From: a candidate division WOR-3 bacterium
GTDB lineage: Bacteria > Hydrothermota > Tepidihabitantia > SM23-42
Direction: 5' to 3'
Length of the DNA: 37,802 nucleotides
Assembly (NCBI GenBank): GCA_029858255.1
Contig: JAOUFJ010000023.1
Span: forward strand, 1-37,802
The translations under genes were made by a program, and so were the position numbers. Numbering within the stretch: the first letter of the stretch is position 1; the number at the start of each line of letters is the position of its first letter. The notes under the pieces were generated by a model. It did not search any database, had not been told where the DNA came from, and worked only from the letters and a program-made list of their open reading frames with translations. Below, piece by piece: positions 1-37,802 of this stretch.

Positions 1-2495
1 ATCTTGTAAGTGTCTCCCTGGGTCCAGTCAACAAACGCAAACGGATATGCCCAGGTAATCTGGGGCATACGGTCAGGCAGATACGGATAGCCGAATAATT
101 TGGCCGGTGCGGTCCATTTGAGATTGGCTCCGAGATATGAATAGTAGATTTCGTAGTCGCCGTCAGCATGTTCCTCCCAGATAATGACATTGTTGGCAAT
201 AACCGGTGCCGACGAAGTGGCAGGCGTATTCGAGATCCGCTTGGCCTTGCCAAAACCACCGGTCCCGCCCACGCAATACCAGATATCCGTATTGTTCTCG
301 TAAACAACGTAGGCAGTGGTCCCCTTCACTTCAATACAAGGATTTGTGCCGGTGAAGCTCAAGGTCTTATATTGCCACTCGCCTTCTCTATCGCGACAGG
401 CAAAGTAGAAAGTACTTGAGTTAGGTCGATTCCAGACAACCATGGGTTGATAATCTGTATCAGTCCCGATCGTTGGCAGAAGCTTCCCCAGGTCTGCCGG
501 CTGCGTCGATTGATCATCCAGTAGGAACCACTCAACAGATTCCGGATCACCCAATGCAAACTCACCGTACCACAGTTGCCAGTCTTGCTCATCATTGTAG
601 ACTTTGCCGTATACGATATGTAGTTTACCGTTCTCACTTACCGAAACCGAAGGATAAAGATAGCCTACGCCGGTGAAAGTTTCCTCCTTCACTATTCGAG
701 CACTATTCCATTCACTGCCATTATAATTGCGATAATAGATGCGCGCGGTTACCTGCGAACCATTCACAACATTCTCAACCCAACAAACTGCGGGATTGTG
801 ATCACTACCAAGGTCGGCTGCGGGCCAATAACCGCTACCTAAAGAAGCTTGTGCCGCCCGGTATGTCCAGTGTTTACCACTGTCGGCCGAATACGCAACG
901 TATACCTCCTTATCCTTTGACCAAAAAGACCATGTGGTGTTGTTGCCATATAGCAGACGCCGTGCGTTATTCTTGCCGGTAGCTTCATCATCGACCAGCT
1001 TATCGATTGTGCAGCACCACTCGAAATTGGACCAAGAGCCACACAGACCATCACGTCGCATAGGACAGGCACCAGCAATCAGGTATGAGCCGACCGGTCT
1101 CGCAAGAAAGTATGTGGTTCTTGGAATTGGAGATACGTTCGCAATGAAACCTATGTCAACGTTGTCTTCAGGAGGGCATATCCAGTAGCCACCAACTTTT
1201 GCGGCATCGTAATTTAGTGGCGGATCCCAATGCATTCTATAGCCAGCATAGATAGCATCATATACCATTGTGAAGTTCTCCGGCGCCCCTGGTGCTACCT
1301 GGGTATCCGGTATGGACGGATATGGAACGTTGCCTGGAGGTTCGTAATTGAATTGTGCGTGCAAATTGCGTCCCCTTGAACCTAGTGCATGCCCATGATT
1401 CCACCATTGCTCCCCAATTGGGTTGCAGAGGCCAAAATCAACTGTATTGAGCTTATAGAAACTATCGTTCTCTGGTTGCCGTTCCCAGTGGCAATTGTTG
1501 AGATCAAAGGTTGCATTATCGCAACGGAGAATACCGCCATCAGCACCGACAAACCATTGAGCAGGAAACGTGTTATACTCCCCATAAGTATGACAGGCGG
1601 CGCCATGCCACCACCACCATTTCTGGGATTGACCATTATTGTCAAAAGCAATAGCTCCTTTCTCCCACTGCCCTTCCTCTTGGTTCTGCTTCCATACTGC
1701 AACATTCCCAAAGGACATTCCACAGGCGTAATCTTGTATGTCCAGCGGCGTTAGTCTTCCACTATGAGACCCGTAATCAGTAATCGTGTAGGGTTCCGTG
1801 TAGTAAGTTACATCCCAGTCTGCGCCATCGTTGGTACTCATGGCAATCAGACCGGAGTTATCACAACAGACCAGAATTGGTGCAGGATATATTACGTCGC
1901 TCCAATCTGACGAATAGTACCAGTCAGATAGTAGCGAATCGGAGTCGGGATTTGGATGACTTTCTGTATAATTCCAGTTTTCTCCATTATCTGTTGAGAT
2001 TAGGATAGCACCAAAACCACCGGTCATAACGACTTTCTCAACATCAAAAGGGTCTAATGAGACTGACAGAAAAGGTGTAGGCGATTGCTGACAAGGGAAA
2101 TCTGGGGGGATATTGGAAGTAATATCATCAAATCCTTGATACCCATCGCCCCGCAGGATCAAACCCTTGTGTCTTTCGGGCTCATTTTTCTTATAACCAA
2201 CAACAAAAGTAAAGATGCTTGGTCCATATCCTCCACCGACTACATCAGTATATATGTAATCCTCGTCAAAGGGTGTTGAATACCGCGTCCAGTTATATGG
2301 TGGGCCGTAAGTAGAACCAAGGATAAGCGCTTCATTGTTCGTATTATCGTAAGCAACAGCCCAGAGCCAATATCCACCAAGTCCTTGCGTGACTTCTGCC
2401 TTAATGTAGTCGGTGTCTGACGGTTGTTCCACATATCCCCATGCCCCAAACGATAGTTTTATACAAATCAACAAAGATACAAGCACATACTTCAT
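1..2495 (-). CDS. Secreted Asp-box (BNR) repeat protein, 3' end beyond window
   Basis: An open frame of 831 codons runs from an ATG at 2495 to the window edge without a stop, so the C-terminus is missing. AAGGAGG lies just upstream of the ATG. Residues 1-19 form a signal peptide (MKYVLVSLLICIKLSFGAWG). Sialidase-type Asp-box motifs (S-x-D/N-x-G-x-x-W) are visible near residues 165 (STDNGENW), 218 (STNDGADW) and 535 (SADSGKHW), which points to a beta-propeller. A fibronectin-III-like stretch lies around residues 395-440. The rest is rich in Trp, Tyr and Gly, as in extracellular proteins of this genome. By analogy with its neighbours it may end in a C-terminal sorting domain, but that part is outside the window. 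No catalytic residues of sialidases were recognised, so I do not call an enzyme. Confidence 0.85.
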   Translation of the reverse strand, partial: MKYVLVSLLICIKLSFGAWGYVEQPSDTDYIKAEVTQGLGGYWLWAVAYDNTNNEALILGSTYGPPYNWTRYSTPFDEDYIYTDVVGGGYGPSIFTFVVGYKKNEPERHKGLILRGDGYQGFDDITSNIPPDFPCQQSPTPFLSVSLDPFDVEKVVMTGGFGAILISTDNGENWNYTESHPNPDSDSLLSDWYYSSDWSDVIYPAPILVCCDNSGLIAMSTNDGADWDVTYYTEPYTITDYGSHSGRLTPLDIQDYACGMSFGNVAVWKQNQEEGQWEKGAIAFDNNGQSQKWWWWHGAACHTYGEYNTFPAQWFVGADGGILRCDNATFDLNNCHWERQPENDSFYKLNTVDFGLCNPIGEQWWNHGHALGSRGRNLHAQFNYEPPGNVPYPSIPDTQVAPGAPENFTMVYDAIYAGYRMHWDPPLNYDAAKVGGYWICPPEDNVDIGFIANVSPIPRTTYFLARPVGSYLIAGACPMRRDGLCGSWSNFEWCCTIDKLVDDEATGKNNARRLLYGNNTTWSFWSKDKEVYVAYSADSGKHWTYRAAQASLGSGYWPAADLGSDHNPAVCWVENVVNGSQVTARIYYRNYNGSEWNSARIVKEETFTGVGYLYPSVSVSENGKLHIVYGKVYNDEQDWQLWYGEFALGDPESVEWFLLDDQSTQPADLGKLLPTIGTDTDYQPMVVWNRPNSSTFYFACRDREGEWQYKTLSFTGTNPCIEVKGTTAYVVYENNTDIWYCVGGTGGFGKAKRISNTPATSSAPVIANNVIIWEEHADGDYEIYYSYLGANLKWTAPAKLFGYPYLPDRMPQITWAYPFAFVDWTQGDTYK

Positions 2496-2544
2496 TGTTC
2501 CTCCTTATACTATTATAAATTGGCACATACAGTATTCCGCGTTC

Positions 2545-2582
2545 GCCTTGTGGGCGATAGGGTTGAACATCCCCCACAAGGC
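2545..2582. repeat. Inverted repeat, 10-bp stem
   Basis: GCCTTGTGGG at 2545-2554 and CCCACAAGGC at 2573-2582 pair perfectly around an 18-base loop. It lies 50 bases upstream of the start codon at 2495, so it could be an operator or leader hairpin of that gene. Its function is not known. Confidence 0.5.
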
Positions 2583-2912
2583 TATTGAACTAGCTCTAAC
2601 CTCGCCACTTAGATTTATCAATCTATGATCGATATTTTTGACAATCCTACCGATAATGAAATAGTGCTCTGCCCGTAGATTCGTGACTAAAGATATACTC
2701 GTCCCGTGCATTTTTCCACGCAAATCCAATATCACCTCGTTTGTAGGTTTCCAGCTGCAACAGACACTTGACTATGGCGCAACTCGAAACCCATAATTCT
2801 ACTTTTGCGGAAACGAATCTATGTTCTGACTATACTAATGGACCACAAACATGCAACAGGATGTTTTTTTTTGATTGTTAACAAATATTATCAACTCATA
2901 TATTGTTCATGC

Positions 2913-2939
2913 GGAGATAACTACCGATCAGTTATCTCC
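2913..2939. repeat. Inverted repeat, 10-bp stem, 7-base loop
   Basis: GGAGATAACT at 2913-2922 pairs perfectly with AGTTATCTCC at 2930-2939. There is no T run directly after it on either strand, so it is not a standard intrinsic terminator. It sits in the middle of a gene-free region. Confidence 0.5.
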
Positions 2940-3291
2940 TCTTGATGTCAAGCACCTACCAATGGACTACTACCTACCGTAGTAACGGGTATAACCATCT
3001 GGTCTTACCTGGGAGAGACACGCCGACAACTACATAATGCTATGACGTACAACCTCCCGCTAGTATTCATAACGTATTGGTTCAAAAATTTCCAAGGAAT
3101 TAGTCGTTTTTTTTCCTCGGATGGGAGGGGATAATGGGGAGGGTGAGATCATCTTTACAAATCTTCCCAACGAAAGACAACCGGCGAAAATCATCCAATC
3201 AACCTAGAATTAGACTTCTATATTTAGAATAATCTGCCAAGATTCTATAAGTGACCAATTCCTATGAAGAATTTCTAATAACCATATAGTG

Positions 3292-3319
3292 TTGACATGC
3301 CAAGGGTTATTGATACAAT
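3292..3319 (+). promoter_or_regulatory. Sigma70-type promoter upstream of DUF2254-like gene
   Basis: TTGACA at 3292-3297 and TACAAT at 3314-3319 are separated by 16 bases. Transcription would start near 3326, covering the short frame 3350-3541 and the membrane protein gene from 3538. Confidence 0.6.
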
Positions 3320-3349
3320 ATCACGATATAGACTAGTATGTACAGATGA

Positions 3350-3541
3350 TACAAGAAGGAAAGAATCTGTTTCAAAAAGGAAATTCATGAACTCGATAGT
3401 TTTGGCAAAATTGCGGTTCCGAAGTTTTGCTCATTTGGCAACATAATCGATGGCGTCAATAAAGTTATGAAATACTCAACAGATGGTGAACGAAACATAG
3501 TTGAGAGAATCAAATCTGAAATAGTTGCGATTACCTGGTGA
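3350..3541 (+). pseudogene. Coding-like frame without a normal start, overlapping next gene
   Basis: Sixty-three sense codons follow a TGA at 3347-3349 and end with TGA at 3539-3541. The peptide has a protein-like composition (for example ELDSFGKIAVPKFCSF, then RNIVERIKSEIVAITW), but the only in-frame ATG is at 3464, leaving 25 residues. Its stop overlaps the GTG start of the next gene in the sequence GTGA, the usual arrangement for translational coupling. It is either the 3' remnant of a longer gene whose front was lost, or a small gene with an unusual start. I do not recognise the family. Because transcription from the 3292 promoter would start only about 25 bases upstream, a decayed gene is slightly more likely. 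Confidence 0.35.
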
Positions 3542-4638
3542 ATTGGATGAATGTGAAGAAATTTATCAGAGATTGGATTGGGAATTACCGGTGGTTGATA
3601 GATATTGTCATCTATCTGACAATATTCGTATTCTTGGTAATCGAGTATCTGGTGCCAACGAGAATCAATATAGATGGTGAACGCTATGTACTGAGTGCAA
3701 TATCTCAAGGACTTGCCGCACTTCTCGGAATGACATTTACGATTAGTTTGATTATGTTACAGGTCTCTCATAAGGAACCTCGCTTATTAGGTGATTTCTT
3801 TAAAGATAAATTCAACGCTCTCTATCCAATTATCATGGCTGTTGGAATAATTGTTCCGTTAGTCGTTCTGAAAATTGGGTGGTACGGATCAGGAACGAAT
3901 GTGTCGATTTCATTATGCATTCTATCTGTATTTCTAATACTCCCATATTTCTTACGTATGAAAAATAACGTCTGGTTGAATGTCGGTCTTAAGTCATGCT
4001 TCGATAATGCCAAACAAGCGTTACTGATGAATGACCGTTACGAATATTATGAAATGATAAATAGCATGGTAAAATTGGTCAAAATATCCTTAGGCACTAA
4101 TTATCGGGTCCATGAATATTGCCATGAATACATGTATGATTTGGGTAAATATTGGGTTAGAAGAGTCAATAAAAATGACGAAATTATGGTTACTACAATG
4201 GAAAGATTTTGTGAGGTGCTAAGTATGATGCCCATAAGAAGAATAAGGCATAAGGAGTTCCCCACACAAATCTATAAACTAGCCAACAACATTGTAACAG
4301 ATTTCAAACTGAAAAATATTTCGTTTTTCGCAGGACTTCTTGAAGCACTAAGTAATATAGCAAATTCAACTGAAGATTCGCGTGTTCTAAGGTATCTGTG
4401 CAATGCAATTTGGTTTCTGTCGTCAAGCTGGATCGAACAGAATCGAAGTAGCGGTTCTGCAGTAAGGAAATATCTGAGAGCGTGTGTGAGAAACCTCGGG
4501 CATTCATTCTTCATTTCCAGTATTGATGACTATCTTAATCAGCCTTCTGAAACCAGGAAATCACAAACAAGACGTGAGATTGAGCAAGAGTTGCTCGATT
4601 GGCTTAAGAAACAGGAAATTGAGAGTAAGCCTGCGTGA
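3538..4638 (+). CDS. DUF2254-like membrane protein
   Basis: This 366-residue protein has four predicted membrane segments in its first 140 residues (about 20-38, 54-75, 96-114 and 122-139). The second carries SAISQGLAALLGMTFTISLI, which resembles the membrane core of DUF2254 proteins. The remaining 225 residues are soluble, helical and charged. The GTG at 3538 overlaps the stop of the preceding frame; an ATG at 3547 is an alternative start. There is no strong ribosome binding site, which fits translational coupling. The gene is clearly AT-richer than those to its right, suggesting a recent arrival. Function is unknown; DUF2254 proteins are uncharacterised inner-membrane proteins. The family assignment is by motif recall and needs a profile search. 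Confidence 0.7.
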   Translation: MNWMNVKKFIRDWIGNYRWLIDIVIYLTIFVFLVIEYLVPTRINIDGERYVLSAISQGLAALLGMTFTISLIMLQVSHKEPRLLGDFFKDKFNALYPIIMAVGIIVPLVVLKIGWYGSGTNVSISLCILSVFLILPYFLRMKNNVWLNVGLKSCFDNAKQALLMNDRYEYYEMINSMVKLVKISLGTNYRVHEYCHEYMYDLGKYWVRRVNKNDEIMVTTMERFCEVLSMMPIRRIRHKEFPTQIYKLANNIVTDFKLKNISFFAGLLEALSNIANSTEDSRVLRYLCNAIWFLSSSWIEQNRSSGSAVRKYLRACVRNLGHSFFISSIDDYLNQPSETRKSQTRREIEQELLDWLKKQEIESKPA

Positions 4639-4652
4639 CATGATAATTTGAC

Positions 4653-4919
4653 ATGTCTGATTTTGACGTCGGAGCGACTACTTACGATGTAATTTCACAG
4701 ATTTATCCGTGGTTTGGCATAACATTACAAAGGAATACCATACCGTACACCAAAACCGAAGATTCAACAACCATTATTGATATTGAGCAAATCAAAGCAA
4801 TCTAGTTTCCTGCTAGACGGTATAAATCTGTCAGAAATATAGATGCTCTGAGAATATCCCTGCGAGAACCACCCAAATTCAATCTGAATTTTGGCATCTC
4901 TGGAGGTGTTGAAAAATAA
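4653..4919 (+). pseudogene. Small ORF interrupted by one in-frame TAG
   Basis: An ATG at 4653, 14 bases after the preceding gene, opens 50 codons (MSDFDVGATTYDVISQIYPW...) ending at TAG 4803-4805. The same frame then continues for 37 codons (FPARRYKSVRN...LNFGISGGVEK) to TAA at 4917-4919. Both halves look like protein, so the natural reading is an 88-residue product broken by a nonsense mutation; amber read-through is the less likely alternative. No Shine-Dalgarno sequence precedes the ATG. I do not recognise the family. It follows the DUF2254-like gene on the same strand and may have belonged to the same transcription unit. Confidence 0.45.
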
Positions 4920-5067
4920 GGCTTTGTGAAGCACTTTTTTGTCCAGGTCCTGTATTTTGTTCTATAACGCTTTCATTCCTTAAAATAGGGGTAACTAGCA
5001 CCCAAAGGGCCAACAGGGCTTGAAATGGACCTAATGATGGGTAATTTCAGAATAAAACACTGAGATG

Positions 5068-5095
5068 TTGACAAGCGCCTTTCTATGGCTATATT
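5068..5095 (+). promoter_or_regulatory. Sigma70-type promoter before lipoprotein gene
   Basis: TTGACA at 5068-5073, a 16-base spacer, and TATATT at 5090-5095. It would drive the decayed region 5119-5268 and the lipoprotein gene from 5277. Confidence 0.6.
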
Positions 5096-5118
5096 CTGTC
5101 AACGTATAGCGATATTGA

Positions 5119-5268
5119 GGAGGAAACGATGCCAGTAATCGGGATTCTGGAGGAATTACACAGAATAGGGAATTCAGCATTAATATATACAATATTTTGG
5201 GTCAAAAAGTGAAGACAATCCGGCAGGGTAAAAGAGGAGCCGGAACCAAAATTGTTTTCATAAAATAA
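5119..5268 (+). pseudogene. Remnant of a C-terminal sorting domain
   Basis: Forty-nine codons without a start end at TAA 5266-5268. They include FSINIYNILGQKVKTIRQG, which matches the central strand of the FlgD-like sorting domain found at the ends of other proteins in this window (compare 'VRLAVYDLIGQEVAKLVD'). The usual WDGRD..G..VPSGVYF part is missing, and the frame jumps straight to a short IVFIK end, so the domain is deleted internally and the protein body is gone. A second frame, ATG 5129 to TGA 5212 (27 residues, starting MPVIGILEELHRI), has a strong GAGGAGG before it, but it overlaps this remnant and may be fortuitous. Confidence 0.45.
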
Positions 5269-5276
5269 GGAACGAC

Positions 5277-5969
5277 ATGAAAAAATTTGTTCCAATAATA
5301 ATGTTAATGGTCATTGTTTTCAGTTGTGTCCAAGAAGAGGATAAGATCATCTATTATGTTGATGGCGGACCAACTATTTTTCGCACTCACCACTTTCCAA
5401 TCGATACCCTCGGTACCTATGATTCTACATTAACGCTTCAGATTTCATCGGACACTACCTGGAACTCAATAATCGTAGGACTGAATGGTGAAGTATTGAC
5501 CAACCCCATTATTGTAGGAAACAGCATAATCTTTACCAAAGAGATCACGACCGCGACTATTGAATATTGGTTAGAGATCACATCTGATTTTGGTGATGCA
5601 TTTGCGGTTTGTTCGATGCCCGGTCCTTTTAAAATATTCAAGCCCCCCAGTTTATGGATAACCCCGGGTCAGGATTGTGAGATCAGCTGGCAGCACGCTC
5701 AATATGCACAATGGTATGAATTAGATATTAACTGCTTTGATACACTTTACCAACTCATGTGGGATACTTCAATCATCTGTACTGATACCTCAACCATTAT
5801 TATACCTGGCGATAGAATAAACTTCTACGGTGGCATAAGTGTGCTCATTATCGCCGGTAACGGTGCTAGTCTATTACCCGGCGATGAAGGAAATGTGAAA
5901 GGTAATGGTCAGGGTTTCTGGACCGCACGCTCAAAGACCCATCGGGCGATTAAACTTGGTTACTGGTAA
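5277..5969 (+). CDS. Predicted lipoprotein of unknown function
   Basis: The 230-residue product starts with a lipoprotein signal (MKKFVPIIMLMVIVFSC) with the lipid-accepting cysteine at residue 17. AAGGAAC lies just before the ATG. The mature part is acidic and beta-rich, with many Thr, Ile and Trp residues. Segments such as PPSLWITPGQDCEISWQHAQ at about 124-143 look like the start of an Ig or fibronectin-III fold. No enzyme motif is visible. It lies behind the 5068 promoter and stands alone. It probably sits in an envelope membrane, but its role is unknown. Confidence 0.75.
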   Translation: MKKFVPIIMLMVIVFSCVQEEDKIIYYVDGGPTIFRTHHFPIDTLGTYDSTLTLQISSDTTWNSIIVGLNGEVLTNPIIVGNSIIFTKEITTATIEYWLEITSDFGDAFAVCSMPGPFKIFKPPSLWITPGQDCEISWQHAQYAQWYELDINCFDTLYQLMWDTSIICTDTSTIIIPGDRINFYGGISVLIIAGNGASLLPGDEGNVKGNGQGFWTARSKTHRAIKLGYW

Positions 5970-6053
5970 GAACTGAATTCAAAAAATTCTTATAGAAAGT
6001 ATTATTGAGAACGTTCATGATTGACAACCATAATGATCTGTGTCTACTCGACC

Positions 6054-6173
6054 ATGGAAAGAACATTATTAATTATCAAACCAGATGCCGTGAAGAGAAA
6101 CCTGGGCGGCAATATCATGAAGCAAATAATGGATGCGGGATTCTACAAAAGAAGACGATGGGGTCACCTATGA
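6054..6173 (+). pseudogene. ndk: 5' fragment of nucleoside diphosphate kinase gene
   Basis: The ATG at 6054 opens 39 codons. The first 30 (MERTLLIIKPDAVKRNLGGN, then IMKQIMDAGF) are the conserved N-terminal strand and helix of nucleoside diphosphate kinase, including the KPDAV motif. After residue 30 the similarity ends and the frame closes at TGA 6171-6173. The normal enzyme has about 140-150 residues with its catalytic histidine near 118, so this piece cannot be active. The break comes about 30 bases before the inverted-repeat element at 6178-6300, suggesting that a rearrangement or deletion at the element removed the rest. TTGACA at 6021-6026 with a weak TCTACT 16 bases later may be the old promoter. 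Confidence 0.7.
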
Positions 6174-6177
6174 TACA

Positions 6178-6300
6178 TGGGGACAGGCATACACTTTTAT
6201 AACTTTTATTGCAGCATCTCACATAAAACCAACACATTTCTGTTAGTCCCTGGATAAAAGCCGCAATCAGCAAATGTCCAAAATGCCAGGCCTGTCCCCA
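6178..6300. repeat. GGGGACAGGC inverted-repeat element, copy 1
   Basis: TGGGGACAGGC at 6178-6188 and GCCTGTCCCCA at 6290-6300 form perfect 11-base inverted ends of a 123-bp element. The left end (GGCATACACTTTTATAACTT) resembles that of the copy at 9930-10020. It lies between the ndk fragment and the 3' end of the minus-strand gene at 6309. Such small elements are likely mobilised in trans (REP-like or MITE-like); no transposase gene is in the window. Confidence 0.65.
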
Positions 6301-6308
6301 ACGGAATC

Positions 6309-8024
6309 TTATCTCACCAATAGGAATTTTCTGACGATATTGGCTTCCGCCTCGGTTTTCAGACTGTAGAAGTACACTCCCGCTGGAAGGTTTAGTAGAA
6401 AGGTATTCTGGTAATCCCCGGCAGGTAGATCGACGTTGATCAGTGTCATGCATTTCCTTCCGACCGCATCGTACACAGCGAGTTCTACCTCTGTCGCTTG
6501 TTGCAACGAGAAAGCGACACTTGCTTTGCCGCTGACGATCGTAGGCACTCTGAAAATTGCCTCGTTCGGGGTTAGTGAAACCCACTCACCCACACCGGTA
6601 GGGTTGGTAATATGGATCCGCATCATCCAATCGCCGCCCCAGACCGTGCCGTTAGTGAAACTGCCGCCGATACTGTACCACATGTAATCAGGATAGTCGG
6701 CCTCATAATCAAAGGACAATGCCGGACAGTATCCCCCCGCCCCGACCTGATAGTACATGAAAAAGACATTGCTGCCAACAGTAAACCACGTCTGCATTGT
6801 GTCGACGCCAATATAGTTCCACACATTAGTCTGTATCGTCGTATTAGCGAGCTCCCATCGCATATTTGTGGGCGCAGAAGCACCGTCATATATTCTAAAA
6901 GTGGCACTGTTAGCACCGGCCGGCTGGAGAAAACACGCGATCGAATCGACCCACCAATCTTCAGTTACAGGGAATTGCACACCCCAACCATTGCCCGGAT
7001 CGAACCAGTACGCGTTACCATAAGCAAATCCGTCATCATAGATCAACCAGTCAGTTACCGTCACTTCAACAACCATCGTGTCATTTAACAGATTCTCGTC
7101 ACCTGCAAGTTGTGTGTAGACAGTCACCGTATAGAGCCCGCTTGCGAAGGTGAAGGAATCAGGAAATACGACAGATTCTGTACTGTCAGGGTCAAGATTG
7201 TATACAGATACAGTTGAACTAAAGGCACCGGGATTGATCTCACAAGTAACATCAAAGCTCTCGGTATTCAACCCGTAGTTCTTCACCGTCGCTTCAGGGA
7301 AAAATGTAGTGTCAGTTGGCAGATTTACCGGTATGTCGATTGAAGCCATACCAACATCGTGGTCTGCCGGGGATTCTATGAGTACATTATCGATTCCGAA
7401 TGCCCAACCCCAGCCACCTGTTGGGTCTTCATAGGTGAATTGGACCTGCAGAGAATCTGCAGGCAGATAACCCGTTAGATCAAATGTATCCACAGCACCG
7501 GCATCAACATAATAAGTCGCCAATTGATTCCAGCTGCCCCAGGCACTTCCATTATGGAATCTGATATACGATGCGCCAATAGGAGGATCAAAAATAGTAA
7601 AAGCCCAACTATAGCTAAATCGTAGGTTACCGATACTTGCACATGACACGGCGGGTGATATAAGGTATTCTGTCCCGGCTGGTGCTGAAACTCCAGCATC
7701 ATCATCTGAGTAGTAGGCATATGCTGTACCATAGTTTGGTGGAGTGAAGAAAAGGTCGTCCGTAGTACCAACCTCCCACGTAAAGCCGTCACTATTGCCA
7801 TCTATGACTTGCCAGGTGGCAGGCATTCCGGATTCAAAATCCTCGAAAAACAGCACGAATCTTTCCGTTGGCATTTCAAAATCACAAATGTGAAATAATG
7901 TTCGTGTTATTTGCCGGTCACTTGTATTTTTCGACTGTTTTCCAAATTCCGTTGTATAGGTAGTATTTGAGGCATGTAGCCCTAGAACACAAGCTAATGC
8001 CAAGATAACGAACAATTTGTTCAT
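6309..8024 (-). CDS. Secreted choice-of-anchor protein with C-terminal sorting domain
   Basis: The start is placed at the ATG at 8024, not the in-frame ATG 12 bases upstream, because GGAGGAG lies inside those four codons and serves as ribosome binding site. The 571-residue product begins with a signal peptide (MNKLFVILALACVLGLHAS). A choice-of-anchor J / cleaved-adhesin-like module spans about 55-215 (FFEDFESGMPATWQ ... GIDNVLIES), followed by a CARDB-like Ig module at about 220-325. A third beta-rich module lies at about 325-480. The last 80 residues are the FlgD-like sorting domain (VELAVYDAVGRKCMTLINVD ... GVYFYSLKTEAE ... KFLLVR). It is an extracellular or surface protein, probably adhesive; no catalytic motif was seen. 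Confidence 0.88.
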   Translation of the reverse strand: MNKLFVILALACVLGLHASNTTYTTEFGKQSKNTSDRQITRTLFHICDFEMPTERFVLFFEDFESGMPATWQVIDGNSDGFTWEVGTTDDLFFTPPNYGTAYAYYSDDDAGVSAPAGTEYLISPAVSCASIGNLRFSYSWAFTIFDPPIGASYIRFHNGSAWGSWNQLATYYVDAGAVDTFDLTGYLPADSLQVQFTYEDPTGGWGWAFGIDNVLIESPADHDVGMASIDIPVNLPTDTTFFPEATVKNYGLNTESFDVTCEINPGAFSSTVSVYNLDPDSTESVVFPDSFTFASGLYTVTVYTQLAGDENLLNDTMVVEVTVTDWLIYDDGFAYGNAYWFDPGNGWGVQFPVTEDWWVDSIACFLQPAGANSATFRIYDGASAPTNMRWELANTTIQTNVWNYIGVDTMQTWFTVGSNVFFMYYQVGAGGYCPALSFDYEADYPDYMWYSIGGSFTNGTVWGGDWMMRIHITNPTGVGEWVSLTPNEAIFRVPTIVSGKASVAFSLQQATEVELAVYDAVGRKCMTLINVDLPAGDYQNTFLLNLPAGVYFYSLKTEAEANIVRKFLLVR

Positions 8025-8166
8025 GGTCTCCTCCACATGTTTCTCGTTAACGGTTCTTCAGAATAATCAACCAAGGCTTTCAGCCTACAGTTAACATTTC
8101 TATGAGTCCTTATCACCTCCCTTCAAGTTTTTGCTTCAGTGGAAATCCAGCATCCCTCCACACCGA

Positions 8167-8194
8167 TTTTATGCAACCATATGGGACAAGTCAA
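8167..8194 (-). promoter_or_regulatory. Promoter of the 6309-8024 gene
   Basis: On the minus strand, TTGACT (8189-8194), 16 bases, then ATAAAA (8167-8172). The leader is about 136 bases. It contains GGAGGTGATA (8111-8120), an almost complete anti-Shine-Dalgarno match, followed by an open frame from GTG 8116 to TGA 8021 (31 codons) whose stop overlaps the ATG at 8024. This could be a leader peptide, but the GTG lies inside the binding site, so that remains weak. Confidence 0.5.
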
Positions 8195-8234
8195 CAATAC
8201 CAGATGATTCAGAGCAAACATTATGGATATCCTT

Positions 8235-9344
8235 CTACCACCTTCCTCTTTCCCGCCAAATTGGCTGCACATAACTATTAGAAAGTTCTATATTTATCTT
8301 AGAGTCCCTCAAACAGCTTGGACATACCCTTCTCGCAAACCCATAGCATTCAAAAATCTCATGAATTTTGTATTCTCTCCCACAATACTCGCACGTAACC
8401 CTATCGTCTGTGCTAAAGACAGGGTTTACGAGATAGGTATACCGCAATTGAGGACGATCAAATTCCATATAATATTTTGCGTATGGTTTGTCCAAACATT
8501 CACCGCATATTGGAACTGCGGTTTTCATTTTACCATCATCCTTAACCTTTAACTCTCCACATAAAAAACAATACATTTCTGACGCGGGTTTATACGAAAT
8601 TGTAATTGCCTGAGCACCTATATTGGCGATAAATGTATTTTCTAACTTAGATATTGCCTTGTTGAAAAGACTACTGCGCTCTGGAATGTAACCTAATTCA
8701 TAAAACGAATAAAGAAGACCGGCTCCTTTTGCTATCACAACATTGAATCCTGCATTCTGTATGAAGCTCTTCAATTTCCGGGGTGTATACCAATATTGAA
8801 AAAACTTATACTGAGAAATCTGTGATCCCTTAATCCTTCTCATAGTCTTCGTTATATTTCTTTTCATTTTGGTCTTAGTCTGCAGCAAGACTTGTGAAAA
8901 AGAGAGAGATGGTGTAGAAATGATCGCTATTCCGCCCGGACGAAGGATTCTGAATGCCTCAGCCAGTACTATTTGCGGTCCTTCTACAAAATGCTCCATC
9001 ACTCCACCCGAGAGATATCCGGACAGACAATTATCAGCGAATGGCAAAGATTTGACCTCACCGCGACAGAATTTCCCTTTGAGCCTGCCCTTCTGTCGAT
9101 ATTCTTGTATTCTAGCCATTGCTTTTTCAGAGAGGTCTAATCCGATACAATCGATGCCCAGTCCAGTGAGGTAAAAGACATTTCGCCCTAAACCACACCC
9201 TGCATCTAATACGCTTCCATGCCGGGGGGTGTATTTCAGAATCCAGTGCCTAAGTCCGAAGAAATCCCACATCCTAATTTCACTTTCTGGCGTCAATGTT
9301 GACCATCTTGAATCCCATATCTCTTTACCAGCGGATTTTCCCAT
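8235..9344 (-). CDS. Class I SAM-dependent methyltransferase with C-terminal zinc ribbons
   Basis: The 369-residue product starts at the ATG at 9344, where AAGGAG sits 8 bases upstream; longer starts would lie upstream of the promoter's likely start site at about 9363. Residues 45-55 carry the SAM-binding motif VLDAGCGLGRN, followed by an acidic position in GLDLS at about 70, and GGVMEHF and LRPGG motifs typical of UbiE/COQ5-like Methyltransf_11 proteins. The last 100 residues are unusual: YCFLCGE...ICGEC and CEYCGRE...VCPSC are two CxxC pairs of zinc-ribbon type. The substrate is unknown; the zinc ribbons might recognise nucleic acid or a protein partner. Confidence 0.85.
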   Translation of the reverse strand: MGKSAGKEIWDSRWSTLTPESEIRMWDFFGLRHWILKYTPRHGSVLDAGCGLGRNVFYLTGLGIDCIGLDLSEKAMARIQEYRQKGRLKGKFCRGEVKSLPFADNCLSGYLSGGVMEHFVEGPQIVLAEAFRILRPGGIAIISTPSLSFSQVLLQTKTKMKRNITKTMRRIKGSQISQYKFFQYWYTPRKLKSFIQNAGFNVVIAKGAGLLYSFYELGYIPERSSLFNKAISKLENTFIANIGAQAITISYKPASEMYCFLCGELKVKDDGKMKTAVPICGECLDKPYAKYYMEFDRPQLRYTYLVNPVFSTDDRVTCEYCGREYKIHEIFECYGFARRVCPSCLRDSKINIELSNSYVQPIWRERGRW

Positions 9345-9369
9345 GCTTCTTTCTCCTTCTAAGCATACA

Positions 9370-9398
9370 AGTATATCATATATCACCGTGCAAGTCAA
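9370..9398 (-). promoter_or_regulatory. Promoter of the methyltransferase gene
   Basis: Minus strand: TTGACT (9393-9398), 17-base spacer, TATACT (9370-9375). Transcription would start near 9363, only about 19 bases before the start codon. Confidence 0.65.
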
Positions 9399-9446
9399 AT
9401 GATGAGTATTACGGAATTACGAGGGATCCGATATTCAAGAATCTTC

Positions 9447-9475
9447 TTGAATGACGTGCCCAAAATACATATAAT
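9447..9475 (+). promoter_or_regulatory. Promoter of the cupin gene
   Basis: TTGAAT at 9447-9452, 17-base spacer, TATAAT at 9470-9475. The leader to the cupin start is about 70 bases. Confidence 0.5.
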
Positions 9476-9551
9476 AAATTGGAGTAATGCGCTCTTGATA
9501 GATCAACAGAGCATAGTAGTTATCCTGGCATTAACCGAAAGGATGTAGCAT

Positions 9552-9932
9552 ATGGCTAAAGTTGTTAATATCGATGAATGCTTCGGGAAGTTCGATGACC
9601 TATTCTCACCGAAGATCGTAGGAGAACTTAACGGGCAGCATGTCAAGGTCGTACGGTTGGAAGGCGACAAGGTCCCGTGGCATACACACGACAATGAAGA
9701 TGAAATGTTCTTCGTGGTAGAGGGAGTCCTCGACGTCCACGAGAGAGACGAGAAAGTGACGCTGCGCCCAGGAGAGTTTTGTATTGTCCCCCACGGAAAG
9801 GAACACCGGGTTATTCCTCAGGGCTATGTCAAGCTAATATTGTTCGAACCCGCCGGGATTGCTCACACTGGCAAAGTTAAGGCAGAAATAACAAAAGACG
9901 ATTACGACCGACTTGATCTAGAAGACAACTAG
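9552..9932 (+). CDS. Small single-domain cupin protein
   Basis: The 126-residue product is one cupin barrel. Motif 1 is GDKVPWHTHDNEDEMFFVVEG, with metal-binding candidates His44, His46 and Glu51. Motif 2 is GEFCIVPHGKEH, with His85 as the fourth ligand. AAAGGATG precedes the ATG. Proteins of this size are often annotated as cupin_2 proteins of unknown role, or isomerase-like; no substrate can be read from the sequence. The stop codon TAG at 9930-9932 lies in the first bases of the repeat element at 9930-10020, so the element seems to define the C-terminus (...RLDLEDN). The gene is monocistronic and convergent with the DUF378 gene. Confidence 0.88.
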   Translation: MAKVVNIDECFGKFDDLFSPKIVGELNGQHVKVVRLEGDKVPWHTHDNEDEMFFVVEGVLDVHERDEKVTLRPGEFCIVPHGKEHRVIPQGYVKLILFEPAGIAHTGKVKAEITKDDYDRLDLEDN

Positions 9933-10020
9933 GGACAGACATAAACTTTTAAACTTTTGCATGAGTTTTGTGACCCGATACAATACAACCGGGAAGTTCA
10001 AAAGTTTATGCCTGTCCCCA
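9930..10020. repeat. GGGGACAGGC inverted-repeat element, copy 2
   Basis: GGGACAGACATAAACTTTTA from 9932 and its near-perfect inverse GTTCAAAAGTTTATGCCTGTCCCC ending at 10019 give a long imperfect palindrome of 91 bases. It sits between convergent genes and could act as a two-way terminator on transcription. The left end matches copy 1 (6178). Confidence 0.7.
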
Positions 10021-10047
10021 GTTCTGATTCCTGATTCTTCCGCCTCG

Positions 10048-10251
10048 TTACTTCTTCTTCAGTTTTGCCACAAAGAATATCAGGTAGATCGCAGAAAGAC
10101 CGACCAGTGTGTATACGATACGTGAGATGATCGACATCGGGCCAAAGATCGCAGCAACCAGGTCAAAGCCGAATAATCCAACTAACCCCCAGTTTAACCC
10201 GCCGACGATCAACAGAATGAGTGCAATCCAATCGAGTATGCTTAATTTCAT
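10048..10251 (-). CDS. DUF378 family small membrane protein
   Basis: The 67-residue product (MKLSILDWIALILLIVGGLN, then WGLVGLFGFD...) matches the DUF378 pattern: a first helix ending in GGLNWGLVG, a short connection with FDLVAAIFG, and a second helix followed by a Lys-rich tail. The ATG at 10251 is preferred over one 27 bases upstream because GGGGGT lies just before it. It has two membrane segments and a cytoplasmic basic end. Function is unknown; members such as YuzA of Bacillus are uncharacterised. Confidence 0.85.
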   Translation of the reverse strand: MKLSILDWIALILLIVGGLNWGLVGLFGFDLVAAIFGPMSIISRIVYTLVGLSAIYLIFFVAKLKKK

Positions 10252-10280
10252 TGTTACCCCCTTTTTTCTGATACTCATTT

Positions 10281-10308
10281 ATTCTACACGGGCAACTAAC
10301 CATGTCAA
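10281..10308 (-). promoter_or_regulatory. Promoter of the DUF378 gene
   Basis: Minus strand: TTGACA (10303-10308), 16-base spacer, TAGAAT (10281-10286). Transcription would start near 10274. Confidence 0.65.
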
Positions 10309-10383
10309 CAATGGCATAAGACCTTGTTGACACCCTGAGGACAGCCTCGAAATTCCCGCGTTCATTGTAAACGGGCATACGCC

Positions 10384-10411
10384 TTGACTCGTCTGTGTCG
10401 AGCACTATAAT
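10384..10411 (+). promoter_or_regulatory. Promoter of the flavodoxin operon
   Basis: TTGACT at 10384-10389, 16-base spacer, TATAAT at 10406-10411; transcription would start near 10418. Confidence 0.7.
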
Positions 10412-10459
10412 GTACCGAATTGGTAACTGCAGAAGTGAGAGAGAAAAAAGGGGTAATAT

Positions 10460-10927
10460 ATGAACATTGGCATTATTCTATGGTCACAAACAGGCAACAC
10501 CTATTCGGTTGCTGAAAAAATAAAAGAAAAACTCGACGCAGCCGGACATTCAGTGAATATTGAAAGGATTAAGATAGCCGGTGAATTCAAGCCGGGGAAA
10601 AAAGATATACAGTTCGAAACGCTGCCCGATGTTGCACAATATGACAGGATAGTATTCGGCGCCCCGGTACAGGCATTTTCCCTGTCTCAGGTCATGACTA
10701 GGTATCTAAAGCAGCTGCCATCATTAAAGAACAAGAAGGTTGCCCTGTATTTAACCAAACAGCTGCGGTTCAACTGGACCGGCGGGAATCAGGCGATCAA
10801 CAAGATGAAAAAATTCTGCACATCCAAAGACGGAACAATCTGCGGATCAGGGATAGTAATCTGGAGCAGTCCAAACCGGGAACAGATGATCGCTGAGGTC
10901 GCGGAACGCATAAGCAAGTTGTTCTGA
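10460..10927 (+). CDS. Flavodoxin-like protein
   Basis: The 155-residue product has the flavodoxin fold signature. The first strand MNIGIILWSQTGNTYSVAEK carries the FMN-phosphate loop SQTGNT at residues 9-14. A second motif, YDRIVFGAPVQAFSLS at about 81-96, matches the loop holding the isoalloxazine ring. Length is normal for a short-chain flavodoxin. GGGGTAA precedes the ATG. It probably carries electrons at low potential or is an NAD(P)H-linked flavoprotein, but the partner is unknown. It is the first gene of an operon with a membrane protein and an antiporter. Confidence 0.88.
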   Translation: MNIGIILWSQTGNTYSVAEKIKEKLDAAGHSVNIERIKIAGEFKPGKKDIQFETLPDVAQYDRIVFGAPVQAFSLSQVMTRYLKQLPSLKNKKVALYLTKQLRFNWTGGNQAINKMKKFCTSKDGTICGSGIVIWSSPNREQMIAEVAERISKLF

Positions 10928-11021
10928 GTCTTCAGACGAAAGGACAAAGGCAGGAGGAACAACAACGACCAAGCGAGATATTCTGTCGATTTCATTTAAG
11001 ATACTCGGAGTTGTCTGCATA

Positions 11022-11516
11022 ATGTACACAGTCGTGCTGATCCCGAACATCGGCATGGCAATCGGTATGTTGTTGGGACAACAAGACAGTGATTACGCCC
11101 GTTATGCGGTAAGGTGGCATTTTTTCATAACAATACTATTTCCGACAATCACTTTTCTGTTTGGCTTTTTGCTGCTGAAATGGGGTGACAGTATTGCCGC
11201 AAAACTAATTCGTGACGATACTCAGATTCAAATGACGCACACAGATGATTGGGAGAGGCGTATTTTCTCGCTATCGATGAAAATCATCGGTCTAATATGG
11301 CTGATCAGAGGTATTCCCGATCTTGTAAAAGCTGTTGGTGAATTGATTATGCGTTGGTATCTGTACTATTACAGCATTCCCCACATGATCGGTGTAATAA
11401 CGGGAGCATTTCTATCGTTAGTGATCGGTGTCTACCTGCTCGTCGACGGCAGATACTTCATCAAACTTGCATTCGGTGAAAAACCCGGAGAACTCAATGT
11501 AATGGAGAAAGAATAA
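11022..11516 (+). CDS. Four-helix membrane protein of unknown function
   Basis: From the first ATG (11022) the product has 164 residues with hydrophobic segments at about 1-19, 33-53, 88-105 and 126-147. The frame is open further upstream: an AGGAGG at 10952-10957 lies 7 bases before an ACG at 10965, and reading from there adds TKRDILSISFKILGVVCI in front, completing the first membrane helix. That would be a normal N-terminus if the codon were ATG, so a rare ACG start, a mutated ATG, or a sequence error is likely. I list the ATG conservatively. It lies between flavodoxin and antiporter genes on the same strand. I do not recognise the family. Confidence 0.7.
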   Translation: MYTVVLIPNIGMAIGMLLGQQDSDYARYAVRWHFFITILFPTITFLFGFLLLKWGDSIAAKLIRDDTQIQMTHTDDWERRIFSLSMKIIGLIWLIRGIPDLVKAVGELIMRWYLYYYSIPHMIGVITGAFLSLVIGVYLLVDGRYFIKLAFGEKPGELNVMEKE

Positions 11517-11534
11517 GATTCTAGGTGAAGTAAG

Positions 11535-12761
11535 ATGAATATACAATCTCCGCTACTTGTCGGTATAATCGTTTTCACAGGCTTCATCTTTGGAGAAATA
11601 GCCACCAGGATAAAACTTCCCAAAGTAACCGGATACATTCTGGCAGGTATACTATTGAACCCGGGCCTTTTCGGAATAGTGCCGGCAAATTTCATTGGGC
11701 ATACAGACATTGTAACAAACATCGCCCTTTCCTTTATCACTTTCTCGGTTGGCGGTACTCTCCTCTACTCGCATGTGAAGACCCTTGGCAAAACGATATC
11801 ATCAATCACTGTCTTTGAAGCGGAATTTGCCTTTTTCACAGTCACCATAGGTTTCTTGATATTCACCCCTTTGATACATCACTCACAAGGCGCAACGTTA
11901 TTGGCGGTGTATCTCCCGATGAGCATGCTGATCGGGTCTCTTGCCTCGCCAACAGACCCTTCCGCCACGCTTGCGGTTATCCATCAATACAAAGCAAAAG
12001 GTAGTGTTTCATCGACAATAATGGGAGTTGCTGCTTTTGACGATGCACTTGGTATCGTCAATTACAGTATTGCTACAGCATTGGCATTGATACTAATTGA
12101 ACATACTAAATTCTCCCTGCAATCTGCCATTTTTTATCCCTTAATAGTTATTTTCGGAGCAGTGATTTTAGGAATAGCATTCGGATTCATTTTCAATTTT
12201 ATCAATAACTTGATAAAAAGAGAAACCGAAGGTGTTTTTATCGTTTTGATACTGAGTATCTTATCGCTTTGTTTTGGCGTATCCAAAGTGCTGGGAGCTG
12301 ACGAACTTCTTGCTACGATGACAATGGGCATTGTCGTTGTCAATTTTAATCCAAACCGAGAAAAGATATTCAAGATACTGGAGCGCTACACAGAAGAATT
12401 GATCTTTGTACTCTTCTTCACTATAAGCGGCATGCACCTTCAATTCTCTGTTCTGGCACGATCAATTCTTCTTGTTGTTTTGTTCGTAGGGTTCAGAACT
12501 GCCGGCAAGTTTTTGGGAACCGCGGCCGGTGCAGCCGTTTCGAGATCGTCCGCCAGTGTAAGAAAATACGCTGCCGGAGGATTGATCCCGCAAGGGGGTA
12601 TCGTTATCGGACTGGCACTAATTCTGAAACAAAATCCTGCCTTCGATTCCATTTCGAACACGATTATTAGCATCATCATCGGCGCGACTGTGGTACATGA
12701 GATCATCGGGCCGATATTCTCTAAAACCGCACTCCAGAGAGCCGGAGAGACAGCTGAATAA
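11535..12761 (+). CDS. Cation:proton antiporter, CPA/Kef-type
   Basis: The 408-residue product is nearly all membrane helices and fits the Na+/H+ exchanger domain family. Diagnostic points are the unwound-helix motif ASPTDPSAT (Thr140-Asp141-Pro142) and the ion-binding pair AFDDALG (Asp169-Asp170), which in CPA antiporters carries proton or cation exchange. The N-terminal LPKVTGYILAGILLNPGLFG motif (28-47) is typical of Kef/NapA-like members. It ends after the membrane domain, with no TrkA-N or USP regulatory tail. The ATG follows the preceding gene by 18 bases with a weak AGGTGA. Whether it moves Na+ or K+ cannot be told. Confidence 0.88.
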   Translation: MNIQSPLLVGIIVFTGFIFGEIATRIKLPKVTGYILAGILLNPGLFGIVPANFIGHTDIVTNIALSFITFSVGGTLLYSHVKTLGKTISSITVFEAEFAFFTVTIGFLIFTPLIHHSQGATLLAVYLPMSMLIGSLASPTDPSATLAVIHQYKAKGSVSSTIMGVAAFDDALGIVNYSIATALALILIEHTKFSLQSAIFYPLIVIFGAVILGIAFGFIFNFINNLIKRETEGVFIVLILSILSLCFGVSKVLGADELLATMTMGIVVVNFNPNREKIFKILERYTEELIFVLFFTISGMHLQFSVLARSILLVVLFVGFRTAGKFLGTAAGAAVSRSSASVRKYAAGGLIPQGGIVIGLALILKQNPAFDSISNTIISIIIGATVVHEIIGPIFSKTALQRAGETAE

Positions 12762-12809
12762 GACTGGATCAGCCTTCCCTTCGATCAAAGTGCATGTTAG
12801 ACTTAAGTA

Positions 12810-12837
12810 TTGACAATATGCAAATTTGAAATATAAT
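12810..12837 (+). promoter_or_regulatory. Consensus promoter of envelope protein / diguanylate cyclase operon
   Basis: TTGACA at 12810-12815 and TATAAT at 12832-12837 are both exact consensus hexamers with a 16-base spacer. The leader is about 140 bases. Confidence 0.75.
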
Positions 12838-12853
12838 TAGTTAATAGATACGA

Positions 12854-12885
12854 AGGCTTGGCGGAGCCTACCCATCTTATTTGGG
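12854..12885 (+). other. Two adjacent hairpins in the leader RNA
   Basis: AGGCT/AGCCT (12854-12858 and 12865-12869, 6-base loop) is followed at once by CCCA/TGGG (12871-12874 and 12882-12885, 7-base loop). They start about 10 bases after the expected transcription start. A c-di-GMP riboswitch would suit the operon, but the conserved GEMM-I core bases are not present. Confidence 0.3.
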
Positions 12886-12984
12886 AAGCAACAGTAATAA
12901 AACCATTTGTTACGGATTTATTGAATGCCTGTAAGTGGCTGAGGACTACTATGGTACTTAAATAACGAAGGAGTGAGCGAAATA

Positions 12985-14871
12985 TTGGCTATTATTATCT
13001 TTCTTTTTACGTTGTCCAGCCCCGAGACTGAGACACTACACCTCGGAAGGGTGTATTTTGACATGACCGATACCACTCTCACCCGAGAATCAGAAACAGT
13101 GCTAAAAATAGTTGCAAACAAAATGCACGCCGAACCAAATCTTATGATCGACGTGTATGGCTATACCTATGGTCGGACTGCGCCCAATGTTGATACATCC
13201 GGAGAAATGGCGGAGCGGGTTAAGAGTTACTTAGCGGACAATTTCGCCGTATTGGCCGACAGGATTCAAACTCCGGGCTACACAACAACTCGATCATTGA
13301 TCCAGAGAACAGAAACCGAAGCTCAATGGGTAGACGTCGTTGTTCGTCGACCAGATGCTATCCTCACATTGCTAAAGAATGATGTCAAGGTACAACCTCC
13401 AGCATTGAGGCCCAATTGGCTCGATCCGCTGCCCGACTACTATCTCTACCATGGTTATAAGGTCACCACGGGTAAGAAATCGAGTGCCAATATCTTATAT
13501 CCGGGTAAAGGCATGCTGAGAATGGATGAAGATGCCATGGTTATCATCCACAGCCTGAGCCTGCGGCGAAAGGAAGAACCGCTTCTGAGAAATCTCAAAC
13601 TACAGGAGGGCAGTCTGACATCACTATTGGAGGATGCAACCACGCAAACAGCGACAGGTACAAGCACGAAAGCCGACAAAGAACTTGCATCTCAGATACA
13701 AGATACGGTGGTGGCCGAAAAACTCGAAGACCTCGTGGTTGTTTACCAACGGAATGCTGAGGTAACAGACTTGGGTCGAGAACCTGTGCAGCAAACTCCA
13801 GCAGACACTGCCAAAGACAGCGAAGGTGTAACCGGCGAACTGGGTATCCCACCTGCAGCACCAACGCTTGTTTCTCCGGGGATGAACGAAACTAAGTATT
13901 ACCCGAATGAAATAACCTTCGTCTGGCAACCGAGTGGAGTACTTTCCCATCTGCAAGTTGCCGAGGATTCTTTGTTCGAGCAGATAGCCTTCGACGCCTA
14001 TGCTGCAAGTGAATCGCTGGTCACTGCGTTGGCGGAAAATCTTTATTACTGGCGCGTGAGCGGAATCAACACAGATAGTCTGGAAGGCGATTTTACGGAC
14101 TATTGGACATTCGTCGTCGAGGTCGACACGCTGAAGCCGCAGCTTGAAATCGCGATTTCGAGAGGTATTCAGAAAAACAGTCTGATCGCTTCCGGTCGTA
14201 CAGAAGTAGATGCAGAGTTATTCATAGATGATGAAGAAATCAAAACAGATACCGACGGCTCTTTCTCTTATACATTACCCGGAGATCAATACCACGATCA
14301 CGTTATAGCCCGCGCAATTGACCCCGCCGGAAATATTACAGAAAAAAGTTGTAGGATTCCGGGCAATCCTATGTTTGTAACGGGAATCAATGCGGGTATG
14401 TGTTTAGTCACTAACGATAAAGTTGCTGGACCAGAGAAGGGCTTCTGGTACGGTGTTAGGCTGTCTAGAATGCTTTGGCCCAGCGTTAGTCTTTTTACGA
14501 GCGCCTCAATCGCGATGAGTAATGGAAAAACTGGTGATATACTCAATATGACAGACATCGTCGCGATTGAGATTGGTCTCAGGAAGAATTTCTACGTGGG
14601 ACGAGTATCGCCGTTCTTGCATATCCAATCAGGTTTCGCTTGGTCACAAATGAGCATGGCACGTCAAACACACCCCGGGATCATCAATTACAGCGGTGCA
14701 ACCTTTGATCCAACAATTGGCTTCGGTGCAGGCGGCTGGTTCCATATCGGAGGGCGTTGGTACCTGAATCTGCATGCCGACTACATGCATGTCTTCAGAG
14801 ATAGCAATGATTCAGATAATACCAAAACGTTCACAAGGATAGGATTTGGAATTCAGGACAGGATGCTATGA
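12985..14871 (+). CDS. OmpA-like / FecR-like / beta-barrel envelope protein
   Basis: The start is placed at TTG 12985, eleven bases after AAGGAG; the GTG at 12973 overlaps that site, which makes it unlikely. The 628-residue product begins with a signal-like segment (LAIIIFLFTLS). A short OmpA-like region (about 15-115) contains LGRVYFDMTDTTL and VDVYGYTYGRT-like strands, usually binding peptidoglycan. A FecR-like beta domain follows at about 150-215 (VTTGKKSSANILYPGKGMLR). Fibronectin or Ig-like modules lie at about 285-450, and the last 165 residues look like an outer-membrane barrel. No transmembrane anti-sigma part is present. It probably links the outer membrane to the wall. The diguanylate cyclase gene follows after 37 bases. 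Confidence 0.75.
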   Translation: MAIIIFLFTLSSPETETLHLGRVYFDMTDTTLTRESETVLKIVANKMHAEPNLMIDVYGYTYGRTAPNVDTSGEMAERVKSYLADNFAVLADRIQTPGYTTTRSLIQRTETEAQWVDVVVRRPDAILTLLKNDVKVQPPALRPNWLDPLPDYYLYHGYKVTTGKKSSANILYPGKGMLRMDEDAMVIIHSLSLRRKEEPLLRNLKLQEGSLTSLLEDATTQTATGTSTKADKELASQIQDTVVAEKLEDLVVVYQRNAEVTDLGREPVQQTPADTAKDSEGVTGELGIPPAAPTLVSPGMNETKYYPNEITFVWQPSGVLSHLQVAEDSLFEQIAFDAYAASESLVTALAENLYYWRVSGINTDSLEGDFTDYWTFVVEVDTLKPQLEIAISRGIQKNSLIASGRTEVDAELFIDDEEIKTDTDGSFSYTLPGDQYHDHVIARAIDPAGNITEKSCRIPGNPMFVTGINAGMCLVTNDKVAGPEKGFWYGVRLSRMLWPSVSLFTSASIAMSNGKTGDILNMTDIVAIEIGLRKNFYVGRVSPFLHIQSGFAWSQMSMARQTHPGIINYSGATFDPTIGFGAGGWFHIGGRWYLNLHADYMHVFRDSNDSDNTKTFTRIGFGIQDRML

Positions 14872-14908
14872 GCAGCATTAGAGAATGTTTTGTAGGGGGG
14901 GAAGCTAA

Positions 14909-16534
14909 ATGATCAGGAGGCGAACCACATTTCAGGAAATAGCCATAACCACGATAGCTATTGCTGCCGTTGCCGTTTTAAGCATCACCTATGCGCTGCT
15001 AAACGTCAACGCCGATGCACTCAGACGCTCGGCCCGTGAGTATGCTGTTTCCGTTGCAGAGAACGTTGCTTATAGGATTTCCGACGAGTTTGATGGATTT
15101 GAAAATGCCGTAGATCAAATAATAAACGTATTCAGCAGCCCTAGTTTTTCGACTGAAGACAAGGTTGAAATGGCAAAGGCAATAATGGTACTCGAATCAG
15201 TCAACTTCATCGCTGTGTTCGATGAACGTGGAAGAAAACAGGACGTCATCTCTTCAGGCCCGGTTGCTGTTCCTGACGAACTTCCTGAGAATATACGTCA
15301 CACCGCGGTTGAGCAAGGCCGGCATTATGGTCTGGTCAAAGGAGATAGCAGCACAGGCAAACTAGGGATTCTACTCCCCTGGTGGCGCCGAAACAAGATT
15401 TTTGCTTATCTATATACTGAAATGGACCTTTCTCCAATCTCCGCGTACATAAAGGACATTTCTCTATCGAGACTCGGTTCAGATGACCTGGTCTGTGTTT
15501 TTGATAGAACCGGCAACATTATCCTTCCCTTGGATGAACGACGGCAGGAGTTTCTCGCAAGTGTCCTGAGTCAAGGATTCATAATGGCGGATTCAGAGGC
15601 AGATGACCTTTTCTTTGGTGGCGATTTCATTGCCACCCGTAATTATACGGATAAGGAAAAGGGCAAAATGCTCGGCGCCCTCATCAGCATCCCCCAACTT
15701 TCCTGGGCAGTGTTCATTCAGCAGCCCTACGATACTGTATACTGGAATCTGGGAAGGATGAGAAGACTATCTATTCTGGTTGGCGTCTTATCCCTCTGCT
15801 TTGCTGTTCTTCTCGCTTTTCTGATTTCGCGCTACATCACTCGTTCGATCGCCAAATTGATCTACGGCGTACGCCAGGTAGCTAACAGAAACTTTACTTT
15901 CAAAGTGGACATTCAATCGAAGAATGAAATCGGTGAACTTGCAGACACATTCAACCAGATGGTTGATCAACTGAACCTTCACCGAAAGCATATTGAACAA
16001 CAGCAGAATAAGCTGGAAATCCTGGCACGAACAGATGCACTCACCGGTTTGAACAACCATCGCCACTTTATGGAAGAACTCACGTCTGAGGCACAACGGG
16101 CCGTTCACTCTGATTCGCCGCTGAGTGTCATGATCCTCGACCTCGACGAATTCAAGCGTATCAATGATACCTACGGCCATCTAGTTGGCGACCACGTACT
16201 CTTGACGACAGCCGAAATGATCAAAAGACACTTGCACTCAAGCGATATCATTGCGCGCTACGGCGGGGATGAGTTTTGCGTGGCGTTAACGAATACAACA
16301 GTGTCAAAAGCAAGGGCAGTGGCAACAAAGATACGCAAGGAGATCGCCGAAAAAGTATTTTCCGTTGACGGCGCCGCGAAATTTCAGATCACGTGCAGCA
16401 TTGGTCTGACCCAGTTTCACAAAGACATGGAAAGTACCCTGGAGGTTCTCAAGCTCGCGGACCAAGCCCTCTACAAAGCGAAAAAGGCTGGCAGGAACCA
16501 GTTGAGAGAAAAGGGTTTCAAACAACCCGATTAA
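14909..16534 (+). CDS. Membrane diguanylate cyclase (sensor-HAMP-GGDEF)
   Basis: The 541-residue product has a first membrane helix at about 12-34, a periplasmic sensor region of about 250 residues (Cache-like by layout), a second helix at about 288-310, a HAMP linker (about 311-362) and a GGDEF domain with the intact active loop RYGGDEF at residues 450-456. It therefore should make c-di-GMP from two GTP. The inhibitory I-site, normally RxxD just before the active loop, reads HSSD here, so product inhibition may be weak or absent. It lies 37 bases after the OmpA/FecR gene and is probably cotranscribed with it. The ligand of the sensor is unknown. Confidence 0.92.
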   Translation: MIRRRTTFQEIAITTIAIAAVAVLSITYALLNVNADALRRSAREYAVSVAENVAYRISDEFDGFENAVDQIINVFSSPSFSTEDKVEMAKAIMVLESVNFIAVFDERGRKQDVISSGPVAVPDELPENIRHTAVEQGRHYGLVKGDSSTGKLGILLPWWRRNKIFAYLYTEMDLSPISAYIKDISLSRLGSDDLVCVFDRTGNIILPLDERRQEFLASVLSQGFIMADSEADDLFFGGDFIATRNYTDKEKGKMLGALISIPQLSWAVFIQQPYDTVYWNLGRMRRLSILVGVLSLCFAVLLAFLISRYITRSIAKLIYGVRQVANRNFTFKVDIQSKNEIGELADTFNQMVDQLNLHRKHIEQQQNKLEILARTDALTGLNNHRHFMEELTSEAQRAVHSDSPLSVMILDLDEFKRINDTYGHLVGDHVLLTTAEMIKRHLHSSDIIARYGGDEFCVALTNTTVSKARAVATKIRKEIAEKVFSVDGAAKFQITCSIGLTQFHKDMESTLEVLKLADQALYKAKKAGRNQLREKGFKQPD

Positions 16535-16610
16535 GACCAAAGACAATTCGAAATTCGACCTTCGGCAGCACACTATATTACTTGATTCTCAATTACTCCG
16601 AAAATAGGCA

Positions 16611-17843
16611 CTACTTTAATAGAATCATTTTGGATGCTTCGCACCGGTTCTGCGTCTCGAGTTCCGCGAAATATACGCCAGACGGCACTATGCAGCCCTG
16701 TTCGTCTCTGCCATCCCAATCTGTCATCTTTGCACCGGCAATATCGTTCTCGTCTTTCAGTATTCTGACCAGACACCCATTCTTATCATAAATACGAAGT
16801 GATGCCTTGCCCGGCGTCATAATCGAGTACGATATCGTAACTTGGCCATTGGACGGACTTGGCCAAATGGAAATAGCATTCTGCGAAGCAAGATATGTAA
16901 CATCATATCCTTCGGCGATGCCGGGCTGATGAGATCTCACATAAATACCTACGATAATGTCTACTGGATCACCTTGCACCAGGGCAAAAAGAACATCCAT
17001 ACCCCTGAAACCCTCATAGAAACACAGGCCTCCGGCAATACCACTGTTGATTATTGTTGGCACGTAATCGAAGACGATACCAGTATAATTCATAGTCAGC
17101 GCGTCCATTTGTTCGATAAGACAATAAAAGGGTGTTCCGGTACTATCCTGGGAATGCCACCAAACATACCCTCCCTCTGATACATCACTATCGTACGCCG
17201 CACCGTACATGAACCAGCCACTAATACATGAATCAATATGGAGATCGGTTTTGCTGAACTTGTGGTTGTACCCTAGCGTATCGCCGCTGCTCGTAAAGAA
17301 CCAAGCACTGTCTTCCATATACGCGAGTGCGCGATTGAGCGGATGAGCTGGACCTTGGAAAGACCCATAATGGACGAGCGTACTGTCCAAGAATCTGATA
17401 CCGAATTTGTGGACCATAGTGCCGTAACTGCCATACAGAGTGTCAATCCCATCTGACCCTGCATAGACACCGTCCCATGCAAGATCGCGCCAACCCCAAT
17501 AGTCAGGAAGATCTGGTTGATCCAGAACTAGCATCACATTCCCGAGTGTATCAATGACATACACTTTGTTTGGATGCCATCCACTATTGGCACCCGTAAC
17601 GTAGAAATATGTACCATCGAACTCAACACCAAGAAGTTGAAAGTCGCCGGTCGGTGTCTGAACATCCATCTCAAAGATGACATCACCAATGACTGTATCC
17701 GGGACTGCCCTCACAATTCTTGGAATTTGCCCACAAGCTGACATTTCGCGAATCCCATCACTCAACGGCACCATCCCGTTTTCCTCAGCCCAGGATAGTG
17801 TTGAAACCAGAAACAGCAACAAAAACATCTTGCTCTTTTTCAC
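16611..17843 (-). CDS. Secreted protein with C-terminal sorting domain
   Basis: GTG at 17843 with GGAGG five bases before it starts a 410-residue product. The signal peptide is MKKSKMFLLLFLVSTLSWA. The body (about 40-320) is beta-rich with repeated phrases such as LGVEFDGTYFYVTG and DLAWDGVYAGSDG, suggesting a propeller. The last 80 residues are the sorting domain (AISIWPSPSNGQVTISYSI ... KASLRIYDKNGCLVRIL ... WDGRDEQG...VPSGVYFAEL ... KMILLK). It is third in the TonB receptor operon, 55 bases after the lipoprotein gene. Its role beyond that context is unknown. Confidence 0.85.
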   Translation of the reverse strand: MKKSKMFLLLFLVSTLSWAEENGMVPLSDGIREMSACGQIPRIVRAVPDTVIGDVIFEMDVQTPTGDFQLLGVEFDGTYFYVTGANSGWHPNKVYVIDTLGNVMLVLDQPDLPDYWGWRDLAWDGVYAGSDGIDTLYGSYGTMVHKFGIRFLDSTLVHYGSFQGPAHPLNRALAYMEDSAWFFTSSGDTLGYNHKFSKTDLHIDSCISGWFMYGAAYDSDVSEGGYVWWHSQDSTGTPFYCLIEQMDALTMNYTGIVFDYVPTIINSGIAGGLCFYEGFRGMDVLFALVQGDPVDIIVGIYVRSHQPGIAEGYDVTYLASQNAISIWPSPSNGQVTISYSIMTPGKASLRIYDKNGCLVRILKDENDIAGAKMTDWDGRDEQGCIVPSGVYFAELETQNRCEASKMILLK

Positions 17844-17898
17844 GGGTCCTCCACGGGATAGACTATGCTATTCTCCCCACCTTACCCACCCGTCTTTG

Positions 17899-18354
17899 CT
17901 AGTTGAATATCGTATCATCTTGTACCGGAACAAGATGGAATCGCCGCGTATCTGACCAGTCAGTATACCAAGTCCACGCATCACTGTAGGCCCGCACCCT
18001 GAAGTAGTACGTTGTGATCGGGGGGAAGCACACCGCTTGAAAGGTATACGGCGGAAAAAACCCTTGATATGGAAAGGCTGAAGAAAATGTTGAATCGGTA
18101 TTTACCTGGAATTCGTATCCCTGAGCACCGTCCACGCCGGTCCAATCAAGCATCACTGTATAGTAGTATTCGCAACGAAACGTTGCGTCCTGCACAGGCA
18201 ACAACACACTAGGGCCATCTGGTGGTTCGGTCTTTTCTGGCGGCCCCTCCGGCTTATACTCATCCGGGTCCATACAGCCTGCGACTGCAAGAAACACAGT
18301 AACAGCGAATACCAACGCAAGATTCTGAATAGTGCCATCAAAGATTGATTTCAT
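17899..18354 (-). CDS. Lipoprotein with one fibronectin-III-like domain
   Basis: The 151-residue product has a lipoprotein signal ending in LAVAGC, with the lipidated Cys at 27. After a Pro/Glu-rich linker (DPDEYKPEGPPEK) comes one fibronectin-III-like module at about 48-145 (VMLDWTGVDGAQGYEFQVN ... TYYFRVRAYSD). It is a short paralogue of the lipoprotein gene at 21427, sharing the GCxDPxEYxP linker and the xxWTDWSxxRxF pattern. It lies 14 bases after the TonB receptor gene, so the two are probably cotranscribed and may act together at the outer membrane. Confidence 0.8.
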   Translation of the reverse strand: MKSIFDGTIQNLALVFAVTVFLAVAGCMDPDEYKPEGPPEKTEPPDGPSVLLPVQDATFRCEYYYTVMLDWTGVDGAQGYEFQVNTDSTFSSAFPYQGFFPPYTFQAVCFPPITTYYFRVRAYSDAWTWYTDWSDTRRFHLVPVQDDTIFN

Positions 18355-18368
18355 ATACCCTCCAAAAT

Positions 18369-20975
18369 TTAAAATGCAAAAGAAATACCTAGCCTTGCCC
18401 TGCGGGGTGCGCTATATGCATTGACATAATCATCAGATTCAGCGACAAGGCCAATGAAGGCATCATACTGTTCCCTGGCGGTGACCAATCCATCGTGGTT
18501 CATGTCTGCCGAAGGACTGTAGTTCTTGTTCGGAATATCATAGATGTGTTCATAATATTGGCGGAAAAATTCTATGTAATGAATATCTCTCCAGTTGATC
18601 AATGGACCATGCGTCCTGATCTGGAACCTTTCACCCAGGACATTGATTACCTCCAGGTTAATATTCAAAGCGATGCTGCCGATCTGAAATGTTTTGCTCA
18701 ACACACAATCCAATTGTTTCTGAAATTCAAAGCGCAATACGTTCCGCTCTTCGGTTTTTCCCTCTTCACCCCAAGGTGTATATGGAAAACCGGTCCCGAA
18801 GTAACCAAATAGGTGTAAGTTTGTTTGCAGGGGTAAATTGGCTGTGCCCTGAACGAATATCCTGTGGCGCTGATCAAAATCGAGATAATACTCTTCTGGG
18901 ATGTAGGTTATTGTGGTGTAATCTTCATACCAATCGAGAATATCATACACCTCCTCAGCATAAGAACTTGTGCCACGAGCCCACGACAGCGTATAGGATA
19001 TTCGTCCCGAGAAAATAGGATAGGTGATTTCTACGATCGCCTCAAGGCCTCTAATATTGCCGTACTCTATGTTCTCATACCGTATGTGATCCTGAGGTAC
19101 GGCTGCAATAAAACGCGTACCGATGAGATCGTTGACATCTTTGTAGAATATGTTGACCGTCGTCCCCAGATTGTCATTTACCATTCCCTGCAAGCCGATT
19201 TCGTAGCTCACCGTCTTCTCCGGCCCGAGAGCTGGGTTACCGATCAACGGCAAGTATCTGTCAAAGTAATCAGGGATCGGTAAGATATTGTGGTACCTGT
19301 ACACATAATCATAAAGCGGCGGTTGAACATACACACCGACGTTTGTCCTGAAAAGAAACCTGTCGGTCACCATGAATGAAAACCCAAGCCGCGGCGAGAT
19401 CATTATTTTCGGTTCAACGTCGTCCATGTTCATGACGTAACGCTCTAACCTGCAGCCAATTTTTGCGTACATACCTCTGTAATCGATGTTATCCTGGAGG
19501 TAGATCGAATACTCTTTTGGATAATACCGGTACTCATCAATAAGAACGCCAGTATCACCAGAGAAAATGTATTTACTGGGAACAAAGTGATTAAAACAGC
19601 CGAATTCCAAGGTGGAATATTCAAACCCGGCCTTGATCTCCTGATATCGATTAGCTTGTATGTTCGCCTGACCCCGCACGGTCATCACATTCGAAGACAT
19701 ATCACGATATTCTGGAAAATCACCAGAAGTCACAGGATATGCGTAATATGGGATAAATCCCAGAATGTAGTAATTGGCCCCGTAAGGATTTCTGACACTG
19801 AACTCTGGCCACTGTAGTGTCCCGTAATCCTTGAAAGCAAAATCCTCAAAAATACCGTAGGAACCCCTTTCTCTGACCCCGTACGTCTTGTTTGCATGCA
19901 GCCTGCTGAGAGTCACTGTGAAGTACTTGTGCGCATCCGGCAGTAAATCCAGATTCACAACTTGCAGGTCTCCTTCATTCAAATCAGACCGGTAGCGGCT
20001 TAAGTTAAATTTCCATTTTGTATCGTAACGATCGAATTGAAACCGCGACTTCGCCCCACTCAATGACAGTCTCCACTTTCCTGACGGAGCGAACAACCAT
20101 TTCCCATAGAGTGTATAGTCATCACGTTCTTTGTGCGGCAAAGCAAAAAGCCTTGGATTCCAATCATTCGTGTGCATCATATCGAACGATAGCAGTCCCT
20201 TGGATCTCTCAGAAACCGGCACGTGTACCGTTGCCTGATAATTCTGGTAGCCAAAGTCATAGTGTAAGGGCATGATCGTTTCGGTCTTATGGTACACTTT
20301 GGCACGAATCTTGTCCCCTGGACGCTCAGAGATCATGTTCACAACGCCCGACATTGCCCTGCCGTATTCAACATCGAAACCGCCGGGCAAGAAGATAACC
20401 TCGTTAACAACACCCTTAGGAATGCCGATCACGGGATCACCCGTGTGAGGATCTATGATCGACACGTTATCCACAAGATACAATACCTCAGTTGCCCGGC
20501 CGCCACGCACGTGCAGGGTAGTGTCGAAGCGAGCCACCGACGGTTGAAAAGCGATAAAATCAATCGCATAGTCTACTGGCAATGCTGCAAGTTCTGTCTG
20601 TCTGATTATGTATGTGGTGCCCGTCATTTCCTTGCTCACAACGGGTGATACACCTACCACGGTCACGGCAGGAATCTGAATCGGGGACTGTTTGAGGGTC
20701 ACTTCCAGACGAGCGATCTGGTTGGTTTCAACAAATACGCCGGAGATAATCTTTGTCTGATATCCAATACTGGAGACTTCTATCGTGTAGGCACCAGAAG
20801 CAACGTTAACAATGAAAAAATCGCCATCTTCACCGGTCTGTGTACCTATCTTGTTTTCCAGAATGATGATATTTGAATACGGTATGGGCTCACCTGAATC
20901 TTCGTCTCTGACAATACCCTGGATCTTACCTCCGGCAGTATTAAGTAACAATGCAGCAAGCAATAAGCTACTCAT
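18369..20975 (-). CDS. TonB-dependent outer-membrane receptor with EF-hand-like loop
   Basis: ATG at 20975 follows AGGAG by six bases, so 868 residues are predicted, beginning with a signal peptide (MSSLLLAALLLNTAGG). A carboxypeptidase-regulatory-like module spans about 17-100 (KIQGIVRDEDSGEPIPYSNI). The plug domain follows at about 105-220, with LHVRGGRATEVLYLVDNV as its hallmark, and the rest is the beta-barrel ending in LGISFAF, a terminal strand with the expected final Phe. Near the end is DMNHDGLVTARE (824-835), a perfect 12-residue EF-hand calcium loop, unusual in a barrel loop. The substrate is unknown. First gene of a three-gene operon. Confidence 0.9.
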   Translation of the reverse strand: MSSLLLAALLLNTAGGKIQGIVRDEDSGEPIPYSNIIILENKIGTQTGEDGDFFIVNVASGAYTIEVSSIGYQTKIISGVFVETNQIARLEVTLKQSPIQIPAVTVVGVSPVVSKEMTGTTYIIRQTELAALPVDYAIDFIAFQPSVARFDTTLHVRGGRATEVLYLVDNVSIIDPHTGDPVIGIPKGVVNEVIFLPGGFDVEYGRAMSGVVNMISERPGDKIRAKVYHKTETIMPLHYDFGYQNYQATVHVPVSERSKGLLSFDMMHTNDWNPRLFALPHKERDDYTLYGKWLFAPSGKWRLSLSGAKSRFQFDRYDTKWKFNLSRYRSDLNEGDLQVVNLDLLPDAHKYFTVTLSRLHANKTYGVRERGSYGIFEDFAFKDYGTLQWPEFSVRNPYGANYYILGFIPYYAYPVTSGDFPEYRDMSSNVMTVRGQANIQANRYQEIKAGFEYSTLEFGCFNHFVPSKYIFSGDTGVLIDEYRYYPKEYSIYLQDNIDYRGMYAKIGCRLERYVMNMDDVEPKIMISPRLGFSFMVTDRFLFRTNVGVYVQPPLYDYVYRYHNILPIPDYFDRYLPLIGNPALGPEKTVSYEIGLQGMVNDNLGTTVNIFYKDVNDLIGTRFIAAVPQDHIRYENIEYGNIRGLEAIVEITYPIFSGRISYTLSWARGTSSYAEEVYDILDWYEDYTTITYIPEEYYLDFDQRHRIFVQGTANLPLQTNLHLFGYFGTGFPYTPWGEEGKTEERNVLRFEFQKQLDCVLSKTFQIGSIALNINLEVINVLGERFQIRTHGPLINWRDIHYIEFFRQYYEHIYDIPNKNYSPSADMNHDGLVTAREQYDAFIGLVAESDDYVNAYSAPRRARLGISFAF

Positions 20976-21164
20976 GTTCCACTCCTGATCCATCCCCCAG
21001 GGCAGAGACTCCTCTACGACTGCCCTATTCAACTATAATTACCGCTCTCACACAGCGCTCACAAATCACTGACGGTCTGGTGCCAGCCTGCAGGAATAGC
21101 CGGGAGAAAAATACACATACAAAGTATATTGCGGTGAAAGCTACCCACACTCCACTTCTGACAT

Positions 21165-21192
21165 ATTATAGAACGGAGGGTTTCGCTGTCAA
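21165..21192 (-). promoter_or_regulatory. Promoter of the TonB receptor operon
   Basis: Minus strand: TTGACA (21187-21192), 16-base spacer, TATAAT (21165-21170), both exact consensus. Confidence 0.7.
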
Positions 21193-21368
21193 GGTTCAAT
21201 GAAGATAGACATCATATTTGGTTGTAGAACGCCAGCGCAGTGCTGCCAGGTCCACAAGTACTGCTGGAATATGGCAGAATCATACGGCGTTCTCAACTCC
21301 CTCGTTCGCTGTGAGCAGTAATGTGAGAAATCAGCAAGAAAGATTGTCATAAGTATATTATGATGGTC

Positions 21369-21396
21369 TTGCACTTTGACGTTAGGACATTATAAT
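21369..21396 (+). promoter_or_regulatory. Promoter of the two-module lipoprotein gene
   Basis: TTGCAC at 21369-21374, 16-base spacer, TATAAT at 21391-21396. Transcription from about 21403 excludes the longer start at 21376 for the next gene. Confidence 0.6.
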
Positions 21397-21426
21397 AACC
21401 TTGCGCGTGTTTCTGTGGAGGGAAAA

Positions 21427-22173
21427 ATGTACAAAGTAGAAAAAACCACCAGAGCAACACTCTTAATGGTCGCTCTGTGTTCAATGCTGCTTGTGTATTC
21501 GCCTAACGGCTGTAAAGACCCATCCGAATACGAACCACCAATTGATACATTATACCCGCCGCCCGAACCACCCCATCTGTTGAGCCCTGCAAATCACTAT
21601 GTCTTTATGGACCCCGATGCGATGCCCGGAACGTCATTCTTCATCGAGGTGGAGCTGTTCTGGGATATTGTCGAGAATGCCGAGATCTACGAACTGGAAC
21701 TCGTGACTGACGGCCTGCCGCCGAACATCATACACTGCCAGGATAACTCCTGGTTTCTCATAATCCATGACGATGAAACAAGATTGTGTGAATATAACTG
21801 GCGTGTGCGTGCTGGAAATTCACGGTGGGAGGCAATGACCGACTGGTCTGAGCGATGGTTCTTTGAGGCGCGCTGGCGGCCATCCGGCCCCGAGTTATTA
21901 TTTCCCGCGAATTACTCAATGATCACTGTAGATTCACTACCTTCTTTCGTCGAACTGAAGTGGGATACTGTATCTGACGAAGAATTCTATGAAGCAAAAA
22001 TCTTCATGGATACCCTACTCATTGACAGCAGCAATATCTACAATACTTCATACAGTTTTCTGGTTGAAGACACTGCTGCATATTGGTGGCAGATCAGAGC
22101 GGGGAGTAATCTCTGGCAGTATTTTTCTCTGCCGTTGGACTCCTTTTGCTTTTTCGTCCGATTGAACAGATAA
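21427..22173 (+). CDS. Lipoprotein with two fibronectin-III-like domains
   Basis: The ATG at 21427 has GGAGGG just before it and lies about 24 bases after the predicted transcription start. The 248-residue product has a hydrophobic leader ending in SPNGC, with Cys29 the likely lipid site although the box is not ideal. The linker DPSEYEPP is followed by two tandem fibronectin-III-like modules (about 45-145 and 150-247), each ending in a WRVRAG or WQIRAG strand. It is a longer paralogue of the lipoprotein at 17899-18354, transcribed away from that operon. The function is unknown; a partner of the TonB receptor is plausible. Confidence 0.75.
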   Translation: MYKVEKTTRATLLMVALCSMLLVYSPNGCKDPSEYEPPIDTLYPPPEPPHLLSPANHYVFMDPDAMPGTSFFIEVELFWDIVENAEIYELELVTDGLPPNIIHCQDNSWFLIIHDDETRLCEYNWRVRAGNSRWEAMTDWSERWFFEARWRPSGPELLFPANYSMITVDSLPSFVELKWDTVSDEEFYEAKIFMDTLLIDSSNIYNTSYSFLVEDTAAYWWQIRAGSNLWQYFSLPLDSFCFFVRLNR

Positions 22174-22189
22174 AAGAATTCCGCGAGGG

Positions 22190-24550
22190 TTACCGTCCGT
22201 GCTCGGTCCGCCGGATTATTTCATCCTGAAGGTCTTTGCCTAAATCGACAAAATAGTCACTATATCCCGCCACCCTAACGATGAGATCACGATACTTCTC
22301 CGGATCTTTTTGAGCTTTCTTCAGCGTCTCGGTGGTGACGACATTGAATTGAATATGATGACCGTTCATACTGAAATAAGCACGTATCAACGCTGCAAGG
22401 TTTTTCAATCCCTCCGCGTCTGCGAGTAATTGCGGTGTGAATTTCTGGTTGAGCAGCGTTCCGCCGGTTCGGATATGGTCGATTTTCGCCGCGGATTTGA
22501 TGACCGATGTGGGCCCGTTCTTATCCGTACCCTGCACCGGAGAAATACCCTCGGAAAGCGGGGTGCACGCTCTGCGGCCATCGGGTGTTGCACCGACCTT
22601 GCTCCCGAAATAAACATGTACGGTCGTTGGTAAAAGATTGATCCTGAAATGTCCACCTTTCGTATTGGGCCTGCCATCGACCGACTCGAAGAAGATATCG
22701 AAAACCCGTTTCATGATCGAATCTGCATAGTCATCGTCATTTCCGTATTTGGGAGTATCATCCCATAATTTTCCACGAACCAAATCAAAACCCTTGAAAT
22801 CATTACGCAGTGCAGTCAACAACCTGCGCATGCTGATATCTTTCTTGTCGAACACATGGAACTTGATCGCGGTCAGTGAATCAGTGATGCTTCCCAGTCC
22901 TACACCTTGAATATAAGAAGTATTATAGCGAGCACCGCCATTATGGTAGTCTTTACCTTCGGCAATACAATCGTCGATCACTGTCGACAAGAATACGGCT
23001 GGCATGTACTTCGCGTATATACGCTCGATGATAAGATTAGCCTTTATCTTGATATCAATGAAATGATCCAGCTGCTTTCTGTACGCCGAGAATAACCCAT
23101 CAAACGTTTTGAACCGTACTGGATCGCCAGTGTGCAATCCAAGTTTTTTGCCGGTCAACGGGTCTTTACCATTATTGAGCGTGATCTCAAGAATTTTGAC
23201 GAGGTTGAAGTAACCAGTTAGAATATAACTCTCCTTGCCAAAAGCGCCGGTCTCTACACACCCGCTTGCGCCGCCATTACGCGCGTCAACGACCGATTTC
23301 CCCTGCCTGAGTAATTCCTGAACTATCTCATCAGCATTGAAAATCGACGGTTGCCCGAATCCGGTTCTGACTATCTTGAGTGCCCGTTCCAAAAACTTGT
23401 CTGGACTCTTGTGGCTCACCTGTAACATGGAACTCGGCTGCAATATTCGCATTTCTTCAATAACATCAAGGATTAGATATGACAGCTCGTTCACACCGTT
23501 GGACCCGTCTGGTTTCAAACCTCCCAAATTGATCAAGCAGAAATCAGTATAGGTATTGCTTTCTTGCGCCGTCACACCAACCTTGGGCGGGGCGGGCTGA
23601 TTATTGAATTTGATCCAGAATGCCTGGAGCAACTCACGTGCCCGTTCTTTGGTCAGTATCCCGGACGCAATATCTCTCTTGTAGAAAGGATACAGATGTT
23701 GGTCTAACCTTCCCGGGTTGAACGAATCCCAGGTATTGAATTCGGTGATCACTCCAAGGTGAACGAACCAGTAGTACTGCAGCGCTTCCCAAAAAGTACG
23801 CGGCGCATGACCCGGTACCCAGTCACACATCCCTGCCATTTCCTTCAGCTCCTTCCTTCGGGCCAGCGATCTGGTCTTTTTGCTTAACTGCCCGAGCCTC
23901 CATGCATGGCGGTGTGCAAACTCCATCAAAGCATCAATAGCAACGGACATCGCTCTGAGTTCTTCACGTTTGTCAAATGCCTCGGCATCATTATAGAAAT
24001 CCAGTGCAAGAATTCCTTCCCGGATTCTGACCTTGAAATCCAAGAACCCATACCTGTATATCTTGTCGTCGAGAACCGTGTGACCAGGAGCTCGCTGCTC
24101 CATAAATTCCGTAAAAACTCCTGCCGCGTAAGCTTGCTGCCAGTCTTTATCGGTCTCTTGAAAAATATGTTCCCGTATTGAACGACCTCGCCAAAACGGA
24201 ATTATGCGCTCCTCATAGATATCCCGCGTGCGCTTACTGACGCGGAATGCGACTTTTTCCCGTGAATCCAGAATATCAAGATCATCAAGACTGTGAATGC
24301 ATATCTCTGGGTATGTAGGTGTCGCGCGCGGCGCAGGACCCCTCTCACCTACGATGAGTTCACCGTCGTCAATGAATATTTTCTTATGCCTCAGTATATA
24401 CTCAAAAGCAAGCGCCCTCGCAACCGGTATTGAAACCCGTTCCGCATTACCCTTCTCATAAAATTCAGTGATCAGGCAGGCGCGCTCAGCCGACACATAC
24501 GGTTTGATGTTCAGACTCTTATCCCTGAGCTTCGCTATTCTCTCATTCAC
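22190..24550 (-). CDS. Glycyl radical enzyme, PFL/dehydratase family, substrate unknown
   Basis: The 786-residue product has both hallmarks of the family: the radical glycine in VRVAGYSDYF (Gly762) near the C-terminus, and the catalytic cysteine loop GGASGCVETG (Cys431 and Glu433). The GCVE arrangement belongs to the dehydratase/decarboxylase/lyase branch (glycerol, hydroxyproline, choline, isethionate or arylacetate enzymes) and not to true pyruvate formate-lyase, which has two adjacent cysteines. Which substrate it uses cannot be read from the motifs. GTG at 24550 is the start; it overlaps the TGA of the activase in GTGA. The enzyme needs anaerobic conditions and the activase next door. Confidence 0.9.
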   Translation of the reverse strand: MNERIAKLRDKSLNIKPYVSAERACLITEFYEKGNAERVSIPVARALAFEYILRHKKIFIDDGELIVGERGPAPRATPTYPEICIHSLDDLDILDSREKVAFRVSKRTRDIYEERIIPFWRGRSIREHIFQETDKDWQQAYAAGVFTEFMEQRAPGHTVLDDKIYRYGFLDFKVRIREGILALDFYNDAEAFDKREELRAMSVAIDALMEFAHRHAWRLGQLSKKTRSLARRKELKEMAGMCDWVPGHAPRTFWEALQYYWFVHLGVITEFNTWDSFNPGRLDQHLYPFYKRDIASGILTKERARELLQAFWIKFNNQPAPPKVGVTAQESNTYTDFCLINLGGLKPDGSNGVNELSYLILDVIEEMRILQPSSMLQVSHKSPDKFLERALKIVRTGFGQPSIFNADEIVQELLRQGKSVVDARNGGASGCVETGAFGKESYILTGYFNLVKILEITLNNGKDPLTGKKLGLHTGDPVRFKTFDGLFSAYRKQLDHFIDIKIKANLIIERIYAKYMPAVFLSTVIDDCIAEGKDYHNGGARYNTSYIQGVGLGSITDSLTAIKFHVFDKKDISMRRLLTALRNDFKGFDLVRGKLWDDTPKYGNDDDYADSIMKRVFDIFFESVDGRPNTKGGHFRINLLPTTVHVYFGSKVGATPDGRRACTPLSEGISPVQGTDKNGPTSVIKSAAKIDHIRTGGTLLNQKFTPQLLADAEGLKNLAALIRAYFSMNGHHIQFNVVTTETLKKAQKDPEKYRDLIVRVAGYSDYFVDLGKDLQDEIIRRTEHGR

Positions 24551-25374
24551 TCCATACCCCTTATCCTGATCTGTAAACCATAATCCTTGAATCTCTTGCC
24601 AATTGCACGCAGAGCATTGTTCGATGGTGGCGCTAAATCTTTAAGTGAATATTTTTTTCCCATTCTTCTATATTTGTCCTTGCAGAGATAATTATACGGC
24701 AATATATGTAAAGTATCAACATGCTTTAAATCCCTCAAAAATGAACCGATGGCCCGCACGTTATCAGGTTTGTCGGTGATGCCCGGAATCAATGGAAAGC
24801 GAATCACAATTGGCGCGCCTCCCATGGCGAGTTTCTGGAGGTTTTTGAGAATCAACTCAGTACCCACGCCGGTATGTTTTTTGTGTTCACTATCGTCCAT
24901 CAGCTTGAGGTCGTAGAGGAAAAGATCAGTATATCTAATGATGTGCTTGAATGTCGACCAGGGTGCCTGCCCTGATGTGTCTACTACCGTATGTATACCT
25001 TGTTTCTTGCATTCCCTCAGAAGGCAGAGCAGAAAATCCGGCTGCATGAGAGGCTCACCGCCTGAAAAAGTCACACCGCCTCCTGAATGTTCGTAGAAAA
25101 TCGCATCCTTCTTTACCTCGGACATGACCTGTTCAACCGTGACTTCATGTCCGATGGTATTCTTGTCTTTGGCAAAGAAAATGCTTGAATATTTACGCCC
25201 CTGCACATCGTTGACTATTTCGGGCTCTTTTTTCTGACTCTCCGGGTTCTGGCACCACAAACACGTGAGTGGACAGCCTTTCAGGAAAACGGTCGTCCTG
25301 ATGCCTGGTCCGTCGTGTATTGCGTATTTGATGATATCGAAGACGATTCCGACAGAACGGTTCCCGCGCGGCAT
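24547..25374 (-). CDS. Glycyl radical enzyme activating enzyme (radical SAM)
   Basis: The 275-residue product has the radical-SAM cluster motif CPLTCLWC (Cys34, Cys38, Cys41), the IHDGPGIRT signature before it, and FSGGEP at about 103-108 for SAM binding. It puts the glycyl radical on the neighbouring enzyme. Most activases of the dehydratase branch carry an eight-cysteine ferredoxin-like insert between the cluster motif and GGEP; here that stretch (45-100) has no cysteine, as in PflA. It is translated first, and its stop overlaps the next start. There is no ribosome binding site, and the nearer promoter puts the transcription start at or next to the ATG, so the message may be leaderless. Confidence 0.9.
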   Translation of the reverse strand: MPRGNRSVGIVFDIIKYAIHDGPGIRTTVFLKGCPLTCLWCQNPESQKKEPEIVNDVQGRKYSSIFFAKDKNTIGHEVTVEQVMSEVKKDAIFYEHSGGGVTFSGGEPLMQPDFLLCLLRECKKQGIHTVVDTSGQAPWSTFKHIIRYTDLFLYDLKLMDDSEHKKHTGVGTELILKNLQKLAMGGAPIVIRFPLIPGITDKPDNVRAIGSFLRDLKHVDTLHILPYNYLCKDKYRRMGKKYSLKDLAPPSNNALRAIGKRFKDYGLQIRIRGME

Positions 25375-25379
25375 TTGAT

Positions 25380-25412
25380 ATTATCGACATTTTAAAGGCT
25401 ATGTCAATTATC
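25380..25412 (-). promoter_or_regulatory. Promoters of the glycyl radical enzyme operon
   Basis: The nearer one has TTGACA (25402-25407), 16 bases and GATAAT (25380-25385), giving a start at about 25373, the start codon itself. A second one has TTGTCA (25431-25436), 18 bases and GATAAT (25407-25412), giving a leader of about 26 bases. Confidence 0.5.
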
Positions 25413-25429
25413 CCACGATTTTCTGGATG

Positions 25430-25457
25430 TTGACAACGTAAGGAAAATGACTATGCT
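25430..25457 (+). promoter_or_regulatory. Promoter of the rhodanese gene
   Basis: TTGACA at 25430-25435, 16-base spacer, TATGCT at 25452-25457. Its -35 box overlaps that of the outer minus-strand promoter, so the two may compete. Confidence 0.5.
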
Positions 25458-25501
25458 ATAGGGCGTAGGTAATCCAAATTAAAGAAAATAAAGGGGGTAC
25501 A

Positions 25502-25948
25502 ATGAAATTAGCAGCAATTATGTTGGCGATTCTTGTCTTGCCAGCACTTATGACTGCCCAGTGTACGGGCAAATGCGACGAATCGTGCTTGAAAAACGCG
25601 GCCGACACGTTCGTGAAATCCGTTCCCAATAACGAAATGTTCTTGATGTCAATCGAAACACTTGCTGAAATGGTTGACGGCGGTCAGACCGACTACGTTA
25701 TCCTGGACATCAGACCGCCGCAGCACTACGCGGCCGGTCATATTGAAGGCGCAATTAACATACCTCTCCCTATGCTTGTCGAGAAAATGCAATCTGCCCC
25801 AACTGACAAAAAGGTCGCGGTAGTATGTTCACTGGATACTAATTCCGCTTTCGGTGTTGCGGTCCTCCGTATGCACGGACGCAATGCGTGGATAGTTGAA
25901 GGTGGCGTATACGCCTGGGAAGGATTGGATCGCAAGTTAGTTAAGTAA
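25502..25948 (+). CDS. Exported single-domain rhodanese
   Basis: The 148-residue product has a signal peptide (MKLAAIMLAILVLPALMTA) and then a short Cys-containing segment (CTGKCDESC). One rhodanese domain spans about 48-146: ILDIRPPQHYAAGHIEGAIN is the family signature, and Cys109 in VVCSLDTNS is the active-site cysteine. The loop CSLDTNS has the usual six-residue length of sulfurtransferases. AAAGGGGG precedes the ATG. It would act outside the inner membrane, on sulfane sulfur or as a thiol carrier; the partner is unknown. A strong terminator follows. Confidence 0.88.
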   Translation: MKLAAIMLAILVLPALMTAQCTGKCDESCLKNAADTFVKSVPNNEMFLMSIETLAEMVDGGQTDYVILDIRPPQHYAAGHIEGAINIPLPMLVEKMQSAPTDKKVAVVCSLDTNSAFGVAVLRMHGRNAWIVEGGVYAWEGLDRKLVK

Positions 25949-25975
25949 GTCAGTAATTGTCTCGCACAATAAAAG

Positions 25976-26007
25976 GTCGTACCGATCGAACTCGGTACGA
26001 CTTTTTT
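25976..26007 (+). terminator. Rho-independent terminator after rhodanese gene
   Basis: GTCGTACCGA (25976-25985) pairs perfectly with TCGGTACGAC (25992-26001) around a 6-base loop and is followed by six T residues. Confidence 0.88.
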
Positions 26008-26020
26008 CGTAGATTACTAC

Positions 26021-26048
26021 TTGACTTCACTCGAACACAAGTTATAAT
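26021..26048 (+). promoter_or_regulatory. Promoter of the DUF2769-like gene
   Basis: TTGACT at 26021-26026, 16-base spacer, TATAAT at 26043-26048. Confidence 0.7.
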
Positions 26049-26069
26049 CTTACAGTAATAGGAGGATGT

Positions 26070-26435
26070 ATGACAAGGAGAGATTTTATCAAATCCCCGG
26101 CAACTGGCACTGTAGCTTTTTTCGCTGGACTAATAGATTTTGGTTGCGGCATGAAAGAGACCCCAAAAGAAAAGACAACACAATCCGAAATGACCGAAGA
26201 ACAGAAACGTGAATATGTACTTGCCAATTGTATCTGCGGCAAGTGTCCGAGTTGGGAAGAATGCGGAGAAAAGGGAGGATTCTGCCTTATAGGCAAGAGT
26301 ACCTGCATCAAGGAGAAAAAAGGTTGCATCTGTCCTGACTGTCCCGTTACAGCAAAGATGGGATTGAAGTACGGATACTATTGCATTGAAGGAAGTGCAA
26401 AATCGCTGATGGAAGCAGAAGCTAAGACAGGCTGA
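26070..26435 (+). CDS. Cysteine-rich DUF2769-like exported protein
   Basis: The 121-residue product starts with a twin-arginine-like leader (MTRRDFIKSPATGTVAFFAG) and a possible lipidation site at Cys26 (FGC), though the residues before it are not typical. Residues 52-112 hold ten cysteines (CICGKCPSWEEC ... CICPDCPVTAKMGL...YYCIEG), the DUF2769 pattern; such spacing suggests zinc or an iron-sulfur cluster, and Tat export would suit a cofactor loaded inside the cell. AGGAGG lies before the ATG. It has its own promoter. DUF2769 has no known function; it occurs in methanogens and some anaerobes (from memory). Confidence 0.75.
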   Translation: MTRRDFIKSPATGTVAFFAGLIDFGCGMKETPKEKTTQSEMTEEQKREYVLANCICGKCPSWEECGEKGGFCLIGKSTCIKEKKGCICPDCPVTAKMGLKYGYYCIEGSAKSLMEAEAKTG

Positions 26436-26520
26436 GATTCAGTACCACTGAAAGAAAGAGTAGGCCATAAGACGATTGGCCTCCTTACTAAAAAACAATC
26501 CGAACAGCAGAAACGAAGAT

Positions 26521-27783
26521 TTATTTCAACAACACGCACATCTTCGTTCGTGTGGCAGCACCGGTGTTCAACCGGTAAAAATACACTCCATTAGGCAGGT
26601 TTCTTCCGTCAAACGTAATACTGTGCTGACCAACGGGCATTTGCCTGTCAACAAGTTTAGCCACCTCTTGTCCGATTAAATCATAAACCGCCAGTCTCAC
26701 ATATGCCGCCTGCGGTATGTTGAAACGTATTGAAGTCACACTACTGAAAGGATTTGGGTTATTCTGCGCCAGGATGACATCAGTGCTTAGCTCCTCGAAA
26801 TCACCGGACTCTTCAACACCAGTGCCGCCGGTCGTCGTGTGGATGATAGTGCCATCATAGCCGACTGCCCAGCCTAAATCCGCATCGAGAAAGAAAAACC
26901 CGTATAGATAGTTTGCTGTCCCGGCATCCTGCATGACCCACGTGGCCCCGCCGTCCGTCGTGTGCAGAATCGCCGCGTGCGTGTTGTCACCACCAGAAAT
27001 CCAGCCGGTCAGAGCATCGACGAATTGAATATGACTGAAATGATACAGAGTACCCAGGTACAAGGAATCCCATGTCGAACCACCGTCGATCGTCCTTACC
27101 ACTAATCCGTTGACGCCGACCGCCCATGCCGTATCCGGGGTAACAGCGCTTACGCTCGAAAATTCGCGTATGGTTCCAGATGTCTGCGGGGTCCAGTTTC
27201 CTCCTCCATCAGTCGTACTGAATATCGCTCCTGCCTCACCGACTGCATAGCCTATATTTGAATCGAAGAAATGTATGCCGTGGAGCGGATATTCATCATT
27301 CTCATACAACTGCGTATTCCAGGTAGCTCCTCCATTACTCGTGTAAAGTACATAGCGCGTTGGGTCCGGGCCGGGAAAGCCTTCGGGCCTGCCACCAGCA
27401 ATCCAGCCGTGATCCTCGTCTATGAAATGCATATCCCACAGATAACCGTTCACCGTCGAATTCTGATCAACCCAAGTAGTCCCAGCATCGGTAGTATATC
27501 TTATCTGCCCAAAATTCCCCACTGCCCAGCCTTCCTGTGTGCTGACGAAATGTATTGCATAGTAGTTGACAGACGGTGTTGGCTCGAGATCGACCCAATT
27601 GGCACCGCCGTCAGTTGTATGGAAAATGCTGTTAGTGATACTTGCTATCCATCCGTTTTGACCATCGGCGAAATGAATATCAAAAAGTGGTTTGTTCGTG
27701 CCCGAATTCTGCTGGTTCCAACCCCAGGCAAACGCCAGTACACTTAATATTAATAGAAAAACAATATACTTCTGAAAAATCAT
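26521..27783 (-). CDS. Ycf48-like Asp-box propeller with C-terminal sorting domain
   Basis: The ATG at 27783 is chosen because GGAGGT precedes it; longer frames lack one. The 420-residue product has a signal peptide (MIFQKYIVFLLILSVLAFAWG). Six regularly spaced Asp-box motifs follow (HTTDGGANW, YTTDAGTTW, YTSNGGATW, STTDGGGNW, RTIDGGSTW, HTTDGGATW) plus a degenerate seventh, HTTTGGTG, which fits a seven-bladed propeller similar to the photosystem assembly factor Ycf48. Residues about 340-420 are the sorting domain (NPNPFSSVTSIRFNI ... GVYFYRLNTG ... KMCVLLK). It is an extracellular protein; the ligand is unknown. Confidence 0.9.
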   Translation of the reverse strand: MIFQKYIVFLLILSVLAFAWGWNQQNSGTNKPLFDIHFADGQNGWIASITNSIFHTTDGGANWVDLEPTPSVNYYAIHFVSTQEGWAVGNFGQIRYTTDAGTTWVDQNSTVNGYLWDMHFIDEDHGWIAGGRPEGFPGPDPTRYVLYTSNGGATWNTQLYENDEYPLHGIHFFDSNIGYAVGEAGAIFSTTDGGGNWTPQTSGTIREFSSVSAVTPDTAWAVGVNGLVVRTIDGGSTWDSLYLGTLYHFSHIQFVDALTGWISGGDNTHAAILHTTDGGATWVMQDAGTANYLYGFFFLDADLGWAVGYDGTIIHTTTGGTGVEESGDFEELSTDVILAQNNPNPFSSVTSIRFNIPQAAYVRLAVYDLIGQEVAKLVDRQMPVGQHSITFDGRNLPNGVYFYRLNTGAATRTKMCVLLK

Positions 27784-27983
27784 CGAGAACCTCCAATCGA
27801 CCCCTATCGATATTCGAGTCATCATCAATCTATATTTTGGACAATCAACAGTATCATTTGTTTACATACGATTTGCAGAAGTTAAACGATAGCAATTCAA
27901 ATTTTACAGAATAGCACTAAATCTTGGGCTATTTTACGCATCTCATCTATAATTTGGCAAACTGAACCGGGCTTTCTGACCGA

Positions 27984-28412
27984 TCATGCCGCAGAAATTT
28001 GTTCACTCCAGATTCTTGATGCTCGGATCCGCCATCCCTCTTCTGTTTTCAGCAGGATACCAGCAGCAGTATGTCTCCTCAGAATTTTCTCTTGACCCTG
28101 CGCATCAAGTGTCATGATATCTGTCGTAGTGTCCAGCAATACTACATCATGAGTCAGTACATGAATTTCTTTAGCTGTAGTTTTATGTTTTATTTCTGGC
28201 GCCATTTCAGAGAAAATTTTAGTGTAGGCTCTAGTTACCTCGTCTCTGCCTTGCATGCGCATATTGAGGGTGATAAAATGCATATCGCCATCCATCGTGA
28301 AGAAGGTACTGAACAACTTGGCATCGCGTGCGTTCCACGCTTTATCAAAGTCATTAGCAAGCGTACGGATAGTCTGGATCTCTTCATCACCGATACAATT
28401 TGATTCTATCAT
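27984..28412 (-). CDS. SnoaL-like / DUF4440 protein
   Basis: The ATG at 28412 has AGGAG five bases before it and gives 142 residues. The pattern FDKAWNARDAKLFSTFFTMDGD, then MRMQGRDEV and RRHTAAGILLKTEEGWRIRASR, is typical of the NTF2-like SnoaL / DUF4440 fold, a cone-shaped fold that serves as enzyme or small-ligand binder. No signal peptide is seen, so it should be cytoplasmic. No catalytic residues can be assigned with confidence. It stands alone between two secreted-protein genes. Confidence 0.85.
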   Translation of the reverse strand: MIESNCIGDEEIQTIRTLANDFDKAWNARDAKLFSTFFTMDGDMHFITLNMRMQGRDEVTRAYTKIFSEMAPEIKHKTTAKEIHVLTHDVVLLDTTTDIMTLDAQGQEKILRRHTAAGILLKTEEGWRIRASRIWSEQISAA

Positions 28413-28540
28413 TCTTTCTCCTATGTTATTTACAAATAAACCCACGTACTAGAAAAAAGATATACTTAACAGTACGGAATACAGCACCAAAAATATGCCG
28501 AATATTGTAGCAATCGAATGGACAGTGAGAAAGAATATTT

Positions 28541-29959
28541 CTATCGTATCAAAGTGACCCGGGTGCCTGTCGCAAACTCCCCCTGCATGAGATTGATTAT
28601 ATACAATCCAGATGCTACAGTTCTTCCATGAACATCCCTACCGTCCCAAACAATATCGTGCAATCCTGGTGCCATGACCCCATTGAGCAAAGACTGAACC
28701 ATTCTGCCAGCAGCGTCATATATTGCCAGGCGTACCCTCTCAGTACCTGAAGTTGAGATTTGAATGGTACACTGCCGCGTGAAGGGATTGGGATGCACCC
28801 GGCTAAGACCAAACGTCGGCGGTCCGTCTTTTAGAAAATTCTGTCCTAATATTTCCTGGAGTGCATTGATGAATCCATACATCTCATCTACCGTACCGGT
28901 GGAGACGCGAATATGCCTCGGCATACCCCAACCCACGCGCACTTGATAACCTCTATTAGCGAGCTGCGAAGCAACAGAAGTTGCGCTCATTCCGGTATCA
29001 AACATCATGAAATTGGTCTCAGACGGAATGTACTCGAGCTGCAGCGCAGTTAACCCGTTCATCAAAATTTCTTTTGCATGATCATTGAGACTGACCGTAT
29101 TGTCGACATGATCGATATCGTCAAGAGACGCGATTGCCGCCGCTTGCCCCAACCTGCTTACCATTCCAATATTCTGGGAGGATTGTATCATCGAGGTGTA
29201 CCCGCCCGACGCTACTGAATATCCGATACGCACACCCGCTAAACCATACGCCTTCGAGAACGTTCGTATCACTATCATGGGAAATCCTCCAGTAACGTAA
29301 CGGATGCAACTCTCATAGTAAGGTGAATGTATGTAATGATGATAGGCTTCGTCGACGACGACAATGACTCCTGGTGGAAGCGAGTTCATGAAAATCCTCA
29401 TATCCTGCATGGTAAAAATCGTGCCCTGAGGATTGTTCGGGTTCACCAAAGAAATGAGCTTGGTGTTCTCTGTTATTGCAGCCTTAATGATATTCAAATC
29501 TATCACATAACGCTCATTTACCGGCACATGTACAACCGATGCACCGTTAGCCGTGGCTTCCGAAGCCATCTGCGAGTAGGTTGGCGTTGCTGTTACCATC
29601 TCATCTCCCGGATACAGGAAGGTATCTGCGACCAGACGGATCAGCTCGGTCGCGCCAGTCCCTGCGCAGATCATGTTCGAACTCACATTATGATGCTCGG
29701 CAATCCTCGCTTCCAGTGTCGAGCTAAACCAATCAGGATAACGATGGCCTTCATATGCCGCTTCTCTCATGGCCTCGAGAGCCAGGTGTGATGGTCCTAA
29801 AGGATTTTCATTGTAGCAGAGGCGGCCAAATGTGTCTTCAGATTCTGTGAATTCAAACGGGTTTGCCTTTACACGACCGACACCGGGCAAGTAGACGAAG
29901 CTCAAGCCAGCAGCTGATGCTTGCAGGAACTCCCTTCGCGACATCTTGTTCTTGCCCAT
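28541..29959 (-). CDS. Tat-exported HisC-like aminotransferase with C-terminal sorting domain
   Basis: The 472-residue product begins with a twin-arginine leader (KMSRREFLQASAAGLSF). Residues about 45-370 form a fold-type-I PLP aminotransferase close to histidinol-phosphate aminotransferase: YNENPLGPS at 49-57, NPNNPQGT at 173-180, DEAYHHY at 203-209, the PLP lysine Lys236 in TFSKAYGLAG, and Arg244. All key residues are present, so it should be active. The last 85 residues are the sorting domain (VHPNPFTRQCTIQI ... LAIYDAAGRMVQSLL ... GRTVASGLYIINLMQGE). An exported, sorted PLP enzyme is unusual; Tat would carry it folded with its cofactor. GGAGG lies seven bases before the ATG. Confidence 0.88.
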   Translation of the reverse strand: MGKNKMSRREFLQASAAGLSFVYLPGVGRVKANPFEFTESEDTFGRLCYNENPLGPSHLALEAMREAAYEGHRYPDWFSSTLEARIAEHHNVSSNMICAGTGATELIRLVADTFLYPGDEMVTATPTYSQMASEATANGASVVHVPVNERYVIDLNIIKAAITENTKLISLVNPNNPQGTIFTMQDMRIFMNSLPPGVIVVVDEAYHHYIHSPYYESCIRYVTGGFPMIVIRTFSKAYGLAGVRIGYSVASGGYTSMIQSSQNIGMVSRLGQAAAIASLDDIDHVDNTVSLNDHAKEILMNGLTALQLEYIPSETNFMMFDTGMSATSVASQLANRGYQVRVGWGMPRHIRVSTGTVDEMYGFINALQEILGQNFLKDGPPTFGLSRVHPNPFTRQCTIQISTSGTERVRLAIYDAAGRMVQSLLNGVMAPGLHDIVWDGRDVHGRTVASGLYIINLMQGEFATGTRVTLIR

Positions 29960-30050
29960 AATAATGCCTCCAGTGATGCAATTTTATGCAACTGTTATCA
30001 TCCAAGCAACAGGGAAAATGGCCATGCCCAAAGCCATACCCTTTCGCTAT

Positions 30051-30078
30051 ATTATAGGAGCCTGCAGGAACATGTCAA
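30051..30078 (-). promoter_or_regulatory. Promoter of the aminotransferase gene
   Basis: Minus strand: TTGACA (30073-30078), 16-base spacer, TATAAT (30051-30056), exact consensus boxes. Confidence 0.7.
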
Positions 30079-30133
30079 TGGTAGAAATGAATCGACCAGA
30101 CACTAGACCAGTTGGACGCTAAAACATAGTGAC

Positions 30134-30161
30134 TTGCCATCACCCACAATTGATATATAAT
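30134..30161 (+). promoter_or_regulatory. Promoter of the 13-repeat protein gene
   Basis: TTGCCA at 30134-30139, 16-base spacer, TATAAT at 30156-30161. It gives a leader of about 95 bases. Confidence 0.6.
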
Positions 30162-30263
30162 AATACAAGAATAAAAACATGATATTTGGCAGAAATGCGA
30201 CTTTTTTGTGATTTTGCTGTGACAATCCCATTTAGCATACTAGTGGAGAAATGGGAGGTAGAG

Positions 30264-32942
30264 ATGAAAAATATTAGCAGACAAGTACATTGTGTCATGA
30301 TAGTCATCTTCGCAGCTGCCATGTTACATGCTACCCAATCCATAACAAAATCCCAGGTGGGATCATTCTGGACGGAAGATGCTTTTCTCTTCGACACGAC
30401 CGTGATGTACACACAAGCACGTGGTAATCAAAGGTGGTCTTCAGCCGCTTTTGACGGAACCAACTATCTCGTCGTTTGGCATGATTCACGCTTCTACCCT
30501 CAGCACGATGTTTTCTGTGCAAGAATAGATCCCGAGGGTCATCTTCTCGATTCTGCCGGCATACATGTTGCGACCATCACTTTTGATAACCTCCAGTACT
30601 ACTGCAATGCAACACCTGCAGTCGCCTACAACGGGACAAACTATCTTGTAGTCTATCAGGACCGCCGTAGTTCCGTGGAAACGGATATCTACGGTGCCCG
30701 TGTTACACCTTCGGGCAATGTCCTCGATCCTGACGGTATCCCGATCTCAACTGCGCAGGGATATCAATGGCATCCTTGCGTTGCATCCAATGGCTTCGAT
30801 TTTCTTGTTGTGTGGCAAGACCTGCGCACGGGAACGCCGGACATATATGGCGCACGGGTTGACCATAACGGCATTGTTCTTGAACCAGACGGCATCGCGG
30901 TCAGCAGTGCACCACGAAGTCAGGAGTTCCCTTCGGTTGCTTCCGATGGAACAGATTACTTCGCCGTATGGCACGACGCACGAGACAGTACAAACACGCA
31001 ATATGATATATATGGAGCCAGGATAACTGCAGATGGAATCCTACTCGATACGAACAGTGTTGCGATCTTCGTAGATACAGGCCAGCAGACTGAACCGTCG
31101 ATCGTTTCTGACGGTACGGACTACTTCATTGTATGGGAGGACTGGCGCGCGCAGGTGCTGGCCATCATGGGTGCGCGCGTGGACAGTCTGGCCAACGTAC
31201 TTGACCCAAACGGTATCAGTATTTCCGGTATGCCGTCAATGATGGAATGGCACCCCTCGTTGGCGTTCAATGGCACTGACTATCTGGTTGTCTGGGCTGA
31301 TGACCGCAATGGAATAGATCCCGATATCTATGGCGCACGCGTAAACCAAAGTGGTATTCTTATGGATACACTGAACATACCCATTTCGGTGACCAATGGG
31401 ATGAAATGGATGCCTTGTGTGACAACTGACGACGATAACTTTCTCGTTGCCTGGGATGATGAGCGCGATTTCCCTTCGGGCGATGTATACGGAAGCCGGG
31501 TGAGTGCTACAGGTTCCGTGCTCGACCCTGTAGGCCTCAATATCACCACCTCTGCAGTATTCCATGTCGAGCCCGGCGTCGCGTACTGCGGCGAGAATTT
31601 CCTCGCCGCATGGGCTGACGTCCGGAGCGGACTTTATCTATCCGATATCTACGGGGCTCGTGTGGACGCAACCGGTATGGTTCTCGATTCGCCCGGCTTT
31701 GCGATCTGTACAGCGCAATTCGGACAGTATTCTCCATATATTGCCTTCGACGGGACGAACTATTGCTCAATCTGGACCCATAACATTGGCGGTGCGTGGA
31801 GTGTCAAGGGCGCGCGCATCTCGCCGGCAGGTACGGTCCTGGATCCAGCCTACATCAGTGTTTCATCCGCGGGCAATGCTATGTCGCCGCAAATAGCATC
31901 GCACGGCAATGGCTTTTTCACGGTATGGGTCGATTACCGGAATAGCTACACCAGCCCTGATATATATGGTGCGCGTATCGCCTCGGCAGGCTATGTTCTT
32001 GACCCTGCAGGGTTTGCAATTTCAAATCTCGGTGGGCTCGAATATCGACCTGCGGTATGCTTCGGCGAAGTCCACTATCTGGTGGCGTGGGAAGACACGC
32101 GCAACGGACTGAAGGACATCTATTGCACAAGGATCGATACGAGCGGAAACATCCTCGATCCCGGTGGTATTGCTGTGACGAACGATGCTGAATTACAGGA
32201 CAATACAGCGATGGCATTTAGCGGTACAAATTACCTTCTCGTCTGGCAGGACAAAAGAAATGGTGATTACGACATATACGGCGCGCGTGTCGCACAAAGC
32301 GGTGCTGTACTCGATCCCACGGGCATTGCCATATCGACTGCACCCAACGATCAGATCAACCCTTCAGTCGTTTTTGATGGCGTTGACTACATCGTAGTAT
32401 GGGAAGATCGCCGAGAACTCCCTTCCGACATCTATGGAGCGACAATAGATACGAGCGGTGCCGTGATCGACAGCTTCGTAGCCATCGCGCAACCAGGACC
32501 TCAAAGCAATCCCAAGCTCAGCCACGGCCCAGGCGCCAAAACACTCCTGACTTACAGCGGGTGGACCGAATATATCAATGCACATCCGGCAAACGCCCTG
32601 CGTATATGGGGCAAATTCCATCCGGAACTGGGAATCACTGAGCACGATGGGGAGACGCAAGCAACTTCCTTACTCAGTTTTTCGCCCAATCCGTTCACCG
32701 GGCTGGCCACGGTCAGCTTCAGCATCGGGCAAAATGCAGAGCGCATAGGGTTGAAAATCTATGATATTGCTGGACGATTAGTGAAAGTTCTGTATGACGC
32801 CATGCCCCATGCACCATGCGCTATGCAGATTAGCTGGGATGGTACGGACCAGTCTAATCGAGAATTACCCAGCGGCGTCTATTTTGTCCATGTCACATCA
32901 GGCGATGACAGCGCAGTGGAGAAAGTACTGCTGGTGAGATAG
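30264..32942 (+). CDS. Secreted 13-repeat protein with C-terminal sorting domain
   Basis: The ATG at 30264 has GGAGGT before it; an upstream frame start at 30186 lacks one. The 892-residue product has a signal peptide (about 1-26) and then thirteen tandem repeats of 50-55 residues, each with the core NYLVVWxDxRxxxxDIYGAR and ending VLDPxGIxIS. The repeats probably form beta-propeller blades or a long solenoid. Residues about 800-892 are the sorting domain (SFSPNPFTGLATVSFSI ... GLKIYDIAGRLVKVLYD ... GVYFVHVTSGD ... KVLLVR). The repeats are well preserved but not identical, so they are not recent copies. Function unknown; adhesion or binding is likely. Confidence 0.9.
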   Translation: MKNISRQVHCVMIVIFAAAMLHATQSITKSQVGSFWTEDAFLFDTTVMYTQARGNQRWSSAAFDGTNYLVVWHDSRFYPQHDVFCARIDPEGHLLDSAGIHVATITFDNLQYYCNATPAVAYNGTNYLVVYQDRRSSVETDIYGARVTPSGNVLDPDGIPISTAQGYQWHPCVASNGFDFLVVWQDLRTGTPDIYGARVDHNGIVLEPDGIAVSSAPRSQEFPSVASDGTDYFAVWHDARDSTNTQYDIYGARITADGILLDTNSVAIFVDTGQQTEPSIVSDGTDYFIVWEDWRAQVLAIMGARVDSLANVLDPNGISISGMPSMMEWHPSLAFNGTDYLVVWADDRNGIDPDIYGARVNQSGILMDTLNIPISVTNGMKWMPCVTTDDDNFLVAWDDERDFPSGDVYGSRVSATGSVLDPVGLNITTSAVFHVEPGVAYCGENFLAAWADVRSGLYLSDIYGARVDATGMVLDSPGFAICTAQFGQYSPYIAFDGTNYCSIWTHNIGGAWSVKGARISPAGTVLDPAYISVSSAGNAMSPQIASHGNGFFTVWVDYRNSYTSPDIYGARIASAGYVLDPAGFAISNLGGLEYRPAVCFGEVHYLVAWEDTRNGLKDIYCTRIDTSGNILDPGGIAVTNDAELQDNTAMAFSGTNYLLVWQDKRNGDYDIYGARVAQSGAVLDPTGIAISTAPNDQINPSVVFDGVDYIVVWEDRRELPSDIYGATIDTSGAVIDSFVAIAQPGPQSNPKLSHGPGAKTLLTYSGWTEYINAHPANALRIWGKFHPELGITEHDGETQATSLLSFSPNPFTGLATVSFSIGQNAERIGLKIYDIAGRLVKVLYDAMPHAPCAMQISWDGTDQSNRELPSGVYFVHVTSGDDSAVEKVLLVR
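32800..32827 (+). repeat. Short ATGC-rich microrepeat inside coding sequence
   Basis: CCATGCCCCATGC, CACCATGC, GCTATGC follow each other, an imperfect tandem of a 7-8 base unit. It encodes AMPHAPCAM in the linker strand of the sorting domain, where the other proteins have a shorter turn. It is probably an expanded microsatellite-like insertion kept in frame. Confidence 0.45.
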
Positions 32943-32950
32943 AAAATTAC

Positions 32951-32980
32951 TGGCGGGGGAGTTAGGCCTCTCCCCCGCCA
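32951..32980. terminator. Strong GC-rich hairpin between convergent genes
   Basis: TGGCGGGGGAG (32951-32961) pairs perfectly with CTCCCCCGCCA (32970-32980), 8-base loop. No T run follows on either strand, so it may act as a two-way terminator or RNA-stabilising hairpin and not a classical one. Confidence 0.6.
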
Positions 32981-33031
32981 TTGCGTCTTCCAGGTATTGA
33001 TGAAGGTTTATTCAGGTAACGAATATCCTTT

Positions 33032-34897
33032 TCAAAGAAGATCTTTTAATGTCAATTTTTTCACAAGAGACTTATCTCCACGTAATATTTCGATCGTATA
33101 AGTTGTCCCCGCATCTGCTCTCATCAGTTCACGGAGCGCGATAACACCATCGTAGTACTGGACACCGATTCCGTTTACGGATTTGATGATATCGCCTTTC
33201 TGAAAACCAGCATCTTCTGCTGGCGTACCAGGTGAGATAAATACCACTTCAACATCATTTTCATCGTTATAATAGAATTGCAGCCCGCTCTTTGGCCTCG
33301 GCAATTCCACCCCGAAATCATTGCCTTTTTCCAGTATCACTCGTTGACCATTGTAATCCAAATATAGCACAAAGTTGCTCAAGAATGAGTTGCCGATGTT
33401 CCCTATGACAGTCTCAGATGCAAACACGCCTGTCCCTTCTTCGTGGGGGGTGCCAATCCACGGATCTTTAATAACAAATCCACCGACCTCGACCGTCTTG
33501 AATTTTGATATCCTGCTGGTAGTGAAACCTGCCGCGTCGCCGGCCATTATGTCAAAACCAGATCTATCCAGCAGACCATGTTCTTCTGCATAAGGATAGT
33601 GAAAATCAAGGTCAGGCGCTCCTATGTCCAATGTCCACTTGCCCGCATACTTGCCATCAACCGTGACTTGAAGATTCAACATATTGCTCTGTAACGGCGA
33701 GTCAAAAACCTTACCTTTGCCGGTGTACTTAAATTTCGCGGGATGATAAAAGGAGATCGTCTGCTTGGCGTAATCTATTTTCGTTACAAATCGCGAGAGA
33801 AAATCATAACCAAGGATACCTACCACATCCAGCCCGAGAGCCTTCTTAAACAGGTGACGGAAATTGAAAGCAACCACCTTCTGCTGATTGAACAGGATTC
33901 CGCCAACTGAATACGCCGGTATGGTGACAAAATATAAATCGACGATGCCCGAGGCACCCCGCCCTTTTATCGGGCCTTCAAACGCCAAGCCTGCTTCCGC
34001 GGCGAAGCTCGAATCGATGACGTTGACCGATGCGCCGCAATCGAGCACCCAGAGCCGCTCCTTGCCCATGATGTTAACAGGCAGATAGATATGATTCTCA
34101 ATGAATTCAACTGGAGCATTCTCTGCACTGATACCGTTTGCGAAAACAAAATCCTCGACATCCTCTGCCGGTGGTTCAAAGAGAGCAGCGTCCAAACCGA
34201 CGCCGAACCTGTACGTGGAATACTCAACCGAAACTGTTTCGTCAGTTGGAAGTTGTCTAATGACTTCCCGGAATGGAAAAACAAGGCCATTGACTCTACG
34301 AAAATCAGAATATGAAATATGCACTTCGTTATCGGGTTTTAGGATCATCGTTTTCAGAAGATAGAAGTTGGATCTATCGTAGAAATTCATCTGAATATCT
34401 TCGTTTATCTTATTCGTCATCTTCAGCACGTAGCAATCACTGCCCTCCAGTTTCTCGACACCTTCGAATGTCAATGTGAAGTATTCTGATCCGGGGTTCA
34501 AGTATTCGTATTCCTCCATCAGTCTTCTGACCTCACGTTCTTTTAAGGTATGCTCATCTCTTCTGATCAACACTTTTCCGTTCGCGTCAACATGCCAGCT
34601 TACTTCACCATCATCCCCTGACACTTCACTCACTACCTTGAGATCTGTTTCCTGTCTCAATTTCAGCGGACGTTCGCTCCACTCCTTGAATGTACCCTCA
34701 AGACCAGCACCTAGGTTGACGATAGTACCTTCTTTGTACATTGTCTTTAGTGCCTTTAAGTTGTTCAGACCTCCAACTGCCTCAAAATGTTTTTCGAGGA
34801 TCTGATAAGGGTCGGACAGTTTTGTCTGACTGTACACTGGTGCTGCAAAAGCGGACAAAACTAGCATGATTGCTGATGCCAATATTCGAAAACGCAT
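33032..34897 (-). CDS. Exported tandem-lobe aspartyl protease with PDZ domain
   Basis: The 621-residue product has a signal peptide (1-23, ending VYSQ). A LolA-like lipoprotein-carrier module covers about 25-245. Then come two retropepsin-like lobes in tandem: the first has VLDCGAS (Asp286) and ends GILGYDFLSRFVTKIDY; the second has TLDIGAP (Asp424) and ends GNIGNSFLSNFVLYLDY. The usual D-T/S-G-A is D-C-G-A and D-I-G-A here, so the nucleophilic Asp is kept but its neighbour is changed in both; activity is uncertain. A PDZ domain spans about 538-615 (SPGTPAEDAGFQKGDIIKSVNG). Third in a compact operon after an ArsR-like gene and a small ORF. Confidence 0.85.
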   Translation of the reverse strand: MRFRILASAIMLVLSAFAAPVYSQTKLSDPYQILEKHFEAVGGLNNLKALKTMYKEGTIVNLGAGLEGTFKEWSERPLKLRQETDLKVVSEVSGDDGEVSWHVDANGKVLIRRDEHTLKEREVRRLMEEYEYLNPGSEYFTLTFEGVEKLEGSDCYVLKMTNKINEDIQMNFYDRSNFYLLKTMILKPDNEVHISYSDFRRVNGLVFPFREVIRQLPTDETVSVEYSTYRFGVGLDAALFEPPAEDVEDFVFANGISAENAPVEFIENHIYLPVNIMGKERLWVLDCGASVNVIDSSFAAEAGLAFEGPIKGRGASGIVDLYFVTIPAYSVGGILFNQQKVVAFNFRHLFKKALGLDVVGILGYDFLSRFVTKIDYAKQTISFYHPAKFKYTGKGKVFDSPLQSNMLNLQVTVDGKYAGKWTLDIGAPDLDFHYPYAEEHGLLDRSGFDIMAGDAAGFTTSRISKFKTVEVGGFVIKDPWIGTPHEEGTGVFASETVIGNIGNSFLSNFVLYLDYNGQRVILEKGNDFGVELPRPKSGLQFYYNDENDVEVVFISPGTPAEDAGFQKGDIIKSVNGIGVQYYDGVIALRELMRADAGTTYTIEILRGDKSLVKKLTLKDLL

Positions 34898-34899
34898 GA

Positions 34900-35001
34900 T
34901 TACCTCCTTTCACCAAGATATGTTACCACCCTTTCAACGGGCAGCATATTGTAGGGATCCAGAATATCAATATCCTTAACATCTGTTATGTACTCAAACA
35001 T
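34900..35001 (-). CDS. Small ORF, 33 residues, between regulator and protease
   Basis: ATG at 35001 starts 33 codons (MFEYITDVKDIDILDPYNML, then PVERVVTYLGERR) ending at TAA 34900-34902. AGGAGGT, part of the regulator gene's last codons, sits five bases before the ATG. The regulator's stop is three bases upstream of the start, and the protease ATG follows two bases after this stop, with this ORF's end carrying the protease's own GGAGG. The packing makes translation likely. The peptide is acidic with a basic end and has no membrane segment. No family is recognised. Confidence 0.6.
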   Translation of the reverse strand: MFEYITDVKDIDILDPYNMLPVERVVTYLGERR

Positions 35002-35004
35002 CGA

Positions 35005-35589
35005 CTACCTCCTTTTTTTCTTCTTGGTCAATGGATAGAAAACCAACACGAGTCTGTATTCTACATCTCCCTTCTTGTCCTCTGCAGCCTCGAATTCATC
35101 GAGCATCTTATGGATTTTTTCCTGCATTTTCTTCAAGTTAGCAGGTGTTGTGCGGATATGCTTGCGTGCAAGGCTGACTTCGACTTGCTTTTTCTCCGGA
35201 CAGATCAGTTTTTCTGAAATACTCTCGTTGATCTCCCGCATTGTATTCTCGAGCATCGTAGTGAACATGGCCCGGAATTCACCGATTGCCTTTTTGCCGT
35301 TTTTCATCATCTCAAATAGGCTGCTATCGACCGAGAAGCGCTTCGCAACGGTACGGTAGTACTTCTCAAGAGTGCCGCGTTTCTTCTGGGTCTTTACGAG
35401 TTTGATCAGACCAACGCGTTCTAGCGCTTCCACATGGTGATAGAGTTTCGTGGGCTTCTGTCCGATGACCTCTGCCGCCTGCTTTGCCGTCCTGGGCTTG
35501 TCGGCGAATACCTCAACGAGCCTCGCCCGCAACGGATGGGCAAAGACCTTAATCTGTTCAAGATCTTTAAGCATCACCGTATCTCTCAT
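35005..35589 (-). CDS. ArsR-like winged-helix transcriptional regulator
   Basis: The 194-residue product has a winged helix at about 10-80: KVFAHPLRARLVEVFADKPR, then TAKQAAEVIGQKPTKLYHHVEALERVGLIKLV is the ArsR / HTH_20-type fold with its recognition helix. No metal-binding cysteine motif is seen in the helix. The rest (about 90-194) is helical and charged, ending in a Lys-rich tail, and probably forms the dimer or ligand part. GGAGGAAGG precedes the ATG. It is the first gene of the regulator / small ORF / protease operon and is expected to bind its own promoter. Confidence 0.82.
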   Translation of the reverse strand: MRDTVMLKDLEQIKVFAHPLRARLVEVFADKPRTAKQAAEVIGQKPTKLYHHVEALERVGLIKLVKTQKKRGTLEKYYRTVAKRFSVDSSLFEMMKNGKKAIGEFRAMFTTMLENTMREINESISEKLICPEKKQVEVSLARKHIRTTPANLKKMQEKIHKMLDEFEAAEDKKGDVEYRLVLVFYPLTKKKKRR

Positions 35590-35603
35590 CCTTCCTCCTT
35601 TAC

Positions 35604-35714
35604 TGGGACAGGCTACTTTTCAGTACTCCAAATTCTTACTTCGCCATTCAGGACACTTAACTCTGATTCCAGAGGGATTGAACATACCGTGCCAAGAAAA
35701 GTTGCCTGTCCCCA
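35604..35714. repeat. GGGGACAGGC inverted-repeat element, copy 3
   Basis: TGGGACAGGCTACTTTTC from 35604 and GAAAAGTTGCCTGTCCCCA ending at 35714 are inverted ends of a 111-base element. It lies in the leader between the operon's promoter (35763-35790) and the regulator start codon, so it is transcribed and could fold in the message. Confidence 0.65.
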
Positions 35715-35746
35715 TTATTCAACAACATGTTAATATTCATATTATT

Positions 35747-35758
35747 TTGAATATTCAA
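35747..35758. promoter_or_regulatory. Candidate operator, 12-base palindrome
   Basis: TTGAATATTCAA is a perfect palindrome over the expected transcription start (about 35756) of the regulator operon. The core AATATTCA recurs at 35732-35739, 18 bases away. AT-rich palindromes of this size are usual ArsR-type operators. Confidence 0.45.
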
Positions 35759-35762
35759 TTAT

Positions 35763-35790
35763 ATTGTAATAAAAATTTGCGATTTGTCAA
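35763..35790 (-). promoter_or_regulatory. Promoter of the regulator / protease operon
   Basis: Minus strand: TTGACA (35785-35790), 16-base spacer, TACAAT (35763-35768). Confidence 0.65.
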
Positions 35791-35815
35791 GGGGTAAAAT
35801 GAAGGAAAACAGATA

Positions 35816-35843
35816 TTGACATATCGCATATAAAAGTTATAAT
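35816..35843 (+). promoter_or_regulatory. Divergent promoter toward the esterase gene
   Basis: TTGACA at 35816-35821 and TATAAT at 35838-35843, exact boxes, 16-base spacer. It starts about 25 bases from the minus-strand promoter of the regulator operon, so the regulator may also affect it. Confidence 0.7.
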
Positions 35844-36072
35844 AAAGTAGAAGTGCATGATTAAGAAGGACTGTAAAGCCGGAGTGTAAATTGAAGAAGT
35901 CAGTCACCTTGTCCATTCTACCGCACAGGAATATTCACATTCACGTAAATGCAGTCTAAGAAAGGAGGTGCACGTCACAAAACTCAACTTTTGTATAATG
36001 TAAGCGATTGACAGCATGTCTAAAGTGGTAGGATAACCGTAGAAATACTAGTATATACATGGGAGGTGTAGA
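35844..36072 (+). other. Long leader of the esterase gene with second promoter
   Basis: About 220 bases separate the 35816 promoter from the esterase ATG. A second, nearer promoter may be TTGACA 36008-36013, 17 bases, GGATAA 36031-36036. Inside lie a strong AAAGGAGGTG (35961-35970) with no proper gene after it and a 22-codon frame from TTG 35891 to TAA 35959 preceded by GGAGTG. These may be leader peptides or chance. Confidence 0.35.
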
Positions 36073-37701
36073 ATGAAAAGGGTCCTTTCAGCCCTCGTAG
36101 TATGTATATGTTTCACCAATGCGGCATATGCTGCAGGTACTGTATATGAAACGACTTTCTATAGTCCATCATTAGCCAGAGAGTGTTCGGTGCAAATATA
36201 TCTCCCAGATGGCTATGATCCTATGGGAAGCACCCAATATCCAGTTGTATACTTTTTACACGGAGCGCTTGATAACCACATGGGTTACTCATTCATTCTC
36301 GACATATTCGACATAATGATTGCAGGGCAAATAATCGAACCGGTAATTGTCGTTAAGCCGGACGGACGCAGCACACCATATGTTGTCAGCTGGTCCACAA
36401 ATTCAATACTCAATGGACTATATGAGGATTACCTCGTCAATGACCTCGTGGATTTCGTTGAAACGAACTACAATGCAATACCACAGTCGGAATACCGCTA
36501 TATCATGGGACACTCGGCAGGAGGTTACGGTGCAATGACCCTGGGTCTCAAGCATCCTGATGTATATTCGCGACTTGCCGCTCACAGCGGTGTACTGGAA
36601 TTCAACGTGCTGATCGTGGCCGCCCTTCCCGCACTTCTGGCAGAATACCCTCTGGGACCACCCTACATCTGGAACCCCTTTGCCGGATTCTTTTCAGGCG
36701 TATTCTTCTCACTGGGAGCAGCATTCTCACCCAATTTCCTCAATCCACCTTTTTACGTCGATCTCCCCCTCGATGAAAATGCACAAATAATTGAACCCAT
36801 ATGGCAACTATGGCTTCAGCACAACCCACCCTCATATGCCGCAGGGTTACCGCCAAATACAGAACTGGGGATATACTTCGATTGTGGTACCATGGATGAG
36901 ATGGGCTGCTATCCTCAGAATGTAGTCTTCGCAGACATCCTTTCACAACTCAATATCGACCATGAGTTCCAGGAATACGTTGGCGATCACTCCTCGGTAC
37001 TACCCGAACGCTTTCCTATCAGTATCGCATTTCTAGTCGGTCTCAAGGCACATGTTTACTTCCAACCTACGATCCTGAACCTTGGCAGCGCTGGCACCTG
37101 GATCACCTGCCACATCGGGCTGCCAGGTGATTATCTGATCACTGACATCGACCCGTACTCGGTCGTGCTCAATGAGATCAATGGAATCGCTCTTGACCCG
37201 CCGTTGTACCGGGAAGGACCGATCGAGATCTGCGAGTACCGCGGCGAATTGTGCCTGATGGCAAAATTCAACCGCCAAGATGTGATCGAGCATCTATATA
37301 CAGCAGGAATCACCGGCAAGCAAACGGTCGAACTCGTCGTCGCCGGCGAACTCACCAATGGTATCCCCTTCCATGATATTGGTGCGCTCAACGTAACCGG
37401 CACTGCTGGACCGCAGGGCAATGAAATGGCCTACAAGACAGGCGGGATCCTGTACAAATGCATACCGAACCCCTTCTCCACCACGACCGCGATTCTATAC
37501 GAAATTCCCAGTGAAACACATGTAAGCGTCACCATCTACAATGCCGTCGGCCAGCGTGTCGCGACCCTGGTCGATGCTACACAGGAAGCAGGCTCTTATT
37601 CTGTATCCTGGGAAGGCAAGAATCTCCCGAATGGTGTCTACCTCTGCACAATGGAAACCGATGGATGTACCGAAACACAGAAAATACTGCTTATGAAATA
37701 A
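36073..37701 (+). CDS. Secreted esterase (alpha/beta-hydrolase) with C-terminal sorting domain
   Basis: The 542-residue product has a signal peptide (about 1-20, ending AAYA). Residues 25-325 are an esterase D / S-formylglutathione-hydrolase-like alpha/beta hydrolase: YPVVYFLHGALDN forms the oxyanion side, GHSAGGYG holds nucleophile Ser148, and YVGDHSSVLPERF probably holds the catalytic His. Family members include feruloyl and acetylxylan esterases and mycolyltransferases; the substrate is not defined. A middle beta module (about 325-455) follows, then the sorting domain (CIPNPFSTTTAILYEI ... VTIYNAVGQRVATLVD ... GKNLPNGVYLCTMETDG ... KILLMK). GGGAGGTG precedes the ATG. Confidence 0.88.
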   Translation: MKRVLSALVVCICFTNAAYAAGTVYETTFYSPSLARECSVQIYLPDGYDPMGSTQYPVVYFLHGALDNHMGYSFILDIFDIMIAGQIIEPVIVVKPDGRSTPYVVSWSTNSILNGLYEDYLVNDLVDFVETNYNAIPQSEYRYIMGHSAGGYGAMTLGLKHPDVYSRLAAHSGVLEFNVLIVAALPALLAEYPLGPPYIWNPFAGFFSGVFFSLGAAFSPNFLNPPFYVDLPLDENAQIIEPIWQLWLQHNPPSYAAGLPPNTELGIYFDCGTMDEMGCYPQNVVFADILSQLNIDHEFQEYVGDHSSVLPERFPISIAFLVGLKAHVYFQPTILNLGSAGTWITCHIGLPGDYLITDIDPYSVVLNEINGIALDPPLYREGPIEICEYRGELCLMAKFNRQDVIEHLYTAGITGKQTVELVVAGELTNGIPFHDIGALNVTGTAGPQGNEMAYKTGGILYKCIPNPFSTTTAILYEIPSETHVSVTIYNAVGQRVATLVDATQEAGSYSVSWEGKNLPNGVYLCTMETDGCTETQKILLMK

Positions 37702-37707
37702 AACAAT

Positions 37708-37745
37708 GGGGACAGGCACCTCTACTCTAAAAGGTGCCTGTCCCC
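37708..37745. repeat. GGGGACAGGC hairpin, copy 4 (minimal form)
   Basis: GGGGACAGGCACCT (37708-37721) pairs perfectly with AGGTGCCTGTCCCC (37732-37745), 10-base loop. It lies 6 bases after the esterase stop codon and is probably the shortest form of the repeat family; it may help end or protect the transcript. Confidence 0.7.
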
Positions 37746-37802
37746 GTTTACGTAATCTCTAACAAAACACCGTCCCCCCGGGATGTTCAAATATGACTAT
37801 TG

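What the first reader, a model, noticed from the sequence alone, without database searches (positions are those of the whole stretch)
28541..29959. Tat-exported, sorted PLP aminotransferase
All key residues of a HisC-like aminotransferase (Asn173, Asp203, Lys236, Arg244) are intact, yet the protein has a twin-arginine leader and a secretion/anchoring domain. An active aminotransferase outside the cell has no obvious substrate supply. Tat export fits loading PLP before transport. This may be an undescribed extracellular amine or amino-acid chemistry.
Basis: partly seen in the sequence, partly recalled or inferred. Interest (0 to 1): 0.68.

Follow-up and report, generated by a model that had tools for sequence, protein, structure and literature searches.

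The report
Surface-bound aminotransferase exported ready folded
This gene encodes a vitamin-B6 enzyme that carries both a signal for export in folded form and a tag for secretion to the cell surface, a pairing that publications on this secretion system say does not occur and that here recurs in three protein families and in at least two bacterial phyla.

Summary
Window 28541-29959 (minus strand) encodes a 472-aa protein: Tat leader (SRREFLQ...VKA), an intact HisC-like fold-type-I aminotransferase, and a seven-strand FlgD/T9SS-type C-terminal domain. It is not an assembly join: the same three-part protein is read in ten genomes of one WOR-3 (Stahlbacteria) family and three of a second lineage, with omega 0.03-0.09 in enzyme and tail. 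The genome encodes TatC, a SprA-like translocon, PorV-family proteins and a PorU sortase. It is not HisC: it scores below the HisC cut-off, lacks HisC's N-terminal arm, and histidinol dehydrogenase was not found in the genome. A Tat-exported periplasmic PLP transaminase is already known (PtaA), so chemistry of this kind outside the cytoplasm is not undescribed. What is new is the route. Of 83 tail-bearing ORFs sampled here, 69 have Sec-like leaders and three have Tat leaders: this enzyme, a nitroreductase-like protein and a DUF362 protein, each with conserved orthologues. Publications state that all T9SS effectors use Sec. Best reading: cofactor enzymes folded in the cytoplasm, exported by Tat, then passed to T9SS. 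Export, activity and substrate are untested.

The parts
28541..29959 (-). whole gene, 472 aa plus stop
   Evidence: open reading frame; orthologues; omega 0.035-0.06 in the enzyme part against the two closest
29864..29959 (-). Tat leader, residues 1-32, predicted cleavage after VKA
   Evidence: SRREFLQ motif, R8 and R9 invariant in all aligned orthologues
28844..29830 (-). HisC-like fold-type-I aminotransferase domain, residues 44-372
   Evidence: PF00155 and TIGR01141 (below cut-off); model and Foldseek match to 3ly1
29252..29254 (-). Lys236, the PLP-binding lysine in TFSKAYGLAGVRIGY
   Evidence: invariant in Tat-type and HisC sequences
28811..28840 (-). flexible linker, residues 374-383
   Evidence: pLDDT below 50 between two ordered domains
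28544..28810 (-). T9SS-type C-terminal sorting domain, residues 384-472, seven strands
   Evidence: FlgD_ig over cut-off; strands; same tail family as about 80 other ORFs of the genome

Best explanation
A PLP-dependent aminotransferase that works at the cell surface or outside the cell. It folds and takes up PLP in the cytoplasm, crosses the inner membrane by Tat as folded holoenzyme, loses its leader after Ala32, and is then recognised by its C-terminal domain and passed across the outer membrane by the SprA/PorV translocon of a type IX-like system, where the PorU sortase may remove the tail. Outside, it does ordinary transamination with its bound PLP, regenerated by an oxo acid. The likeliest substrates are free external amino acids (aromatic or broad range) or an amino group on a secreted or surface molecule. 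Shown: the three-part architecture, its conservation, the intact active site, and genes for both export steps. Inferred: order of transport, final location, activity and substrate.
For: Leader and tail kept together in every close orthologue that could be read in full, in WOR-3 and in a second lineage. Catalytic residues invariant; omega 0.03-0.09 in enzyme and tail. TatC in 23 of 23 family genomes, SprA_N in 137 of 147 phylum genomes, PorV family in 23 of 23, PorU sortase 450 bits against a cut-off of 420 in the own genome. Both genomes outside WOR-3 that were tested also have SprA. Two other families share the Tat-plus-tail plan. SprA is reported to move folded proteins (PMC9251779). PtaA shows that Tat can deliver a working PLP transaminase (PMC6206403).
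Against: No experiment. Publications state that T9SS effectors use Sec. The T9SS motor protein GldM was not found, in a search that rang in no control either. The tail falls just short of the Por_Secre_tail cut-off. No neighbour points to a substrate or an amino acceptor.
Confidence: 0.58

Rival explanations
1. Periplasmic enzyme only: Tat exports it, and the tail is an Ig-like module that docks it to an envelope component without passage of the outer membrane.
For: Known relatives with Tat leaders (PtaA) are periplasmic; the best tail match is FlgD_ig and Por_Secre_tail is below cut-off.
Against: The tail belongs to the same family as those of about 80 other ORFs of the genome, most with Sec leaders, and translocon, PorV-family and PorU genes are present.
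Confidence: 0.22
2. PtaA-like tailoring enzyme: wherever it sits, its real substrate is an amino or glutamyl group on a secreted natural product or surface polymer, not free amino acids.
For: PtaA acts on the glutamic acid residue of pyoverdine (PMC6206403); the surface location would suit a large substrate.
Against: No biosynthetic cluster recognised in the window; score on the PtaA model 190 bits against a cut-off of 500.
Confidence: 0.2
3. The tail-bearing protein no longer works as an enzyme and serves as a PLP- or ligand-binding surface protein.
For: No visible supply of substrate or amino acceptor outside the cell.
Against: All catalytic residues invariant and strong constraint; a Tat rather than Sec leader argues for a folded cofactor protein.
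Confidence: 0.06
4. Histidinol-phosphate aminotransferase of histidine synthesis with a misread start or a spurious tail.
For: Best single family model is hisC, 249 bits.
Against: Below the hisC cut-off of 276.55; another gene, L002, scores 348.6; histidinol dehydrogenase not found in the own genome; separate clade; leader and tail conserved.
Confidence: 0.02
5. Assembly or frame artefact that joins unrelated pieces.
For: The source is a metagenome-type assembly in 82 contigs.
Against: Same fusion in independent, including single-contig, genomes and in a second lineage.
Confidence: 0.01

Closest known systems
PtaA, periplasmic transaminase A of Pseudomonas fluorescens (NF051461)
   Same: HisC-like PLP transaminase with a Tat leader; profile matches from residue 5 on, leader included; Tat export with PLP bound is published (PMC6206403).
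   Different: 190 bits against a cut-off of 500; PtaA's model (359 positions) has no room for a C-terminal sorting domain; it acts in pyoverdine maturation, and none is known here.
PRK09105 / NF006580 and 3ly1-type aminotransferases of Proteobacteria
   Same: HisC-like fold with Tat-like leaders in Serratia (L177), Proteus (L066) and Novosphingobium (L065); 3ly1 is the best structural match, target TM 0.91.
   Different: No C-terminal sorting domain; about 30% identity; window protein 222 bits against a cut-off of 444; separate clades in the tree.
HisC, histidinol-phosphate aminotransferase (TIGR01141)
   Same: Fold and catalytic residues.
   Different: Below cut-off; no N-terminal PYxPGKPIEE arm; Tyr128 for Phe; altered PFNVN region; no histidinol dehydrogenase found.
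Type IX secretion effectors (type A CTD)
   Same: C-terminal seven-strand domain; genome encodes SprA-like, PorV-family and PorU proteins.
   Different: Tat instead of Sec leader, against the rule stated for T9SS effectors.

Membership tests
Fold-type-I PLP aminotransferase (PF00155) | Profile match over cut-off with PLP lysine and partners intact | tested here: met
   157.7 bits, cut-off 19.7; N173, D203, Y206, K236, R244, R351 conserved
Fold-type-I PLP aminotransferase (PF00155) | Transaminase activity | not testable with these tools
   needs purified protein
HisC (TIGR01141) | Score over the equivalog cut-off | tested here: not met
   249.2 against 276.55
HisC (TIGR01141) | HisC N-terminal arm (PYxPGKPIEE) | tested here: not met
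   absent in all ten Tat-type sequences, present in the WOR-3 HisC proteins
HisC (TIGR01141) | Works in a genome with the histidine pathway | tested here: not met
   no PF00815 match in the own genome; only this one pathway gene was tested
PtaA (NF051461) | Score over the equivalog cut-off | tested here: not met
   190.6 against 500
PRK09105 (NF006580) | Score over the subfamily cut-off | tested here: not met
   222.4 against 444
Tat substrate | Twin-arginine motif followed by a moderately hydrophobic stretch and an AxA-like site | tested here: met
   SRREFLQASAAGLSFVYLPGVGRVKA; R8 and R9 invariant; no trained predictor was run
Tat substrate | Tat machinery in the genome | tested here: met
   TatC 209 bits in the own genome, 23 of 23 family genomes
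Tat substrate | Tat-dependent export | not testable with these tools
   needs a reporter assay
T9SS effector | C-terminal seven-strand sorting domain | tested here: met
   seven strands at 384-470; FlgD_ig over cut-off, Por_Secre_tail 23.4 against 27
T9SS effector | SprA, PorV and PorU in the genome | tested here: met
T9SS effector | T9SS motor (GldM/PorM) | tested here: inconclusive
   no match in 23 genomes, but no control genome rang either
T9SS effector | Sec-type leader | tested here: not met
   Tat leader; the Sec rule is stated in PMC10202324 and PMC12618676. It may work like a T9SS effector all the same.
T9SS effector | Secretion that depends on the system | not testable with these tools
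   needs a secretion assay

The most novel reading that the evidence does not exclude
A Tat-to-T9SS pathway: a class of cofactor proteins (PLP aminotransferase, nitroreductase-like, DUF362) that are folded in the cytoplasm, exported by Tat and then displayed at the surface by type IX secretion, giving uncultured bacteria cofactor-dependent chemistry outside the cell.
Probability: 0.5. Interest if true: 0.78.

Novelty: new variant of a known kind. Interest (0 to 1): 0.6.

Why it matters
Publications on type IX secretion state that all effectors enter the periplasm by Sec. If these proteins are delivered as predicted, that rule falls: the system can take over cargo already folded with its cofactor. 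That widens what such cells can display and makes it directly testable whether the SprA channel accepts pre-folded cofactor enzymes. It also suggests amino-group chemistry outside the cell in WOR-3 bacteria, a phylum with very few cultures.

Tried and rejected
Assembly join: rejected, the fusion recurs in single-contig and other independent genomes. Recent fusion of the genome's own HisC: rejected, a separate fully supported clade at 32-38% identity to HisC. Histidine synthesis: rejected. Function from gene neighbourhood: weak. The hydroxyproline dehydratase and its activase (window 22190-25374) lie nearby in four loci of one genus only; a TonB receptor, lipoprotein and tailed-protein set follows in other loci, but orders vary. 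Affinity with the proteobacterial Tat-leader aminotransferases: unresolved, long branches. Structure from ten close orthologues alone was poor (mean pLDDT 45.5); adding HisC relatives gave 80.7. GldM search uninformative. PtaA's primary paper was not held, so statements on PtaA rest on a review.

Full report
What is there. Window 28541-29959 on the minus strand is one open frame of 472 aa. Residues 1-32 read as a Tat leader, MGKNKMSRREFLQASAAGLSFVYLPGVGRVKA. Residues 44-372 are a HisC-like fold-type-I aminotransferase. Residues 384-472 match FlgD_ig (38.3 bits, cut-off 27) and, just below cut-off, Por_Secre_tail. A model made with 30 aligned sequences has mean pLDDT 80.7: a confident aminotransferase body, a low-confidence linker at 374-383 and seven strands at the C terminus. 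Seven strands is the published T9SS CTD fold (PMC10994853). The best solved match is 3ly1, TM 0.91 on the target.

It is real and conserved. A search of 147 genomes of the phylum found close orthologues (65-90% identity) in ten further genomes, all of the same family, so that 11 of its 23 genomes carry one. Nine of these ten, like the window, show leader, enzyme and tail in one frame, one of them cut at a contig end close to its last residues; the tenth runs into a run of N after the leader and half the enzyme. Named relatives show the lineage to be candidate division WOR-3 / Stahlbacteria. Outside it, L056 (56% identity) has the same three parts, two more genomes of its phylum have them too, and L057 shows the leader and half the enzyme before a run of N. 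Against the two closest orthologues dN/dS is 0.035-0.06 in the enzyme and 0.08-0.09 in the tail.

The enzyme looks active but is not HisC. N173, D203, Y206, S235 and K236 are invariant in the Tat-type sequences, R244 and R351 in the ten full-length ones, and all but one of these also across 30 Tat-type and HisC sequences. It scores 249 bits on the HisC equivalog model, cut-off 276.55; another gene of the genome, L002, scores 348.6. HisC's N-terminal PYxPGKPIEE arm is replaced by leader and linker; residue 128 is Tyr instead of Phe; the region of HisC's PFNVN motif is changed. The Tat-plus-tail proteins form a 100/100 clade apart from the HisC proteins. Histidinol dehydrogenase was not found in the own genome and is seen in 4 of 23 genomes of the family. 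From established knowledge of HisC (not tested here), the lost arm carries a tyrosine that contacts the substrate phosphate, so a non-phosphorylated amino acid or amine is the likelier substrate (inference). The second protein by fold is Rv3772, named a putative phenylalanine aminotransferase in the structure library; this fits an aromatic substrate but does not prove one.

Export machinery. TatC is in all 23 genomes of the family. SprA_N is in 137 of 147 genomes of the phylum, in the own genome in a frame of 1808 aa. PorV family members exceed the cut-off in 23 of 23. The PorU sortase model gives 450 bits in the own genome, cut-off 420. The GldM search found nothing, but rang in no control genome either.

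The route is the strange part. In stretches around the tail matches of the own genome I counted 83 tail-bearing ORFs: 69 with Sec-like leaders, 3 with Tat leaders, 11 cut off or without a clear leader. The three are this enzyme, a nitroreductase-like protein (L106, Pfam match below cut-off) and a DUF362 protein (L126). Orthologues of the latter two occur in other genomes of the family, and those whose ends were printed keep leader and tail. Two publications state that all T9SS effectors have Sec leaders (PMC10202324; PMC12618676), and searches of the held library for Tat together with T9SS turned up no counter-example. SprA is reported to carry folded proteins (PMC9251779), so a folded Tat cargo is compatible with it.

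Precedent. PtaA and PvdN of pseudomonads are PLP enzymes exported by Tat with their cofactor, and PtaA is a transaminase active in the periplasm (PMC6206403). HisC-like proteins with Tat-like leaders and no tail are found on plasmid-collection records of Proteus, Novosphingobium and Serratia. So enzyme and Tat leader together are a known kind; adding a type IX tail is the variant.

What it does. No neighbour names a substrate. The surroundings hold tailed, apparently secreted proteins, a TonB receptor, an aspartyl protease with PDZ, and a hydroxyproline dehydratase with its activase, which would suit scavenging of protein and peptides, but that is only a suggestion. I put about 0.58 on the surface-transaminase reading as a whole, and less on any one substrate.

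Noticed in passing
L106:383-1903 (minus), own genome contig C19: Nitroreductase-like protein with Tat leader and T9SS-type tail; seven near full-length orthologues and one fragment in the family.
   Followed up: partly
L126:554-1870 (plus), own genome contig C15: DUF362 protein with Tat leader and T9SS-type tail; orthologues in 15 of 23 family genomes counting the own one.
   Followed up: partly
window 22190-25374: trans-4-hydroxy-L-proline dehydratase (NF043068, 1287 bits, cut-off 1100) with its radical-SAM activase, a glycyl-radical pair in a WOR-3 genome.
   Followed up: partly
window 26070-26435: Small cysteine-rich DUF2769 protein with a Tat-like leader and a cysteine where a lipoprotein site would be; conserved in L047.
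   Followed up: no
own genome G000 and family f1: Histidinol dehydrogenase not found in 19 of 23 genomes although HisC-scoring genes (such as L002) are kept; L002 may serve aromatic amino acids.
   Followed up: partly
L065: Novosphingobium humi plasmid: a Tat-leader HisC-like aminotransferase lies between two TonB-receptor-like frames, a possible siderophore or peptide setting.
   Followed up: no
WOR-3 phylum: SprA-like T9SS translocon in 137 of 147 genomes, although several papers call the system specific to Bacteroidota.
   Followed up: partly
window 30186-32942, 33032-34897, 36073-37701: Neighbouring large repeat protein with sorting tail, aspartyl protease with PDZ, and esterase with sorting tail.
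   Followed up: no
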